In this document: positions 1-64,000 of the stretch, piece after piece
How positions within the stretch are numbered: the stretch's first letter is position 1
Layout: each line of letters starts with the position of its first letter
DNA from: Prauserella marina
GTDB lineage: Bacteria > Actinomycetota > Actinomycetes > Mycobacteriales > Pseudonocardiaceae
NCBI RefSeq assembly: GCF_002240355.1
Contig: NZ_CP016353.1
Location: 2,220,501 to 2,284,500 of the forward strand
Length of the DNA stretch: 64,000 nt
Direction: 5' to 3'
Position numbers and translations under genes: made by a program
The notes under the pieces: model-generated
The model's input: only the letters and a program-made list of their open reading frames with translations
Database searches by the model: none
Told to the model about the DNA's origin: nothing

Positions 1-564
1 CAGGTGCGTCGAAAGCACGATCGTGCGCGGGTTCTCGGCGTAGTCGGCGAGCAGCCGGTCGTAGAACACCTGCCTGGCCACCGCGTCCAGCCCGAGATAG
101 GGCTCGTCGAAGAAGGTGAGCGGCGCGCGGGCCGCCAGCCCGATGATGACCCCGATCGCGGAGAGCTGTCCCCTGGAAAGCTTTTTGATCCTGCGCTTGA
201 TCGGGAGCGCGAATTCGGCGATCAGTTCGTCGGCGAAAGGCTGATCCCAGCCGGGGTACAGCAGCCTGGCAGCGGCGAACGCGTGCCGGGGCGTGAAGTT
301 GTCAGGGTATTTCTGCGATTCCTTGATGAAGCAGACTTTCCTGAGCGTGTGGTCGTTCTCGTACGGTGCCTCGCCGAAGACCTCGGCCGTCCCCGACGTC
401 TGAAAACCCTGACCGGTCAGTATCGACATGATCGTGGTCTTGCCTGCCCCGTTGCGGCCGAGCAGCCCGTGGATCCGGTTGTCTTCGAGGTCGAGGCTGA
501 CGTCGTCGAGTGCGGTGAAGTTGCCGTACCGCTTGGTCACGTTGCGCAGTCGAACGGCGGTCAT
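1..564 (-). CDS. ABC transporter ATP-binding protein, C-terminus beyond the window
   Basis: The frame is open from an ATG at 564 to the window edge, giving 188 residues with no stop, so the C-terminus is missing. Visible are a Walker A motif GRNGAGKT (residues 36-43), a signature-like LSRGQ (129-133), Walker B LTFFDEP (149-155) and the H-loop STHL (185-188). This is the nucleotide-binding subunit that would drive a separate membrane permease. Its ATG overlaps the stop of the upstream GntR gene (ATGA), so the two are translationally coupled. A YtrA-type GntR followed by an ABC ATPase is the layout of ytr/antibiotic- or envelope-stress-responsive exporters in Gram-positive bacteria. The substrate cannot be inferred from this fragment. 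Confidence 0.9.
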   Translation of the reverse strand, partial: MTAVRLRNVTKRYGNFTALDDVSLDLEDNRIHGLLGRNGAGKTTIMSILTGQGFQTSGTAEVFGEAPYENDHTLRKVCFIKESQKYPDNFTPRHAFAAARLLYPGWDQPFADELIAEFALPIKRRIKKLSRGQLSAIGVIIGLAARAPLTFFDEPYLGLDAVARQVFYDRLLADYAENPRTIVLSTHL

Positions 565-941
565 GCGTCGTCCCTCCAGACGTCGATCATCTTCTTGAGG
601 TCTTCGGCATCCATCCCCAGTTTGCGTGCTTCTGTGAGCAGCGGAGCGATGAACGCCTGTCCGAAGGCTTGCTTGCGGCGTTCCAAGAGCAGATTTCGCG
701 CTCCTTGCACCACGAACATTCCGATTCCCCTTTGTTTGTAAAGCACCCCATCGGCCACCAGCCGATTAACCCCGTTCGCCGCGGTCGCCGGGTTGATCCG
801 GTGAAACGCGGCAAGCTCGTTGGTGGACGGCACCCGGCTTTCCTCAGGCAACGCGCCGTCGATGATCGAGTTCTCGATCTGCTCGGCGATCTGGAGGAAA
901 AGCGGCCGGCCGTCATCTCTCATGTCGGCGGACACTACCAT
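561..941 (-). CDS. GntR-family regulator, YtrA subfamily
   Basis: This is a small GntR protein of about 126 residues. It has an N-terminal winged-helix domain (RPLFLQIAEQIENSIIDG followed by the recognition-helix region around NPATAANGVNRLV) and only a short C-terminal tail, as in the YtrA subfamily, which has no large ligand-binding domain. The frame extends to an ATG at 956, but that codon lies inside the inverted repeat at 950-973. I prefer the ATG at 941, which gives the usual spacing between the start and the RPLFLQI motif; no clear ribosome site supports any of the starts. It is the first gene of the operon with the ABC ATPase and very likely represses its own promoter. Confidence 0.88.
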   Translation of the reverse strand: MVVSADMRDDGRPLFLQIAEQIENSIIDGALPEESRVPSTNELAAFHRINPATAANGVNRLVADGVLYKQRGIGMFVVQGARNLLLERRKQAFGQAFIAPLLTEARKLGMDAEDLKKMIDVWRDDA

Positions 942-949
942 GGTGCACT

Positions 950-973
950 GGTTCATTACTCATGTAGTGAACC
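950..973. promoter_or_regulatory. Inverted repeat, likely GntR operator
   Basis: The arms are GGTTCATTAC and GTAGTGAACC around TCAT; nine of ten arm positions pair. It lies directly upstream of the GntR gene and downstream of a TTGACA-like -35 on the minus strand (995-1000), where the transcription start would fall. Long, widely spaced arms of this type are typical of YtrA-family operators. Assignment to the adjacent regulator is inference. Confidence 0.6.
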
Positions 974-1183
974 ATGACGGTAGGCGACGTGGTTTGTCAA
1001 GTCCGGTACTCGACGACCTACCTGGCGAAGGGCGCGCGAAAGCCCCTGGTCAGGGCTATGTGCCGGGTGAAAGGAGTCCAGAAGGATGTCTGGTGACGAG
1101 CCTCATGCCCGGTTCGGTCGTGCCGGGAATCGACGGCTGAGGTTCGTGAACCGCGTGGATTTCGGTGGGAAACCCGCCTGGCT

Positions 1184-1948
1184 TCACGCCTGGCCGCGCA
1201 GCCTCCCGCGCAGCGTGGCCACCTCGGAAGCGGTGAATCCGTTCCGGTCGAGCCAGCAGTGCACGCCGTCGTAGCGAAGGTCGATCTGGTCGAGGAACTG
1301 CGCCATCGTCTCGGGAAGGGGCCGATGACCGTCGATCGGGATGCGCGCGACGTCCTCGGCGTAGGTCCGCGACGCACTCAGCCGTTTGATGATGGCCTCG
1401 ATGCGCTCACCTGACGCGGCGTAGTCGGCCACGATGTGCTCGCGCAGCGCCCCCGCCACGGTCAGCGCGAACGCGACGACGACCCCGGTGCGGTCCTTGC
1501 CTGCCGCGCAGTGCACGAGGGCGGGGCCCTTCGCCGAGGCGATGGCCCGCAGCGCGCCGACGATGCTCTCCGGCCGTTGCTCGACGTAGCCGAGGTAGGC
1601 GCCGCACGTCCGGTCTCCCTGATGCTGTGCCTGTTCCTCGCGCCGCCTGGCCAGCAGCGCGTCCGGCGTGTCCCATGCCCGCTCCGGTACGAGCGAGTGG
1701 TGGACGTGCTCGACACTGGCCACCCTGGTCAGCGGGGCTGGACCTTCCGAGGTGATTTCGCCGAGGGTCCGCAGATCCACCACTGTGGTGAGCTTGACGG
1801 TGTCGACGAGGTAGGACACGTCGGAAGGGGAGAGGTTTTGCAGGTTGTCGGCCCTGAGCAGCCTTCCCGCCGTGGTGCTCCCGCCATCGCCGGTCGGGAT
1901 GCCGCCGACGTCCCTGATGTTGACCGCGCCTTCGAGTTCAAGCCACAT
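1184..1948 (-). CDS. Protein tyrosine/serine phosphatase, MptpB (Y_phosphatase3) family
   Basis: The protein has 254 residues from the ATG at 1948. It carries the phosphatase signature HCAAGKDRTG (H146, catalytic C147, R153), that is the Cys-x5-Arg loop, with the extra Lys-Asp-Arg typical of the Mycobacterium MptpB/LipA-like family. The N-terminus NIRDVGGIPT is the usual family opening. It would hydrolyse phosphotyrosine, phosphoserine or phosphoinositide substrates. No signal peptide is visible, so it is cytosolic or leaves the cell without a classical signal. The frame stays open upstream, but there it overlaps the neighbouring acyl-CoA ligase gene, so I start at 1948. It lies downstream of, and in the same direction as, the ligase. 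Confidence 0.88.
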   Translation of the reverse strand: MWLELEGAVNIRDVGGIPTGDGGSTTAGRLLRADNLQNLSPSDVSYLVDTVKLTTVVDLRTLGEITSEGPAPLTRVASVEHVHHSLVPERAWDTPDALLARRREEQAQHQGDRTCGAYLGYVEQRPESIVGALRAIASAKGPALVHCAAGKDRTGVVVAFALTVAGALREHIVADYAASGERIEAIIKRLSASRTYAEDVARIPIDGHRPLPETMAQFLDQIDLRYDGVHCWLDRNGFTASEVATLRGRLRGQA

Positions 1949-2025
1949 CACGCCGTCGAGACTCGCAGAAGCGGAGACCTCGTGGGCGTCGTTACGCCGG
2001 ATGTCACAGTGCGGACCGAAACCGC

Positions 2026-3627
2026 TCACAGCGGCGTGACGAGCAGCCTGCCTGCCGCGAGATCCGCCCTGAGTTCGGTCTTGAGCACCTTGCCGCTGGG
2101 ATTGCGGGGCAGCGCTGGCACGATCGCCATGCGTCTCGGCCGCTTGTAACCGGCCAGCTTGTCGCGGCACCACTCGGCGAGACCGGCCGCGTCCGGCGGA
2201 TCATCGGGCACCTTCGCCGAAATGACCGCGAGCGGGGTTTCTCCCCATCGTTCGTCGGGCACGCCGATCAGCGCCACCTCGCCGATCCGGGGGTGCGCGG
2301 CGAGCACGTTCTCCACCTCGGCGCAGTAGATGTTCTCGCCACCCGAGATGATCATGTCTTTCTTGCGGTCGACGACGAAGTAGTACCCGTCCTCGTCTTC
2401 ACGCACGAGGTCACCGGAGTGGAACCAGCCACCCCGGAAGGCTTCCTCGGTCTCCTTCGGCTTGTTCCAGTACTCCTTCATCACCATCGGGCTGCGGTAG
2501 ACGATCTCGCCGACCTCGCCCCGTTGCACGTCGTTCATGTCGTCGTCGACGACCCTGACCTCGACGTTGAGCATGGGTGTGCCGACCGAGCCGATCTTGC
2601 GAATCGAGTCCTCACCGCGCAGCAGCGTCGTGCACGGGCTGCATTCGGTCTGCCCGAACGCGGTGGTGACCTCCGCCTGCGGGAACGCGTCGATCATGGT
2701 GCGCAGCAACGTCGTCGAAGCGGGCGCGGCGCCCCACGACAGCGTGCGCAGTGCCGAGAGATCGCGCTCGGCGATACCGGGAACCGACACGATGGCCTGC
2801 CATTGCGCGGGAACGAAGAACACCGAGGAAACCCGCTCGCGTTCGAGCAGCTCGACGGTCGCGGCCGGATCGAACTGCCCCGACGGCAGCAGTACGGTGC
2901 GCCCGCCGAGCAGCAGATTGGGCAGCATGCCCGAAAGTCCCGCGATGTGGAAGAGCGGGGCCGCGGCGAGCCACACCCTGTTCTCGGTCATGGCTCCGAG
3001 GTGCGTCATGTTGCTGAACGCGTGCATGAGCAGGTTGAAATGGCTCAGTACGGCGCCTTTCGGCCTGCCCGTCGTTCCCGAGGTGTACATGATGAACGCC
3101 GCGTCGTGTTCGTCGACCCGTCGTTCTCCGAACACCGGCGCGGCAGACGAGAGTGCCTGTTCGTAGTCCTCGGCGTCGCCGCGTTCGGCGCCTTCGCCGA
3201 AGATCAAGCACACCGGTGCGCCTTCGAGTTGTTCGCTCGCTTTGGCGATCGTGCCCGCGAACGGCGCCTGCACGATGATCACGCCGACGCCGCTGTCGCC
3301 AAGGGTGTAGGCGATCTCGTCGGCGACGAGCCGGAAGTTGACCGGAACGCAGATGGCGCCGAGCCGGGTCGTCGCGAAGTAGGTCTCGATCACCTCAAGG
3401 CTGTTGAGGCCGAGTACGGCGACCCGGTCGCCGCGGCCGATTCCTCGCTCCCGCAACGCGTTCGCCAGCCTGGACACTCGTTCGTCAAGGTAGCGATAGG
3501 TCAGGGAAACGCCGGCGAAGGTGTAGGCGACGTCGTCGCCGACGGTGCGGGCGTGCCGGGCGAGCTGGTCGCCCATGGTCATTCCCCTGCCGAGCAGGAG
3601 AGGCGTTTCGCGAGCTGGTGTGGACAT
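2026..3627 (-). CDS. Long-chain fatty acyl-CoA ligase (FadD-like), AMP-forming
   Basis: This 533-residue member of the adenylate-forming (ANL) superfamily activates a carboxylic acid as acyl-AMP and transfers it to CoA. It has the P-loop YTSGTTGRPKG (181-191), the adenine motif FGQTE, the hinge region with GDLVRED and DRKKDMIISGGENIY, and a C-terminal catalytic Lys in NPSGKVLK. The ATG at 3627 is preceded by GAGG six bases upstream; a 16-residue upstream extension is possible but unsupported. It is read in the same direction as the TetR gene just upstream, and an ACAGTC-N6-GACTGT palindrome lies between them. Fatty-acid or aromatic-acid specificity cannot be decided from sequence. Confidence 0.9.
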   Translation of the reverse strand: MSTPARETPLLLGRGMTMGDQLARHARTVGDDVAYTFAGVSLTYRYLDERVSRLANALRERGIGRGDRVAVLGLNSLEVIETYFATTRLGAICVPVNFRLVADEIAYTLGDSGVGVIIVQAPFAGTIAKASEQLEGAPVCLIFGEGAERGDAEDYEQALSSAAPVFGERRVDEHDAAFIMYTSGTTGRPKGAVLSHFNLLMHAFSNMTHLGAMTENRVWLAAAPLFHIAGLSGMLPNLLLGGRTVLLPSGQFDPAATVELLERERVSSVFFVPAQWQAIVSVPGIAERDLSALRTLSWGAAPASTTLLRTMIDAFPQAEVTTAFGQTECSPCTTLLRGEDSIRKIGSVGTPMLNVEVRVVDDDMNDVQRGEVGEIVYRSPMVMKEYWNKPKETEEAFRGGWFHSGDLVREDEDGYYFVVDRKKDMIISGGENIYCAEVENVLAAHPRIGEVALIGVPDERWGETPLAVISAKVPDDPPDAAGLAEWCRDKLAGYKRPRRMAIVPALPRNPSGKVLKTELRADLAAGRLLVTPL

Positions 3628-3695
3628 CGGCAACCTCGGCGATGCTCGGGGGTCTCGGGAGTGACGCAACCACATGCTGGCCTGCCCGAGCGGTT

Positions 3696-3713
3696 ACAGT
3701 CAACCCTGACTGT
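3696..3713. promoter_or_regulatory. ACAGTC-N6-GACTGT palindrome, candidate TetR box 1
   Basis: A perfect 7-bp inverted repeat (ACAGTCA, ACCC, TGACTGT) overlaps the stop codon of the TetR gene and sits about 70 bp upstream of the minus-strand acyl-CoA ligase. The same ACAGTC-N6-GACTG architecture recurs at 4389-4406. Binding by the TetR protein is inference. Confidence 0.6.
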
Positions 3714-4350
3714 TTGTGGCGTCGCCGGTGAACAGCAGCGTCCTCGCCACCGACTTCCACACCGCGACGTGCCGATCGCGCGCCGGTGACCTGCGCTCGA
3801 AGGCATACGGCAACGCCGCGCCGCGCATGCTGGTGAACAACAATTCCCGTAGCTCGTCATAGCGGGGATGGGCACACACGGCAGGGCCCCAGATGCGGTC
3901 GGCCACGCCGCGGATCGCGTCGCGCAACTGCCGTTCGGCCGGGCGCAGCGCCGCCGCCAATGCCGGGTTGGTGCGCGCCGCGGTCCACAATTCCACCGCC
4001 GCCCAGAAGAATGGCTCGTGGAAAGTCGTCCACAACAACTCGATGCAGCGCTCGACCCGGACCGGGCCTTCCGGCTCGTCGGTGAGCGCCTCGGCGACCC
4101 TGCGCTCGGTGTGCGCGAGCCGGGTCGTCGCCAGGTGCTGTGCCGCCGCGACGAGCAGGCCGTCCCTGGAAGGGAAATGGTGCAGCAGCCTGCCCCTCGA
4201 CACCCCGGCCTTCGCCTGGATCGCCAGCGTCGAAGCACCCGCGTAGCCGTGCTCGACAAGGCAGTCCACGGCGGCGTCCAGGATCAGCGCGCGACTGTCC
4301 TGCGTGCGCTCCCTGCGGCTGCGCGCCGCCTGTTGTCCCGCTCCCGCCAT
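3700..4350 (-). CDS. TetR-family transcriptional regulator
   Basis: The protein has 216 residues, the usual TetR length. The N-terminal helix-turn-helix runs from RTQDSRALILDAAVDCL through STLAIQAKAGVSRGRLLHHF; a helical ligand-binding domain follows. The ATG at 4350 has no Shine-Dalgarno sequence but has TACCCT exactly six bases upstream, the leaderless pattern seen throughout this window. It is divergent from the ligase/acyl-CoA dehydrogenase operon (4462-8280) and upstream of the minus-strand ligase. Two matching palindromes flank it, so it probably controls both units and itself, with an acyl-CoA as the likely effector (inferred from context). Confidence 0.92.
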   Translation of the reverse strand: MAGAGQQAARSRRERTQDSRALILDAAVDCLVEHGYAGASTLAIQAKAGVSRGRLLHHFPSRDGLLVAAAQHLATTRLAHTERRVAEALTDEPEGPVRVERCIELLWTTFHEPFFWAAVELWTAARTNPALAAALRPAERQLRDAIRGVADRIWGPAVCAHPRYDELRELLFTSMRGAALPYAFERRSPARDRHVAVWKSVARTLLFTGDATNSQG

Positions 4351-4388
4351 GGGCTCAGGGTAGCGACCCGCCGCAGAGCGGGCGGAAA

Positions 4389-4406
4389 ACAGTCGGCATT
4401 GACTGG
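4389..4406. promoter_or_regulatory. ACAGTC-N6-GACTGG palindrome, candidate TetR box 2
   Basis: Located in the 111-bp divergent region between the TetR gene and the acyl-CoA ligase at 4462. It shares the half-site ACAGTC, six-base spacer and GACTG with the box at 3696-3713; only the last base breaks the symmetry. The position suits repression of both divergent promoters. Confidence 0.6.
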
Positions 4407-4461
4407 ATTGTGCCGGGCTGCCAGTCTTCGAAGGACACCGCCGGTTCGAGGAGGAACCAGC

Positions 4462-6012
4462 ATGTACCCGGACACCCACGCCGCCGTGCACCCCGATCGT
4501 CCCGCGGTGGTGCTCGCCGAATCCGGTGCAGTACTCGGCTACCGCGCGCTCGCCGAGCAATCCGCGAGGCTGGCCAACGTCTTCCGGGCGGAAGGACTCC
4601 GCAAGGGCGACACCGTGGCATTGCTGACCGACAACGCGCTGCCCGCCTACGAGGTGTACTGGGCCGCGGTGCGCTCGGGGCTGTATCTCGCCGCCGTCAA
4701 CAGTCACCTCGGCCCCGACGAGGCCGCCTACATCGTCGCCGACTCGGGAGCCAAGGCGCTCGTCGTCTCCGCCGCGATCGGCGAACTCGCGACCGAGGTC
4801 GCCCGGCGCGTCAGGGTGCCCGTCCGGCTGGCCTTCGGCGGGCAGGTGGAGGGCTTCGACGACTACGCGAAAGTGGTGGCGAACGCGTCTGCCTCCGTGC
4901 CCGAGGATCAGCCAGCGGGCGCCGATCTGTTGTACTCGTCGGGAACCACCGGCCGTCCCAAAGGGATCAAGGTGGCGCTGCCCAGTCACCAGATCGACGA
5001 ACCCGGCAACATCCTGCTTCCCTTGCTACAGGCCAAGTACGGCTTCTCGGCGGGGATGGTCTACCTGTCGCCCGCGCCCGTCTACCACGCGGCGCCGTTG
5101 CGGTTCGGCGCCTGCGTACACGCCGTCGGTGGCACGCTCGTGATGATGGAGCGCTTCGAAGCCGAGGCGGCCCTGCGGGCGATCGAACGCTACCGCGTCA
5201 CCCACAGCCAATGGGTTCCCACGATGTTCGTCAGGATGCTCAAACTGCCGGAATCCGGCCGCTCCCGCTACGACCTCTCCAGCCACCAGGTCGCCGTGCA
5301 CGCGGCGGCCCCGTGCCCCGTCGAGGTCAAGCACGAGATGATGAGCTGGTGGGGACCGATCCTGCACGAGTACTACAGCTCGACCGAGGGCGCCGGGATG
5401 ACCTTCATCGGCCCCGAGGAATGGCTCGGCAAACCCGGTTCCGTCGGCAGGGAAGGACTTGGCGTGGTCCGGATCTGCGCTGAGGACGGAAGTGTACTTC
5501 CGGCGGGCAGTACCGGCACCGTCTACTTCGAACGCGACGAACCGGCCTTCGAGTACCACAACGACGAACCGAAGACCCGCTCCGCGCGGCACCCCGGTCA
5601 CCCGAACTGGGCGACCAACGGCGACATCGGCAGACTCGACGACGACGGCTACCTCTATCTCACCGACAGGGCGGCCTTCACCATCATCTCCGGCGGAGTG
5701 AACATCTATCCACAAGAGACGGAGAACGTGCTCGCTCTGCATCCCGCCGTACACGACGTCGCCGTCATCGGAGTCCCCGACGCCGAACTGGGCGAGGTCG
5801 CGAAAGCATTGGTGCAGCCGGAATCCACGGCTGAACCGGGACCCGAGCTGGCCGAGGAGCTGCTTGCCCACGTGCGCGCCAGGATCGCCCACTACAAGGC
5901 ACCCCGGTCCGTCGATTTCGTCACCGACCTTCCCCGTACGCCGACGGGAAAGTTGCTCAAGCACGAACTGCGCGCCCGTTACCGGGACACCGCGCCGGAC
6001 CAGCGGGGGTAG
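4462..6012 (+). CDS. Acyl-CoA synthetase (AMP-dependent ligase)
   Basis: This is a 516-residue ANL-superfamily enzyme. The P-loop is YSSGTTGRPKG (about 158-168), the adenine-binding motif is YYSSTEG, the hinge region is NGDIGRLDDDGYLYLTDR, and PTGKLLK near the C-terminus holds the catalytic lysine. The start ATG follows a strong GAGGAGGAAC ribosome site. The next gene begins four bases after its stop, so it is the first gene of an operon with two acyl-CoA dehydrogenases. This suggests that it activates a fatty or steroid-side-chain-like acid that the dehydrogenases then oxidise. The closest family feel is mycobacterial FadD enzymes acting on bulky acids, but that is not proven here. Confidence 0.92.
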   Translation: MYPDTHAAVHPDRPAVVLAESGAVLGYRALAEQSARLANVFRAEGLRKGDTVALLTDNALPAYEVYWAAVRSGLYLAAVNSHLGPDEAAYIVADSGAKALVVSAAIGELATEVARRVRVPVRLAFGGQVEGFDDYAKVVANASASVPEDQPAGADLLYSSGTTGRPKGIKVALPSHQIDEPGNILLPLLQAKYGFSAGMVYLSPAPVYHAAPLRFGACVHAVGGTLVMMERFEAEAALRAIERYRVTHSQWVPTMFVRMLKLPESGRSRYDLSSHQVAVHAAAPCPVEVKHEMMSWWGPILHEYYSSTEGAGMTFIGPEEWLGKPGSVGREGLGVVRICAEDGSVLPAGSTGTVYFERDEPAFEYHNDEPKTRSARHPGHPNWATNGDIGRLDDDGYLYLTDRAAFTIISGGVNIYPQETENVLALHPAVHDVAVIGVPDAELGEVAKALVQPESTAEPGPELAEELLAHVRARIAHYKAPRSVDFVTDLPRTPTGKLLKHELRARYRDTAPDQRG

Positions 6013-6015
6013 GAA

Positions 6016-7200
6016 ATGGACTTCCGGAACGACGTGCGAACCTGGCTCGCCGAGTACGCGCCACCCGGTGGCGTGGCTCAGGACGATCCGGTCGCGATGG
6101 GCAAAGCGTTCCAGGCCGCCCTGTACGACGCGGGTTTCGCGGGGATCACCTGGCCAGCCGAATACGGTGGCGCTGGACTTTCCTCGGCTGAGCAACAGAT
6201 ATTCGACGAAGAGGCTGCCTCCAGCGACCTGCCGACCGGAATCTTCCTGATCGGCCTGGGAATGTGCGGTCCGACGCTCCTCGACCTCGGCACCCACGCC
6301 CAGAAGAGCCGGTATGTGCGCCCGTTGCTGCGGGGCGAGGAAATCTGGTGCCAGCTCTTCTCCGAACCCGGCGCGGGATCCGACGTGGCGAGCCTGCAAA
6401 CCCGTGCCGAGCGGGACGGCGACGACTGGGTCGTCAGCGGCCAGAAGGTGTGGACATCCGGAGCGCAGTACGCCGACTTCGGCGCGCTACTGGCCCGCAC
6501 CGACCCCGGCGCGCCGAAACACCGTGGTATCACCATGTTCATCGTGGACATGCGGGCCGAGGGCGTCACGGTGCGGCCACTGCGCGACATGACCGGAAGA
6601 GCACCGTTCAACGAGGTGTTCTTCGACCGCGTCCGAGTCCCTGCCGACGCGGTGATCGGCGAGGTCGACGCGGGCTGGTTCGCCGCCGTGACCATGCTCG
6701 GCCACGAGCGCGTCTCCATCGGCGGATCGGTGCGCAGGCACTACGATCCGCTCACCTACGCCAATCTGCACGCGCTCGCGAGCAAACTGGGACGGGCACA
6801 CGATCCGGTGGTGAGCTCGGAACTCGTCACGCTGTACGCGAGGGAACGGGCGCTCGCGCTGTTCAACACGCGGCTCAAACAGGAAGCCGATGCCGGATCG
6901 CGGCCCGGCGCGCGGGGTTCGGTCGCCAAACTGGCCGGTGCCCAACTGCTGTGGCAGGCGGTGTCGGTGGCCGGATTGATCGCCGGTCCGCGCGCCGTCG
7001 CCTGGGAACCGGACGATGTGGACAGTGCCGAGCTGGCCGTCGCCATCAACGCGACGCCAGCGTCGAGTATCGCGGGCGGCACCAATCAGATCCAGCGCGG
7101 CATCATCGGTGAGCGCATTCTCGGACTGCCGAAGGAACCACAGGCCGACCGGGGTGTCCCGTTCCGGGAACTGCGCGTGGGAACACAGCACCAGGACTGA
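6016..7200 (+). CDS. Acyl-CoA dehydrogenase, large (alpha-like) subunit
   Basis: The 394-residue protein has the complete acyl-CoA dehydrogenase fold. The N-terminal helical part contains ITWPAEYGGAGLS, the middle beta domain contains QLFSEPGAGSDVAS and WVVSGQKVWTSG, and the C-terminal flavin-binding helices end with GGTNQIQRGIIGERILG. It would introduce a trans-2 double bond in an acyl-CoA using FAD. At the position where MCAD-type enzymes carry the catalytic Glu in a YEG motif, this protein reads AGG, so the base must come from elsewhere. It is followed 15 bp later by a shorter dehydrogenase, as in the actinobacterial heterotetrameric FadE pairs. Confidence 0.92.
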   Translation: MDFRNDVRTWLAEYAPPGGVAQDDPVAMGKAFQAALYDAGFAGITWPAEYGGAGLSSAEQQIFDEEAASSDLPTGIFLIGLGMCGPTLLDLGTHAQKSRYVRPLLRGEEIWCQLFSEPGAGSDVASLQTRAERDGDDWVVSGQKVWTSGAQYADFGALLARTDPGAPKHRGITMFIVDMRAEGVTVRPLRDMTGRAPFNEVFFDRVRVPADAVIGEVDAGWFAAVTMLGHERVSIGGSVRRHYDPLTYANLHALASKLGRAHDPVVSSELVTLYARERALALFNTRLKQEADAGSRPGARGSVAKLAGAQLLWQAVSVAGLIAGPRAVAWEPDDVDSAELAVAINATPASSIAGGTNQIQRGIIGERILGLPKEPQADRGVPFRELRVGTQHQD

Positions 7201-7215
7201 GCGGGGGAAACCGTC

Positions 7216-8280
7216 ATGCGGCTGGTACTCGACGACGAGCAACGGCAATTGCGTTCGGCCGTGCGCGACGTGATCGCCGATCACTGTCCGCCGGCGCGGG
7301 TCAGGTCGGTCATCGGCGAACAGGGCTGGGATCCGGCGCTGTGGCGGCGGCTCTGCGAACTCGGGGTGACCGGGCTGGCCGTGCCGGAGCGATTCGGCGG
7401 CGAACGCGCGGGGCCGGTCGAGCGCTGTGTGGTACTGGAGGAACTGGGCCGCTCGCTCGCTCCCGTTCCGTATCTGGCTTCCGCGTGTCTCGCCGTCGAC
7501 GCCGTACGCGCGCTCGACGACGAGAGTCTTTCGGCTGACGTACTGCCCCGGCTCGCCTCTGGTGAACTGATCGGCACCGTCGCGGTGTCCCCCGTGGACA
7601 CCGTGGAGGCGCGTGAGGACGGCGGAACCTGGACACTGCACGGCACGGCGGACTACGTCATAGCGGGGGACGTCGCGGAGTTCGTGCTCGTGTACGCGGG
7701 GGCAACGGGCTGGTTCGCCGTCACCGGCTCGCGGCAATACACGCCGCTGGACACTCTCGACCCGACGCGGCGGCTCGGCAGGCTCGAATTCGCCGGAACA
7801 CCGGCGACCAGGATCGCTTGTGCCGACCCGGAGTCCGTGCTGCGCGCGGTGACCGATGCCACCGCGATCGCGCTCGCTGCGGAATCGGTCGGCGGTATGG
7901 CCTGGGTGCTGGAGACCACTGTGGACTACGCGAAGGCCAGGGTGCAGTTCGGCAGGGCCATCGGTTCGTACCAGGCGGTGAAACACGCCTGCGCCGACAT
8001 GTACAGCACGTACGAGCAGGCGGTTTCGGTGCTGCGGTACGCGGCGTGGGCCTCGGCGGAGGCGGCGGGAGAGGCGCCGGCCGCGGCAGCGCTCGCTTCG
8101 GTCTACATCGGACCGGCCTACTTCGACGTCGCCGCGACCGGCCTGCAGTTGCACGGCGGTATCGGGTACACGTGGGAGCACGACGCGCACCTCTACTACA
8201 AACGGGCGAAGACGAACGAACTGCTGCTGGGCCCCGCCGACCGGGCCGGGAAAACCTTGGCGACCGCGCTGGGAATCTGA
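7216..8280 (+). CDS. Acyl-CoA dehydrogenase, small (beta-like) subunit
   Basis: The protein has 354 residues, shorter than classical acyl-CoA dehydrogenases. The N-terminal domain is recognisable (GVTGLAVPERFGGE) and the middle domain is reduced. The C-terminal part is typical of the second subunit of FadE pairs, with VQFGRAIGSYQAVKH and LQLHGGIGYTWEHD. In mycobacterial cholesterol side-chain degradation such adjacent pairs form alpha2-beta2 enzymes whose FAD sites lie at subunit interfaces; the tandem arrangement here suggests the same. It is the last gene of the ligase-dehydrogenase operon. Confidence 0.9.
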   Translation: MRLVLDDEQRQLRSAVRDVIADHCPPARVRSVIGEQGWDPALWRRLCELGVTGLAVPERFGGERAGPVERCVVLEELGRSLAPVPYLASACLAVDAVRALDDESLSADVLPRLASGELIGTVAVSPVDTVEAREDGGTWTLHGTADYVIAGDVAEFVLVYAGATGWFAVTGSRQYTPLDTLDPTRRLGRLEFAGTPATRIACADPESVLRAVTDATAIALAAESVGGMAWVLETTVDYAKARVQFGRAIGSYQAVKHACADMYSTYEQAVSVLRYAAWASAEAAGEAPAAAALASVYIGPAYFDVAATGLQLHGGIGYTWEHDAHLYYKRAKTNELLLGPADRAGKTLATALGI

Positions 8281-8379
8281 CCTCGCCGGGAAACTTCGCG
8301 CTAGGTCGCCGCTATCTCGCCGATATGCCGGTCCTGCCACGATTGTCCGACGTCGTGGTCATGGGGAGCGGAGGACTCG

Positions 8380-11300
8380 GTGCGGTCGAGGTTGTTCAGG
8401 GTCACCACCATTTCACTGGTGACAGCGGTGTTGTGCGGCATGACGGGAACGGCGAGCGCGAGCCCGCCGGACGAAACCGGAACCGTCACCGGTCCCCGGC
8501 TGGCTGCCGTGGCGGCTCAGGAGGAACCTCCGGCCGCCCCGATGATCAGTGACCAAGTCGGCAGGGACGGTGCCGTGCGGGTCAGCTGGCACGACCCGGA
8601 TCCGCAAACGGCCGAGGTCACGAGCTATGTCGTCACCGCGGAACCGGGCGGCGCCAGCACGACCGTCGACGGTGACTCGCGCTCGGCGATCGTCGGCGAC
8701 CTCACCAACGGAACGCGGTACCGGATGTCGGTGGTGGCGCACAATGGATTCGGCCAGAGCGAACCGGCGCCGCCCTCGAATCCGGTGACCCCCAGGCCCG
8801 CGACGTTCCGATGGAACCGGTCATCACCGGTGTGGTGCCTTCCGACGGGGGAATCGCCGCGCTGTGGGTCGAACCTCCGGACGGAGGCTCCGCCATTACG
8901 GGTTACCTGCTGACCGCGGAGCCCGGTGGGCATCGTCTCGAACTGCCAGCCGACACGACAGTCGGTGAATTGACCGGGCTGGACAACGATGTCGCACATG
9001 TGATCGGAGTGACCGCCTTCAACAAGGCGGGCGCGAGTCCCGTCGCCGAACGCGAGGACGTGACGCCCGCACGAACCCGGCTTCCCGGGGCTCCCACGGA
9101 TCTGCGTGCCGTCGGGGGCGACGGCACGGCGAGTCTGTCCTGGCAGGCGCCCGCCGATCCCGGCAGCAGCGACATCACCGAGTACGAAGTGCGCACGACA
9201 CCCGGCGACCTGCTCACCGTCGTCGACGGTACCGAGGCCGAGATCACCGGCCTCGACAGAGAGCAGAGTTATCACTTCAGCGTCGCCGCGCGCACCGCCG
9301 ACGGCCTCGGTCCCGCGAGTGAGGCCGTCGGGCCCATCGAGCCGCGGTTGACCGTGGTGGGCGAGCCCCACGTGTTGTCCGAACCAGCCGCGAACGCCAT
9401 CACCGCGGTACTTCCCGACGGCACCATCGAATTCGGTGAGGTCCCGGAAGAAATTGTGGACCTCGCGCCAGGAACGATCTTGATGTCGGGCCCGGCACCC
9501 GCCGCGCCACGTGGCCTGCTGCACCGGGTCACGAGCGTCGTCGAGAACGGGAGACAAGCGGAGATCCGTACCGAGCAGGCAGGTGTGGACGAGGTCTTCG
9601 AAGACACCTCGGTGGCCTTCGACATGTCGCTGGATCCGCCGGAGATCGCGGGGCTTGCCGATGAGGGGCCGGGGACGGAGATCGTCGAGCCGAAGGTCGA
9701 CGGCGTTCCGCTGAGCAAGCTGGCTCCCGATGACGACAAGGACAAGGGCGGCCCCGAGGTCTCGTTCAGTAACGGCGCCCTCGTCGTGAAGGTCGACATG
9801 TCACTGGGCGAGCACGGCGGACGAGTCGGGAGCTATTCGGCGACGGGCACGTTCAAACCGACCGTCGACGGTTCGATCGACCTGACGTCGGGATCGGCGC
9901 CCCGGACCAGTTTTACGGCGGCGATCGAAGCTACCTTCGACCTCAAGGCGCAACTCGGCGTTCTTCCGAAGTGGGACAAGGAATGGGAACTCTTCAAGAT
10001 CAAGGGCAAGTGCAACACCCTCATGATCGGAGGGTACCCACTGGTCTGGTGTCCCGAATTCGACATGAAGATCACCGGCGAGATCGGCTACTCGGCCGGG
10101 GTCACCTTCACCAGCAAGATTTCCCACAAACTCGGCGCGAAACTCGACATCGTCGGCGGGGAGGTGACTGCCACGCCGATCGATGAGGTTTCGAGCGACG
10201 GAGGCGAATTCCGGGCTTTCGGCTCCGTATCCGCGAAACTGGCGATGCCGGTGAGCTTCACCGTCTTCCTTTACAACGCGGCGGGGCCGGGAGTCAAAGT
10301 GGAACCGTATTTCCAGACGACGGCCGATACCAACGCCGATCCCTGGTTCACGATGCACGCGGGCTGCACGCTCGACGTGTTCCTGAAAAGCAGGGAGTTC
10401 TTCGGGTTCAGCTTCGACTTCACCCAGAATCTGCTGGATGCCGAGACGTGCAAATGGGAGTTGTTCGCGGCGGACGGACCGTTCAACGGCATCCAGATCG
10501 ATCCGCGCATGGTCGATACCGACGTCGACAAACCCGTGCGGATGGGCCTCGACTACATTCGCGTACCCTCTGACAGCACCGTCAACTGGTCGGTCACCGA
10601 CGGCCCCGGTGAGATCGATTCGTCAGGCGAATACGTTTCGGCGACCGGAGGTGTCGCCACGGTCCGCGCGGTGCGCCCCGCCGACGCGCTCGCGCCGGAA
10701 AGCATTTCCGAAGCCACGGTGCGGGTCGGCGCGTTCCCTCCGGATGCGCCATCCGGTCTCGTCGCCGAACCGGCTCCGGGGGGTGCCCTGCTGGAGTGGA
10801 ATCCTCCGGCCGACGACGGGGGATCTCCGATCACGGAGTATCTCGTCAAGGTCAAGTCGGAGGACCGGACCTATGTCAGAAACGTCGGAAGCTCGCCCGC
10901 ACTGGTAGCACCGCTGGAACCCGGCGTGAGCTACCGCTTTCAGGTCGCGGCCAAAACCGACTTCGGGGTCAGCGGATTCAGCTCGTGGTCCGAGCCCGTC
11001 GTCCCGCTTCCGCCCGATCTGAGTGGTGATAACGGAGTGGTCAACATCGCGATCGACGAGCACGGAAGACCCGACCGCACGGCGGTGGCAGGGAGAAAAC
11101 AGGACATCGCGATCTCCGGCGACGGCAGGTACGTGTTCTTCTCCACGACATCCGACAGCAACCTCGTGCCACTCATGCACCGCAGCGCGGGGCCGGACGC
11201 GAACTACCTAGTCCGCAAGGATCTCGACACCGGCGCTCTGGTCGTCGCCTCGCGTGGCTTGTCAGGCGAATTGGTCAGTTCCACCAGCTGGGGCGCCTAT

Positions 11301-12125
11301 GGTCAGCAATCCCTTGTCGCCACGAACCAGGACGGCAGCGTGGTGGCCTTCGCCGCCGACGACGCACTGCTCGTGCACGATCTCGAAGGGGGAGGGACCT
11401 GGCAGGCCAACCGGGGTGTAGCGGGTGAACTGCGCGGGCAACTGACCATGACCGACGACGGCACCACCGTGGCCTTCGGTGTTTCCTCGGACGGTGGCGC
11501 GTTCCTCGGCACGACGTACCGCGCGACGGCGGACTCGCTCGTCGAGATGACCTACTGTCCACTGGAGGACTGCCACCGCATCGTCGGCTACACCTACGAC
11601 ATGTCGGACGACGGGCGGTGGGTGACCTACTCGGCAGGCGTCGGGCCCACGACCGAATGGCACAAGACGACCATCAGGTACGACGCCGAGACCGGTGAGT
11701 ACCAGAATCTTTTCCCGAACGATCCGGAATGGGGAACCTTCGTCAACACAAGGCTCTCCGGTGACGGGACCGTCCTCATCGGAGCGGGGCCGAATGGCTG
11801 GGGACCCGGTACGGCCTTCCACTGGAAGATCGGCAGCGGGCCTATCGGCTCGGGAAACATCATTCCCGGTGGCTGGGGACTGTTCCAGCACGAGACAGAC
11901 CACACCGGCAACCGGATGCTGATGTACCAGAACGCCTGGCCAGGAGGCGGGTACGGCGACGCCGCGATCGTGGACCGCGACACCGGCCGGACCGTGGTGC
12001 TCCCGGTGCAGAACTGGAACGCCACGGCCGAGATCGCGAAGATACCCGACGAGACCGGCCGGGTCGTGTGGACGGAGCGGGCCGGGGGACAAGGTCTGCA
12101 CGGGGTGTGGTTGAGCCAGTTGTGA
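8380..12125 (+). pseudogene. Secreted fibronectin-III / beta-propeller protein, frameshifted
   Basis: Two overlapping frames together encode one protein of about 1,250 residues. The first frame starts at GTG 8380 behind GGAGG and encodes a signal peptide (MRSRLFRVTTISLVTAVLCG, cleaved near ASA) and a first FN3 domain, but then runs out of frame to 8913. The second frame resumes the homology at about 8805 (PMEPVITGV). It continues with two more FN3 domains, an unknown central region (about 9350-10730), a fourth FN3 domain (10740-11010) and a PD40/TolB-like propeller (SGDGRYVFFST) to the stop at 12125. One base is missing around 8800-8811, near the TTCCG run. It is either a recent pseudogene or a sequencing error. 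The product would be extracellular, with a possible binding or adhesion role. Confidence 0.75.
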
Positions 12126-12170
12126 GCGACGGTGGCCCGCGCGCCGACGCGGCGGCCGATGACGGCTGAG

Positions 12171-12210
12171 GTCCTGGACACCCCGCGGCTTTTCCCGGGG
12201 TGTCCAGGAC
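12171..12210 (+). terminator. Strong hairpin after the FN3 gene
   Basis: Fifteen-base perfect arms (12171-12185 and 12196-12210, GTCCTGGACACCCCG and its complement) enclose a 10-base loop, 45 bp after the stop at 12125. There is no T-run, as is common for actinobacterial terminators. Confidence 0.65.
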
Positions 12211-12270
12211 GTGTCCGGGGGCGCCGGGTGTGCGGGTGGTGCGATTCCGGGTGCGCTCGTGTGCCTCAGC

Positions 12271-12303
12271 GCGGATCTCGCCGTCCCGGGCGGGGGACTC
12301 GCG
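12271..12303 (+). repeat. 21-bp repeat family, locus A (one unit plus cap)
   Basis: One GCGGATCTCG-N11 unit (12271-12291) is followed by the cap GGGGGACTCGCG. It is the same element as the long arrays at 18061, 22102 and 61013. It lies in the gap after the FN3 gene. Confidence 0.7.
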
Positions 12304-12344
12304 GCTTGACAAGGTTTGATCACCGCGGTCGCCGGGCACAGCCG

Positions 12345-12563
12345 ATGGACATGAGCGAGAAGCCAGAGGACTGGCGGCACGATCCGGACGGCGAAGGGCT
12401 GCCACAGCGGCTCGGCGACGGGGCCAGGTTGATGGCGAGGCACCTGCGGGAGGGCCGCCCCGGCGATGCCCTCGACATCGTCGACGCGCTGATCGCCGAG
12501 CTCCAGGGCTGGCGCGACACCCTGAGCGAGCAGGTCAACGACGACGACGGCGGGCTGCCCTGA
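12345..12563 (+). CDS. Small hypothetical acidic protein
   Basis: The likely frame gives 72 residues starting MDMSEKPEDW from ATG 12345; a second Met two codons later is also possible. The frame is open further upstream, but that part covers the hairpin and repeat region and looks non-coding. The protein is hydrophilic, with a helical middle (LMARHLREGRPGDALDIVDALIAELQGWRDTL) and an acidic tail NDDDGG. There are no membrane segments and no recognised domain. There is no clear ribosome site. I do not recognise the family; it may be a small regulatory or chaperone-like helical protein. Confidence 0.5.
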   Translation: MDMSEKPEDWRHDPDGEGLPQRLGDGARLMARHLREGRPGDALDIVDALIAELQGWRDTLSEQVNDDDGGLP

Positions 12564-12593
12564 CGTCATGCGGTGGACAGGTCAGTGGATAGC

Positions 12594-12610
12594 AGATAGT
12601 GTCACTATCT
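12594..12610. promoter_or_regulatory. Perfect palindrome AGATAGTG-T-CACTATCT
   Basis: A 17-bp palindrome with 8-bp arms lies 25 bp upstream of the gene at 12636. Its sequence is A/T-rich against a G+C-rich background. It has the form of a dimeric repressor operator and may overlap the promoter. No regulator gene is adjacent, so the cognate factor is unknown. Confidence 0.6.
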
Positions 12611-12635
12611 ACTAGCTGACGACAGGGGAGGACCC

Positions 12636-13043
12636 ATGCCCACCACATCGTGGCTGACACCGCGGCGCCCGGAGCAGGACGCCGAGGCCGTCGTGCTGGC
12701 GTCATTACTGGAAGTCAAGTCCCTCCGGCACGTACCGGGCTTTCTCGCGGCCTCGCTGCGGGTGTGGCTACAGGTGCGCGGGTCGGAAGGAGCCTGGGGA
12801 GTGTCCCTGCGGGCCCAGCCGTTGCGGCGCAGATTCTGGACCCTTTCGGCCTGGCGCGACAGAGAATCGCTCGAACGGTTCGTCAGAACCGAACCACACG
12901 TCTCGATCATGCGCCGCCAGCACGACGTGATGCGCGAGGCCGTGTTCACCGAGTGGACCGTACCCGCGAGTGACCTCCCGATCACGTGGAAGGACGCGAC
13001 GGAACGGGTCGAGCGACGGCGGAAGGGCTCGCGTGCGGCGTAA
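12636..13043 (+). CDS. Small protein of the dimeric alpha/beta-barrel (monooxygenase/DUF3291-like) fold
   Basis: The protein has 135 residues and starts at ATG 12636 behind GGGGAGGACC. The centre holds a pattern typical of ABM/DUF3291-like ferredoxin-fold proteins (RFWTLSAWRDRESLERFVRT followed by the conserved EPHVSIM), in which a His near the helix end is often functional. The tail is basic (ERRRKGSRAA). Such proteins act as small cofactor-free monooxygenases, dehalogenases or ligand binders; the actual reaction is unknown. The perfect palindrome just upstream suggests control by an inducible repressor, as for a detoxification gene. Confidence 0.7.
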   Translation: MPTTSWLTPRRPEQDAEAVVLASLLEVKSLRHVPGFLAASLRVWLQVRGSEGAWGVSLRAQPLRRRFWTLSAWRDRESLERFVRTEPHVSIMRRQHDVMREAVFTEWTVPASDLPITWKDATERVERRRKGSRAA

Positions 13044-13053
13044 CCCTTGGTCT

Positions 13054-14058
13054 TCAGGTGCTTTTGGCTCTGCTCGGCGCGACGCGCGGCGGTTCGCCCG
13101 GTTGCTTCGGGTACACGGGAGGCCACGGCGCGTCCATCAACCCGGACGCCAAGTCCTTTCGCGACTGTTCCAGCAGCGGTTCCAGTGACTGTGGCCGGTC
13201 GTTGATGCCCTCCCACGGGTCGCCGCGTTCGGCGAGCAGCGCGGGCACGGTGGCGATCGTCAGCGCGTCCTGATCGAGACCGTCCACATCGGTCCACGCG
13301 ACCGGGGTGGAGACCTGTGCCCCGGCCCTCGGCCGGACACACCACGCGCCGAACACCGTCCGGTGTGGAGCGTTCTGGTTGAAGTCGACGAAAACCCGGC
13401 TGCCCCGCTCTTCCTTCCACCATTGAGCGGTGATGAGGCCGGAGTGCCGCCGCTCCAGTTCGCGGGCGAGCGCCACCGCACCGGCCCTGACCTCGTAGCT
13501 GTTCCACCGGGGTTCGAGCCTGACGTAGACGTGCAGGCCCCTGGAGCCGCTGGTCTTGAGGTGAGCCTCGATGCCGTACTCGGCGAGTAGTTCCCTTGTC
13601 AGCACCGCGGTTTGCCGGACGTCGTCGAAGGTGACGCCCGGCGAGGGGTCGAGGTCGACGCGCAGTTCGTCGGTGACCTCCGGCGTCGCCGCGTGATAGG
13701 GCCACACGTGAAAGCCCAGACAGCCGAGGTTGACCGCCCACAGTATGTGGGCGAGATCGGCGGCGACGAGCGCGTCGCTCGTGGTGCCGTTGGGAGTGCT
13801 GACGACCGTGGTGGTCAGCCAGTCCGGTACCGACTTCGGCACCCGCTTCTGGAACCACGACTTACCGCCCGCGCCCGCCGGGTAGCGCTCCATCAGCAGC
13901 GGCCGCCCGCGCAGGGTCTCCAGCAGCGGGCCCGCGACGGCCTGGTAGTAGCGCACCAGGTCCAATTTGGTCTCCCCCCGCTGGGGGAAGAACACCTTGT
14001 CAGGACTGGAAACGGTGACCTCGGTGCCGTCGACGTCCAGCGAGATCCGTTCACTCAT
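13054..14058 (-). CDS. LigD-type polymerase/primase domain protein
   Basis: This is a stand-alone 334-residue Pol domain of the archaeo-eukaryotic primase type found in bacterial LigD. Visible family marks are SSPDKVFFPQ near the N-terminus, the metal-binding DxD in ELRVDLDPSPG, SGSRGLHVYV, and RVFVDFNQN with APHRTVFGAW. In bacterial non-homologous end joining this domain adds ribo- or deoxynucleotides and fills gaps at broken ends. The ATG at 14058 lies 13 bp after the stop of the ATP-dependent ligase gene upstream, so the two form an operon equivalent to a split LigD. No Ku gene or 3'-phosphoesterase domain lies in the window. Confidence 0.92.
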   Translation of the reverse strand: MSERISLDVDGTEVTVSSPDKVFFPQRGETKLDLVRYYQAVAGPLLETLRGRPLLMERYPAGAGGKSWFQKRVPKSVPDWLTTTVVSTPNGTTSDALVAADLAHILWAVNLGCLGFHVWPYHAATPEVTDELRVDLDPSPGVTFDDVRQTAVLTRELLAEYGIEAHLKTSGSRGLHVYVRLEPRWNSYEVRAGAVALARELERRHSGLITAQWWKEERGSRVFVDFNQNAPHRTVFGAWCVRPRAGAQVSTPVAWTDVDGLDQDALTIATVPALLAERGDPWEGINDRPQSLEPLLEQSRKDLASGLMDAPWPPVYPKQPGEPPRVAPSRAKST

Positions 14059-14071
14059 GGTCGCACCCGTC

Positions 14072-15148
14072 TCACGTTCCGGCTTCACTGAACAACGAGG
14101 CCAGCTCCGCTGGAGGCACCTCGTCGAGCTGAGCGTAAGTGCAGGATTCCGGTGTGCGGTCCGGCCGGAACCGCACGAGGCGGCCACCGTGCCGGAACCG
14201 GCCGCCCTGCACGTGTTCGTAGCGCACCTCGGCGACGAGTTCGGTCCGCACCGGTTCCCAGGAAAGGTCCTTGCCGACTGCCCACCTGCTGCCTCCACCC
14301 GGCATCCGGCCACCGGCCTCGGCGTGTGCCTCGGCCCAGTCGCGCCACGGATGCCGCTCCAGCGCGTTCTCCCGCAGCGGCGCCAGTTCGGTGACCAGTT
14401 CGGTGCGTCGTTTCGCCGCGAATCCACTCGCGACACCCACGTGGTTCAGGACACCTTGCTCGTCGAAGAGGCCAAGCAGCAGCGAGCCGATGCCCTCGCC
14501 GTCCTTGTGCCACCGGAAACCGGCGACGACGCAGTCGGCGGTGCGTTCGTGCTTGACCTTCCACATCACCCTGCGGTCCTGTTCGTAAGGCAGGTCGGTG
14601 GGTTTGGCCATCACGCCGTCGAAGCCGGCGCCCTCGAAGCGGGTGAACCAGTCGCTCGCGACGCCGGGGTCGGTGGTGAGCGGAGTCAGGTGGACCCTGG
14701 CGGGCGCCGTGCCGAGGATGCCTTCCAGTAGTTCTCGCCTGCGCGAAAATGGTTCCGAGGTCAGATCGTCGTCGCCCAGCGCGAGCAGGTCGAACGCGAC
14801 AAAGCTGGCCGGTGTCTCTCCGGCCAGCTTCTTCACTCGCGACGCCGCGGGATGCAATCGCAGTTGCAGCGCGCCGAAATCGAGACCGCCTTCGGTGACG
14901 ATGACGACCTCACCGTCGACGACGCACCGCCGGGGCAGTGCCTCGGCCAGCAACTCGACGAGTTCGGGGAAGTATCTCGTCAGTGGCCGGTCGTTGCGCG
15001 AACCCAGCTCGATCTCGTCGCCGTCGCGGAACACGACGCAGCGGAAACCGTCCCATTTGGGCTCATAGGCCAGCTGGGGGCCACGAGGCATCTCGCGCAC
15101 CAGCGTGGCGAGCATCGGTTTCACCGGTGGTTGAACGGGCAGGTCCAC
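14072..15148 (-). CDS. ATP-dependent DNA ligase (LigC/LigD ligase-domain type)
   Basis: The 358-residue protein has the adenylation domain with motif I EPKWDGFR (lysine is the AMP acceptor), motif III DGEVV, motif IV GFDGVMAKP, motif V VMWKVK and a C-terminal OB-fold. This matches short bacterial ATP-dependent ligases used in end joining or short-patch repair. The start is GTG at 15148 with TAGGAT six bases upstream, a leaderless-type promoter arrangement. The Pol-domain gene follows by 13 bp, indicating a joint repair role. Confidence 0.93.
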   Translation of the reverse strand: MDLPVQPPVKPMLATLVREMPRGPQLAYEPKWDGFRCVVFRDGDEIELGSRNDRPLTRYFPELVELLAEALPRRCVVDGEVVIVTEGGLDFGALQLRLHPAASRVKKLAGETPASFVAFDLLALGDDDLTSEPFSRRRELLEGILGTAPARVHLTPLTTDPGVASDWFTRFEGAGFDGVMAKPTDLPYEQDRRVMWKVKHERTADCVVAGFRWHKDGEGIGSLLLGLFDEQGVLNHVGVASGFAAKRRTELVTELAPLRENALERHPWRDWAEAHAEAGGRMPGGGSRWAVGKDLSWEPVRTELVAEVRYEHVQGGRFRHGGRLVRFRPDRTPESCTYAQLDEVPPAELASLFSEAGT

Positions 15149-15199
15149 GCATCGATCCTATGACCTGCCCGATCGGAAGGCACCCTTTCGCAGCCTGGC

Positions 15200-16201
15200 T
15201 CAGCTGGCCCATTCCAGCAGCGGCTTACGGTGCTGCGCGTCGCGCAGCACCTCCATGCCGCGCTGCTCCAGCGTGCGAACCCGCTTGCGGGTGACGCTGA
15301 GCCGTTGTGCGATTTCCGGCACGGTGTGCGGGTGGCCGTCGGTGAGGCCGTACCGCAGCGACAGCACCGAGGCTTCCAGCGCGGGAAGCGTGTCGAGTGC
15401 CGCGTGCAGGTCGGCGACCATGCCCTGGTACTCCAGCGCCTCGCCGACTCCCGGTACGGAGTCGGCGGCGACCAGGTCGCCGAGCTTGAGCTCGCCGTCC
15501 TCGTCGAGCGGGACGTCGAGGCTCACCGTGGACTGCCCCGCCCTTCGCAGCGCCACCACGCGCTCCACCGGCATGTTCGCCGCCGCTGCCAGCTCCTCCA
15601 CGCTGGGGTCCTGCTGGCTTTGTGCTTGCAGGTTGCGTTCGAGCCGGTCGAGCTTGGCGAGCTGCTCGGCCGTGTGCATCGGCAGCCGGATGGTGCTGGC
15701 CTGGAAGGCGTTGCCCCGCTGGATGGCCTGCCTGATCCACCACATGGCATAGGTGGAGAACTTGAAGCCCTTGGCGTAGTCGAATTTCTCGACCGCGCGG
15801 ATCAAGCCCAGGTTGCCCTCCTGGATGGCGTCGAGCAGGGGCAGCTTCATGTTGCGGTTCTTGCGGGCCGCGGTCACCACGAGGCGCAGGTTCGCCCGCA
15901 CCATGTGGTCCTTGGCCAGCAGGCCGTCTCTTGCCACCGTTTCGAGGTCGCGACGGCCCGCCGCCGGTTCTTCCTCACCCGCGTCGGCCTTGCGGAGGAG
16001 TTCGGCCGCGAAGACCCCGGCCTCGATGCGCTTGGCGAGGTCGACCTCTTCCGTCGCCGTGAGCAACGGCGTCGTACCGATCTCGTCGAGGTAAGCTCGG
16101 ACGAGGTCGGGTTCCTCGCTGGCACCGTGCCCCGCGCGCCGTCGGGTCGTCGCGGGCTTCGAAGTCGTCGACGTCGTCGACGTCATAGTCGCGTTTGCCA
16201 A
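15200..16201 (-). CDS. Group 2 sigma-70-family RNA polymerase sigma factor
   Basis: The 333-residue sigma factor has region 1.2 (DLVRAYLDEIGTTPLLT), complete region 2 (IQEGNLGLIRAVEKFDYAKG, FSTYAMWWIRQAIQ), region 3 and region 4 with the -35-recognising helix-turn-helix (RLSVTRKRVRTLEQRG). It lacks the long N-terminal extension of the principal sigma factor, as in SigB/HrdD-type proteins for stress or stationary phase. The start appears to be TTG at 16201, preceded by GGAAGGGG; an ATG five codons later has no ribosome site. An inverted repeat, TGTCA-containing, covers the leader (16203-16231). No anti-sigma gene is adjacent. Confidence 0.93.
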   Translation of the reverse strand: MANATMTSTTSTTSKPATTRRRAGHGASEEPDLVRAYLDEIGTTPLLTATEEVDLAKRIEAGVFAAELLRKADAGEEEPAAGRRDLETVARDGLLAKDHMVRANLRLVVTAARKNRNMKLPLLDAIQEGNLGLIRAVEKFDYAKGFKFSTYAMWWIRQAIQRGNAFQASTIRLPMHTAEQLAKLDRLERNLQAQSQQDPSVEELAAAANMPVERVVALRRAGQSTVSLDVPLDEDGELKLGDLVAADSVPGVGEALEYQGMVADLHAALDTLPALEASVLSLRYGLTDGHPHTVPEIAQRLSVTRKRVRTLEQRGMEVLRDAQHRKPLLEWAS

Positions 16202-16202
16202 T

Positions 16203-16231
16203 CGTTGTCACCCCTTCCCGTTATGACAACG
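16203..16231. promoter_or_regulatory. Inverted repeat in the sigma-factor leader
   Basis: The arms CGTTGTCA and TGACAACG are separated by 13 bases, directly upstream of the TTG start and overlapping the probable ribosome site. It may be an operator, or a hairpin that hides the ribosome site. It lies within the 40-bp gap between the sigma gene and the GlxA gene upstream. Confidence 0.45.
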
Positions 16232-16241
16232 CTTTTCAAGG

Positions 16242-17219
16242 TCACTTGATTCCGCCACGGAACGTGCCGCGGTAAGCACTCGGTGATACTCCGAGTGCGG
16301 CATTCAGATGTTGCCGCAACGATGCGGCCGTGCCGAATCCCGCTTCGCTCGCGATCCGGTCGATGGGCAGATCGGTCTGCTCAAGCAGGTGGCGGGCTCG
16401 TTCAATGCGCTGCTGGGTGAGCCACTGCACGGGAGACATCCCGACTTCGTCCCGGAATCGCCGGGTGAAGGTGCGGGTGCTCATGGATTCCCGGTCGGCC
16501 AACTCTGTCAACGAGACCGGGCGGTGCAATTGTTCCACAGCCCACGCCCTCGCCGCAGCGGTCGAGGAGATGCCGGGCTCCGGAACGGGCCTCGTCACGT
16601 ACTGGGCCTGGCCTCCCTCTCGGTGCGGAGGCACGACTGTGCGCCGCGCCACTTCGTTGGCGACCGCCGCGCCGTGCTCGCGGCGGATGAGGTGCAGGCA
16701 CAGGTCGATGCCGGCGGCCTCGCCCGCCGAGGTCAGGATGTCTCCCTCGTCGACGTAGAGCACGCCGGGGTCGAGTTCGATCAGCGGGAAACGGCGCCGG
16801 AAGTCGTCGGCGGAGTTCCAGTGCGTCGTGGCCTTCCTACCGTCGAGCAGTCCGGCCGCCGCGAGGACGTAGGCGCCCGTGCAGATCGAGGCGATCGTCG
16901 TGCCCTGCTTGATCGCGGCGATGGCCGCCGCCAGAGCGGGAGCGAGGTTTCCGCTGGCCTCGGTCTCGTCGGCGGCGTGGCTCGCGGGAATGACGACCGT
17001 CGCGGCCTCGGCGAGTGTCTCGATGCCGTTGCCGACGTGGATCGAGAAGTCGGCGTTCGTGTGGATCTCACCGGGAGTCACCGCGCAGGTACGCACGTCG
17101 TACAGCCGCGTGCCCTCCGGCGAGCGGGCGGCCCCGAAGATCTGGTGAACCAGTCCCAGTTCCATGGGCATGACGCCGTCCCTCGCGAGGACCGCGACGA
17201 TGTGGGGCGAACCGCTCAT
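16242..17219 (-). CDS. GlxA-family AraC-type transcriptional regulator
   Basis: The protein has 325 residues. The N-terminal DJ-1/PfpI-like domain (about 5-190) keeps the nucleophile-elbow cysteine in ASICTGAYVLAAAGLL (C113). The C-terminal AraC domain (about 220-320) has two helix-turn-helices (SLTELADRESMSTRTFTRRF and IDRIASEAGFGTAASLRQHL). The protease-like domain serves as a sensor in this family. It is divergent from the flavodoxin-fold oxidoreductase gene at 17290 with only 70 bp between them. An inverted repeat at its start codon suggests joint control. The start ATG follows AAAGGATC. Confidence 0.92.
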   Translation of the reverse strand: MSGSPHIVAVLARDGVMPMELGLVHQIFGAARSPEGTRLYDVRTCAVTPGEIHTNADFSIHVGNGIETLAEAATVVIPASHAADETEASGNLAPALAAAIAAIKQGTTIASICTGAYVLAAAGLLDGRKATTHWNSADDFRRRFPLIELDPGVLYVDEGDILTSAGEAAGIDLCLHLIRREHGAAVANEVARRTVVPPHREGGQAQYVTRPVPEPGISSTAAARAWAVEQLHRPVSLTELADRESMSTRTFTRRFRDEVGMSPVQWLTQQRIERARHLLEQTDLPIDRIASEAGFGTAASLRQHLNAALGVSPSAYRGTFRGGIK

Positions 17220-17253
17220 GGCCCGATCCTTTCACATGTTGTCAATCGGGCCA
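17219..17253. promoter_or_regulatory. Inverted repeat in the glxA-like/oxidoreductase divergent promoter
   Basis: Perfect 9-bp arms (TGGCCCGAT and ATCGGGCCA) are separated by 17 bases, so the arm centres lie 26 bp apart. The site covers the regulator's start codon and the divergent promoter region. It is a plausible site for the AraC-type regulator. Confidence 0.5.
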
Positions 17254-17289
17254 CTCGTCGTCGTGGTCCGGTCACCGCACGCTGGTGTC

Positions 17290-18054
17290 ATGAACGTGTT
17301 GTGGATCTACGCCCACCCCGAGGAACGGTCGCTGAGCGGGTCGCTCAAGGACGAGGGCATCGCCGCGTTGCGCGAGGCGGGACACGAGGTGCGCCTGCGC
17401 GACCTGTACGCCATGAAGTGGAACCCGGTCGTCGACGCGGCCGACTTCGGGCAGGAACCGGACCGGCGGCTGCTTGTCGGTGAGGCGTCGAAGCGAGCCA
17501 ACACCGAGGGAACGCTGAGCGCCGACATCCGAGCCGAGCACGAGCACATCCGGTGGGCCGACACGATCGTCACGCAGTTCCCGCTGTGGTGGCTCGGCCC
17601 GCCCGCGATCCTCAAGGGCTGGTTCGACAGGGTGCTGCTCAACGGCTTCGCCTTCGGCGTGAAGGACGAGTATGGGCACACCCTGCGCTATGGCGACGGC
17701 GGGCTGGCGGGCAAACGGGCGATGGTGATCACCACGATCGGCGCGAGGGAAGCGAGTTTCGGGCCGAGGGGTATTCACGGCGCGCTCGACGATGTGTTGT
17801 TTCCCTTGCAGCACGGGCTCTTCTGGTACACCGGGATGGCGGCGCTGCCTCCGGTCGCCATTTACGGCGCGGACCGGGCGTGTGAGCAGGACTTCGCCCG
17901 CGAGGCCCTGCGGCTGCGGCGCCGGCTGCTCGCGATGCCGGAGGAGCGGCCGATCGCGTTCCGGCACCAGGACGGCGGCGACTACGACGAGAACCTGGTG
18001 CTGCGCCCCCATGTCGCGCCAGGGCAGGCGGGTCTTGGTGTCCACTACGCCTGA
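17290..18054 (+). CDS. NAD(P)H dehydrogenase (quinone)-like flavoprotein
   Basis: The 254-residue protein has a flavodoxin-like fold of the Flavodoxin_2 (KefF/MdaB/NQO) family. The N-terminal FMN/FAD loop region is WIYAHPEERSLSGSLKDEG, and the typical active-site signature is QFPLWWLGPPAILKGWFDRV. It would transfer two electrons from NAD(P)H to quinones or electrophiles. The ATG at 17290 is only 70 bp from the divergent GlxA-family regulator, which probably senses the stress that induces this gene. The C-terminal 50 residues extend beyond the minimal family length. Confidence 0.88.
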   Translation: MNVLWIYAHPEERSLSGSLKDEGIAALREAGHEVRLRDLYAMKWNPVVDAADFGQEPDRRLLVGEASKRANTEGTLSADIRAEHEHIRWADTIVTQFPLWWLGPPAILKGWFDRVLLNGFAFGVKDEYGHTLRYGDGGLAGKRAMVITTIGAREASFGPRGIHGALDDVLFPLQHGLFWYTGMAALPPVAIYGADRACEQDFAREALRLRRRLLAMPEERPIAFRHQDGGDYDENLVLRPHVAPGQAGLGVHYA

Positions 18055-18060
18055 GTGCCC

Positions 18061-18142
18061 CGCGAGTCCCCCGTCCAGGGCGCCGAGATCCGCGTTCCGG
18101 GCCGCGAGATCCGCACCCCGGACGCCGAGATCCGCGTTCCGG
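18061..18142 (-). repeat. 21-bp repeat family, locus B (three units plus cap)
   Basis: Read on the minus strand there are three GCGGATCTCG-N11 units at exact 21-bp steps (boxes at 18126, 18105 and 18084), then the cap GGGGGACTCGCG (18061-18072). It starts just after the stop codon of the oxidoreductase gene and lies upstream of the cou-like operon, in opposite orientation to locus C at the other end of that operon. Confidence 0.75.
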
Positions 18143-18176
18143 CACCGGTTGACAACCGGAACCGATGATGAGTAAA

Positions 18177-18205
18177 CCTTGATATCAGGAAACCTGAAAT
18201 CAAGG
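18177..18205. promoter_or_regulatory. Long inverted repeat upstream of the cou-like operon
   Basis: The 13-base arms (CCTTGATATCAGG and CCTGAAATCAAGG) around AAA differ at a single pair. The repeat ends directly against the AGGGAGG ribosome site of the gene at 18220. It looks like an operator for a dimeric MarR- or TetR-type repressor. A smaller inverted repeat, CCGGTT-GAC-AACCGG, lies at 18145-18159. No regulator gene is adjacent. Confidence 0.65.
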
Positions 18206-18219
18206 GAGGCGGTCGACCG

Positions 18220-19122
18220 ATGGACCTCAGCGGCAGGGTCGCGATCGTGACCGGCGGGGGCAGGGGGCTCGGTCTCGCCTATGCCGAGGCACTGGCCGGG
18301 GCGGGCGCGGCGGTGGTCGTCAACGACCTCGACCCGGCGTCGGCCGAGGACACGGCCGCCGGGATCGTCGAGGCGGGAGGCAAGGCCGTCGCGCACGCCG
18401 GTGCCATCGGCGGAGCCGAGGTGGCCGACGCGCTCGTGGAGAGGGCGGTCGCCGAGTTCGGCAGGCTCGACGTGCTGGTGACCAACGCTGGAGTGCTGCG
18501 CGACAAGGTGCTCTGGAAGATGACGGACGACGACTTCGACACCGTCGTCGACGTGCATTTGCGCGGGACGTTCACGTGTGCGCGAGCGGCGGCGAGGCAG
18601 CTCAGGACGCAGGGCGAGGGCGGTCGGCTGATCCTCGTCGGTTCGCCGGCGGGCCAGCGGGGAAACTTCGGGCAGACCAACTACTCGGCGGCGAAAGCGG
18701 GCATCGCCGCGTTCGCCCGCACCTGGTCGATGGAACTGGCCCGCGCCGAGATCACCGTCAACGCCGTCATCCCCGTCGCGGCGACCGCCATGACGGAAAC
18801 GATTCCCGCGCTCAGGGGATACGCCGAGGCGATCAGAGCGGGGGAGCCGGTGCCGTCGTTCGCGAGGACCGCGCTGGCGTTCGGCACCCCTGAGGACGCG
18901 GCGGGACTCGTCGTGTTTCTCGCCTCGGCCGAGGCCGCCGGGATCACCGGCCAGTGCGTCGGCATCGGCGGCGACCGGCTTTCGCTGTGGTCGCACCCTC
19001 GGCAGGTTGCCGCGGCCTACGCCGATGGCGGCTGGTCCGCCGACGACATCGCCGCCGCGTGGAGCACCACCGTGGGCGCGCAACCGCAGAGCGTCGGCGA
19101 GAACCTGCCGGAGCCACGATGA
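18220..19122 (+). CDS. couN: SDR dehydrogenase, CouN-like beta-hydroxyacyl-CoA dehydrogenase
   Basis: The 300-residue classical short-chain dehydrogenase has the cofactor loop TGGGRGLG (11-18), NAG (89-91) and the catalytic triad S142, Y155, K159 (NYSAAK). A roughly 40-residue C-terminal extension (WSHPRQVAAAYADGGWS) resembles the tail of multifunctional beta-oxidation dehydrogenases. In the Rhodococcus p-hydroxycinnamate pathway the SDR CouN oxidises the beta-hydroxyacyl-CoA made by the MaoC hydratase. The gene order here, SDR, amidohydrolase, MaoC, is that of couNOM, which is the basis for the name. Its stop overlaps the next start. AGGGAGG precedes the ATG. Confidence 0.85.
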   Translation: MDLSGRVAIVTGGGRGLGLAYAEALAGAGAAVVVNDLDPASAEDTAAGIVEAGGKAVAHAGAIGGAEVADALVERAVAEFGRLDVLVTNAGVLRDKVLWKMTDDDFDTVVDVHLRGTFTCARAAARQLRTQGEGGRLILVGSPAGQRGNFGQTNYSAAKAGIAAFARTWSMELARAEITVNAVIPVAATAMTETIPALRGYAEAIRAGEPVPSFARTALAFGTPEDAAGLVVFLASAEAAGITGQCVGIGGDRLSLWSHPRQVAAAYADGGWSADDIAAAWSTTVGAQPQSVGENLPEPR

Positions 19123-20024
19123 CCGCGGAGACCACAGTGGATCGCACCACAATGGATCCCGCGAAGCTGAAGGCGATCGACGTGCACGTGCACGTCGAAA
19201 CCGATGGCAACGGCCACTTTTCCCTTCCCAATGCCTACCTCGCCGCGTCCGCGCACCATTTCGGATCCGAGCACAGGGCGCCCACCCTCGCCGACACCGC
19301 CGACTACTACCGGCAGCGGGACCTGGGCGCGGTCGTGTTCACGGTGGACATCGAGTCCAGCACGGGGCATCCCGCGCTGTCCCAGGAGAACATCGCGCAG
19401 GTCGCGGCGGACAACGCCGACGTGCTCATTCCCTTCGCCAGTGTCGACCCCGCGAAGGGGGTCGCGGGGGCGCGCCGGTTCAGGACACTGGTGACCGAAC
19501 ACGGAATGCGCGGCCTGAAGTTCCATCCGAGCATCCAAAACTTCGCGCCCGACGACGGCAGTGCCTATCCGTTGCTGGAGGTCGCGCAAGAACTTGGCGT
19601 GCCCGCGGTATTCCACACCGGACAGACCGGAATCGGAGCGGGAATGCCCGGTGGGGGCGGGATCAAACTGGCGCTGTCCAACCCGATGCTGCTGGACGAG
19701 GTGGCCGTCACCTTCCCCGGCCTGAAGATCGTCATGGCGCATCCGTCGTTCCCGTGGCAGGACGAGGCGCTCGCCGTCGCGATGCACAAGCCCAATGTCC
19801 ACATCGACCTCTCGGGATGGTCGCCGAAGTACTTCCCGCCTCAGCTCGTGCGCTACGCCAACAGTCTGCTTCAGGACAAGGTCCTCTTCGGATCCGACTA
19901 TCCGCTCATCACACCGGACCGGTGGCTGAGCGACTTCGAACGGCTCGACATCAAACCCCACGTGCGACCCAAGATCTACAAGGACAACGCGGTGGCACTG
20001 CTCGGACTGGGAGAAGGACAATGA
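19119..20024 (+). CDS. couO: Amidohydrolase-superfamily acyl-CoA hydrolase, CouO-like
   Basis: The 301-residue TIM-barrel amidohydrolase has the metal-binding HVHV motif (23-26), GLKFHP (132-137), the fourth-strand region HTGQTG (about 166-171), IVMAHPS (about 204-210) and the strand-8 aspartate in FGSDYP (D260). In Rhodococcus jostii CouO a strand-8 Asp is needed for hydrolytic cleavage of the aryl-beta-ketoacyl-CoA; the enzyme takes the place of a thiolase plus a thioesterase. The assignment rests on family, operon order and company (CoA ligase, hydratase, SDR). The ATG overlaps the SDR stop by four bases (ATGA). A Met at residue 12 is an alternative start. Confidence 0.85.
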   Translation: MTAETTVDRTTMDPAKLKAIDVHVHVETDGNGHFSLPNAYLAASAHHFGSEHRAPTLADTADYYRQRDLGAVVFTVDIESSTGHPALSQENIAQVAADNADVLIPFASVDPAKGVAGARRFRTLVTEHGMRGLKFHPSIQNFAPDDGSAYPLLEVAQELGVPAVFHTGQTGIGAGMPGGGGIKLALSNPMLLDEVAVTFPGLKIVMAHPSFPWQDEALAVAMHKPNVHIDLSGWSPKYFPPQLVRYANSLLQDKVLFGSDYPLITPDRWLSDFERLDIKPHVRPKIYKDNAVALLGLGEGQ

Positions 20025-20476
20025 CCACAACGGTGACCATCGCCGATCTCGACGGCATGGCGGGAACCGACCTCGGGCACAGCGGGTGGCTCACCGTCGG
20101 CCAGGAGCGCATCGACACCTTCGCCGAAGCCACCGGCGACCATCAGTGGATTCACGTCGACGAGGAGAAAGCCAAGGACGGACCGTTCGGCGGCACCATC
20201 GCACACGGCTACCTCACCCTGTCCCTCGTCATTCCGTTGTGGACGGAACTGCTGGATGTCGCGGACGCGAACACCAAGGTGAACTACGGGCTCGACAAGG
20301 TGCGGTTCCCCTCGCCGGTGCGCGCGGGTTCGCGAGTCAGGGCATCGGGAAAGCTCGTCTCCGTTGAACACCTCGCGGGCGAAGGTGTCCAGCTCACCGT
20401 GGACCTCACCGTCCACATCGAACACGAGGACAAACCGGCCTGCGTCGCGCGGCCCGTATTTCGTTTCTATCGCTGA
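20021..20476 (+). CDS. couM: MaoC-family enoyl-CoA hydratase, CouM-like
   Basis: The 151-residue hot-dog fold protein has the hydratase-2 motif, with catalytic Asp and His in ATGDHQWIHVDEEKA followed by FGGTIAHGYLTLSL. It would add water to an aryl-propenoyl-CoA such as coumaroyl- or feruloyl-CoA. ATGA overlap with the amidohydrolase stop shows translational coupling. The ligase gene follows 28 bp later behind its own CACGAGGAG ribosome site. Confidence 0.87.
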   Translation: MTTTVTIADLDGMAGTDLGHSGWLTVGQERIDTFAEATGDHQWIHVDEEKAKDGPFGGTIAHGYLTLSLVIPLWTELLDVADANTKVNYGLDKVRFPSPVRAGSRVRASGKLVSVEHLAGEGVQLTVDLTVHIEHEDKPACVARPVFRFYR

Positions 20477-20504
20477 GGATCGTTCCGGCTCACGAGGAGT
20501 CCCG

Positions 20505-22055
20505 ATGAACTATCACAGCCCGCTACCGGACATCTCGGTGCCCGGCGCCACCCTCACCGAATATGTGCTCGGCGAGGCGGAGCGATTCGGTGACGCGCCC
20601 GCGCTCGTCGACGGCGTCACCGGTGAAACAATCGGTTACCGCGAACTGGCAAGGCAGGTCGCCGAGGGCGCGGCAGGGCTCGCCGCGCTCGGCGTCGGGG
20701 AGGGCGACGTCGTGGCGGTCATGAGCCACAACCAGCCGCGCTACGCCGTCGCCGTGCACGCGGTGCTGACGGCGGGCGCCGCCGTCGCGCCGGTCAATCC
20801 CGTGCTCACCCCCGGCGAGGTCGGCGGCCTGCTCACGGCCGCGAAGGCGTCGGTGCTCATCACCTCGGCCGAAGCGGCGGAGAAAGCCGTCGCCGCGGCG
20901 ACGGCCGCCGGGCTGCGGCACGTCATCGTGTTCGGGCGGCATCCGGGCGCGCGCTCCTTCGACGACGTACTCGCGTCGCAGGCGCCGCCCCCGCGCGCTG
21001 ACATCGACCCGGCGGCGGCGCTGGCGATACTTCCGTTCTCAAGCGGGACGACCGGAAAACCGAAGGGCGTCAGGCTGACCCACCGCAATCTCGTCGCCAA
21101 CCTCGCGCAGACCAGGGTGGGCTGGCGGATCACGAACTCCGACGTCATGGCGGCGGTGCTGCCGTTCTTCCACATCTACGGATTCACGATCATCCTCAAC
21201 TCGGGACTACTCGGCGGCGCGACCGTGCTGACCCTGCCGAGGTTCGAGCCGCAGAGCTACCTCGACGCCCTCGCGCAACACCGCGTCACCAGAGCCTATT
21301 TCGCGCCGCCCATGGTGCTCGCGCTCGCCGAGGCACCAGGAGTGGAGCGACGAGATCTCAGCGCGCTGCGGTACGCCTTCTGTGGCGCGGCGCCGCTCGA
21401 CACCGGGGCCACCGAACGCGCGCAGGACCGCCTCGGCTGCCGGATCCGCCAGGGATACGGGATGACGGAGGCGAGCCCGGGAACCCATCAGGTGTTCGAA
21501 GAGGAGTTCGCGCGGACTCCGCCGGGCAGCGTCGGCGTGCTCTCGCCGAGCACGCTCGCCAGGCTCGTCCGGCCGGGCACCGACGAGGACGTCGCCGAAG
21601 GGCACACCGGCGAGCTGCTCGTCAGCGGGCCACAGGTGATGGCGGGCTACCTCGACGACCCTGAGGCGACCGCGGCGACCATCACCGGGAAATGGCTGCA
21701 TACCGGGGATCTCGCCCGCGTCGACGAAGACGGTCTCTTTTGGATCGTCGACCGGCTCAAGGAACTGATCAAGTACAAGGGCTATCAGGTCGCTCCGGCC
21801 GAACTCGAATCGGTGCTGCTGGGGCACCCCAGTGTCGCCGACGTCGCGGTGATCGGTGTCGCGCACGCCGAGGGCGGGGAGGCACCGAAGGCGTTCGTGG
21901 TGCGTGACGGTGAGCTGGATGCCGCCGAGCTGATGGAGTGGGTCGCCGCCAGGGTCGCGCCGTACAAGAAGGTGAGGGAGGTCGAGTTCGTCGCCGACAT
22001 CCCGAAGTCGCCGACGGGCAAGATCCTGCGCAGGGTGCTCAAGGAGCGCGGCTAG
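20505..22055 (+). CDS. couL: 4-coumarate-CoA-ligase-like enzyme, CouL-like
   Basis: The 516-residue ANL-superfamily enzyme closely resembles plant and actinobacterial 4-coumarate:CoA ligases. Visible are the P-loop SSGTTGKPKGV, FFHIYGF, GYGMTEASP in place of the plant GYGMTEA-G region, the hinge WLHTGDLARVDEDG, DRLKELIKYKGYQVAPAELE and the terminal PTGKILRR. It makes the CoA thioester that enters the CouM/CouN/CouO steps. In Rhodococcus the ligase gene is in a separate couHTL unit; here it closes the operon. No dedicated transporter is present. Confidence 0.87.
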   Translation: MNYHSPLPDISVPGATLTEYVLGEAERFGDAPALVDGVTGETIGYRELARQVAEGAAGLAALGVGEGDVVAVMSHNQPRYAVAVHAVLTAGAAVAPVNPVLTPGEVGGLLTAAKASVLITSAEAAEKAVAAATAAGLRHVIVFGRHPGARSFDDVLASQAPPPRADIDPAAALAILPFSSGTTGKPKGVRLTHRNLVANLAQTRVGWRITNSDVMAAVLPFFHIYGFTIILNSGLLGGATVLTLPRFEPQSYLDALAQHRVTRAYFAPPMVLALAEAPGVERRDLSALRYAFCGAAPLDTGATERAQDRLGCRIRQGYGMTEASPGTHQVFEEEFARTPPGSVGVLSPSTLARLVRPGTDEDVAEGHTGELLVSGPQVMAGYLDDPEATAATITGKWLHTGDLARVDEDGLFWIVDRLKELIKYKGYQVAPAELESVLLGHPSVADVAVIGVAHAEGGEAPKAFVVRDGELDAAELMEWVAARVAPYKKVREVEFVADIPKSPTGKILRRVLKERG

Positions 22056-22101
22056 TTCACGTCGGTGGCTCGGCCCCGGCGGGGTCCTCCGGCGGCCGAA
22101 T

Positions 22102-22218
22102 GCGCATCTCGGCGGCCTGGATGCGGACCTCGCGTTTCTGAGTGCGGATCTCGCGTTCCCGAACGCGGATCTCGGCGGGCTGGACGGGGGACTCGCGCTC
22201 CTGGGCGGGGGACTCGCA
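22102..22218 (+). repeat. 21-bp repeat family, locus C
   Basis: Boxes at 22102, 22123, 22144, 22165 (GCGGATCTCG or close variants) are followed by two GGGGGACTCG caps at 22186 and 22207; every step is exactly 21 bp. It fills the gap between the convergent ligase and MDMPI genes and points in the opposite direction to locus B. Confidence 0.8.
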
Positions 22219-22257
22219 TGCGGCGGCCAGCGCCGTACCCGACTGCTCGCGACTCGG

Positions 22258-23013
22258 CTACCAGCGCACCCGCAGCAGCCTCGGCCACTCGGCGACCACG
22301 GCATCGTCGCCTTCCACGTGCAGGGGTGCCAGCGGGGCCCGGTTCCACAAGGCGAGGTACAGCTCCTCCGCGCTTCCGCGCAACACGGTGTCGGGCGGCT
22401 GTCCCGGTTCGTCCTTGCTCGCGGTCGGCCGGTTGCCCGGCGTGAGGCGCAACGTCCAGTGCGTCCCGGCGTCGGCGGCCGTCACCCGCACGATGCGGGC
22501 CGGGTCGGCACTCACCTTGCGGGAGCGCACCGCGAAGCAGGTCAGCAGCTCGTCGATGCCGTCGGCCGCGAGATCGGTGCCCACCTTGGTCGGCGTCCCG
22601 CTCGCCAGCTCCACGTCGACCCTGTGCACGGTCGTCTCGTGCGCCTGCCTGCGGGCCCAGTGCGCGAGCGGGTTCGGCGCGGCGAGGAACGTCCAGCACT
22701 CCAGCGATTCCGGCGCGGAACGCAAGGCCCCGACGAGCGCGGCGTGCCCTTCGAGGAACCAGGCCACCAGCCCGGTGTCACCGGGAAGCGAGTCGGAGAT
22801 GTCGTGTGGTTCCACCAGTTCGAGTGGTTCGGCGCGGCCGGTGGCGACGAACGTCGTCGCCCACCTGTGCACGCCGCCGGTGTGCAGCAGCACGTCCCTG
22901 ACCCGCCATCCGGGGCAGGACGGCACCTCGGCGTCCAGTCCGGCGAGTGCCGCCGCGTCGGCCAGCGTCGTTCCTGCTTCGTCCAGTGCGGCTACCAGCG
23001 TGGGGACGTCCAT
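22258..23013 (-). CDS. Maleylpyruvate isomerase family mycothiol-dependent enzyme
   Basis: The 251-residue protein has the MDMPI/DinB-like N-terminal four-helix domain: CPGWRVRDVLLHTGGVHRWA with metal-binding His, and QAHETTVHRVDVE with the second metal motif. A C-terminal MDMPI domain follows (HWTLRLTPG ... VLRGSAEELYLALWNR). Such proteins use mycothiol, the actinobacterial thiol, for isomerisation or thiol transfer to electrophiles; the substrate here is unknown. The ATG at 23013 has CATACT six bases upstream, a leaderless-type promoter. It is downstream of the AraC gene, 12 bp away. Confidence 0.9.
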   Translation of the reverse strand: MDVPTLVAALDEAGTTLADAAALAGLDAEVPSCPGWRVRDVLLHTGGVHRWATTFVATGRAEPLELVEPHDISDSLPGDTGLVAWFLEGHAALVGALRSAPESLECWTFLAAPNPLAHWARRQAHETTVHRVDVELASGTPTKVGTDLAADGIDELLTCFAVRSRKVSADPARIVRVTAADAGTHWTLRLTPGNRPTASKDEPGQPPDTVLRGSAEELYLALWNRAPLAPLHVEGDDAVVAEWPRLLRVRW

Positions 23014-23025
23014 CGCGGCAGTATG

Positions 23026-24048
23026 TCAGTTTCCCGCCGCCGAATCCGCGTTCGCGCCGACGAGAATTTTCCCGTCGGCCGTGTGCTGGGGACCGCCGGG
23101 GCTGCCGGACCCGGTGTCGTCGCGGTAGCCGCGCGGGCTGACGCCCCGCACGCGCTTGAACGCCGCGCTCAGCGCGAATCCGCTGCCGTAGCCCACCTTT
23201 CTCGCCACGGCGTCGACCGTGTTGCCCGGCTCGCGGAGCAGGTCGGCGGCCATGGCAAGCCGCCAGCCGGTGAGGTAGGCCATCGCGGGTTCACCGACGA
23301 GCGCGGTGAACCGCCTGCCGAGCACGGCGCGGGAGGTACCGGCCTTGGCGGCCAGTTCGGCCACCGTCCACGGGTGAGCCGGGTTGGCGTGCAGCAGCCG
23401 CAGCGCGGCGCCGACGACCGGGTCACTGTGCGCGCGGTACCAGGCGGGAGCGCTGGATTCCGGCCTGGCGAACCACTCCCGCAGCGCCGCGATGAGCAGC
23501 AGGTCGAGCAGCCGGTCCAGTACGACCTCCTGGCCGGGCTCCGCTCTGCCGATTTCCGTCGCCAGCAGCGGAACAAGCGGAGAGTCCCAGGTCTGGTGAC
23601 TGATGACCAGGCGGGGCGGCAGCGCGTCGAGCAGTCTGCCGCTGATCTCACCCGGCACGTCGTAGGTGCCGATGAGCATCACGTCGGATCCGCCGTCGGC
23701 CGATCCGGTGCCCCACGTGCGCACGCCGAGGTCGAGGGTTTCGCACAGCGGATCGCCGGTGGTGCTCGTGCTGCGCTGCCCTTGATGGACCACGATCGTC
23801 GGTTCGGTGTCCGGCCGGTCGGCGACGATGTAGGGATCGGGGCCGCGCAGGATGGCGACGTCCCTTTCCCGCAGCTGGACGGGCTCCGCGTCGTCGGGAA
23901 CGAGCCAGCCCTGCCCCCGCGCCATCGCGAGCACGGTCAGCGGGGCGCGATCGCGCACCCGCACCGACCACGGCGGGTCGAACACGGAGCGAAGCAGGAA
24001 CGCCCCCTGTGCCCGGGGACCGTCCAGCAGGCGAGCCAGCGCGTCCAT
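23026..24048 (-). CDS. AraC-family regulator with N-terminal cupin domain
   Basis: The protein has 340 residues. The N-terminal part (about 1-170) is a cupin_6-type ligand domain (FDPPWSVRVRDRAPLTVLAMARG). The C-terminal AraC domain has the two helix-turn-helices PWTVAELAAKAGTSRAVLGRRF and NTVDAVARKVGYGSGFALSAAF. Regulators of this type commonly activate a neighbouring oxidoreductase or isomerase gene; the MDMPI gene 12 bp downstream is the natural co-transcribed partner. TAGGCT lies six bases before the ATG, so the transcript probably lacks a leader. Confidence 0.92.
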   Translation of the reverse strand: MDALARLLDGPRAQGAFLLRSVFDPPWSVRVRDRAPLTVLAMARGQGWLVPDDAEPVQLRERDVAILRGPDPYIVADRPDTEPTIVVHQGQRSTSTTGDPLCETLDLGVRTWGTGSADGGSDVMLIGTYDVPGEISGRLLDALPPRLVISHQTWDSPLVPLLATEIGRAEPGQEVVLDRLLDLLLIAALREWFARPESSAPAWYRAHSDPVVGAALRLLHANPAHPWTVAELAAKAGTSRAVLGRRFTALVGEPAMAYLTGWRLAMAADLLREPGNTVDAVARKVGYGSGFALSAAFKRVRGVSPRGYRDDTGSGSPGGPQHTADGKILVGANADSAAGN

Positions 24049-24359
24049 CGCTCCAGCCTAGCGAGGAAGGCTCCGGTCAGGCCGGCGAACACCGGCCACG
24101 TCTGTCCGGCCCGGCGCGCGGTGATCGCCTGGTCACGGGCCGCTTCCGCGCGGGAAGCGGGTGCCCTCCGACCGGCCGGTACCGCCGAGAGCGGCTTCCG
24201 GCTCCGTCGCCGGAAGCAGGGCACAAACCGAGGCGGCAGCGGATTTCGCCACTTGCCCAGGCTGCGGCCTCACCCGGTGCGGGGCACGATGTTGCCCCTG
24301 AGGCCGCGAGGGGAACCCCATGGGCGGACCACACGTTTTCCTGGCGAGGGGTGACAGTG
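24049..24359. other. 311-bp divergent intergenic region with two perfect hairpins
   Basis: No gene is visible. It separates the AraC gene (leftward) from the metallo-hydrolase gene (rightward). Two perfect inverted repeats built from the same core lie in it: CCGCTTCC-N5-GGAAGCGG (24140-24160) and GCTTCCGGC-N6-GCCGGAAGC (24194-24217). They do not follow any stop codon, so terminators are unlikely; operators or structured leader elements are more plausible. Confidence 0.6.
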
Positions 24360-25562
24360 ATGGCGAAGCGTGATCGGACGGGGTCGGTAAAAACGGTGGG
24401 TACGACGAAAACGGCGCGGAGCGGGAAAGTACGGCGAAGCGGGAGCCCCGCACCAGGGCGGGCCGCGCCGTGGCTGCTGACCTCACTGCTCGCCGGGGCG
24501 GGTGCGGTCGCGGCCACCGGGATCGGGCTGGCTACGAGGGGTCTGCTGCCCGCGCTGGGTGGCAAGCCGGTTCCCTCGGATCTGCTGAGGTCTCCGCAGT
24601 TCCACGAGGGGGTCTTCCGCAACGTCTCGGCCGCGCGCCCGCTTCCGCCCGGCAGCGCGGGAGGCGCGGCTCGCGAATTCCTGTTCGGTGGCCAGCCACG
24701 ACGGCCGAAAGGCCCGGTCCCACTGGTTCCGCCGCGTGGCCCCGCTCCGGCCGATGGCGTGCACGTCACGTGGTTCGGGCACGCGTCGTCACTGGTGGAA
24801 CTCGACGGAAAGCGGGTGCTCATCGATCCGGTGTGGAGTGACCGGGTCTCGCCGTCCCGTGTGGTGGGACCGAAGCGCCTGCACCCGGTGCCACACCGGC
24901 TCGACGACGTCCCCGACGTCGACGCGATCATCATCTCGCACGATCACTACGACCATCTCGACCTGCCGACCGTGCTGGAACTGACGCGAGCACGGCAGGC
25001 GCCGTTCGTCGTTCCGCTCGGGGTCGGAGCGCACCTGCGCAAATGGAGGGTGCCGGATTCGCGCATCGTCGAACTGGACTGGGGCGACTCCACCACGATC
25101 GGCGAGCTGACGATCACGGCGACACCGGCACAGCACTTCTCGGGAAGGGCTTTCCAGCGCAACAACACGCTGTGGGCGTCATGGGTCGTCGCCGCGCCCC
25201 GGCATCGCGTGTTCTACAGCGGTGACACCGGTTACTTCGGCGGTTTCGCCACGATCGGCGAGCAGTTCGGGCCTTTCGACGCGACGCTCATCCAGATCGG
25301 CGCGTACGCGCCTGGCTGGCCGGACATCCACATGACACCGGAGGAAGGCGTCGCGACCCATCTCGACGTCCGCGGCGGGGTGCTCGTCCCGGTGCACTGG
25401 GCGACGTTCAACCTCGCTCCGCACGCGTGGGGAGAACCGGTGGAGCGCGCGTGGAAGGAAGCCAAGGCACACGACGTGAAGCTGGCCGTCCCCCGGCCTG
25501 GCGAGCGCATCGACGTGGCGGCGCCCGCACAGGTCGACGGCTGGTGGAAGGCGCTGGGCTGA
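24360..25562 (+). CDS. MBL-fold metallohydrolase (NAPE-PLD/UlaG-like), membrane-anchored
   Basis: The 400-residue protein has a basic N-terminus and one membrane segment at about 38-62 (WLLTSLLAGAGAVAATGIGL). A complete metallo-beta-lactamase domain follows: VTWFGHASSLVELDG, the zinc motif HDHYDHLD (about 194-201), HFSGR, YSGDTGYF and a final VPVHWATFNL. The arrangement matches PF12706 enzymes related to N-acyl-phosphatidylethanolamine phospholipase D. With a membrane anchor a lipid phosphodiesterase role at the envelope is plausible but not shown. Start at ATG 24360 behind GAGGGG; a GTG three bases earlier is possible. Confidence 0.88.
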   Translation: MAKRDRTGSVKTVGTTKTARSGKVRRSGSPAPGRAAPWLLTSLLAGAGAVAATGIGLATRGLLPALGGKPVPSDLLRSPQFHEGVFRNVSAARPLPPGSAGGAAREFLFGGQPRRPKGPVPLVPPRGPAPADGVHVTWFGHASSLVELDGKRVLIDPVWSDRVSPSRVVGPKRLHPVPHRLDDVPDVDAIIISHDHYDHLDLPTVLELTRARQAPFVVPLGVGAHLRKWRVPDSRIVELDWGDSTTIGELTITATPAQHFSGRAFQRNNTLWASWVVAAPRHRVFYSGDTGYFGGFATIGEQFGPFDATLIQIGAYAPGWPDIHMTPEEGVATHLDVRGGVLVPVHWATFNLAPHAWGEPVERAWKEAKAHDVKLAVPRPGERIDVAAPAQVDGWWKALG

Positions 25563-25651
25563 CCTCGCCACACCCGCTCCGGGCGTGCGATGCTCACGGT
25601 CGGTAACCAGGCAGGATGGCGGCACCCGCTCCGAAAGGCTGAGTCGATCCC

Positions 25652-26791
25652 ATGCCCCGTCCCGCCACCAGTACCGCCTGCGCGGTGCTGGGCGCCGCGT
25701 TGCTGCTGACCTCGTGTGGTTCGGCGGAGGAGCCTCCGTCGCCGGTCGTGTCGAGTCCGGCCGACGCGGCGCCAGCCGTTCCCGACTCGTTCACCGTCGT
25801 CGCGACCGGCGACATCCTCATTCATCCGCCACTGACCGAGCAGGCCCAGCAGGACGCGGAACAGGCGGAGCTCGGCGAGGAATTCGACTACCGCCCGCTG
25901 TTCGAGGGCGTGCGGCCGCTGGTGTCCAAAGCGGATCTCGCGTTGTGCCACCTCGAAGTGCCGCTTTCGCCGGAAGGCGGTCCCTACAGCGGCTACCCGC
26001 AGTTCAGTGCCCCGCCGGAACTCGCGGCCGGGCTCGCCGATGTCGGCTACGACGGCTGTTCCACCGCCTCCAACCACACGCTCGACCAGGGACCGGACGG
26101 CGTGACGAGCACGCTGGACGCGCTCGACGCGGCTGGTCTCGACCACACCGGCGCGGCCCGCAGCGAGCAGGAGGCCGCGACGCCGACGGTGTACGACGTG
26201 GGTGGCGTCAAGGTCGGCCAGGTGTCGTTCACCTTTGGCTTCAACGGGTTCGAGCTGCCCGCCGACCAGCCGTGGCTGTCGAACCAGCTCGATCCCGACG
26301 CCGTGGTCGAGGCGGCGGAGGCGGCCGGCGAGGCCGGTGCGGAGGTGGTGATCGCCAGCCTGCACTGGGGTGCCGAGTACCAGCACGATCCGACCGAGGA
26401 GCAACAGCAGCTCGCCGAGCGGTTGCTGGGCGAGGACTCGATCGACCTGATCATCGGGCACCACGCGCACGTCGTGCAGCCCTTCGAGCGCATCGGCGAC
26501 GAGTGGGTCGCCTACGGTCTCGGCAACTCCGTCGCGCGGCACGAGGAGCCGAAGGGCGTTTCGGAGGAAGGGGTCGCCGCGCGGTTCCGGTTCAGCAAGC
26601 AGGGCGAGCGCTGGACGGTCGACCAGGCGGAATACGTACCGACGCTGGTCGAGCTCGGCCCGCCGATCCGGCTGACGGACCTCACCACCGCGGCCGCGAC
26701 GCCGCGCCGGACGGAAGCGCTCGAACGCACCGACGACGTGGTGCTGAGCCGGGGCGGCGCGGAGGACGGCCTCGTGCGGTCCGGTTCCTGA
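25652..26791 (+). CDS. CapA-family lipoprotein (poly-gamma-glutamate-like metallophosphatase fold)
   Basis: The 379-residue protein has a lipoprotein signal whose lipobox is LTSC (lipidated C22). The PGA_cap domain follows: VVATGDILIH at the first strand, LCHLEVPLS, ASNHTLDQG with the conserved Asn-His, LHWGAEYQ and IIGHHAHVVQP. This fold resembles calcineurin-like phosphoesterases and occurs in capsule and poly-gamma-glutamate systems, yet no other capB/capC genes are present here. The role on the cell surface is therefore unknown. Confidence 0.9.
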   Translation: MPRPATSTACAVLGAALLLTSCGSAEEPPSPVVSSPADAAPAVPDSFTVVATGDILIHPPLTEQAQQDAEQAELGEEFDYRPLFEGVRPLVSKADLALCHLEVPLSPEGGPYSGYPQFSAPPELAAGLADVGYDGCSTASNHTLDQGPDGVTSTLDALDAAGLDHTGAARSEQEAATPTVYDVGGVKVGQVSFTFGFNGFELPADQPWLSNQLDPDAVVEAAEAAGEAGAEVVIASLHWGAEYQHDPTEEQQQLAERLLGEDSIDLIIGHHAHVVQPFERIGDEWVAYGLGNSVARHEEPKGVSEEGVAARFRFSKQGERWTVDQAEYVPTLVELGPPIRLTDLTTAAATPRRTEALERTDDVVLSRGGAEDGLVRSGS

Positions 26792-26909
26792 CCGAGGACA
26801 CGACGGAAATCGGCGACGGCTTCCGGTGTTAGCCTCCCTTCACCCGCACAGGGGACGCGAGTGAACACGCTGCCAAGTGGCTCTCAAGCCGCTCAGGGGG
26901 AGGAGACAC

Positions 26910-27422
26910 GTGTCGGGGAACGAGGACGGCGGCGCGGGACTGCGCCTGCGGCCACCGAGGAACGAAGTCGATCCACGCGCGGTGCGCTGGTGGCGCGCCG
27001 GGCTCGCACTGCTGTTCGGAGTACCCGTGCTGGCGCTCGTGGCGCTCGCGGTTTTTCTCTCCGGCGCCCGGTTCTGGCTGCTGGCGCCCGCGGCGGTGCT
27101 GCTCGTCGTCGGCGCCGTGGCCACCACACTGCTTCCGCTGTGGTGGTTCAGGGTGCACCGCTGGGAGATCACCGGCGAGGCGGTCTACACGCGGACCGGG
27201 TTCTTCTGGCAGGAATGGCGGGTCGCGCCGATGTCACGCATCCAGACCGTGGACACCCAGCGAGGACCGCTGGAGCAGTTCTTCGGCCTCGCCACCGTCA
27301 CCGTCACCACCGCTTCGGCCAAGGGGGCCGTGACCGTGCCAGGTCTCGACCACGAGCTGGCGGCCGAACTTGCCCAGCAGCTCACCGAGACGACGCAGGC
27401 CACTCCCGGTGATGCCACGTGA
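26910..27422 (+). CDS. PH-domain membrane protein, YdbS-like
   Basis: The 170-residue protein starts at GTG 26910 behind GGGGGAGGAG, a much better ribosome site than that of an ATG 33 bases earlier. Two membrane segments (about 31-75) are followed by a bacterial PH (bPH2) domain with RWEITGEAVYTRTGFFW and MSRIQTVDTQRGPLEQFFGL. The small-then-large PH-protein pair copies Bacillus ydbS-ydbT, linked there to resistance against secreted antimicrobial peptides. The stop overlaps the next start (GTGA). Confidence 0.88.
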   Translation: MSGNEDGGAGLRLRPPRNEVDPRAVRWWRAGLALLFGVPVLALVALAVFLSGARFWLLAPAAVLLVVGAVATTLLPLWWFRVHRWEITGEAVYTRTGFFWQEWRVAPMSRIQTVDTQRGPLEQFFGLATVTVTTASAKGAVTVPGLDHELAAELAQQLTETTQATPGDAT

Positions 27423-28927
27423 GCGAGTGGCGCAAGCTCGACCACCGCACGGTCGCGGTCAGCGCGCTGATGGCGGCGGGTGTCGCGGTCGCGGCGGGGG
27501 TGCCGACCGGGGTCGGCCTCGGCGGCGGGGTCTCACCCGGGTTCGCGCTCGCGGTGGTGCTGCCCTCGGCGGCCGTGCTCATTCTGGCCGTCGTGCTCTA
27601 CGACGAACTGCGCTGGCGCAAGACCAGCTACCGGGTCACCGCTGATCGGGTCGAGCTGCACACCGGCATTCTCGTCCGCAAACGGCGGTCGCTGAGCAGG
27701 GACCGGATCCGCAGCGTCGACCTCACCTCCGGGCCGCTGCTGCGGGTCTTCGGCCTCGTCAACGTGAAGATCGGAACGGGAGAGCAGACCGGAGCGGGGG
27801 AGAGCTCGCTCGGGCTGTATCCCGTGCCGAAGCCGGAGGCGGAGCGGCTGCGCACCGAACTGCTCGACAGGGTGCGCGCCGTCGAGCACGGCAGGGTCGA
27901 CGGCCTGCTCGCCGAGCTGAACCCGTGGTGGATCAGGTACGCGCCGATGTCGTTCGCGACACCGACGCTCGGGGTCGCGGCCTTCGGCGCGGTGTTGCAG
28001 GTCGCCGAGTGGTTCGGGCTCCAGGCCGGGGTGATCTCGTTCGTGTTCGACCGGCTGCGCGAGCTGCCGCTCGTCGTGGGAATACTCGTGCTCATCGCGA
28101 TCGGCCTCGTGATCGGGGTCATCGGCTCCACCGCGCTGTTCGTGGAGATGTGGTGGGGTTTCCGCCTCGAACGTGAGCGGGCCGGAACCCTGCGCGTGCG
28201 CAGGGGATTGCTGACCACGCGCTCGATTTCCCTTGAGGAGAAACGACTTCGCGGGATCGAACTGGTCGAGCCACTCGGCAACAGGGTGGTGGGTGCCGCC
28301 AGGATCGACGCCGTCGCCACCGGGCTGAGCCAGCAGAAGGACAACGAGAAGACCGACCACAAGACGCTGCTGCCTTCGGCGCCGGTAGCCGAGGCCAACC
28401 GGGTCGCGGCCGTGGTGCTCGGCGAGGGAGTGTCGCCGACGGAGTCGGTGCGGCTGGCAGGACATCCCGTCGCGGCGAGGGGGCGCAGGCTGCGGTGGTC
28501 GATGGCCACGGTCGCCGTGCCGGTGCTGGCGCTGCTCGTGCTGGGCCTGCTGGTGGCCGAGATTTTCCTGCACCTCGCCTGGATTTCGGCGCTCGTGCTG
28601 ATCCCGGTGGGTGTGCTGCTCGCGCTCGACGCCTACCGCAACCTCGGGCACGGCATCACCGGCGACTACCTCGTCGCCCGCAGCGGAACGGTGCGCAGGG
28701 GCACCGTCGCGTTGCAGCGGCGTGGCGTCATCGGCTGGACCGCGAAGCAGTCGGTGTTCCAGCGGAGGGCGGGGCTGATCACGCTGACCGCGACCACGGC
28801 GGCCGGGGTCGGCGGGTATTCGGTGTACGACGTGGGGCAGGCAGAGGGGCTCGCCTTCGCCGAGACCGCGGTACCCGACCTGTTCGGACCTTTCCTCGAT
28901 CGCGAGGAGGCCCCGGCTTCCCGGTGA
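27419..28927 (+). CDS. PH-domain membrane protein, YdbT-like
   Basis: This 502-residue protein contains three bPH2 repeats: about 60-135 (YRVTADRVELHTGILVRKRR), about 245-325 (LRVRRGLLTTRSISLEEKRL) and about 405-490 (ITGDYLVARSGTVRRGTV). Paired membrane segments alternate with them (about 15-55, 180-240, 360-400). Length and architecture match Bacillus YdbT (about 490 residues). GTG at 27419 overlaps the stop of the YdbS-like gene by four bases, so the two products probably form one complex. Confidence 0.9.
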   Translation: MSEWRKLDHRTVAVSALMAAGVAVAAGVPTGVGLGGGVSPGFALAVVLPSAAVLILAVVLYDELRWRKTSYRVTADRVELHTGILVRKRRSLSRDRIRSVDLTSGPLLRVFGLVNVKIGTGEQTGAGESSLGLYPVPKPEAERLRTELLDRVRAVEHGRVDGLLAELNPWWIRYAPMSFATPTLGVAAFGAVLQVAEWFGLQAGVISFVFDRLRELPLVVGILVLIAIGLVIGVIGSTALFVEMWWGFRLERERAGTLRVRRGLLTTRSISLEEKRLRGIELVEPLGNRVVGAARIDAVATGLSQQKDNEKTDHKTLLPSAPVAEANRVAAVVLGEGVSPTESVRLAGHPVAARGRRLRWSMATVAVPVLALLVLGLLVAEIFLHLAWISALVLIPVGVLLALDAYRNLGHGITGDYLVARSGTVRRGTVALQRRGVIGWTAKQSVFQRRAGLITLTATTAAGVGGYSVYDVGQAEGLAFAETAVPDLFGPFLDREEAPASR

Positions 28928-28958
28928 TCTCCCGGCCGTCGTTGGCTAGGGTCGGGAG

Positions 28959-29987
28959 ATGCGCCACGCTTTCGACGCCGATTTCGCCGTACCGGCGGGA
29001 TATCTGAACACGCCGAGCATCGGCGTTCCGCCGTCGGCGGTGGCCGATGCCGTCGCCGAGGCGGTGCGGCGGTGGCGAGAGGGCGAGGACACTCCGCCGA
29101 GCTTCGACGGAGCCGTCGCCGTCTCACGGCGTTCCTTCGCCGCGCTGGCCGGTGTTCCCGAGCAGCGGGTCGCCATCGGGGCGAGCGTGTCGCAGGCTGT
29201 TTCCTCGGTCGCCGCCGGCCTTCCCGACGGCGCGAGGGTCCTCGTCGCCGAGGCCGAGTTCACCAGCGTCAGTTTCCCGTTCGCGGCGCAGGCGCACAGG
29301 GGCATCACCGTGCGGCAGGTCCCGCTCGCCGCTCTTCCGTCCAGTGTGGACGGACACGATCTGGTCGCGGTGAGCGTCGCCCAGTCGGTAGACGGGGCCC
29401 TCGTCGACCTGGCCGCGCTGCGGGCCGCGGCCGAGCACGCGGGTGCCGCCGTGCTGCTCGACGTGACACAGGCGGCGGGCTGGCTGCCGCTCGCGCTCGA
29501 CTGGGCCGACTGGGTGGTGGGAGCCGCGTACAAATGGCTGCTGTCGCCACGGGGCGCGGCGTGGCTCGCGGTGCACCCGCGAGCGCTGGACTCCGCGGTA
29601 CCCGTCGCGGCCAACTGGTACGCGGGCGAGGATCCGTGGCAGTCCACCTACGGTCTCCCGCTGCGACTCGCCGACGGTGCTCGCCGGTTCGACCTCTCCC
29701 CGGCCTGGCTCGCCTTCACCGGTGCCGCCGTCGCGTTGCCGTATCTCGCGAGTCTCGACGCCGACGCGGTGCAAGCCCATTGCACCGGTCTCGCCGACGG
29801 CCTGCGCGCCGAACTGGGCCTTGAACCCCAGGGCAGTGCGATCGTATCGCTGGAAGCCGAAGGCGCTGCGCAGCGGCTTGCGGAGCACGGTGTGGTGGCG
29901 AGCGTCCGGGCTGGAAAGGCGCGGCTGGGTTTCCACATCTACAACACCTGGAATGACGTGGACCGGGTGCTGGACGCGTTGCGCTGA
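28959..29987 (+). CDS. Class V aminotransferase / cysteine-desulfurase-like PLP enzyme
   Basis: The 342-residue fold-type I PLP enzyme has LLDVTQAAGW (D168 to the pyridine nitrogen) and AAYKWLLSPRG (K192 forms the Schiff base). There is no active-site Cys loop as in IscS/SufS, so kynureninase-, isopenicillin-epimerase- or general aminotransferase-type chemistry is more likely; the substrate is unknown. TAGGGT lies exactly six bases before the ATG, indicating a leaderless transcript and hence an own promoter 31 bp after the YdbT-like gene. Confidence 0.88.
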   Translation: MRHAFDADFAVPAGYLNTPSIGVPPSAVADAVAEAVRRWREGEDTPPSFDGAVAVSRRSFAALAGVPEQRVAIGASVSQAVSSVAAGLPDGARVLVAEAEFTSVSFPFAAQAHRGITVRQVPLAALPSSVDGHDLVAVSVAQSVDGALVDLAALRAAAEHAGAAVLLDVTQAAGWLPLALDWADWVVGAAYKWLLSPRGAAWLAVHPRALDSAVPVAANWYAGEDPWQSTYGLPLRLADGARRFDLSPAWLAFTGAAVALPYLASLDADAVQAHCTGLADGLRAELGLEPQGSAIVSLEAEGAAQRLAEHGVVASVRAGKARLGFHIYNTWNDVDRVLDALR

Positions 29988-30012
29988 GGGCGGTCGACTA
30001 CGGTCACGATCC

Positions 30013-30921
30013 GTGGCTGGACAGCAGTTCGTTCCCCGAGCGAGTGACACGGCGCCGTTGCCCGCGGTTGGTCAACGGCCCGTCCCCCAGGGGCAACCTC
30101 CCCAGGGACAGCAGGGCCCGCCAGGCCCGCAGGGCTATCCCGCCCCGCCCGCGCAGCACGGCCAGCACGGCCGTCAGGGGCAACAACCTCAGCAGAGCCA
30201 ACCCAACCCGCACCGCCAGCAGGCCCCGTACGGCTGGCAGCAAGCCCAGCAAGCCCAGCACAGTCACCCGAGGGGGCAGCAGCAGGGCTCTGGCTCCGCG
30301 GGCGGGCCGCCGGCGCGGCAGGGCGGCTCAGGTGGTCCGCGCCTGCTCGCGCAGGCGGGCGCGCTGGTCGCGGTGGCCGTGATAGCGGGGCTGGTGTGGT
30401 GGCTGGTTCGCCACGACGGCGGGCCGGGGGACGTGGCCGCGCCGCCATCCGAACAGCAACAGGAGGAGCCGGACCCGCTGACCAGCGGTGAATTCCACTA
30501 TCAGACGGCGGGCGGCCCGCTGATCTCCGACGACTGCGTCGCCAATTCCTACGGCAAGGTCGTGGCCTGGTTCGAGAACCATCCGTGCAAGCGGGTGTCA
30601 CGCGCGCTGTACGCGGTCGAGCACGAGGGAGCCCGTGCTCTGGTGTCGGTCGTGCTCGTGACCATGCCGAGCGCGAACGAGGCCCAGCAGCTCAAGCTGA
30701 CCACCGACACCGATGGCACTGGCAACATCAACGACCTGATCAGGGACGAGACGGTGACCATCCCTGACGCGCCCAACGTCGCGCAGGGGGAGTACGCGTC
30801 GAAGGTCGAGGACACCGACGTGATCATCGTCGAGGCGGCGTTCTTCGGCGATCACGACGACGCCGACCTGCTGGCCAGGATCGGCAGCGACGCGCTGCGG
30901 CTGGGGCCCGTGCTGCGCTGA
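30013..30921 (+). CDS. Pro/Gln-rich single-pass membrane protein
   Basis: The start is GTG 30013 (reads MAGQQFVPRASD), with TACGGT eight bases upstream; the frame is open further back only as antisense to, or overlapping, the aminotransferase. Residues 15-110 are low complexity (PQGQPPQGQQGPPGPQGYP, many Q, P, G). A membrane segment lies at about 117-136 (LVAVAVIAGLVWWLV), followed by an extracellular domain of about 160 residues with two cysteines (DDCVANSYGK and NHPCKR) likely to form a disulfide. I do not recognise the family; such cytosolic proline-rich-tail proteins are common in Pseudonocardiaceae. About 302 residues. Confidence 0.8.
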   Translation: MAGQQFVPRASDTAPLPAVGQRPVPQGQPPQGQQGPPGPQGYPAPPAQHGQHGRQGQQPQQSQPNPHRQQAPYGWQQAQQAQHSHPRGQQQGSGSAGGPPARQGGSGGPRLLAQAGALVAVAVIAGLVWWLVRHDGGPGDVAAPPSEQQQEEPDPLTSGEFHYQTAGGPLISDDCVANSYGKVVAWFENHPCKRVSRALYAVEHEGARALVSVVLVTMPSANEAQQLKLTTDTDGTGNINDLIRDETVTIPDAPNVAQGEYASKVEDTDVIIVEAAFFGDHDDADLLARIGSDALRLGPVLR

Positions 30922-30945
30922 GCTCCGGGCAGCTGACCGCGGGGC

Positions 30946-31893
30946 TCAGTCCCTTCCGGGAAGCGCGACCGCCGCTGGCTGCCTGCCCGCTTCCATCCGC
31001 CAGCTCGTGCCTCGGGTGGCCGAGCCGATCAGCGAGTCGGCGGCCAGCGCGCGCAGTCCGGCGTCGCCGGTGCGTTCGAGCACGCCGTGCCAGGCTCCCG
31101 CCGCGTCCGACTCGGCAGTGATCACCAGGGCGACGGCGGAGGGCTCGTCGGTGACCTCGTCGGGAGCGAGGTAGGCCGTCTCGGCGGGGACGGGCGCCGT
31201 GCCTGCGGCGGCAAGTACCCGTTCGCACGCGTCCCTGCGGTCCCGGTGCGCGGCGGCTCCGGCGTCGATGCCCTTGCCGAAGTCGGCGGGAAGGAAAGCG
31301 CTCACCAGCCCGTACGCCCACACCGCCGCGTGCTCGGCAGCCAGCGCCCTCTGCACGGCCTCGACCGATTCCGCGGGCAGCTGTCCCGTCCTGGCCGGAT
31401 CGAGTTCGCCGGGCTGCCCCGCGCCGAGTTCGGGGGAGAGCTGTTGCAGCGCGGCGCATCCGGCCGCGACCGAACCGGTCAGGCCCGCGCGGAAGGCGGG
31501 AACGGACGCGGTCAGTGTCGCGGCCTGCTCGCGGGCCTCGCGCAGCCGCTCGCTCAGCGCGGCGAGGTCGGCGACCGGGCCGGGCGGTGTGCCACCGCCA
31601 TCCTCCGGTCTCGGTTTGTTCAGCCGGTCCAGCTCGGCCTTGAGCGCGCTCGCCTGAGCCGAGCGTGCCGTGGCGACCTGCTCGGCCAGCGTTGAAACAT
31701 CGCCCGAACCCGAACCAGCGAGCGCCCTCGCGGCCGCCGCGTCGGCTTCCGCCCGCTCCCACAGCGGCAGGAGCTGGTCCGGGCTGTCGTCGTAGCCGGA
31801 GCACGCCGTCGCTCCCGCCAGGGGTACGGCGAGCACGGCGAGCGCTGCGGCCCGCAGCAGATTGCGGCGGTTCAGGGGCGGAAGGGCACTCAC
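30946..31893 (-). CDS. DUF4439 ferritin-like lipoprotein
   Basis: The 315-residue protein has a twin-arginine motif (NRRNLLRAAAL, 8-18) and a probable lipobox ending at C31 (GATAC), so it looks like a Tat-exported lipoprotein. An alpha-helical stretch (about 40-150) precedes the DUF4439 ferritin-like domain (about 175-310), which has LAAEHAAVWAYGLVSAFLP and AHRDRRDACERVL with the spaced Glu/His expected for a four-helix bundle. Its function in actinobacteria is unknown. It is divergent from rimP with about 100 bp between, and convergent with the previous gene. Confidence 0.88.
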   Translation of the reverse strand: MSALPPLNRRNLLRAAALAVLAVPLAGATACSGYDDSPDQLLPLWERAEADAAAARALAGSGSGDVSTLAEQVATARSAQASALKAELDRLNKPRPEDGGGTPPGPVADLAALSERLREAREQAATLTASVPAFRAGLTGSVAAGCAALQQLSPELGAGQPGELDPARTGQLPAESVEAVQRALAAEHAAVWAYGLVSAFLPADFGKGIDAGAAAHRDRRDACERVLAAAGTAPVPAETAYLAPDEVTDEPSAVALVITAESDAAGAWHGVLERTGDAGLRALAADSLIGSATRGTSWRMEAGRQPAAVALPGRD

Positions 31894-31995
31894 GGGATGC
31901 CATCCTGCCAGCAGGGGGCCGATGCCCGGCGGAACCGGGTCGCGGCAAGATAAGCTGGACCACCACTTTCGAATAGGACAACGGGGAGCATCACG

Positions 31996-32535
31996 GTGCC
32001 CAACGAACTCGCCAGTCGGCTGGAGCCCCTTGTGGCCGAAGCCGTCGAGGCCGCGGGTTTCGATCTAGACGCGCTCGACGTGCAACAGGCAGGTCGGCGC
32101 AAGCTGGTCAAGGTAGTGGTCGACGGCGACGACGGTGTCGGACTCGACGAGGTCGCCGAGATCAGCAGGGCCGTCTCCGCGGTGCTCGACGCCAACGAAC
32201 ACCTCATCGCGGGCGCCTACACGCTTGAGGTCACGTCGCCGGGAACCGACCGGCCGCTGACCAAGCAGCGGCATTGGCGCAGGGCGAAGTACCGCCAGGT
32301 CCGGATCACGCCAACCGAAGGAGCCGAGTACGTCGGCAGAGTCGGCGAGGCCGCGGAGCGATCCGCGCGCGTGCTCGTCGCGGGCACCGTCCGCGACGTC
32401 AGCTATGCCGACGTGGTCAAGGCGGTGATCGAGATCGAGTTCAAGCAACCACCAGCCGAAGAACTCAGACTGCTGGAGGCCGATGCCAGCGGCACGATCG
32501 GCGACAGTGCCGAAGCGAAGGAGGAGTCGAGGTGA
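31996..32535 (+). CDS. rimP: Ribosome maturation factor RimP
   Basis: The 179-residue protein has the RimP N-terminal domain ([21 protein letters not shown] ... [11 protein letters not shown]) and the C-terminal SH3-like domain ([11 protein letters not shown]). It helps 30S subunit assembly. GTG at 31996 follows GGGGAGC; a GATAAGCT -10 element lies about 43 bp upstream, so this is the promoter of the rimP-nusA-ylxR-infB operon. The stop overlaps the nusA start (GTGA). Confidence 0.96.
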
Positions 32536-33578
32536 ACGTCGACATCGCGGCACTTCGCGCGATCGAGCGCGATAAGGACATCCCCTTCGAGACAGTGCTG
32601 GAGGCGATCGAGACAGCGCTGCTGACGGCCTACAAGCACACCGAGGGCCACCAGTCGCACGCCAAGATCGACATCGACCGCAAGACCGGTTATGTCAGGG
32701 TGCTCGCGCACACGCTCGACGAGGGTGGCGCGGTCGCCGAGGAATGGGACGACACGCCGGAGGGCTTCGGCCGCATCGCGGCGACCACCGCGCGGCAGGT
32801 GATCCTGCAACGGCTGCGCGACGCCGAGCACGAGCGGACCTATGGCGAGTTCTCCGCGAAGGAGGGCGAGATCGTCGCCGGTGTCATCCAGCGCGACGCG
32901 AGGGCCAACGCGCGGGGCATGGTGATCGTTCAGGTCGGCGACACCGAGGGCGTGCTGCCGGCGGCCGAGCAGGTGCCTGGCGAGGTCTACCAGCACGGGA
33001 GCAGGATCAAGGCGTACGTCGTCGGCGTCTCGCGCAGTGCGAGGGGCCCGCAGATCACGTTGTCGCGGACCCATCCGAATCTCGTGCGCAAGCTGTTCGC
33101 GCTGGAGGTTCCCGAGATCGCCGACGGCACCGTCGAGATCGCGGCCGTCGCCAGGGAAGCAGGCCACCGGTCCAAGATCGCGGTGCGCTCCACGGTGTCG
33201 GGAGTCAACGCGAAGGGCGCGTGCATCGGCCCTGTCGGCGCGCGGGTCCGCAACGTCATGAGCGAACTCGGCGGCGAGAAGATCGACATCATCGACTACT
33301 CGGAGGATCCGGCGCGCTTCGTCGGGAATGCGTTGTCGCCCGCGAAGGTTGTGTCGGTCAAGGTGGTCGACGAGCGAGCCAAGACGGCACGTGTCGTCGT
33401 CCCCGACTTCCAGCTCTCGCTCGCGATCGGCAAGGAGGGCCAGAATGCCCGCCTCGCGGCCCGGTTGACCGGGTGGCGGATCGACATCAGGAGCGACGCC
33501 GCACCGGATGCCGGGCCCCAGCAACAGGCCACGCCGGACGATTCGCCGCACGCAGCGGCAACCGGTTCGGCTGAGTGA
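32532..33578 (+). CDS. nusA: Transcription termination/antitermination factor NusA
   Basis: The 348-residue NusA has the N-terminal RNA-polymerase-binding domain (1-100), an S1 domain ([19 protein letters not shown] ...) and two KH domains ([18 protein letters not shown] and [19 protein letters not shown]). It lacks the C-terminal acidic repeats of proteobacterial NusA, as is normal in actinobacteria. GTG at 32532 overlaps the rimP stop and is preceded by GGAGTCGAG. Confidence 0.97.
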
Positions 33579-33600
33579 TTGACCACGGGCTAAACTGGAA

Positions 33601-33963
33601 GTGGTGCAACGCTCGCGGTCGGCTGACGCCTGTCATGGGAACGGAACAACACCGGTCCGTACCTGTATCGGGTGCCGGCGGCGAGCGTTGATCGGAGAGC
33701 TGTTGCGCGTGGTCGCAACGGATGGGCGGTTGGCCGTCGACACTCGTCGGCGGCTACCTGGACGAGGTGCCTGGTTGCATCCGTCGCTGGACTGCCTTTC
33801 CGCTGCCGAACGGCGGCGGGCGTTTCCCAGGGCACTTCGGGTCCAGGGTTCGCCGGCGGTCGAGGCGGTGCGGCAACATCTGGAGCAGCTCGCCGACCAG
33901 AATGAGGACCCGGGGCGTTCCCGGGTCCAGTCGGAACCAAGGAAGCAGGTCGACCCGTCATGA
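33601..33963 (+). CDS. ylxR: YlxR family (DUF448) RNA-binding protein
   Basis: The 120-residue protein has the YlxR signature RTCIGCRRRALIGELLRVV and GRGAWLHPS. YlxR proteins sit between nusA and infB in many bacteria and bind RNA or RNase P. Two GTG codons in tandem at 33601 may each start translation; TAAACT lies four and seven bases before them, suggesting an additional internal leaderless promoter. The C-terminal 25 residues (NEDPGRSRVQSEPRK) are not conserved in appearance. Confidence 0.92.
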   Translation: MVQRSRSADACHGNGTTPVRTCIGCRRRALIGELLRVVATDGRLAVDTRRRLPGRGAWLHPSLDCLSAAERRRAFPRALRVQGSPAVEAVRQHLEQLADQNEDPGRSRVQSEPRKQVDPS

Positions 33964-34050
33964 GTCAGCCGTGAAGCTGAAGCCATGAACGCGCGACGAT
34001 AGGACGAGGTCTGCGGGTCCAGCCGCCGACCTCATCAGTTGAGGAGAGCA

Positions 34051-37035
<2,985 letters not shown>

Positions 37036-37046
37036 GCGGCGAGGAG

Positions 37047-37079
37047 AGCTGGGCGGGGGCCATCGGTCCCCGCCCAGCT
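37047..37079 (+). terminator. Hairpin terminator after infB
   Basis: Perfect 12-base arms (AGCTGGGCGGGG at 37047-37058 and its complement at 37068-37079) with a 9-base loop are followed by TTTC, directly after the infB stop. It probably ends most transcripts before the DUF503-rbfA unit. Confidence 0.75.
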
Positions 37080-37145
37080 TTCTGCAAGGCAGGACATGCG
37101 GGCCGGACATGTCCGCGACGGCGGCCGATACAACGACGGTGAGCG

Positions 37146-37439
37146 ATGTACCTGGGTTCTCTTGAACTGGATGTGCTGCTCGGTGACGTGCGTTCGCTGA
37201 AGCAGAAGCGGTCGGCGGTGCGCCCGATCATCGCCGAGGTGCGCAAGCGCTTCGACGTGTCGGTCGCCGAGGCAGGCCATCAGGATCTGCATCGCAGAAC
37301 GTTGCTTGGAGTGGCCGTGGTCGCCGCGGACGGCGAGCATGTGAGGGATGTGCTGGACGCGTGCGAACGGCTCGTCGCGGCACGACCGGATGTCGAGCTT
37401 CTTTCGGTACGCCGCAGGTTGCTCGGTCCCGAGGATTAG
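37146..37439 (+). CDS. DUF503 (YlxP-like) protein
   Basis: The 97-residue protein has the DUF503 fold: [12 protein letters not shown] at the first strand, [20 protein letters not shown], and [22 protein letters not shown]. It usually sits between infB and rbfA, as here, and may assist 30S maturation, but its biochemistry is unknown. The ATG at 37146 has only a weak ribosome site (GGTGAGCG). Confidence 0.9.
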
Positions 37440-37485
37440 CAGGCCGCCCGCCGAGCGGCTGAGTGAGAAAGTAAGGGGGTGCGTC

Positions 37486-37932
37486 GTGGCTGATCAGGCA
37501 CGTGCACGGAGGTTGGCCAAGCGGATAGCGCAGATCGTCGCTTCCGCGCTGGAACACGAGGTCAAGGATCCGCGCCTGGGAAATGTGACCGTCACCGATG
37601 CGAAGATCACCGGCGACCTGAGGGACGCCACGGTCTACTACACGGTGCTCGGCGAAAGCCTCGACAGCGCGCCCGACTTCGCGGGCGCCGCGGCCGCGCT
37701 GGAATCGGCGCGGGGCGTGCTGCGAACGAAGGTCGGCCAGGGTACGGGGGTTCGGTACACGCCGACCCTGACGTTCGTGGCCGACAGCGTTCCGGCCGAC
37801 GCGAGGCACATCGACGAGTTGCTCGCCAAGGCGAGGGAGGCTGACGCGGAGGTCGCCCGTCAGGCGACCGGCGCCGCGCATGCCGGGGAAAGCGATCCCT
37901 ACCGGCCTCCCCGCGAGGACGAGACCGAATAG
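37486..37932 (+). CDS. rbfA: 30S ribosome-binding factor RbfA
   Basis: The 148-residue RbfA has a KH-like fold: [48 protein letters not shown] and [19 protein letters not shown]. It is a cold-shock 16S rRNA maturation factor acting on the 5' helix. It starts at GTG 37486 after AAGGGGG. A strong bidirectional hairpin follows; the downstream gene is on the other strand. Confidence 0.95.
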
Positions 37933-37950
37933 CGCTGCCGGACAAAGCCC

Positions 37951-37981
37951 GCTGCCCTCCACCGCGATGGTGGAGGGCAGC
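37951..37981. terminator. Bidirectional hairpin terminator
   Basis: The 13-base perfect arms (GCTGCCCTCCACC and complement) with loop GCGAT lie between the convergent rbfA and methyltransferase genes. GTTGTTTCC follows on the plus strand. Confidence 0.85.
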
Positions 37982-38007
37982 GTTGTTTCCGTCGTGCCGG
38001 GGCCTGG

Positions 38008-39042
38008 CTACTTGGTCGCGACCAGTACATCGCGCACGATAGCCTGGTCCACCCGGTGCGACAGCTCGTCGAAGCCGTCGCCTTCGCGGACGGTGAGCCC
38101 GGCCTTGCGCAGGATGTCCGCGAGTTCGTCCCGTTTCGCGACGTTGGTGTTCCACGAGATCCCCATCGCGCCGCCCTCGCGCAGCACTCTGCTCCACCCG
38201 GGTACGGCGGCGGCGAGCAGTTCGCGGGGGCCTCTCGACAAACTCGCATCGGCCGACTTGCTGCCGTGCTGAACGCCGTACGGCGCGTCGGTGACGATGA
38301 CGTCGACCGATTCCTTGCGCAGCAGCTGGTCGGTTTCCAGCGTGTCGCAGTTGAGGTAGGTCAGTGTGCGGGTCTCGCCCGCCTTGTACTGCTCCTTGCT
38401 CGCCGCGTACTCGATGTCCATGCGCCGTCCGAGCCGGATCTTGTTGCGGCGAAGGGGGGTCGTCTCCGCGCTGTGCTTGAGCCGCTTCTGCCGCAGCCAG
38501 GTCTTGATGAACTGCTGGTAGGCGTCGAAGTCCTTGCCGTCGACCTCGACACCGATGGCGTCGTGACCGCGCATCATCGCGAGGTTGAGCGTCGTTCCCC
38601 TGCCGCACAGCGGATCCAGCACCCGCAGCGGCTCGCCCAGCAGCGCGCCCGCGCGCGAGGAGGCCAGCACGGTCAGGTTGAACAGCAGAGTGGTGAACAG
38701 CTCGTTGGTCTTGCCGGAGTACTTCTGGATCGTCAGCAGGTCGGAGCCGAAGACCCCGGGCGCGTCCAGCGACAGCGGGCGAAGAAGTTCGCCGCTGATC
38801 TCGAAAAGCACGTAGGCCGACGACAGGTTCGACAGGTAGGTGACGTCGGTGTCGGTCAGCGGGGCGGCGGTCATAAAGGTGACGTAGTCGGCGCCCCCGA
38901 TCCGCCGGGTGCCGATGTCGGAGGGCGCCGTGGACAGCACGGTCGTCCCGAACGCGGCCAGTTCGGAACGCAGCAGGCCGGTCGAGGTCTCCGTGTAGAC
39001 CCGGTTGGCCGAAGGCAGGATGAGGATCGCGTACTCAGGCAT
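38008..39042 (-). CDS. TRM11/TrmG10-family SAM-dependent RNA methyltransferase
   Basis: The 344-residue protein has a variable N-terminal RNA-binding part and a Rossmann methyltransferase domain with motif I VLDPLCGRGTTLN (about 141-153) and motif IV TDAPYG (251-256). Relatives use (D/N)PPY to methylate guanosine N2 in tRNA or rRNA; the central Pro is Ala here. It interrupts the conserved rbfA-nrnA-dinF order and runs antisense to its neighbours. TAGGCT lies eight bases before the ATG. The target RNA is unknown. Confidence 0.85.
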   Translation of the reverse strand: MPEYAILILPSANRVYTETSTGLLRSELAAFGTTVLSTAPSDIGTRRIGGADYVTFMTAAPLTDTDVTYLSNLSSAYVLFEISGELLRPLSLDAPGVFGSDLLTIQKYSGKTNELFTTLLFNLTVLASSRAGALLGEPLRVLDPLCGRGTTLNLAMMRGHDAIGVEVDGKDFDAYQQFIKTWLRQKRLKHSAETTPLRRNKIRLGRRMDIEYAASKEQYKAGETRTLTYLNCDTLETDQLLRKESVDVIVTDAPYGVQHGSKSADASLSRGPRELLAAAVPGWSRVLREGGAMGISWNTNVAKRDELADILRKAGLTVREGDGFDELSHRVDQAIVRDVLVATK

Positions 39043-39083
39043 CGCGCAGCAGCCTAGCCCGCCCGCGTGGTTAGGCTCGGCTG

Positions 39084-40400
39084 GTGGTCAACGTGGTGGA
39101 GGAGCGCGTCCCGGCACGCAAGGTGTTCGGTCTCGCCGTTCCCGCGCTGGGGGTTCTCGCGGCCGAGCCGCTCTACGTTCTCGTCGACACGGCGGTGGTG
39201 GGGCATCTCGGCGCGTTGCCGCTGGCCGGTCTCGCGCTCGGCGGCGTGCTGCTGTCGCTGGTCTCCACCCAGCTGACGTTTCTTTCCTACGGCACGACGG
39301 CGCGCACGGCCAGATTGCACGGCGCGGGCCGCCGCGCGGAGGCGGTGAGCGAGGGAGTACAGGCGACCTGGCTCGCGCTGGCGGTGGGACTCGTCGTGCT
39401 CGGGCTCGGTCAGCTCTTCGCCGAGCCCATCGCCTCGGCGATGTCGGGGGACGAGGCGGTCACCGCCGAGGCGGTGTCGTGGCTGCGGATCGCGCTGTGC
39501 GGCGCGCCCATGATCCTGGTGACGATGGCGGGCAACGGCTGGATGCGCGGCGTCCAGGACGCGGTGCGCCCGCTGCGGTACGTGCTGGTTGGCAACGCGA
39601 TCTCGGCCGTGCTGTGCCCGGTCCTGGTCTATCCGGTCGGCTGGGGGCTCGAAGGCTCGGCGATCGCCAACGTCGTCGCGCAGACCATCTCCGGCGGGTT
39701 GTTCCTGCGCGCGCTCGCCCGCGAGCGCGCGGGTCTGCGGCCACACCCTTCGGTCATGTGGGCGCAGCTCACACTTGGTCGCGACCTCGTGTTGCGCAGC
39801 CTCGGCTTCCAGGCGTGCTTCCTGTCGGCGGCCACGGTCGCCGCCCGCACCTCGACCGAGGCGGTCGGCGCGCACCAGGTGGTTCTGCAGTTGTGGACGT
39901 TCCTTTCGCTGGTACTCGACTCGGTCGCCATCGCGGCGCAGTCGCTCATCGGCGCGGCGCTCGGCGGGGGATCCAGTCGCAAGGCGCGCGGGGTCGCCAC
40001 CCAGATCGCCAGGTACGGCCTGATCTTCGGCTGCTTCCTGTGCGCGGTGTTCGCCGCGCTGTCCCAGGTGTTGCCGCACGCGTTCACCTCGGATCCGGGC
40101 GTGCTCGGCGAGATACCGCACGCGTGGTGGTTCTTCGTCGCGCTGCAACCGGTCGCCGGAGTGGTGTTCGCGCTCGACGGGGTCCTGCTCGGCGCCGGTG
40201 ACGCCGCGTTCCTGCGCAACGCCACCATCGCCAGCGCGGTCGGCGGGTTCCTCCCGATGATCTGGGCCTCGCTCGCGTTCGGCTGGGGGCTCACCGGCAT
40301 CTGGGCAGGGCTGTCGCTGTTCATGCTGGCGCGGCTCGGTTTCGTGCTGGCGCGCTGGCGGTCCGGCAAGTGGGCGGTCGTCGGCGCCGTGCGCGCCTGA
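39084..40400 (+). CDS. MATE-family efflux transporter, DinF-like
   Basis: The 438-residue protein has twelve predicted membrane segments in two MATE repeats (PALGVLAAEPLYVLVDTAVVG at the start, GVVFALDGVLLGAGDA in the second half). It would export cationic drugs or metabolites using a sodium or proton gradient. In mycobacteria the dinF-like gene follows rbfA and nrnA; here it follows rbfA and a divergent methyltransferase. GTG at 39084 has TAGGCT six bases upstream; a GTG at 39093 is an alternative. Confidence 0.92.
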   Translation: MVNVVEERVPARKVFGLAVPALGVLAAEPLYVLVDTAVVGHLGALPLAGLALGGVLLSLVSTQLTFLSYGTTARTARLHGAGRRAEAVSEGVQATWLALAVGLVVLGLGQLFAEPIASAMSGDEAVTAEAVSWLRIALCGAPMILVTMAGNGWMRGVQDAVRPLRYVLVGNAISAVLCPVLVYPVGWGLEGSAIANVVAQTISGGLFLRALARERAGLRPHPSVMWAQLTLGRDLVLRSLGFQACFLSAATVAARTSTEAVGAHQVVLQLWTFLSLVLDSVAIAAQSLIGAALGGGSSRKARGVATQIARYGLIFGCFLCAVFAALSQVLPHAFTSDPGVLGEIPHAWWFFVALQPVAGVVFALDGVLLGAGDAAFLRNATIASAVGGFLPMIWASLAFGWGLTGIWAGLSLFMLARLGFVLARWRSGKWAVVGAVRA

Positions 40401-40480
40401 CGGTCTTGTGGCGAAAGAGCACAGTCCTTGCAGCGCAAGGCATCCACGCGGTGTGGGCAACAACACTTCGGTAACGGGTA

Positions 40481-40506
40481 TGTTTCGGCGATGGTTAGCC
40501 GATACA
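40481..40506. promoter_or_regulatory. Inverted repeat upstream of the MFS transporter
   Basis: The arms TGTTTCGGC and GCCGATACA around eight bases pair at eight of nine positions. It lies 65 bp before the TTG start. A second small hairpin, CCTTGC-AGC-GCAAGG, is at 40426-40440, close behind the MATE gene. The first resembles an operator, the second perhaps a weak terminator. Confidence 0.4.
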
Positions 40507-40571
40507 ACTAACGGGACGGCGGTGCAGGCGTCCTCACGCCAACACACACTCGTCGTCTTGGAGGGAGTTCC

Positions 40572-41906
40572 TTGCCGTCCCGTGGCCCAGCGTCCACGCG
40601 TGCCAGTACACGGTCCTGGTTGATCTGGCTGACCGCCGCCTCCGTCTACGTTCTCGCCGTATTCCATCGCACGTCGTTCGGGGTCGCCGGTCTCGAAGCC
40701 GCCGACCGCTTCGGTGTCGGCGCCGCCGCGCTGAGCACCTTCACCGTGTTGCAGCTCGGTGTCTACGCCGTCATGCAGATCCCCACCGGGGTGCTCGTCG
40801 ACCGGTACGGGCCCCGCAACATCCTCACCGCGGCACTGGTGTTCCTCTCCGCCGGACAGATCCTGATCGCCGTCGCGAGCACCTACACGCTGGGGCTCGT
40901 CGCCCGCGGCGTGCTCGGCCTCGGCGACGCCATGACCTTCGTGTCCGTGCTGCGGCTGGCGGCGAACCATTTCCCGGCCAGGCAGTACATGTTCGTCACC
41001 GCCCTCACCGGCGCGCTCGGCTTCGCCGGCAACCTCGCGGCCACGCTGCCGCTGACCCTGCTGCTCGCGGGGCCTGGCTGGCTGCCGACCTTCCTCGGCG
41101 CCGGACTGGTGACCATCGTGTTCGTCGGGGTCGTGCAGTGGCGGGTACACGACACGCCGACCGCGAAGGTCGTCGAGTCTCCGTCGGTTCCGGCGGGGGA
41201 GATCGGCAAGCAGGTTCTCGGCGCGCTGCGCGTGCCGGGCACCCGGCTCGGGTTCTGGACCCACTTCTCGACGATGTTCGGCCAGAACGTGCTCGTGCTG
41301 TTGTGGGGAGTGCCCTATTTGGTGCAAGGACAGGGATATTCGGTGACCACGGCCAGTTCGCTGCTCATGGTCTTCGTCGTCGGCGCGATGTGCGGCGGGC
41401 CCTTCGTCGGCACGCTCGTCGGACGACGGCCCGAGGTCCGGATGCCGCTGGTGCTCGGTTTCCTCGGTGGCAGCGCGCTCGTGTGGGCGGTGTTGCTGAG
41501 CTGGCCGGGCACCGTCCCCATCGGAGTGCTCATTCCCTCGTTCCTCGTGCTGAGCTTCGGCGGCCCCGTCTCGTCGGTCGGATTCGCGCTGGCGCGCGAC
41601 TACAACCCGCTGCCGAGGGTCGGCACCGCGACCGGCGTCGTCAACGTCGGCGGCTTCTGCGCGACGACGATCACCGCGCTGCTGATCGGTGTCCTGCTGG
41701 AACTGACGGGAGGGGACTTCCGGATCGCGTTGTCCTCCGTCGTCGTCGTGCTCGCGTTCGGGTCGTGGCGGATGTTCGTCTGGTACCGCAGGGCAAGGGC
41801 GGCGGTGTTCGCGGCGCAGGCGCGCGGCGAATCGGTGCCGGTGCGGTTGCGGCGGCACCGCTGGGATGTCGCGAGGGAACAGGAGAGGGTGGCCGCCACG
41901 GTCTGA
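40572..41906 (+). CDS. MFS transporter
   Basis: The 444-residue major-facilitator protein has twelve membrane segments. The motif-A-like loop after helix 2 is GVLVDRYGPRNILTAAL, and a related loop in the second half is GTLVGRRPEVRMPLVLG. It starts at TTG 40572 behind GGAGGGAG, which fits far better than any later ATG. The substrate is unknown; many such transporters export drugs or take up metabolites. A short cytosolic tail is basic. Confidence 0.9.
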   Translation: MPSRGPASTRASTRSWLIWLTAASVYVLAVFHRTSFGVAGLEAADRFGVGAAALSTFTVLQLGVYAVMQIPTGVLVDRYGPRNILTAALVFLSAGQILIAVASTYTLGLVARGVLGLGDAMTFVSVLRLAANHFPARQYMFVTALTGALGFAGNLAATLPLTLLLAGPGWLPTFLGAGLVTIVFVGVVQWRVHDTPTAKVVESPSVPAGEIGKQVLGALRVPGTRLGFWTHFSTMFGQNVLVLLWGVPYLVQGQGYSVTTASSLLMVFVVGAMCGGPFVGTLVGRRPEVRMPLVLGFLGGSALVWAVLLSWPGTVPIGVLIPSFLVLSFGGPVSSVGFALARDYNPLPRVGTATGVVNVGGFCATTITALLIGVLLELTGGDFRIALSSVVVVLAFGSWRMFVWYRRARAAVFAAQARGESVPVRLRRHRWDVAREQERVAATV

Positions 41907-41934
41907 TCGAGGGGCATCGATAGGGTGTTCGGTC

Positions 41935-42834
41935 GTGTCCAGACAGCCCGCACAGGCGCCTCCGCCCCCCGGTCTCCTCGTCGTCGACAAGCCGAGCGGG
42001 ATGACCTCACACGACGTCGTCGCCAAGGCCCGCCGGTTCATGGGCACTCGCAAGATCGGGCACGCGGGCACCCTCGATCCCATGGCCACCGGTGTGCTCG
42101 TGCTCGGTATCGAGCGGGCAACCAAGCTGCTCGGACATCTCGCTCTCGACCGCAAGACCTATCTGGCGACGCTGTCGCTCGGTGCCTCGACGACGACCGA
42201 CGACGCCGAGGGCGAGCTGCTGGAGCAGACCGACCCTTCCGGCGTCGGCGACGAGCGGATCCACGCCGGGGTCGCCACCCTCACCGGTGATCTCCAGCAG
42301 GTGCCGAGCGCGGTGAGCGCGGTCAAGGTCGACGGCAAGCGGGCTTATGCCAGGGTGCGCGACGGCGAGAAGGTGGAGCTGCCGCCCCGGCCGGTGACCG
42401 TGTACCGGTTCGACGTGCTCGCGCTGCGCAGGACACCGGGCAGGATCGAGATCGACGCGATGATCGACTGTTCCTCCGGAACGTATGTCAGGGCACTGGC
42501 AAGGGACTTGGGTGCCGACCTCGGCGTCGGAGGGCATCTCGCGGCGCTGCGCAGGACGACCGTCGGGCCGTTCAGCCTCGCGACCGCCCGCACCCTCGAC
42601 CGGATCGAGCGGGAGCCCGCGTTGTCGATGAGTCTTGAGGACGCCGTGGCCGCGGCATTTCCCAGCAGGAACGTCGACGCCGTCACCGCCCGCGCGGTCA
42701 GGCATGGGCAGCGCATCCCCGCCGCCGGTATCGCCGGTACCTACGGGGTTTTCGGACCGGATGGCACGGTGCTGGCGCTGGCCGCCGACGAGGGGGGCAC
42801 CGCGCGCACCGTGGTCGTGCTCGCGCCCGCCTAG
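41935..42834 (+). CDS. truB: tRNA pseudouridine(55) synthase TruB
   Basis: The 299-residue enzyme has the TruB signature DKPSGMTSHDVV and GTLDPMATGVL, whose Asp is the catalytic nucleophile, with YLATLSLGASTTTDDAEG and a C-terminal PUA-like part. It isomerises U55 in tRNA. GTG at 41935 has TAGGGT eight bases upstream, so the transcript probably starts at or next to the codon. An earlier in-frame start would overlap the MFS gene. Confidence 0.95.
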   Translation: MSRQPAQAPPPPGLLVVDKPSGMTSHDVVAKARRFMGTRKIGHAGTLDPMATGVLVLGIERATKLLGHLALDRKTYLATLSLGASTTTDDAEGELLEQTDPSGVGDERIHAGVATLTGDLQQVPSAVSAVKVDGKRAYARVRDGEKVELPPRPVTVYRFDVLALRRTPGRIEIDAMIDCSSGTYVRALARDLGADLGVGGHLAALRRTTVGPFSLATARTLDRIEREPALSMSLEDAVAAAFPSRNVDAVTARAVRHGQRIPAAGIAGTYGVFGPDGTVLALAADEGGTARTVVVLAPA

Positions 42835-42935
42835 CCTGGCCGTCCCTCGGGTGCTCCGCACGCTCCGTGACGCTCGTCCCGGCCCGTGACCCTGCTGTCG
42901 CCGGGTGCCGCTGACCCCGACTACGCTTCGAGTCC

Positions 42936-43898
42936 GTGCTGCGTTGGAGGGGTTTGAACGACCTGCCCGGTGGTTGGGGACGTTGTGTGGTCACGATCGG
43001 CGTTTTCGACGGCGTCCATCGAGGACACCAGGCGTTGATCAACAGGACGGTGGAGGCCGCCGCGCGACGCGGTCTCCCGAGTGTGGTGCTGACCTTCGAT
43101 CCGCATCCCTCCGAGGTACTGCGGCCCGGCAGTCATCCCGCCCAGTTGACCACCCTGCGCAGGAAGGCCGAGCTGGTCGAGCGGCTCGGGGTCGACGTGT
43201 TCGCGGTACTGCCGTTCACCCTCGAACTGTCCAAGCTGACTCCCGACGAGTTCGTGCACGAGGTCCTTGTCGACAAGCTGCACGCCGCGGCCGTGATCGT
43301 GGGGGAGAACTTCACCTTCGGTCACAAGGCCGCCGGTGACGTGCAGACGCTGCGCACCCTCGGCAAGCGGTTCGGCTTCGTGGCCCAGGGCGCCAAGCTC
43401 CAGGGCAGGCACCTTCCCGGTGAGCAGGACGACAGCGAGATCACCTTCTCCTCGACCTACGTGCGCTCGTGCATCGACGCGGGCGACGTCGTCGCCGCCG
43501 CCGACGCGCTCGGCAGGCCACACCGGCTCGAAGGCATCGTCGTGCGCGGCGACGGCAGGGGGCACGACCTCGGCTTTCCGACAGCCAACCTCTCCGCGCC
43601 CCGGTACGCGGCGATTCCGGCCGACGGCGTGTACGCGGGCTGGTTCACCCGTGCGGCCAAACCGGACGACAAGCTCGCCGCCGCCATCTCGGTTGGCACC
43701 AATCCCACGTTCTCGGGGCGCGAGCGCACCGTGGAGGCGTTCGTGCTGGACGTCGACGAGGACTTCTACGGCCAGCACGTCGCGATCGACTTCGTGTCGC
43801 GGCTAAGGGGACAGATCGCTTTCGACGGCCCTGACGCGCTGGTCGAGAAGATGACCGCGGACGTCGCCGAGACCCGGCGCGTGCTGCGGGAGGTATGA
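42936..43898 (+). CDS. ribF: Bifunctional riboflavin kinase/FAD synthetase
   Basis: The 320-residue protein has the N-terminal FAD synthetase domain (GVFDGVHRGHQALI, TFDPHPSEV, FTFGHKAAGD, FSSTYVRSCI) and the C-terminal flavokinase domain (GRGHDLGFPTANL, GTNPTF, DFYGQHVAIDFV). It makes FMN and FAD. GTG at 42936 has TACGCT eight bases upstream, a leaderless-type start like that of truB. No FMN riboswitch is visible. Confidence 0.96.
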   Translation: MLRWRGLNDLPGGWGRCVVTIGVFDGVHRGHQALINRTVEAAARRGLPSVVLTFDPHPSEVLRPGSHPAQLTTLRRKAELVERLGVDVFAVLPFTLELSKLTPDEFVHEVLVDKLHAAAVIVGENFTFGHKAAGDVQTLRTLGKRFGFVAQGAKLQGRHLPGEQDDSEITFSSTYVRSCIDAGDVVAAADALGRPHRLEGIVVRGDGRGHDLGFPTANLSAPRYAAIPADGVYAGWFTRAAKPDDKLAAAISVGTNPTFSGRERTVEAFVLDVDEDFYGQHVAIDFVSRLRGQIAFDGPDALVEKMTADVAETRRVLREV

Positions 43899-43936
43899 CG
43901 GGGTGCGTGACAGCGGTATGACAGCTCTTTGACAGC
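43896..43936 (+). promoter_or_regulatory. TGACAGC direct repeats at 11-bp spacing
   Basis: Three exact TGACAGC heptamers start at 43908, 43919 and 43930, eleven bases apart, with a related TGACGGG at 43896. They lie on one face of the helix between ribF and the gene at 44112. This is the layout of binding sites for SARP/OmpR-type activators, with direct heptamers one helical turn apart. No such activator gene is in the window. Confidence 0.6.
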
Positions 43937-44111
43937 TTCCCCGGCAGCCTCCGGTGCGACCGGCCGGACGAGTGCGTGACGGCATTCGGGTGCGAAAGCG
44001 AAGGGGCCGTCCGTTCTGCCCTTCACGTCGTATTCGACCTGGCAGGATGCCCCCAGAATCGGAGGTGTCACCCGGTCCTGGGGACACCGGAAAAGGGGAG
44101 CAGGGCTGACT

Positions 44112-44591
44112 GTGGAGGACCACGAAATCGTCCAGCGGAACATCGCACTGCAACGGGAGTGGTACGGGGAGCCGTTGGGTGACAGGGTGCGCAGGCTGGT
44201 CGCGGCCTTCGACGTATCCCAGGCGTCCCTGTCGGAGGTTCTCGGCATCAGCGCACCGATGTTGAGCCAGGTGATGAGCGGCAGACGCGCGAAGATCGGA
44301 AACCCGCTGGTGCTGGCCAGACTCATCATGCTCGAACGCAAGGTGCTCACCCCCGGCGTCGCGGCGGGAAGCAAAAGCGCGCTCAAGGCCGCGCTTGAGG
44401 ACGTGAGAACCGCCAGACCGCGCGTCGGCAGGGACAGCCTTCCCGTCGGTGAAGGGCAGGACGACCAGGCCGTGCTCGCCGGGCTGCGCGAGGTGGCCGA
44501 GGACGAGGGCCTGCTCCGCGCGGCGGAGCGGCTCGACGCCGACTACCCCGCCCTCGCCGACCTGCTGCGAAGGGCAGGCAAGAGCGGATAG
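44112..44591 (+). CDS. Helix-turn-helix (XRE-like) DNA-binding protein
   Basis: The protein has 159 residues. A helix-turn-helix of the XRE/Cro type lies at about 30-75 (FDVSQASLSEVLGISAPMLSQVMSGRRAKIGNP), followed by a helical, charged C-terminal part (LREVAEDEGLLRAAERLDADYPALADLLRR) that may mediate oligomerisation. It begins at GTG 44112. It sits between ribF and thpR-rpsO, a conserved position, with four TGAC-type repeats upstream. The target genes are unknown; it may regulate itself. Confidence 0.82.
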   Translation: MEDHEIVQRNIALQREWYGEPLGDRVRRLVAAFDVSQASLSEVLGISAPMLSQVMSGRRAKIGNPLVLARLIMLERKVLTPGVAAGSKSALKAALEDVRTARPRVGRDSLPVGEGQDDQAVLAGLREVAEDEGLLRAAERLDADYPALADLLRRAGKSG

Positions 44592-44600
44592 GTTCGCCGA

Positions 44601-45146
44601 ATGCCCCGGCTGTTCAGTGCGCTGATCCCGCCACCGGAGGTCGTCGCCTCACTACGCACCGAACTGGGCCGGCTCGGCCTCGGCGGCAATGGCCGGGACG
44701 GCGGTGACGGAGAAGAGGTCGGCCGGTTGCGCGAGGAGCCCGCGAGCCGGTGGCACATCACACTCGGGTTCTACGGTCGCGACCTGACCTCCTCCCGGAC
44801 CGCGTGGTTGCGGGAGCGGCTGACCGGCGCGCCCGCACCGACGCTGCGGCTGGCGGGCGCCGGAGCGTTCTCCGATGTAATCTGGGTCGGGGTCTTCGGG
44901 AGCGGGCTTGCCGAATTGGCCGCCGCCGTCCGGCCGGACGGTGAGGTTCGCCGGTTCCGCGCTCATCTCACCATCGCCAGAGGTGCGACGGTGGAGCGGG
45001 CGCGACGGTTCGGTGAAGCGCTGGCCGGCTACCGGGGCCCTCGCTGGCAGGCCACCGAGGCCGTGCTCGTGCGCAGTGACCCCGGTGAGAGCGGCCCGGT
45101 GTACAGCACGGTCGAGCGCTTCCCGCTCGGCTCGACCGGGAGTTGA
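44601..45146 (+). CDS. thpR: RNA 2',3'-cyclic phosphodiesterase (2H family)
   Basis: The 181-residue protein has the two HxTx motifs of the 2H phosphoesterase superfamily: HITL (H52) and HLTI (H122). It opens 2',3'-cyclic phosphates on RNA ends, as LigT/ThpR does. A small insert rich in Gly and Asp (about 28-40) precedes the first motif. ATG at 44601 has TAGGTT six bases upstream and follows the previous stop by nine bases. Confidence 0.92.
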   Translation: MPRLFSALIPPPEVVASLRTELGRLGLGGNGRDGGDGEEVGRLREEPASRWHITLGFYGRDLTSSRTAWLRERLTGAPAPTLRLAGAGAFSDVIWVGVFGSGLAELAAAVRPDGEVRRFRAHLTIARGATVERARRFGEALAGYRGPRWQATEAVLVRSDPGESGPVYSTVERFPLGSTGS

Positions 45147-45245
45147 AAAGACCTGCTGTTACCCTTGACAGTCGAGTCCGGCTGCGGTCCGTGGCGGCCG
45201 GGATACTCTCGTTACCTGCACGGCACAAATTTGAGGAGAACACGA

Positions 45246-45515
45246 GTGGCGCTGTCCACCGACGAGAAGAAGTCGATCCTGTCCGAGTACGGCGTGCACG
45301 ACTCCGACACCGGATCCCCCGAGGCGCAGGTCGCACTGCTGACCAAGCGGATCACCGGCCTCACCGAGCATCTCAAGATGCACAAGCACGACCACCACTC
45401 ACGTCGCGGTCTGTTGCTGCTGGTCGGCCGTCGCCGCCGGCTGCTCAACTACGTGATGAGTGTGGACGTCGAGCGGTACCGTTCGCTGATTCAGCGCCTC
45501 GGCCTCCGCCGATGA
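45246..45515 (+). CDS. rpsO: 30S ribosomal protein S15
   Basis: The 89-residue protein has the exact family length, with [33 protein letters not shown] and [10 protein letters not shown]. It binds the central domain of 16S rRNA. GTG at 45246 follows GAGGAGAAC. An own promoter is likely in the roughly 100 bp upstream (GATACTCT near 45202). A 38-bp perfect palindrome directly after the gene separates it from pnp. Confidence 0.98.
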
Positions 45516-45521
45516 CAAGCT

Positions 45522-45559
45522 CCGAGGGGGAGTGACCCGGCCGGGTCACTCCCCCTCGG
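45522..45559. terminator. 38-bp perfect palindrome between rpsO and pnp
   Basis: The left half begins CCGAGGGGGAGTGACCCGG (45522-45540) and the right half is its exact complement (45541-45559), with no spacer. As RNA it forms a very stable stem ending in a tight loop. In Escherichia coli the same junction carries the rpsO terminator and an RNase III processing site for pnp autoregulation; a parallel role is inference. Confidence 0.8.
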
Positions 45560-45685
45560 TACAAGTAAGCCGACAACAGGGCGAAAACACCACGCGCGAG
45601 GGCGCCTCAGCCGGTCCTCGGTAGTGGCTCCCGGGATGAGAAGTCCCGAGAGCTTCGATCGATGACCGGCCCCGTACCTCGGGCG

Positions 45686-45705
45686 GCCCCCAAAGGGTTG
45701 GGGGC
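45686..45705 (+). promoter_or_regulatory. Hairpin in the pnp leader
   Basis: The arms GCCCCCAA and TTGGGGGC with loop AGGG lie 40 bases before the pnp start, within a roughly 185-base leader. A second partial stem (CTCGGGACTT-type pairing) lies near 45630-45655. The leader may control pnp expression after transcription. Confidence 0.5.
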
Positions 45706-45744
45706 AGGAGTGAAGCCCGAACGTACGAGGAGTCAAGAAACCTT

Positions 45745-48027
45745 ATGACAGAACCAAGCGGTATCACCGTGCACGAAGCGGAAGCCGTGATCGACAACGG
45801 CCGGTTCGGCAAGCGCACGGTCCGCTTCGAGACGGGCAGGCTGGCCAAGCAGGCCGCCGGCGCGGTCGTCGCCTACCTCGACGACGAGACGATGTTGCTG
45901 TCGGCGACCACCGCGTCCAAGCACCCGAAGGAGCACTTCGACTTCTTCCCGCTGACGGTGGACGTCGAGGAGCGCATGTACGCCGCGGGCAGGATCCCCG
46001 GCGCGTTCTTCCGCAGGGAGGGCCGTCCCTCCACGGAGGCGATCCTCACGTGCAGGCTGATCGACCGGCCGCTGCGCCCCTCCTTCGCCGACGGGCTGCG
46101 CAACGAGATCCAGGTCGTCATCACCGTCCAGAGCCTCAACCCCGAGGACCCCTACGACGTGCTGGCGATCAACGCGGCGTCGGCGTCCACCCAGATCGGT
46201 GGTCTGCCCTTCTCCGGCCCGATCGGCGGCGTGCGCGTCGCGCTGATCGAGGACCAGTGGGTGGCCTTCCCGACCTGGTCGCAGCTGGAGAAGGCGACCT
46301 TCAACATGGTCGTCGCCGGCCGGATCGTCGAGAACGACGTCGCGATCATGATGGTCGAGGCCGAGGGCACCGAGAACACCCTCGACCTCATCGCCGCGGG
46401 TAACACCGCGCCGACCGAGCAGTCGGTCGCCGAAGGGCTCGCCGCGGCGAAGCCGTTCATCAAGGTGCTGTGCGAGGCGCAGGCGCGGCTCGCCGACGCG
46501 GCGGCCAAGCCGACCGGCGACTTCCCGCAGTTCCTCGCCTACCAGCCCGACGCCTTCGACGCCGTCGCCGCGATCGCGACCGACGAGCTGACCAAGGCGC
46601 TGGCCATCGCGGGCAAGCAGGACCGCGACAACGCGACCGACGAGGTCAAGGCCGCCGTGCTGGAGAAGGTCGGCGTCGGCGAGGGCGAGACGTTCGACGG
46701 CAGGGAAAAGGAGATCGGCGCCGCGTTCAGGGCGCTGACCAAGAAGCTGATCCGCCAGCGCATCCTGCGCGACAAGGTGCGCATCGACGGCCGTGGCCTC
46801 ACCGACATCCGGCAGCTCGCCGCCGAGGTCGCCGTCATCCCGCGCGCGCACGGCTCGGCGCTGTTCGAGCGTGGTGAGACCCAGATCCTCGGCGTCACCA
46901 CGCTGAACATGCTGAGGATGGAGCAGCAGCTCGACACGCTGTCGCCGGAGACGACGAAGCGCTACCTGCACCACTACAACTTCCCGCCGTTCTCCACCGG
47001 CGAGACGGGGCGCGTCGGTTCGCCGAAGCGCCGCGAAATCGGCCACGGCATGCTCGCCGAGCGTGCGCTGGTGCCGGTGCTGCCCAAGCGCGACGAGTTC
47101 CCCTACGCCATCCGGCAGGTCTCCGAGGCGCTCGGCTCCAACGGCTCCACGTCGATGGGCTCGGTGTGCGCCTCGACGATGAGCCTCTACAACGCGGGTG
47201 TCCCGCTGAAGGCGTCCGTCGCCGGTATCGCCATGGGCCTGGTGTCCGACGAGGTGGACGGCGAGACCCGCTACGTCGCGCTGACCGACATCCTCGGTGC
47301 CGAAGACGCCTTCGGCGACATGGACTTCAAGGTCGCGGGCACCAAGGACATCATCACCGCGTTGCAGCTCGACACCAAGCTCGACGGCATCCCGTCCGAC
47401 GTGCTGGCCGGTGCGCTCAACCAGGCGAAGGACGCACGGCACACCATCCTTGAGGTGATGGCCGAGGCCATCGACGGCCCCGACGAGATGAGCCCGTACG
47501 CTCCGCGCGTCACGAGCGTCAAGATCCCGGTGGACAAGATCGGCGAGGTCATCGGCCCGAAGGGCAAGATGATCAACTCGATCACGGAGGAGACCGGGGC
47601 CGACATCTCCATCGAGGACGACGGCACCATCTACGTCGGCGCAGCCGACGGTCCCTCCGCCGACGCCGCGATCGACAAGATCAACGCGATCGCCAACCCG
47701 CAGCTCCCGAAGGTGGGCGAGCGCTTCCTCGGTACCGTGGTGAAGACGGCCGCGTTCGGCGCGTTCGTCTCGCTGCTGCCCGGGAAGGACGGCCTCGTGC
47801 ACATTTCGAAGCTGGGCAACGGCAAGCGCATCGGCAAGGTCGAGGACGTCGTCAACGTCGGCGACAAGCTGCGCGTCGAGATCGCCGACATCGACAACCG
47901 CGGCAAGATCAGCCTCATCCTGGTCAAGGAGGACGAGGACAACGCGGCCGAAGGCGGCGAAAAGGCAGACAGCGCCGAGAACTCCGAGAACGCCAAGGGC
48001 GCGGAGAACACGGCTGACGCGAGCTGA
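45745..48027 (+). CDS. pnp: Polynucleotide phosphorylase (PNPase)
   Basis: The 760-residue enzyme has two RNase PH domains (first about 30-160, second about 355-560), a helical linker, a KH domain ([20 protein letters not shown], near 600) and an S1 domain ([26 protein letters not shown]). A Glu/Ala/Asn-rich acidic tail ends the protein. It degrades RNA 3'-to-5' using phosphate and can also add tails. ATG at 45745 follows CGAGGAG. A strong terminator follows. Confidence 0.98.
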
Positions 48028-48059
48028 CGCTCGGCTTCATCCGCACATCTATTCGCCAC

Positions 48060-48100
48060 GTCCTGCCCGGTTCCCGCTGTTCGCGGGAACCGGGCAGGAC
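48060..48100 (+). terminator. Hairpin terminator after pnp
   Basis: Eighteen-base perfect arms (48060-48077 and 48083-48100, beginning GTCCTGCCCGGTTCCCGC) with the 5-base loop TGTTC lie 32 bp after the pnp stop and 23 bp before the next gene. Confidence 0.85.
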
Positions 48101-48123
48101 TGAAGCACAGTCGACAAGGTTTC

Positions 48124-50252
<2,129 letters not shown>

Positions 50253-50259
50253 GTACGCC

Positions 50260-50706
50260 ATGAGAGCCCGCAACGTCGCCATCCTGCTCACCGCCGCCGT
50301 CGCGGTGTACCTGGTGTTGCTCGGTGGCAGGGGAGTCGCGCTGATGCGCACCGGCGAGCCGATGGCCGTCGTCTTCGGCGTCGCGGTGTTCGTGCTGCCG
50401 TTGCTCGGCGTGTGGATGCTCGTCACCACGTGGCGCTCCGGTACCCGGATACAACAACTGGCGCGAAGGCTGGAGGCCGAGGAAGGGCTTCCCGACGTGT
50501 CCGGCCTGCCGAGGAGACCTTCTGGCAGGGTCGATCGCGCCGCCGCCGACGCCTGGTTCGACGAGCGAAAGGCCGAGCTCGAAGCCGATCCCGGCGACTG
50601 GCGAGGCTGGTACCGGCTCGCCTACGCCTACGACATCGCCGGTGACCGGAGCAGGGCACGCGCCACCATGCGCAAGGCCGTCGAACTGGAGGCCGCCGAC
50701 CGCTGA
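50260..50706 (+). CDS. Membrane protein with a C-terminal TPR-like segment
   Basis: The 148-residue protein has two membrane segments (about 6-26 and 36-57) and a cytosolic tail whose end (GDWRGWYRLAYAYDIAGDRSRARATMRKAVEL) is a single TPR-like helix pair. It is seven bases downstream of dapB and likely co-transcribed. No enzymatic motif is seen. The same type of small protein accompanies dapB in related genomes as far as I can recall, but its function is unknown. Confidence 0.8.
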   Translation: MRARNVAILLTAAVAVYLVLLGGRGVALMRTGEPMAVVFGVAVFVLPLLGVWMLVTTWRSGTRIQQLARRLEAEEGLPDVSGLPRRPSGRVDRAAADAWFDERKAELEADPGDWRGWYRLAYAYDIAGDRSRARATMRKAVELEAADR

Positions 50707-50712
50707 GCGCGT

Positions 50713-51429
50713 TCAGGGCGTCGCGAACAGCCTGCTGTCGTGACGGCCGCGCACGCCAGGCGCGACGAGTCCGGCCGCGTCCCACAACCCGGCGGGGGAA
50801 CTGGCGACGACAGGCAGCCCGTACCGGTGTTCCAGCGACGGGATGACGCCGAGCGTGTCCAGTCCTCCACAGGACAACAGCACCGCGTCGGCGGAAGGAG
50901 CGGCGGTGAGCAGGCTCGCGGTGAGCGTGCCCAGCCGTTCGGCGCCGACACCGGAGAGCGCGTCGATCCGCGTGATCGCGAGTTCCTCGCGAGCGAGTAC
51001 CCGGAAGCCCTCACCGGTCAGGAACGCGGCAAGGCGGGTGGCGACCTCACCGGTGTAGGCGGAACCGACCGCGATGTCGCGCGCGCCGAGGAGTCTCAGC
51101 GCGCGCACGACGGCGGCGGCCATCGTCGAGACGGGCAGTCCTCCGGTGAGTGAATCCAGCCTGCGCAGCACATCGGCGTGCCCTGCCTCGCCCCGGTAGA
51201 ACGACAGTGACGTGCCCATGAGCGACACCGCGCTCGCGCCGGCGCGCAGCAGACCCTCCACGGCGTCGTCGAGGTTGCCGAGCGCGCGATCGTAATCGTG
51301 CGGTGCCATGTCGACGAGACCGAGACCGCGCGCGACGAACCGGGGCGAATGCGGGTAGAGCACGGCCGCGTCGGCAGGCACTTTTCCCGCGGCGGGCGGG
51401 ACGACGAGGCCGACGGTGGGGACGCTCAT
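50713..51429 (-). CDS. Arylmalonate-decarboxylase-like enzyme (Asp/Glu racemase superfamily)
   Basis: The 238-residue protein resembles Bordetella arylmalonate decarboxylase closely along its whole length. VGLVVPPAAGKVPADA starts the protein, SLMGTSLSFYRG (G72, T73, S74) forms the oxyanion-binding loop, Y125 sits in SAYTGEV, the single catalytic Cys is C187 (LLSCGGLDTLG), and SSPAGLWDA ends the core. Racemases and maleate isomerases have two cysteines; here the first position is Gly, as in the decarboxylase. It would decarboxylate 2-substituted malonates by an enolate route. The natural substrate of this family is, to my knowledge, not settled. The ATG overlaps the stop of the IclR gene. Confidence 0.88.
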   Translation of the reverse strand: MSVPTVGLVVPPAAGKVPADAAVLYPHSPRFVARGLGLVDMAPHDYDRALGNLDDAVEGLLRAGASAVSLMGTSLSFYRGEAGHADVLRRLDSLTGGLPVSTMAAAVVRALRLLGARDIAVGSAYTGEVATRLAAFLTGEGFRVLAREELAITRIDALSGVGAERLGTLTASLLTAAPSADAVLLSCGGLDTLGVIPSLEHRYGLPVVASSPAGLWDAAGLVAPGVRGRHDSRLFATP

Positions 51430-52175
51430 GGCGCCGCGTCGTCCGGCAGCGGCGCGCACAGTCTCGCCACGGTGTCGCGGACGAGTTCGCCGAGTGTGGG
51501 AATCTGGTCGTCCGGCAGGCGATGTGCCGGTACCGCGAGGCTGATGGCCGCTCGCGCCCTGCCGTCGGAGTCGATGATGGCCGCCGCGACACCGCGGATG
51601 TCGTCGCGCCACTCCCCGGTGTTGGCCGAGTAACCGCGTTCCCTGATCGCGCGCAGCTCGTCGCGCAGCGCGGTCTCGTCGACGATGGTGCGCTCGGTGA
51701 ATCCCTCAAGGGTCTCGGAGAAGAGCGCGGTGAGTTCTTCGGGAGGGCTCCACGCGAGGATCGCCTTGCCGGTCGAGCTGGCGTGAATGGGTGCCACGAC
51801 GCCGAGCGGGTCGTGCGGGCGGACGCTCTTGCTGCTCTCCAGTTTCTCGATGATGGTGACCCCGCGTCCACTGTGGACGGAAAGGTGCACGTTCTCGTCG
51901 GTCAGGTCGGACAACTGCCGCATCACCGGCATCGCGCGTTCCCTGAGCCCGACGCCACCGCCCCTGCTCGCGAGCGCCAGTAGCTTGGTCGTCTGGACCC
52001 AGCGGCGGGAGCCGCCGAGTTCCTGTTCGACCCAGCCGACCTCGTGCAGCGCCCCGAGCGCGCGCTGAACCGTACTTTTGGGCAGGTCGAGCAGGCGGGC
52101 GAGCTCACTCACGCCGATCGGCTGGTGAGCGGCGACCGTCTCCAGAACCTGGAATGCCGTCGTGATTACTCGCAT
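51426..52175 (-). CDS. IclR-family transcriptional regulator
   Basis: The protein has 249 residues. The winged helix (about 5-60: TTAFQVLETVAAHQPIGVSELARLLDLPKSTVQRAL) is followed by the IclR effector domain, with DENVHLSVHSGRGVTIIEKLES, HASSTGKAILAW and GYSANTGEWRDDIRGVAA. The ATG at 52175 gives the standard N-terminus; another ATG at 52205 would add ten residues. It forms an operon with the decarboxylase-like gene (ATGA overlap) and is divergent from the ABC transporter operon. Four alternating half-sites lie between them. Confidence 0.93.
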   Translation of the reverse strand: MRVITTAFQVLETVAAHQPIGVSELARLLDLPKSTVQRALGALHEVGWVEQELGGSRRWVQTTKLLALASRGGGVGLRERAMPVMRQLSDLTDENVHLSVHSGRGVTIIEKLESSKSVRPHDPLGVVAPIHASSTGKAILAWSPPEELTALFSETLEGFTERTIVDETALRDELRAIRERGYSANTGEWRDDIRGVAAAIIDSDGRARAAISLAVPAHRLPDDQIPTLGELVRDTVARLCAPLPDDAAP

Positions 52176-52298
52176 GTTCCTTCCCGGGGGCAGAGTACTG
52201 CGCATCTCGAACCCCGGTTGACGCGCTCCGGGGTTCGCGGTGCGTGTGGCGTAACTCGGGTCAGCTTCTTGACTTCCGGCGAAACCACCCTGATGCTG

Positions 52299-52351
52299 AT
52301 CGTGCCGTATGAAGGGACAATATTCCAAATTGTGCCAGGAGACGGCACAAG
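52299..52351. promoter_or_regulatory. Four alternating half-sites in the IclR/ABC divergent promoter
   Basis: Half-sites ATCGTGCC (52299-52306), GGGACAAT (52314-52321), ATTGTGCC (52329-52336) and GGCACAAG (52344-52351) alternate in orientation. Each is separated by exactly seven bases, giving a 15-bp step. The last one abuts the GGAGG ribosome site of the ATPase gene. The array suits a dimer of dimers such as IclR. Confidence 0.7.
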
Positions 52352-52361
52352 GAGGTGTCGA

Positions 52362-53534
52362 GTGTCCGACCTGATCTTCGACGACGTGCACAAGAACTTC
52401 GGCGAGGTTCCCGCTGTCGCGGGCCTCGACCTGCGTATCGCGGCAGGCGAATCCGTGGTGCTGCTCGGCCCGAGCGGCTGCGGCAAGACCACCACGCTGC
52501 GCATGGTGGCCGGGTTCGAGCGGCCGACGAGGGGAAGTATCGCGCTGGGCGGTTCGGTCGTCGCCGACCGCGCCGTTTTCGTGCCGCCGGAACACCGGGA
52601 CGTCGGCGTCGTGTTCCAGAGTTACGCGCTGTGGCCGCATCTCACGGTTGCCGACAACATCGGCTTCGGCCTCACCGTCCGCAGGCGCAAGGCCAGTGGT
52701 GCCCGCAAAGGGCTGGCCGCGCGCGTGGCGGCGACGCTGGAACAGGTCCAGCTCGACGGGCTCGGCGAGCGGTATCCGCACGAACTCTCCGGCGGTCAGC
52801 AGCAACGGGTGGCGCTGGCCCGCGCATTGATCACCGACCCCAAGGTGCTGCTCCTCGACGAACCACTGTCCAATCTGGACACCAGGTTGCGGGAGGACAT
52901 GCGGCTGGAGATCCGCCGCATACAACGAGAATTCGACATCACGATGATCTACATCACCCACGATCGCATCGAGGCGCTCGCTTTGGCCGACCGCATCGTG
53001 GGGCTCAAACAGGGGAACGTACAACAGATTGGCTCACCGGCCGAGCTGTACCAGCGGCCCCGCAACCGGTTCGTCGCGCTGTCACTGGGACAGGCCAACT
53101 TCCTGCCGGCCGTGGTGACGTCCTCGCACGGCGGTACGGACGCGCGGGTCCGGCTCGGCTCCGGTGAACCGGTCGCCGTGCGCGGCACCGAGGCGCCGCT
53201 GCCCGAAGGCGAGGACGTCACCGTGTGCGTGCGGCCGGTCGATCTGACGCTGACCGAGCTGGACCGTCAGGAAGGACCATGGACGGGAACCGTGCGCGAA
53301 TCGGTGTTCCTCGGCGACGAGGTGCACTACGTAGTCGACATTCCCGCTCTGGCCGAACCGCTGCGCGTCGTCGAACGCGCCCACCGGCCACTGGCCCACG
53401 GAACCGCCGTGTCGTTCGCCGTCGCTCCACTCGCCGCCAGCGTGCTCGACGAGACCGGAACCCCCGCTACGAACACCGATGCTCTCGCCGCCACGGCGGC
53501 GCCGCGTCCCGATTCCGCGGTCAGCTCCCGCTGA
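52362..53534 (+). CDS. ABC transporter ATPase (FbpC/PotA-like)
   Basis: The 390-residue protein has Walker A GPSGCGKTT (36-44), Q-loop VVFQSYALWPH, signature LSGGQQQRVAL, Walker B VLLLDEPLSNLD and a C-terminal TOBE domain (from about 270). After the H-loop His, relatives usually have Asp-Gln (THDQxEA); here it reads THDRIEA. GTG at 52362 follows GGAGG with a six-base gap. First gene of the transporter-enzyme operon. The nearest families import iron(III), polyamines or 2-aminoethylphosphonate, but the neighbouring enzymes point to a carboxylic acid. Confidence 0.93.
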   Translation: MSDLIFDDVHKNFGEVPAVAGLDLRIAAGESVVLLGPSGCGKTTTLRMVAGFERPTRGSIALGGSVVADRAVFVPPEHRDVGVVFQSYALWPHLTVADNIGFGLTVRRRKASGARKGLAARVAATLEQVQLDGLGERYPHELSGGQQQRVALARALITDPKVLLLDEPLSNLDTRLREDMRLEIRRIQREFDITMIYITHDRIEALALADRIVGLKQGNVQQIGSPAELYQRPRNRFVALSLGQANFLPAVVTSSHGGTDARVRLGSGEPVAVRGTEAPLPEGEDVTVCVRPVDLTLTELDRQEGPWTGTVRESVFLGDEVHYVVDIPALAEPLRVVERAHRPLAHGTAVSFAVAPLAASVLDETGTPATNTDALAATAAPRPDSAVSSR

Positions 53535-53583
53535 ACCGTTTTCCCGTTCATCGCGCCGTCAACGCCGACCGGAGATGACCATT

Positions 53584-54672
53584 GTGAACAGTCCCTTATC
53601 GCGTCCCCGCCGGGTGATGTCCCGGCCGCTGACCGCCGCGGCCACGCTGCTGACCGCGCTCACCACCGCCGCCGCGCTCGCCGCCTGTGGCCCGCCGGAC
53701 ACGAGCGGAGCCACAGACCTGCCCACGTCGGAGGAAGAACTCGTCGCCATGGCCAAGGAGGAAGGCGAGGTCGTACTCGGCGCTGGAGGTCACACCAGAG
53801 CGCAAGCCCAGTTGCTCGCCGACAAGTTCACCGAGAAGTACGGCATCAAGGTGACCTTCGTCAGGGAGAATTCCGGTGACATCGCGCAGAAGACCCAGGC
53901 GCAGCTCACCGCTGGCTCGCCGCAATTCGACGTCGTGAGTCTCAACGACGAGGCGACCCTGCGGGTGTGGGAGGAAGAGGACGTCCTCGCCGACCCGGCC
54001 ATCGCCGACCGCGACGCGATCCTCGCCCCGTTGCGCGGCGAGGAAACTCAGTCCTACCTTCCCTTCACCTGGGGTGCGCTCGGCTACTCCTACAACGAGG
54101 CCAGCGTCGATCCGGCGACCGCGCCGAAGACCTGGAAGGAACTCGCCGAACGGTCCGATACCTTCGCGGTCGCCGATCCGCGTTCCTCCGGGGCCGCGCT
54201 GACCTTCGTCGCCGCCATGGAACGCATCGACGGTGGTTTCCTGCCGGGACTCGGGGACGCCGACACCCTGGTCACCGACTCCGCGCTCGCGCTGACCCAG
54301 CTCGTGGCAACCGGTGAGGCCGACTTCGGCATCCCCGGCGTCGAGGCCGACATCGCCACCGCGCGCGAGGCGGGTGAACCTCTGACGATCGGCTACCCAG
54401 AGGGTGAGATCGGCGCGGTGCCCTCCTACGTCGGAGCGCTGGCACAGGCCCAGCACCCCGCCGCGGCGCGGCTGCTCGTGCGGTTCCAGCTCAGCGAGGA
54501 GTTCCAGGCCGCGCAGGTGGAGGCGGGCTCAAGGGCGGTCCTTTCGGGACTGCCTGAGCCGGAAGAGGCCGAGGAACTCACCGAGGACCGGCTCGTCGTC
54601 GTCGACGCCCGCGAGCTGTCGGAGCGCAAGGACGAGCTGGTGCAAGCGTTTTCCTCCGCCGTGGGGAGCTGA
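53584..54672 (+). CDS. ABC transporter substrate-binding lipoprotein
   Basis: The 362-residue protein (from GTG 53584, with GGAG nine bases upstream; ATG at 53575 is the alternative) has a basic signal sequence and a lipobox ALAAC whose Cys is residue 35. The mature part is a type-2 periplasmic-binding fold of the iron/spermidine class: EGEVVLGAGGHTRAQAQLLADKF, FTWGALGYSYNE and TWKELAERSD. None of the Tyr clusters typical of iron(III) binders is evident, so an organic anion ligand is reasonable. It is 3 bp from the permease gene. Confidence 0.9.
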   Translation: MNSPLSRPRRVMSRPLTAAATLLTALTTAAALAACGPPDTSGATDLPTSEEELVAMAKEEGEVVLGAGGHTRAQAQLLADKFTEKYGIKVTFVRENSGDIAQKTQAQLTAGSPQFDVVSLNDEATLRVWEEEDVLADPAIADRDAILAPLRGEETQSYLPFTWGALGYSYNEASVDPATAPKTWKELAERSDTFAVADPRSSGAALTFVAAMERIDGGFLPGLGDADTLVTDSALALTQLVATGEADFGIPGVEADIATAREAGEPLTIGYPEGEIGAVPSYVGALAQAQHPAAARLLVRFQLSEEFQAAQVEAGSRAVLSGLPEPEEAEELTEDRLVVVDARELSERKDELVQAFSSAVGS

Positions 54673-54675
54673 GCC

Positions 54676-56370
54676 GTGCTGACCATGTCGGAAGCGCCGC
54701 CAGTGAGGGGGAGACGGTTCACCGTCGAAAAAGGACTACCGGTGCTGTGGTGCGTCGGTGCCTTCTTCCTCGTGGCCGTCCCCGTCGGCGGGCTGGTGTG
54801 GCGCAGCCTCCAGATCGGCGACACCGGGGTGCTCGGGCTCGGCAACTACTCGGCCGCGCTCGCCGAGCCCGGCATCATCGAGGCGATCTTCAACTCGTTG
54901 TGGATCGGGCTGGCGACGACGGCGGGCGCGTTGCTGATCGCGGTACCGTTCGCGTTCTTCGTCAGTCGCACCGACATGCCGGCGAGAAAGTTCTTCCGCT
55001 CGGTGGCGGTGCTCACCTTCGCCGCACCCGGCTTCATCGCCGCGATGGGCTGGATTCTGTTGCTGGGCCCGCGTAACGGCCTGCTCAACCAGTACGTGCT
55101 GACCCCGCTCGGGCTACCGGCCTTCAACATCTTCGGCCCGCAGGGCATCGTTCTGGTGCTGTCGTTCTTCCTCTATCCGCTGATCTTCCTCCCGGTCACC
55201 GACGCGCTGGACAACATGGATTCCCGGCTGGAGGAGGCCGCGGCGTCGCTGGGCGCGGGTCGCTGGCACACGTTGCGCAGGATCGTGCTGCCGCTGATCC
55301 TGCCGCCCGTCTTCTCCGGCTCACTGCTGGTGTTCATCAGTGCCTTCGTGATCTTCGGGCCGGTCGCGCTGCTCGGCGGTCCGGTGGGTTTCCAGACCAT
55401 TCCCACGGCGATGCTGCAACTGATGTCGTTCCCGCCGCGCATCGAGTACGCGGCCGTGCTGGCGCTGCCGGTACTCGTCGTGCTCGGCGGCCTGCTCGTC
55501 TTGCAGCGCAGGCTATACGGCCGCAGGCGCTACACGACGGTCGGCGGGAAACCGGGGCAGCAGCGCAGAATCCAGCTCGGCCGCTGGCGCTGGCTCGCGT
55601 TCCTCGGCGGGTTCGCCGTCATCATGATCAGTGTCGTGCTGCCGTTCGGGGTGCTGCTGCTCACCTCGTTCCGCAAAGCCATCGGGCTGCCGTTGAGCTG
55701 GGACAACCTCGTCCTTTTCGACAACTATCGCGCGTTGTTCGATCAGCCGGAGATCATGCTTTCGTTCTGGAACAGCCTGTGGATCTCGGTGGTCGCCACG
55801 GTGGGCAGCATCGTGTTCGCCGTTCTGGCCGCCTGGCTGGTTTCCCGCGCCAGATCCCGGTTCACCGGGGTCATCCAGCCCGCGATGCTCGCGCCGCTGG
55901 CTTTTCCGGGAGCGATACTGGGTATCGCGATGATCATCGCGTTCAGCGGGCAGCCGTTCTGGATCGGCGGCACCGTCGCGATCATGCTGCTGGCCTACCT
56001 GATCAGGGTGGTGCCGCAGTCCTTCACCTACATCCACGCAGGTTTCGCGCAACTCGGCGGGGAAACCGAGGAGGCGGCGCGCAGCCTCGGTGCCTCGTGG
56101 TCGGAAACGATGCGCAGGGTCACCGTTCCGCTGTTGCGCGGCCCGATCCTGTCGGTCGCGGTACTAAACTTCGTGTTGCTGTTCCGCGAACTCGACATCT
56201 CGATCTTCCTCTACACGGGAACCAACAGCGTCGCGCCCGTCGTGCTCTACAACCTCGCCGCGGAATCGCGATTCCAGCTCATGGGGGCGCTTTCGGTCGT
56301 GGTGCTGGCCGTCAATCTCGGAATCGTGTTGCTGGCGAGGCGGTTCCTCGGCGTGAAGCTTTCGCACTGA
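54676..56370 (+). CDS. ABC transporter permease, two fused halves
   Basis: The 564-residue protein has about twelve membrane segments, with two copies of the inner-membrane EAA loop (SRLEEAAASLGAGRWHTLRRIVLP and ETEEAARSLGASWSETMRRVTVP). This is the FbpB/SfuB-type fused permease that forms the whole channel. GTG at 54676 follows GGGGAG with a good gap; an ATG three codons later is also possible. It is coupled to the binding-protein gene and followed by the two enzyme genes. Confidence 0.93.
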   Translation: MLTMSEAPPVRGRRFTVEKGLPVLWCVGAFFLVAVPVGGLVWRSLQIGDTGVLGLGNYSAALAEPGIIEAIFNSLWIGLATTAGALLIAVPFAFFVSRTDMPARKFFRSVAVLTFAAPGFIAAMGWILLLGPRNGLLNQYVLTPLGLPAFNIFGPQGIVLVLSFFLYPLIFLPVTDALDNMDSRLEEAAASLGAGRWHTLRRIVLPLILPPVFSGSLLVFISAFVIFGPVALLGGPVGFQTIPTAMLQLMSFPPRIEYAAVLALPVLVVLGGLLVLQRRLYGRRRYTTVGGKPGQQRRIQLGRWRWLAFLGGFAVIMISVVLPFGVLLLTSFRKAIGLPLSWDNLVLFDNYRALFDQPEIMLSFWNSLWISVVATVGSIVFAVLAAWLVSRARSRFTGVIQPAMLAPLAFPGAILGIAMIIAFSGQPFWIGGTVAIMLLAYLIRVVPQSFTYIHAGFAQLGGETEEAARSLGASWSETMRRVTVPLLRGPILSVAVLNFVLLFRELDISIFLYTGTNSVAPVVLYNLAAESRFQLMGALSVVVLAVNLGIVLLARRFLGVKLSH

Positions 56371-56397
56371 ACCAGCCACTGGGAAGAAAGGCATCTC

Positions 56398-57474
56398 ATG
56401 GAGATCAGCAAGGCGGAAACCTGGATCCTCCGGCTTCCGTTCGTGCGCACGAGCAGGGACTTCGACGACGCTCATCACGAACTCGCCGGGGTCACGCTGT
56501 ACACGGAGAACGGAGAGCGGGGCACCGGATTCGCCTTCACGGCGGACTTCGGTGGCGGAAGCGCGGTCAAGGCGCTGCTCGACGACGTGGTGCTGCCCCG
56601 GGTACTCGGCAGGAGCACCGCCGACACGAAGCTCATCTGGCAGGACCTCAGGCGCATCACGCACCGGATGGGACGAGGACTCAACTCCTTCGCCATCGCC
56701 GCCGTCGACATCGCGCTGTGGGACCTGCGGGCCCGGCTGCACGGGCAATCGCTGGCCGCCGAACTCGGGCAGGTACGCGACCGCGTCCCCGGATACGGCT
56801 CCGGCAAGGCGTCCCCGTTATTGCCGGTCGCCGAACTCGTCGAACTGTCCCAGGGCTACGTCGACGAGGGCTTCGGCGCGGTCAAACTCAGGGTCGGCAT
56901 GGACCCTGCCGCAGACCTCGACCGGGTCGGCGCGGTCAGGGCCGCGCTCGGCGACGAGGTCCGCATCATGTGTGACGCCAACGAAAGGCTCGACCTGCCG
57001 AGCGCGCTGTGGCTCGGCCGCAGGCTCGCCGACTACGACGTGTACTGGTTCGAGGAACCGGTGCTCAGCGACGACGTCGGCGCGCACAGGCGGCTCGCCG
57101 AGGCGCTGCCCATGGCGGTGGCCAGTGGTGAACATCTGTGCAGCGCGGGCGAGTTCACGGCGTTCGTCGACGCCGGAGCCCTCGATGTGTTGCAGCCCAA
57201 CGCGTGCATGGTCGGCGGGATCACCGAGACCATGCGGATCGGCGAGCTCGCCGCGGCGCACGGGCTCGGGTTCGCGCCGCACTTCATGACCGAATTGCAC
57301 GTCCACGTTGCCGCCGCGCTGCCATCGGCGACCTACGTCGAGCACTTTCCCTTCCTCGACGCGTTCACCACCGAACCGATCAGGGTCGAGGACGGCCACG
57401 TGCTCGTCCCCGACCGTCCCGGGCACGGCATCGAATTCACGGAGCGGACATGGGACACCTACCGGACGGCGTGA
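56398..57474 (+). CDS. Mandelate racemase/muconate lactonizing enzyme family protein
   Basis: The 358-residue enolase-superfamily protein has metal ligands D193 (MCDANER), E219 (WFEEP) and E245 (SGEHL), a base candidate K163 in VKLRVG, and H295 in APHFMTELH. These line up with mandelate racemase at a nearly constant offset. Two family positions differ: the second Lys of KxK is R165, and the Asp that pairs with the catalytic His is N268 (LQPNACMVGG). It probably dehydrates or epimerises a hydroxy acid brought in by the transporter. Start at ATG 56398. The next gene overlaps its end. Confidence 0.9.
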   Translation: MEISKAETWILRLPFVRTSRDFDDAHHELAGVTLYTENGERGTGFAFTADFGGGSAVKALLDDVVLPRVLGRSTADTKLIWQDLRRITHRMGRGLNSFAIAAVDIALWDLRARLHGQSLAAELGQVRDRVPGYGSGKASPLLPVAELVELSQGYVDEGFGAVKLRVGMDPAADLDRVGAVRAALGDEVRIMCDANERLDLPSALWLGRRLADYDVYWFEEPVLSDDVGAHRRLAEALPMAVASGEHLCSAGEFTAFVDAGALDVLQPNACMVGGITETMRIGELAAAHGLGFAPHFMTELHVHVAAALPSATYVEHFPFLDAFTTEPIRVEDGHVLVPDRPGHGIEFTERTWDTYRTA

Positions 57475-58415
57475 GCGGGCCGCACACGGTCACCGTGCTC
57501 GGCGCCGCGGGGGTCGTCGGCTCCGGCGTCGTGCACGAGCTGGCGAAAACCGGTGCCGTGCAACGGATCGTCGCCAGTGACCCCCGCACCGACCTGGCGC
57601 GCGCCCACCTCATCGACATCGCCGAATCGGCGAGGGTGGTCGGGTCCGAAGTGGACACCGAGTTCGTGCTCGCGACTCCGGGCGAACTCGGTCCCTGCGA
57701 GCTGACCGTCGTCGCCGCGTCGGTACCCGAGGTGCCCACCGGTGACAGGGCGGATTTCCTCGCGGCCAACTGGGAGTTGCTGAGCGGGCTCGTGCCCGTG
57801 CTGGAACGCTGCTGCGCCGAGGGCGGGGTGGTGTTGTTGCTGACGAATCCCGTCGACGTCATGGCCGAATGCCTGCGAAGGGCCACCTCGCTGCCGCCGG
57901 AACGCATCCTCGGGTACAGCCTCAACGACAGCGCGAGGCTGAGCATGGCGGTGGCGCGCGAACTCGGGGTGCCGGCCTCGCGGGTGAGCGCGTGGGTACT
58001 CGGCGAACACGGCGCGGGCCAGGTTCCGTTGTACGGCGGTGTTCTCGTCGACGGCGAGCCGGCCGAGCTCACGCCGGAGGCGCGTGAGCGGGTCGACGCC
58101 GACGTCAGGGGCTGGTTCGCGCGCTGGTCGGCGTTGTCGCCAGGGCGCAGCAGCGGCTGGGCGACGCCGAGCGGGGTCGCCGTGATGGTGACCGCGATGC
58201 GGGAGGGCGGTGTGCTCCCGGTTTCGGTCTTCACCGGATGCGAGGGTGCCGGTCACTACGGGCTCGCCGAATCGTTCGTCACGTTGCCCGCCGTGCTCGG
58301 CGCGGGCGGGGTGAGCCACGTGGAGCGCTGGTCCGTGCGCGAGGACGAGCGGAGCGCGCTCGCCGGCGCGGCCGAGCACGTCCGCCGCGCCGCCGACCGG
58401 CTGCTGCCGGGGTGA
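57450..58415 (+). CDS. Malate/lactate-dehydrogenase-like NAD-dependent oxidoreductase
   Basis: The 321-residue protein has the nucleotide loop GAAGVVG (18-24), R100 in the mobile-loop position (TGDRADF), LTNPVDV, the substrate-binding NDSARL (Arg 163) and the catalytic H187 in GEHGAGQVP. This is an intact LDH/MDH active site acting on 2-hydroxy/2-oxo acids. The ATG at 57450 follows GGAGCGGAC and overlaps the enolase gene by 25 bases; GTG 57471 is the alternative. It presumably oxidises the acid formed by the preceding enzyme. Confidence 0.9.
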   Translation: MGHLPDGVSGPHTVTVLGAAGVVGSGVVHELAKTGAVQRIVASDPRTDLARAHLIDIAESARVVGSEVDTEFVLATPGELGPCELTVVAASVPEVPTGDRADFLAANWELLSGLVPVLERCCAEGGVVLLLTNPVDVMAECLRRATSLPPERILGYSLNDSARLSMAVARELGVPASRVSAWVLGEHGAGQVPLYGGVLVDGEPAELTPEARERVDADVRGWFARWSALSPGRSSGWATPSGVAVMVTAMREGGVLPVSVFTGCEGAGHYGLAESFVTLPAVLGAGGVSHVERWSVREDERSALAGAAEHVRRAADRLLPG

Positions 58416-58418
58416 GCC

Positions 58419-58946
58419 TTACGCGCGGAAGATCCCCGCGAACACGGCCGGTGAGGCGGCGACCACGCTGAACCGGACGAACCTGCCGAGCAGCCCGGCC
58501 GTGACGAACATGGACATCCGCATGCGCACCAGCCCGGCCAGCACGCTCGTCGCCATGAAAGGGGGCAGCCCGACGAGCGCGCTGAATCCGTAGGTACTCG
58601 TCATCCAGTGCGGGTGCCGGTGGCAGCGTTCGCGCACCGATTCGAGCCACCGCCGGATCCGTTTCGTGCGCAGGTGCCTGCGCTCCCTGCGCTCACTCGG
58701 CGGCGACTGGCGGCGCCGGTGGAGCCGGTCGTGCAGGAAAGCGGGAAGGGTGATCGACCCGCGCGCGGCGAGGAAGTAGAGCAGTTTTCCCATGACCTGC
58801 CCCGCCGCGACGACGGCACCGACGGCGAGCCACGGGATGCTCTCGTCGCTCGTCATCAGGCCGATGACGAACACCTCGATGCTGACGACCGGGAGGACGG
58901 CGGAGCCGAAGGCGACACCGAACGTCACGAACAGCCATGTGAGCAA
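58419..58946 (-). CDS. VTT/DedA-like (YqaA-type) membrane protein
   Basis: The 175-residue protein has four or so membrane segments (about 2-30, 38-60, 115-135, 145-170) with a highly basic loop (RRRQSPPSERRERRHLRTKRIRR) between them. The C-terminal STYGFSALVGLPPFMATSVLAG fits the SNARE-associated/VTT family, which flips lipids or transports small molecules. It starts at TTG 58946 behind GGAGG. It converges with the dehydrogenase gene three bases away, with no terminator visible. Confidence 0.82.
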   Translation of the reverse strand: MLTWLFVTFGVAFGSAVLPVVSIEVFVIGLMTSDESIPWLAVGAVVAAGQVMGKLLYFLAARGSITLPAFLHDRLHRRRQSPPSERRERRHLRTKRIRRWLESVRERCHRHPHWMTSTYGFSALVGLPPFMATSVLAGLVRMRMSMFVTAGLLGRFVRFSVVAASPAVFAGIFRA

Positions 58947-59137
58947 GCGACATGCCTCCCAGCGAACGAGGACAGCTCACCGTAACGCCGACCTGCTACG
59001 TCCGGTGTGAAAACGGGAAAGGACCCGGTGAAGGGGAGGCGTTCCGCCTGCCGGTGTACCGAGGCAGGCACGGTAGCGCAGAGTGCCGGTCTCGCTACCG
59101 GTGCCCCGGGTGTGCTGGTCCGCGTGAGAGTACGTGG

Positions 59138-59701
59138 CTAGTTGTCGGTCAGCTTCAGGTCGAGACCACCGGTGAGACGCAGCTCGCGGACCGTGGTCTC
59201 GCCGGTGTCGAGCGTGCGCACCGTCGCGTCCGGATGCCAGCCCGCGCCCCGGAAGAAGGCCAGCGAAGCCGAATCAGACTGCACGACCCAGGTGACACCG
59301 CGTTCGGCGCCCCTGGCCGACAGCGCGGACGCGGCGGCGGCCAGCAGCCTCCCGCCATGCCCCCTGCGTCCCCAGCGGGGTTCCACCAGGAGCGTGGCGA
59401 TCAGCCCGACCGTGCCGGCATCGGAGGGTAAGGAACCGTCGGCCGCCGCGACCTCGGATTCAGGGGCGGGGCCCGCGATGCAGAACCCGACGACGAACTC
59501 GCCCTCCGTGGCGAGCAGCAGGTCGGTCCCCGGGTGTTCGACGGCTGCCGACCAGCGCTGGGTCAGCTCGTCGATGTCCAGTGTCTCGACGACTTTCTCG
59601 CCGAGCACGTCGGCGTAGGCGGTTTGCCATGTCGTCAACTGGATGCGGGCGATCTCCGCGGCGTCGTCGACAGTGGCCACGCGGACGGCGGCGGTGCTCA
59701 T
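59138..59701 (-). CDS. GNAT-family N-acetyltransferase
   Basis: The 187-residue protein has the GNAT motif A VEPRWGRRGHGGRLLAAA (R-x-x-G-x-G, acetyl-CoA pyrophosphate binding) and motif B SASLAFFRGAGW. A Pro/Ser/Ala-poor N-terminus begins directly with the fold. The acceptor is unknown. ATG at 59701 has TAGGTT exactly six bases upstream, so it is probably leaderless. It is divergent from the AlkX-like gene with 52 bp between. Confidence 0.9.
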   Translation of the reverse strand: MSTAAVRVATVDDAAEIARIQLTTWQTAYADVLGEKVVETLDIDELTQRWSAAVEHPGTDLLLATEGEFVVGFCIAGPAPESEVAAADGSLPSDAGTVGLIATLLVEPRWGRRGHGGRLLAAAASALSARGAERGVTWVVQSDSASLAFFRGAGWHPDATVRTLDTGETTVRELRLTGGLDLKLTDN

Positions 59702-59753
59702 GTTCGCAACCTATCTCGGAGACTGTCGGTGGGTGCTGGCAGCATGCTGATTC

Positions 59754-60965
59754 GTGAGGACGATCAGTGTCGCGGTGGCCCGCCGCACCGCGTTGGCGGC
59801 TCAGGGGTTCGCCGACCAGAGGCCGAGGGGAGCGCCGACGAGGCGCCACCTTCAGCGCATGTTGTCGCGGGTCCGGCTCATCCAACTCGATTCCGTCAAC
59901 GTGGCCGTGCGCGCCCACTACGCGCCCGTGTTCGCCAGGCTCGGTGCCTACGATCCCTCGCTGATCGACGACGCGGCGTGGAAGGACACGGCGCGAAAAC
60001 CGAGGCTGCTCGTGGAGAACTGGGCGCACGAAGCGAGCCTGATACCGGTCGAGGACTGGCCGCTGCTGCATTCGGGGGCAAAGCGGCCGGGCTGGTGGCG
60101 GCACTACACCAAGGTCGTCGACGAGTCGCCCGGCCTGGTCGACGACGTGCTCGCCGTGGTCAAGGAGTTCGGGCCCATCGGGGCCGGAGCCATCGAGCGC
60201 GAGATCGTGGGTGCCTCCAAGCGGGCGCCCGGAACGTGGTGGCAGCGCTCGGATGTCAAGAACGTCTGCGAATGGCTCTTCGGCGTGGGGCGGCTGACAA
60301 CGGGCACCCGCAAGGCGTTCGAACGCTGTTACGACCTTCCCGAGCGCGTCTTGCCGCCCCAGGTACTCGCCACCCGGGTCGACGCGGAGGAAGGGGCGCG
60401 GCGGCTCGTCGCCGGATCGGCGACGGCGCTGGGCGTGGCGACCGAAACCGATCTTCGTGACTACTACCGGCTCGGACCCCAGACCACGCGGCAGGCGATC
60501 GCGGAACTCGTCGAGGCCGGTGAGCTGGAACCGGTGCGGGTACAGGGCTGGCGGCAGCAGGCGTACCGGGCGCGGGGAGCGCAGGCGCCGCGCGCCATCA
60601 CGGGAAGGGCGCTGCTGTGTCCTTTCGATCCGCTCATCTGGGAGCGGGCGCGCACCGAGCGGTTGTTCGATTTCCACTACCGCATCGAGATCTACGTGCC
60701 GGAGGCGAAACGGGTCCACGGCTACTACGTCTTCCCCTTCCTGCTCGACGGGGAACTGGTGGCGCGTGTCGATCTGAAGGCCGACCGTGCGCGAGGGGTG
60801 CTGAGGGTGCAGGGCGCGTTCCTCGAACCCGGGGCCGATCAGGCGAGGGTGGCCAGTGAGCTGGCGGGGGAGCTGCGATTGATGGCCGCCTGGCAGGAAC
60901 TCGACGGCGTCGTGGCGGGGCAGCGAGGCGATCTGGCAGCACCGTTGCGGGCGATCGTGGGCTGA
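59754..60965 (+). CDS. Winged-helix DNA glycosylase, AlkX/YcaQ family
   Basis: The 403-residue protein contains three winged-helix modules of the HTH_42 family. The catalytic loop RLIQLDSVNV carries the QxD signature of the AlkX (YcaQ) branch, rather than QxQ of AlkZ. These enzymes remove alkylated bases and unhook interstrand crosslinks. WHxH-like ENWAHEASLIP is also present, as in the family. It starts at GTG 59754 with CATGCT five bases upstream. No antibiotic cluster that would call for self-resistance is nearby. The long repeat array starts 47 bp after the stop. Confidence 0.88.
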   Translation: MRTISVAVARRTALAAQGFADQRPRGAPTRRHLQRMLSRVRLIQLDSVNVAVRAHYAPVFARLGAYDPSLIDDAAWKDTARKPRLLVENWAHEASLIPVEDWPLLHSGAKRPGWWRHYTKVVDESPGLVDDVLAVVKEFGPIGAGAIEREIVGASKRAPGTWWQRSDVKNVCEWLFGVGRLTTGTRKAFERCYDLPERVLPPQVLATRVDAEEGARRLVAGSATALGVATETDLRDYYRLGPQTTRQAIAELVEAGELEPVRVQGWRQQAYRARGAQAPRAITGRALLCPFDPLIWERARTERLFDFHYRIEIYVPEAKRVHGYYVFPFLLDGELVARVDLKADRARGVLRVQGAFLEPGADQARVASELAGELRLMAAWQELDGVVAGQRGDLAAPLRAIVG

Positions 60966-61012
60966 GCGCCACGGTTCTCGACCGCCCGGGCGCGGTTCTG
61001 GGCGGTGCGGGC

Positions 61013-61148
61013 GCGGGTCTCGCTGTTCTGGGCGCGGATCTCGCGCGCCCGGATGCGGATCTCGCCGTCCTGGTCGCGGATCTCGGCGGTGGGGGCGCGG
61101 ATCTCGCGGGTGTGAGGGCGGGACCCGCCGACGGGCGGGGGACTCGCG
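61013..61148 (+). repeat. 21-bp repeat family, locus D array 1
   Basis: Boxes at 61013, 61034, 61055, 61076, 61097 and 61118 (GCGGATCTCG or variants) each lie 21 bp apart, ended by the cap GGGGGACTCGCG (61137-61148). The last 115 bp recur with few changes in array 2, 282 bp downstream. Confidence 0.85.
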
Positions 61149-61192
61149 CATGGGTGGCGGTTCACCGACGGGGCGGGGTTTCGCGGCATGGT

Positions 61193-61430
61193 GCGGATCT
61201 CACCCACCTGAGCGCGGGTCTCGGTTCCGGTGCGGATCTCGCCTGCCTGAGTGCGGATCTCGGCAGCACAGACGTGGATCTCGGCCACCCAGACGCGCAC
61301 CTCGCTTGCGTGAGTGCGGATCTTGCGCGCCCGGATGCGGATCTCGCCGTCGTGGGCGCGGATCTCGGCGGTGGGGGCGCGGATCTCGCGGGTGTGTGGG
61401 CGGGACTCGCCGACGGGCGGGGGACTCGCG
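61193..61430 (+). repeat. 21-bp repeat family, locus D array 2
   Basis: Boxes begin at 61193, 61214, 61232, 61253, 61274, 61295, 61316, 61337, 61358, 61379 and 61400. All steps are 21 bp except one of 18, and the cap GGGGGACTCGCG is at 61419-61430. The 492-bp gap between the convergent AlkX-like and DUF4097 genes holds no other feature. Because 21 is a multiple of three, long spurious heptad-repeat frames appear here; I do not regard them as genes. Confidence 0.85.
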
Positions 61431-61457
61431 CACCGCCGCGCGAGCCCCGCGCCCCCG

Positions 61458-62438
61458 TCAGCTCGCGGCCCTGCTCACGACGGCGTCGCCGGAACCGGTA
61501 CGGGCCCGCACGCTGAGCGGCACCGCTCCCGCCGGTGGCGCCTCGGCGACATCGAGTTCGCTGGCGACCTGCCCGGAGCCGGACGACAACTCGATCTCCG
61601 CCGCCACCCCGGTGCGGACGCCGACCCTGACGTTGCCCGCCCCCGTCGTTGCCTCGATCGATCCCTCCGCCGCGTCGGCGACCGTGAGGCTGCCGCTGCT
61701 GGTCCGCACCAGCACCTGGCCGGAGGTCGCGCCCAGCCACACGTCACCGGTGCCGGTCGCCACGGTCGCGCTGCCGCCAAGCGCGCCCACCTCGACGTCA
61801 CCGCTGCCCGAACGCAACTGGAGACCACCTGGCACGGGGCCGAGCCGCACGGAACCGCTTCCGGTGCGCACCGTCGCCGCGCCGTCGGCCTGCTCGGCCG
61901 ATACGTACCCGGAGCCGGTGGCGAGGTCGATCCTGCCCGTGGCGCCCGCGACGGTGATGTTGGCGCTTCCGGTGTGCACCTTGACGTTCGAACCGGACGG
62001 GGCCGTGATGGTGACCGCCAGCGGCACATTGCGCAGCGGCAGCGGTTTCGCCGCGCGGACGACGAGCCGGTTGCCGGTCTTCTCGATCCTCGCCTGCTGG
62101 ACGGCCTCGGCGGGGGAGCCGTTGAACTCGGCGCCGAGCGGGTTGCCGAGCTGTGACCCGAATCGTTCGCCGACCCAGTTCAGCAGGTTCGACACTCCCT
62201 CGGTCCACGGGGCGCCCGCGGTGGGATCGTGCCGCACGGTGACCGAACAGTCGCCATCCCCGCCAAGCTTGATCTCGACGCTGCCGACGGTGATGTCCAC
62301 GTCGACGTCGAGCGGGCCTTCCGCGTCGAACGCCTGAGCACGGACGAGGTCGTCGCGCTCCGCGCCGGCAGCGCTGTCGGCGCTGTCGGCCTTGCCGGTC
62401 GGTTCGGTGCCGTCGTCGAGGTCAGGGCGCTCGTTCAT
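61458..62438 (-). CDS. DUF4097 beta-strand-repeat protein
   Basis: The 326-residue protein has a charged N-terminus followed by a long right-handed beta-helix of the DUF4097 (putative adhesin) family. Repeated strands such as GSGYVSAEQ, GSGSVRLGP, GSGDVEVG, GTGDVWLG and GAGNVRVG occur at 18-22 residue steps. There is no signal peptide, so it acts inside the cell. ATG at 62438 lies seven bases after GGAGGG and is preferred over ATG 62444, which overlaps the upstream stop. It forms an operon with the ribbon-helix-helix gene; together they may be a regulatory pair. Confidence 0.85.
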   Translation of the reverse strand: MNERPDLDDGTEPTGKADSADSAAGAERDDLVRAQAFDAEGPLDVDVDITVGSVEIKLGGDGDCSVTVRHDPTAGAPWTEGVSNLLNWVGERFGSQLGNPLGAEFNGSPAEAVQQARIEKTGNRLVVRAAKPLPLRNVPLAVTITAPSGSNVKVHTGSANITVAGATGRIDLATGSGYVSAEQADGAATVRTGSGSVRLGPVPGGLQLRSGSGDVEVGALGGSATVATGTGDVWLGATSGQVLVRTSSGSLTVADAAEGSIEATTGAGNVRVGVRTGVAAEIELSSGSGQVASELDVAEAPPAGAVPLSVRARTGSGDAVVSRAAS

Positions 62439-62440
62439 GA

Positions 62441-62968
62441 TCATCCCTCCACCCAGCCGTGCAGGTAGGACTTCTTCCCACCCGCTTTCTGGCCTTTCCA
62501 GTGGTGCTGCTGCTGCTGATGTGCGCCGTGCAGCGCGCCCTGCACGGCCTGTGAGACGAAGGCGTTGAGTGACACGCCCTGCGCCGCGGCCGCCTGCTCG
62601 GCCTGCGACTTGATCTGCTCGAACAGCCGCAGCGTGATGCGGCTGATGTCACCCGCGTCAGCTGACGGCGGTGGGGGCGGTGGTGGCGGAGGTGGTGGCT
62701 GGGGCGGCTCGTCTGCCGTTCGCCCTCCGCCGCCGGTGACGACGACCCTGAGGTCGCGGCCGTCGAGCCTGACCTCCACCACGTGATCGGCCAGATTGGC
62801 CGTGACCTCGGCCGCGAGGTCCGACAGTGCGTTCATCAGGGTGAGCCGGCCCGCCGGTTCCAGCGCCGCGGCCAGTATCGCGGCGGCGCGCTGCGTGTTC
62901 TCGTCACCGGCGGAGGCGGCGGTGCTCAAGTCCTCCCGCAACCGGTCGAGATACGGAGTCAAGTCCAT
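62441..62968 (-). CDS. Ribbon-helix-helix (HicB/Arc-like) DNA-binding protein
   Basis: The protein has 175 residues. The N-terminal part is helical, a polyproline linker (eleven Pro near 93-104) follows, then a ribbon-helix-helix domain at about 108-147 (ISRITLRLFEQIKSQAEQAA, then GVSLNAFVSQAVQGAL). The tail is His/Gln/Lys-rich. The domain resembles HicB-type antitoxins, but no toxin gene is adjacent. It is coupled to the DUF4097 gene. CATAGT lies six bases before the ATG, and two TGACGTCA palindromes overlap this promoter, indicating autoregulation. Confidence 0.85.
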   Translation of the reverse strand: MDLTPYLDRLREDLSTAASAGDENTQRAAAILAAALEPAGRLTLMNALSDLAAEVTANLADHVVEVRLDGRDLRVVVTGGGGRTADEPPQPPPPPPPPPPPSADAGDISRITLRLFEQIKSQAEQAAAAQGVSLNAFVSQAVQGALHGAHQQQQHHWKGQKAGGKKSYLHGWVEG

Positions 62969-62978
62969 GACGCCACTA

Positions 62979-62998
62979 TGACGTCATGTGTGACGTCA
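62979..62998. promoter_or_regulatory. Tandem TGACGTCA palindromes, likely RHH operator
   Basis: Two identical 8-bp palindromes are separated by TGTG, giving a 12-bp step. They lie 11 bp upstream of the RHH start and cover its -10 region. A looser copy, TGATGTCA, occurs at 63033-63040. Tandem short palindromes about one helical turn apart are characteristic of ribbon-helix-helix (MetJ/Arc-like) operators. Confidence 0.7.
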
Positions 62999-63101
62999 GT
63001 CAAGGCGGGTATGACGGCGTGATGGCGTCTGGTGATGTCACCGAGCGATGTCGGTCGTGGGAGATACGCTTCCCCCGTCAGCGAGGTGGAGGGAGTCGAA
63101 C

Positions 63102-63854
63102 GTGGCCGAGACGGTGTCACCCAAGGTCAGCTTGATCGCGAAGACGGAGTTCTTCCCGCCGGAGGACGTGCCGTGGACAACGGACGCCGACGGGGGACAG
63201 GCACTGGCCGAGTTCGCGGGAAGGGCCTGTTACCAATCGTGGAAGAAGCCCAACCCCAAGACGGCGACCAACGCCGGATACATCGACCACATCATCGAGG
63301 TCGGTCACCTCTCCGTTCTGGAACACGGTTCGGTGAGCTTCTACATCACGGGAATCTCCCGTTCGCTCACGCACGAGCTGATCCGGCATCGGCATTTCTC
63401 GTATTCGCAGCTCTCGCAGCGCTACGTCCCTGAGCGCAAGGCCGCGTTCGTCGAGCCCGACGTCATCGCGAACGATCCGGAACTGCACGAGAAGTTCCTC
63501 GCCGCGTCGCAGGCCAGCATCGACGCCTACACCGAACTGCTCGCGGGGCTTGAGGAGAAGTTCGCCGACGCGCCCAACGCGACGCTGCGGCGCAAGCAGG
63601 CAAGGCAGGCGGCGCGGGCCGTGCTGCCCAACGCGACGGAGACCCGCATCGTGGTCACCGGCAACTATCGCGCGTGGCGGCACTTCATCGCCATGAGGGC
63701 GACGGAGCACGCCGACGTCGAGATCCGCGCGCTCGCGGTCGAGTGCCTGCGGCAGTTGCAGAAGGCGGCGGAGAACGTGTTCGCCGACTTCACCATCTCG
63801 CCGTTGCCTGACGGCACCGAGATCGCGTCGAGCCCCCGCGTCCTCGAAGGCTGA
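63102..63854 (+). CDS. thyX: FAD-dependent thymidylate synthase
   Basis: The 250-residue enzyme has the ThyX motif [11 protein letters not shown] (R95-H-R97, S105), matching RHR-x7-S, and [15 protein letters not shown] near the C-terminus. It methylates dUMP using methylene-tetrahydrofolate, NADPH and FAD. GTG at 63102 follows GGAGGG with a good gap. Upstream TACGCT (near 63065) may be the -10 region. Gene order thyX-(ACT)-dapA is typical of actinomycetes. Confidence 0.97.
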
Positions 63855-63865
63855 GCGCGGGAGCA

Positions 63866-64000
63866 ATGCGCCGCCTCACCATCGACGTCCAGCCCGGCGA
63901 GTACGCGGTGGCCACGCTGGCCGCGACGGACGCCGTGCCCGCCCACCTTTTCGACGGCACGGCGACCGGGCTGGTCTCGGTCACCCGCTCGCCGTCGGAG
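63866..64000 (+). CDS. ACT-domain-containing protein, start only
   Basis: The ATG at 63866, 11 bp after the thyX stop, opens a frame of 45 codons to the window edge (MRRLTIDVQPGEYAVATLAA...). The sequence resembles the N-terminus of small ACT-domain proteins that bind amino acids and that lie between thyX and dapA in related genomes. The rest is outside the window, so the call is tentative. Confidence 0.6.
   Translation, partial: MRRLTIDVQPGEYAVATLAATDAVPAHLFDGTATGLVSVTRSPSE

Follow-up and report, generated by a model that had tools for sequence, protein, structure and literature searches.

The locus we describe here occupies positions 50713-58415 of the window, by which we mean the whole 64,000-nucleotide stretch of Prauserella marina DNA that was analysed. 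It is built from two divergent units. On the minus strand lie the gene for an arylmalonate decarboxylase (AMDase; 50713-51429, 238 aa) and, overlapping it by 4 bp, that for an IclR-family regulator (51426-52175; IclR_C 137.7 bits, HTH_IclR 48.5 bits). The plus strand carries an ABC transporter operon: an ATPase with a TOBE domain, recognized by family profile matches (52362-53534), a substrate-binding protein with a lipoprotein-like start (53575-54672) and a permease made as one fused two-domain protein (54676-56370). It ends in an enzyme of the mandelate racemase (MR)/MLE family, enolase superfamily (56398-57474), and, again with a 4-bp overlap, an NAD-type 2-hydroxyacid dehydrogenase of the LDH/MDH superfamily (57471-58415). 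Every gene named in the preliminary description of this DNA is present, and the residues it picked out in the decarboxylase, G72-T73-S74, Y125 and a single C187, match the translation exactly. An inverted repeat in the iclR leader (52201-52244; arms 52201-52217 and 52228-52244, 88% complementary) is a candidate operator or RNA hairpin; shuffled sequences reached it in 0 of 300 trials at arm lengths of 12 and 20, and in 1 of 300 at 16. A second, imperfect repeat directly 5' of the ABC operon (52302-52348; 20-nt arms, 75%) makes a weak operator candidate. A promoter scan returned 0 sites, against a shuffle mean of 0.4. The divergent layout and the two repeats are compatible with common control of both units by the IclR protein.

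FbpA-type ferric-binding proteins hold their iron through a pair of Tyr-Tyr ligands. The binding protein of the locus (best Protein Data Bank [PDB] match 4r72, 39.4 bits) has no such pair and the ferric ATPase model PRK11432 reaches 288.4 bits against 496, so we rejected a ferric-iron importer. The earlier label of an iron-type ABC transporter holds for the presence of the ABC genes; "iron-type" survives as a superfamily label only. The best models for the binding protein, ATPase and permease are those of a putative 2-aminoethylphosphonate system, PhnS2, PhnT2 and PhnU2, at 38.5, 333.7 and 181.7 bits against curated cut-offs of 392.75, 457.7 and 593.25. All three proteins fall short of these cut-offs. 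Among 296 genomes of the class (6 candidates scored per genome) the binding protein has no close relative, the best other sequence being 34% identical.

AMDases serve in the production of enantiopure drug acids. The enzyme at this locus scores 249.8 bits with the arylmalonate decarboxylase model NF052327, above its curated equivalog cut-off of 225, and 242 bits with PF17645 (Amdase). In alignment it is 49% identical to the AMDase of Bordetella bronchiseptica (EC 4.1.1.76; PDB 3dg9, 2vlb), with which it shares the G/T/S residues, the Tyr, the single Cys and the LMGTSLSF motif, and from which it differs in its actinobacterial host and its deep single branch in the AMDase tree. Twelve sequence features, with identical or similar residues allowed, are given for AMDases in the accessible text of PMC4996985: P14P15, T75S76, Y126, G189, L40, V43, Y48, V156, M159, G74/C188 and two motifs. 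At these positions the new enzyme is identical except for V43 to M, V156 to I and M159 to L, and a V replaces the I that starts the ILLSCGGL motif; in our judgement it carries an identical or similar residue for all 12. The three hydrophobic-pocket changes (M41, I155 and L158 in its own numbering) look conservative, and occur in 9, 5 and 1 of 80 other AMDases. We assign the gene to the AMDase family, with (R)-selective decarboxylation of aryl- or alkenylmalonates as its predicted activity.

A survey from 2016 places AMDases in Proteobacteria only, as far as its accessible text goes (PMC4996985). Our own searches found no other AMDase over the cut-off in 396 genomes of the phylum (7 candidates scored per genome) or in 249 of the family (11 per genome); P. 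marina stood alone in both. Such searches score few first-look candidates per genome (e.g. 5, 6, 7 or 11), and weak or low-ranked members can be missed. A scan of genome contigs with this AMDase alone gave 407 pattern matches and no relative; run from an alignment of two sequences, it retrieved 116 relatives, the best 80 of which supply the locus counts used here. Plasmids yielded 17 records, the top six about 41% identical and all with proteobacterial names. In the tree of sampled AMDases the P. marina sequence stands by itself on a long branch (0.99), its local placement weakly supported (0.726), and no recent transfer from any of the sampled proteobacteria is evident. This and the other support values quoted were computed on unrooted trees.

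What lies next to AMDases elsewhere? An MR-superfamily gene is found in 52 of the 80 loci and an FMN-type L-2-hydroxyacid dehydrogenase in 17, in 15 of which the dehydrogenase and MR genes share a strand, with 50 to 4592 bp between match edges (under 100 bp in three). One locus of the 80, L069, has a strong benzoylformate decarboxylase match (770.9 bits, cut-off 493). Its genes run along one strand: aldehyde dehydrogenase, benzoylformate decarboxylase, AMDase, MR, FMN dehydrogenase and FAD monooxygenase. The benzoylformate decarboxylase alone passes its equivalog cut-off there; the aldehyde dehydrogenase, FMN dehydrogenase and MR stay below theirs. The gene caller used for fetched loci was a crude, GC3-based one with approximate start sites, and it overlooked three genes of L069, those for the decarboxylase, the aldehyde dehydrogenase and the monooxygenase, as well as the LDH-type gene of another locus, L155; these came from tblastn or an all-frame list of open reading frames. 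These counts show that AMDase is recurrently linked to MR enzymes and hydroxyacid dehydrogenases. The general idea of a transporter and an MR gene adjoining AMDase was already in print in 2016 (PMC4996985). The clusters of Maimanakos et al. 2016 (TTT, TRAP and ABC types) resemble ours in joining AMDase, an MR/MLE gene and a transporter. They are, from the portions available, all proteobacterial and rely on transporters of the TTT or TRAP kind or on putative peptide/nickel ABC systems, whereas at our locus the ABC system resembles PhnS/T/U2 and is accompanied by an IclR regulator and a dehydrogenase of LDH type. Nowhere in the main text of PMC4996985, so far as that text was available, do we find the words dehydrogenase, FMN, benzoylformate or IclR.

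The dehydrogenase of the locus belongs to the LDH/MDH superfamily: Ldh_1_N (63.4 bits) and Ldh_1_C (34.6 bits, a match confined to positions 4-51 of 174) both pass their cut-offs, and the catalytic Asp, Arg and His are kept (LNDSAR, GEHG). The position that sets specificity is Gln in lactate dehydrogenase and Arg in malate dehydrogenase. In the window enzyme what we take to be this position is Glu. The Thermus LDH row of the alignment has the Gln, and 22 of 23 MDH-like rows read LPRKPGMSR in this region. The enzyme falls short of the lactate model (TIGR01771, 116.9 bits, cut-off 303.55) and the malate model (PRK06223, 138.4 bits, cut-off 283), and we give it neither name. The earlier LDH/MDH-type label is right for the superfamily, though the Glu is of neither the lactate nor the malate type.

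This dehydrogenase and its five relatives form one clade (bootstrap 99). One relative (L154) adjoins a benzoylformate-decarboxylase-like gene, below the cut-off at 465.6 against 493, with a nitrilase and an amidase; another (L225) has nothing informative around it. The remaining three (L155-L157, in genomes G210, G230 and G291) all sit with homologues of the MR and ATPase genes, the MR being of the AMDase-linked clade. Loci fetched far enough in G230 and G210 (L214 and L215) add permease, binding-protein, ATPase and IclR homologues, so that six of the seven genes recur together there, AMDase being the one absent. The G230 locus, annotated in L157 and L214, is an aromatic-ring catabolic cluster. 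Extra genes of this LDH-MR cluster, annotated mainly in G230, are ring hydroxylases, a gentisate-dioxygenase-like gene, an RraA-like gene and an aldehyde dehydrogenase, with a LigB-like gene in G210; unlike our locus, the cluster has no AMDase and its MR is of another subfamily. All three genomes come from one genus, so the linkage is probably one event. Within the genus of P. marina itself, where 11 candidates were scored per genome, the dehydrogenase search drew a blank in G001 and G002 and gave one match of 21.5 bits in G003; on plasmids it gave 105 records, at 26-33% identity among the best 12 of 105.

The two units could be unrelated neighbours, iclR-amdase acquired as one piece and the ABC-MR-LDH operon as another, divergent by accident and sharing no pathway. 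None of 12 genomes from the genus with the other six homologues encodes an AMDase that passes the cut-off, and homologues of the LDH-type enzyme, binding protein and permease are found in none of the 80 AMDase loci, all of which speaks for this account. Against it, MR enzymes and a 2-hydroxyacid dehydrogenase of another family recur with AMDase in Proteobacteria, and in L214 and L215 the ABC-LDH-MR set comes with an IclR homologue, so the window IclR may itself belong to that set. We consider accidental neighbours unlikely.

Mandelate racemase proper works with two opposed bases, the KxK motif and a His-Asp dyad. The MR-family enzyme of the locus keeps the D/E/E metal ligands and one His (PHF). 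It has K-x-R (KLR), in contrast to the K-x-K of all 30 other actinobacterial MRs in the comparison, and QPN for QPD, an Asn at what is presumably the place of the dyad Asp. With the second Lys and the Asp both gone, two-base racemization is doubtful, and we dropped the mandelate racemase label. Most AMDase-linked MRs are altered at the same and further positions. The QPN deserves little weight as a link to them because 11 of the 30 other actinobacterial MRs, which include one own-genome paralogue without QPN, have the same Asn. In the tree the window MR lies outside the AMDase-linked clade of Proteobacteria, and the MRs of L155-L157 group with that clade (bootstrap 100).

Could the operon serve acid sugars instead? 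The MR would then be a talarate/galactarate-type dehydratase, a sugar-acid product would be the substrate of the LDH-type enzyme, and the AMDase would act on a sugar-derived malonate or have drifted to a non-aromatic substrate. The best NCBIfam model of the MR is indeed L-talarate/galactarate dehydratase (NF047820, 264.8 bits), 2pp0 (L-talarate/galactarate dehydratase) and 5xd7 (3,6-anhydro-L-galactonate cycloisomerase) are among its best PDB matches, and one His without a second Lys fits one-base elimination better than racemization. The dehydratase cut-off of 500 bits is far from reached, however; no aldolase, kinase or semialdehyde dehydrogenase family is represented among the seven genes, two of the annotated neighbourhoods of LDH relatives are of aromatic type, and the AMDase keeps identical or similar pocket residues for aromatic substrates. 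An acid-sugar function seems to us unlikely.

In the classical mandelate pathway, mandelate racemase is followed by (S)-mandelate dehydrogenase and benzoylformate decarboxylase. We favour reading the locus as a two-unit catabolic system, probably under IclR control, that feeds a route of this type, with a probability of about 0.4. The ABC importer would take up an aryl- (or heteroaryl- or alkenyl-) malonate-type acid, most likely bearing a 2-hydroxyl, or a precursor of one. AMDase would strip one carboxylate by the known cofactor-free G74/C188-type mechanism, leaving an (R)-2-hydroxy acid, for example an analogue of (R)-mandelate. The MR-superfamily enzyme would act on the same carbon, most simply by inversion to (S), and the co-translated NAD-dependent LDH-type enzyme would oxidize this (S)-2-hydroxy acid, yielding a 2-oxo acid of the arylglyoxylate type. 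A benzoylformate-decarboxylase-type enzyme from elsewhere in the genome could complete the route; P. marina has one (678 bits, over the cut-off), about 3.8 Mb from the locus along the contig. The locus shares with the mandelate pathway an MR-superfamily enzyme and a 2-hydroxyacid dehydrogenase, and differs in its NAD-type rather than FMN-type dehydrogenase, its non-canonical MR residues, the AMDase added at the top and the unlinked benzoylformate decarboxylase. Those MR residues and the MR clade, that unlinked gene, the lack of LDH-type, binding-protein and permease homologues in the 80 AMDase loci and the strong benzoylformate decarboxylase match in just 1 of them are points against a mandelate-type route. 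The idea in the preliminary description, of an imported acid processed by three enzymes in sequence, fares in between. Transporters, MRs and 2-hydroxyacid dehydrogenases do accompany AMDases, and parts of the neighbourhood recur, six homologues of seven in G230 and G210; the exact neighbourhood was not found conserved in the sampled genomes.

Alpha-phenyl- and alpha-alkenyl-alpha-hydroxymalonic acids are good AMDase substrates, converted to alpha-hydroxy acids, according to the accessible part of PMC4517146. A limited literature search found no natural source of aryl-hydroxymalonates. It is highly improbable that the AMDase detoxifies or assimilates arylmalonates without a hydroxyl, to arylacetates or 2-arylpropionates, and that MR and LDH act on some other compound. 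Phenylmalonate was the substrate on which B. bronchiseptica KU1201 and Variovorax sp. HH01 were isolated (PMC4424294; PMC4996985, from the excerpts available), which offers a parallel, but according to PMC4424294 arylmalonates have not been found in nature, and the recurrent MR and hydroxyacid dehydrogenase neighbours would be left unexplained.

The physiological role of AMDases is still open, as the preliminary description had it: accessible text from 2015, 2016 and 2026 gives the natural substrate as unknown (PMC4424294, PMC4996985, PMC13096762). The P. marina locus adds an actinobacterium to a family reported from Proteobacteria alone. The gene neighbourhoods compared here suggest a mandelate-type route and 2-hydroxy-aryl acids, and they single out the LDH-type dehydrogenase and the MR-family enzyme with KxR. 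If right, this reading would answer the open question and add an NAD-linked 2-hydroxyacid dehydrogenase that is neither a lactate nor a malate dehydrogenase. More tentatively, and with the odds clearly against us, we propose that in nature AMDases turn hydroxymalonates into (R)-2-hydroxy-2-aryl (or alkenyl) acids as the first step of a mandelate-type pathway. The locus would be its actinobacterial version, in which a new NAD-dependent mandelate-type dehydrogenase of the LDH superfamily replaces the FMN enzyme of some proteobacterial loci. If true, this would explain the strict (R)-selectivity of AMDases and their MR neighbours.

The gene coordinates confirm all seven genes of the preliminary description, in the arrangement it gave them. 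On the minus strand, iclR (51426-52175) and the arylmalonate decarboxylase (AMDase) gene (50713-51429) overlap by 4 bp. Divergent from them on the plus strand run genes for an ATPase (52362-53534), a binding protein (53575-54672), a fused permease (54676-56370), a mandelate-racemase-superfamily enzyme (MR, 56398-57474) and an LDH/MDH-superfamily dehydrogenase (LDH-type, 57471-58415). The first three junctions of this unit are gaps of 40, 3 and 27 bp; the last pair of genes overlaps by 4 bp. The two units are separated by 186 bp, within which an inverted repeat lies 26 bp from the iclR start (matched by shuffles 0, 1 and 0 times per 300 at arms of 12, 16 and 20). A second, weaker repeat lies ahead of the ATPase gene, and both are candidate operators. 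The transporter had been called iron-type. It is an ABC system that looks more like PhnS/T/U2 systems than like a ferric importer, though its proteins score under the cut-offs of the PhnS/T/U2 models. Beyond the operon lie an AlkZ-like DNA glycosylase gene (59754-60965; PF06224, 202 bits) and a divergent GNAT acetyltransferase gene (59138-59701). Scattered arrays of a unit of about 21 bp occupy 18078-18142, 22090-22217, 60972-61111 and 61191-61417. Exact matches to its core, GCGGATCTCGC, number 11 over the two strands of the window, where shuffled sequence would give 0.31; they include single copies at 2057, 12271 and 25931.

The window AMDase passes the curated equivalog cut-off (249.8 bits against 225), scores 242 bits against PF17645 and is 49% identical to the Bordetella bronchiseptica enzyme over the aligned stretch. 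It also fits the 12 AMDase criteria of Maimanakos et al. (PMC4996985) by identity or by a similar residue, similarity being a matter of judgement. In that 2016 survey, every one of the 63 putative AMDases known at the time belongs to the alpha-, beta- or gammaproteobacteria. Among the actinobacteria we sampled, an AMDase over the cut-off was found in the Prauserella genome alone, both in the phylum (1 of 396 genomes) and in the family (1 of 249), and in none of 12 genomes of the genus g95. A protein search of 60 genomes, its own included, gave a best match elsewhere of 72 bits and 33% identity. A pattern scan of a collection of 84,980 species returned 116 relatives; none of the best 80, which we used, is actinobacterial by record title, and one is a Chloroflexi MAG. 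In the tree, the window enzyme forms a long single branch among these 80, and with a support of 0.99 the 81-member group stands apart from five further members of the Asp/Glu-racemase family. Its scarcity in the sampled actinobacteria and its long branch make it look like a deep, rare actinobacterial member of the family. That the host is an actinobacterium also fits its PNPase, which scores 966-1266 bits against six PDB sequences, three of them bearing the name guanosine pentaphosphate synthetase and being of actinobacterial origin, and 598 against the one that follows. The 6.99-Mb genome (2 contigs) also carries two adjacent AMDase-superfamily genes elsewhere (6567-7409 and 7453-8220 of locus L158, C1:5600000-5615000), which share 25% and 33% identity with the AMDase across some 150-160 residues; several relatives have similarly close pairs of matches.

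What keeps company with AMDase in other genomes? We searched the 80 loci by tblastn (E up to 1e-8) in flanks of at most 10 kb per side, many of them shorter. Homologues of the window MR turned up at 52 loci, of the ATPase at 14 and of IclR at four; the LDH-type enzyme, binding protein and permease had none. When the called genes were clustered, the groups found at 50, 43 and 33 loci had as representatives a TctC receptor, an MR and a regulator of the LysR family, which agrees with the 61% for MR reported in 2016 (PMC4996985). At two loci, L080 and L054, genes next to AMDase have hydantoinase/oxoprolinase-subunit-like starts, judged from the sequence starts alone.

An FMN-dependent hydroxyacid dehydrogenase occurs at 17 of the 80 loci, although these are not independent, 12 being from Pseudacidovorax, Variovorax or a close Burkholderiales record. 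This is a new observation; the words dehydrogenase, FMN and benzoylformate are absent from the main text of the 2016 survey (PMC4996985). The family oxidizes L-2-hydroxy acids (PMC10153336). By match-edge distances, dehydrogenase and MR share a strand at 15 of the 17 loci, lie within 2.5 kb at 14 and are less than 100 bp apart at L069, L078 and L094; the exceptions are L038, which has no MR, and L080, where it is 8 kb off on the opposite strand. The L042 enzyme passes the cut-off for the L-lactate dehydrogenase subfamily (433.9 bits against 376) and has lactate, glycolate and mandelate oxidases and dehydrogenases as its nearest solved structures; those of L069 and L094 fall under that cut-off. 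L069, from a Hydrogenophaga MAG, encodes on a single strand an aldehyde dehydrogenase, benzoylformate decarboxylase, AMDase, MR, FMN dehydrogenase and FAD monooxygenase, interspersed with two genes that look TctC-like from their sequence starts alone. This is the enzyme list of the mandelate pathway with AMDase added. Among the enzymes flanking AMDase there, the benzoylformate decarboxylase alone passes an equivalog cut-off (770.9 bits against 493). The arrangement occurs at one of the 80 loci, with a weaker thiamine-enzyme match at L072.

Five relatives of the LDH-type enzyme stand out: four in 394 class genomes (179, 132, 131.5 and 127 bits; the next at 98, with five candidates scored per genome) and one in 200 family genomes (169.7 bits; the next at 89.8). 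With these five the window enzyme forms a clade (bootstrap 99, tree of 30 sequences) that has LND(S/T) and GRxxxW in common and lacks LPRKPGMSR, a motif found in 22 of the 23 remaining MDH-like rows. The catalytic Asp, Arg and His are retained; at the specificity position, where LDH has Gln and MDH has Arg, the window enzyme carries Glu and its relatives vary. These residues point to a probable 2-hydroxyacid dehydrogenase.

At L154 (G247:C4:262000-278000) one of these relatives directly adjoins a thiamine-diphosphate enzyme that matches benzoylformate decarboxylases best (465.6 bits, slightly below the cut-off of 493); the 49 top PDB sequences are all so named, one of them as 'probable'. A nitrilase and an amidase are also there, giving L154 the appearance of a cluster for degrading mandelonitrile or mandelamide that includes an NAD-type dehydrogenase. 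The relative at L225 (genome G944) has no informative neighbors. In the other three (L155 in G210, L156 in G291 and L157 in G230) an MR adjoins the LDH relative, probably through one event since all belong to a single genus (3 of 12 genomes). Wider fetches from G230 and G210 (L214 and L215) hold homologues of the permease (28-29% identity), binding protein (26-27%), ATPase (44-47%) and IclR (33-34%), so that six of the seven window genes are represented together and AMDase is the sole absentee. The exact neighborhood, whose conservation the preliminary description had proposed to look for, was not found again in the genomes sampled, though parts of it recur. G291, from a shorter fetch, shows ATPase, MR and LDH, with a weak binding-protein match beside the fetched stretch. 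In G230, the one genome of the three with full annotation (L157, L214), the six-gene set demonstrably sits inside an aromatic catabolic cluster, with a gentisate-dioxygenase-like cupin, two FAD monooxygenases, an aldehyde dehydrogenase, two RraA-like proteins, an amidohydrolase and a mycothiol-dependent isomerase family protein; G210 has a LigB-like protein (L215).

The MRs tie the two sets of loci together. Those of L155-L157 group with AMDase-linked proteobacterial MRs with support of 0.999 in a tree of 88 (50 AMDase-linked plus the three) and bootstrap 100 in a tree of 48 (10 of the 50 plus the three), which also took in L087 and L112, two AMDase-locus MRs outside the clade; of the 52 matches to the L156 MR, the top 18 show 36-40% identity. 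On this grouping, the same MR type is a neighbor of AMDase in Proteobacteria and of this kind of LDH in Actinobacteria. AMDase and LDH are directly joined in the window locus, where the MR itself belongs, by the trees, to a different subfamily. Like the AMDase-linked group it has lost the second Lys, here replaced by Arg; 50 of 52 AMDase-linked MR reading frames (51 loci) have Thr or Val there, the other two Lys and Arg, and the Lys is retained in all 30 other actinobacterial MRs compared. QPN is common to the window MR and the AMDase-linked group, but also to 11 of those 30. The altered residues weaken the racemase label.

A route can be proposed. According to Lewin et al., AMDases have been shown to act well on alpha-phenyl- and alpha-alkenyl-alpha-hydroxymalonic acids, which they convert to alpha-hydroxy acids (PMC4517146). 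A hydroxymalonate would be imported and decarboxylated by AMDase to an (R)-2-hydroxy acid; the MR would process this at C2, a step we infer from context rather than residues; and the LDH-type enzyme would oxidize the 2-hydroxy acid to a 2-oxo acid. A benzoylformate decarboxylase, over its cut-off and encoded about 3.8 Mb off along the contig, unlinked to the locus, could complete the route. That the physiological role of the family is open holds good: its natural substrate was called unknown or uncovered in 2015 (PMC4424294), in 2016 (PMC4996985) and in 2026 (PMC13096762), and the open-licence PubMed Central literature searched, including that since 2017, offers no answer in its accessible parts. 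The observation behind the preliminary description stands, and its interpretation as one uptake-and-degradation locus is partly supported and now more specific. If the mandelate-type reading were proved, the interest of the locus would rise.
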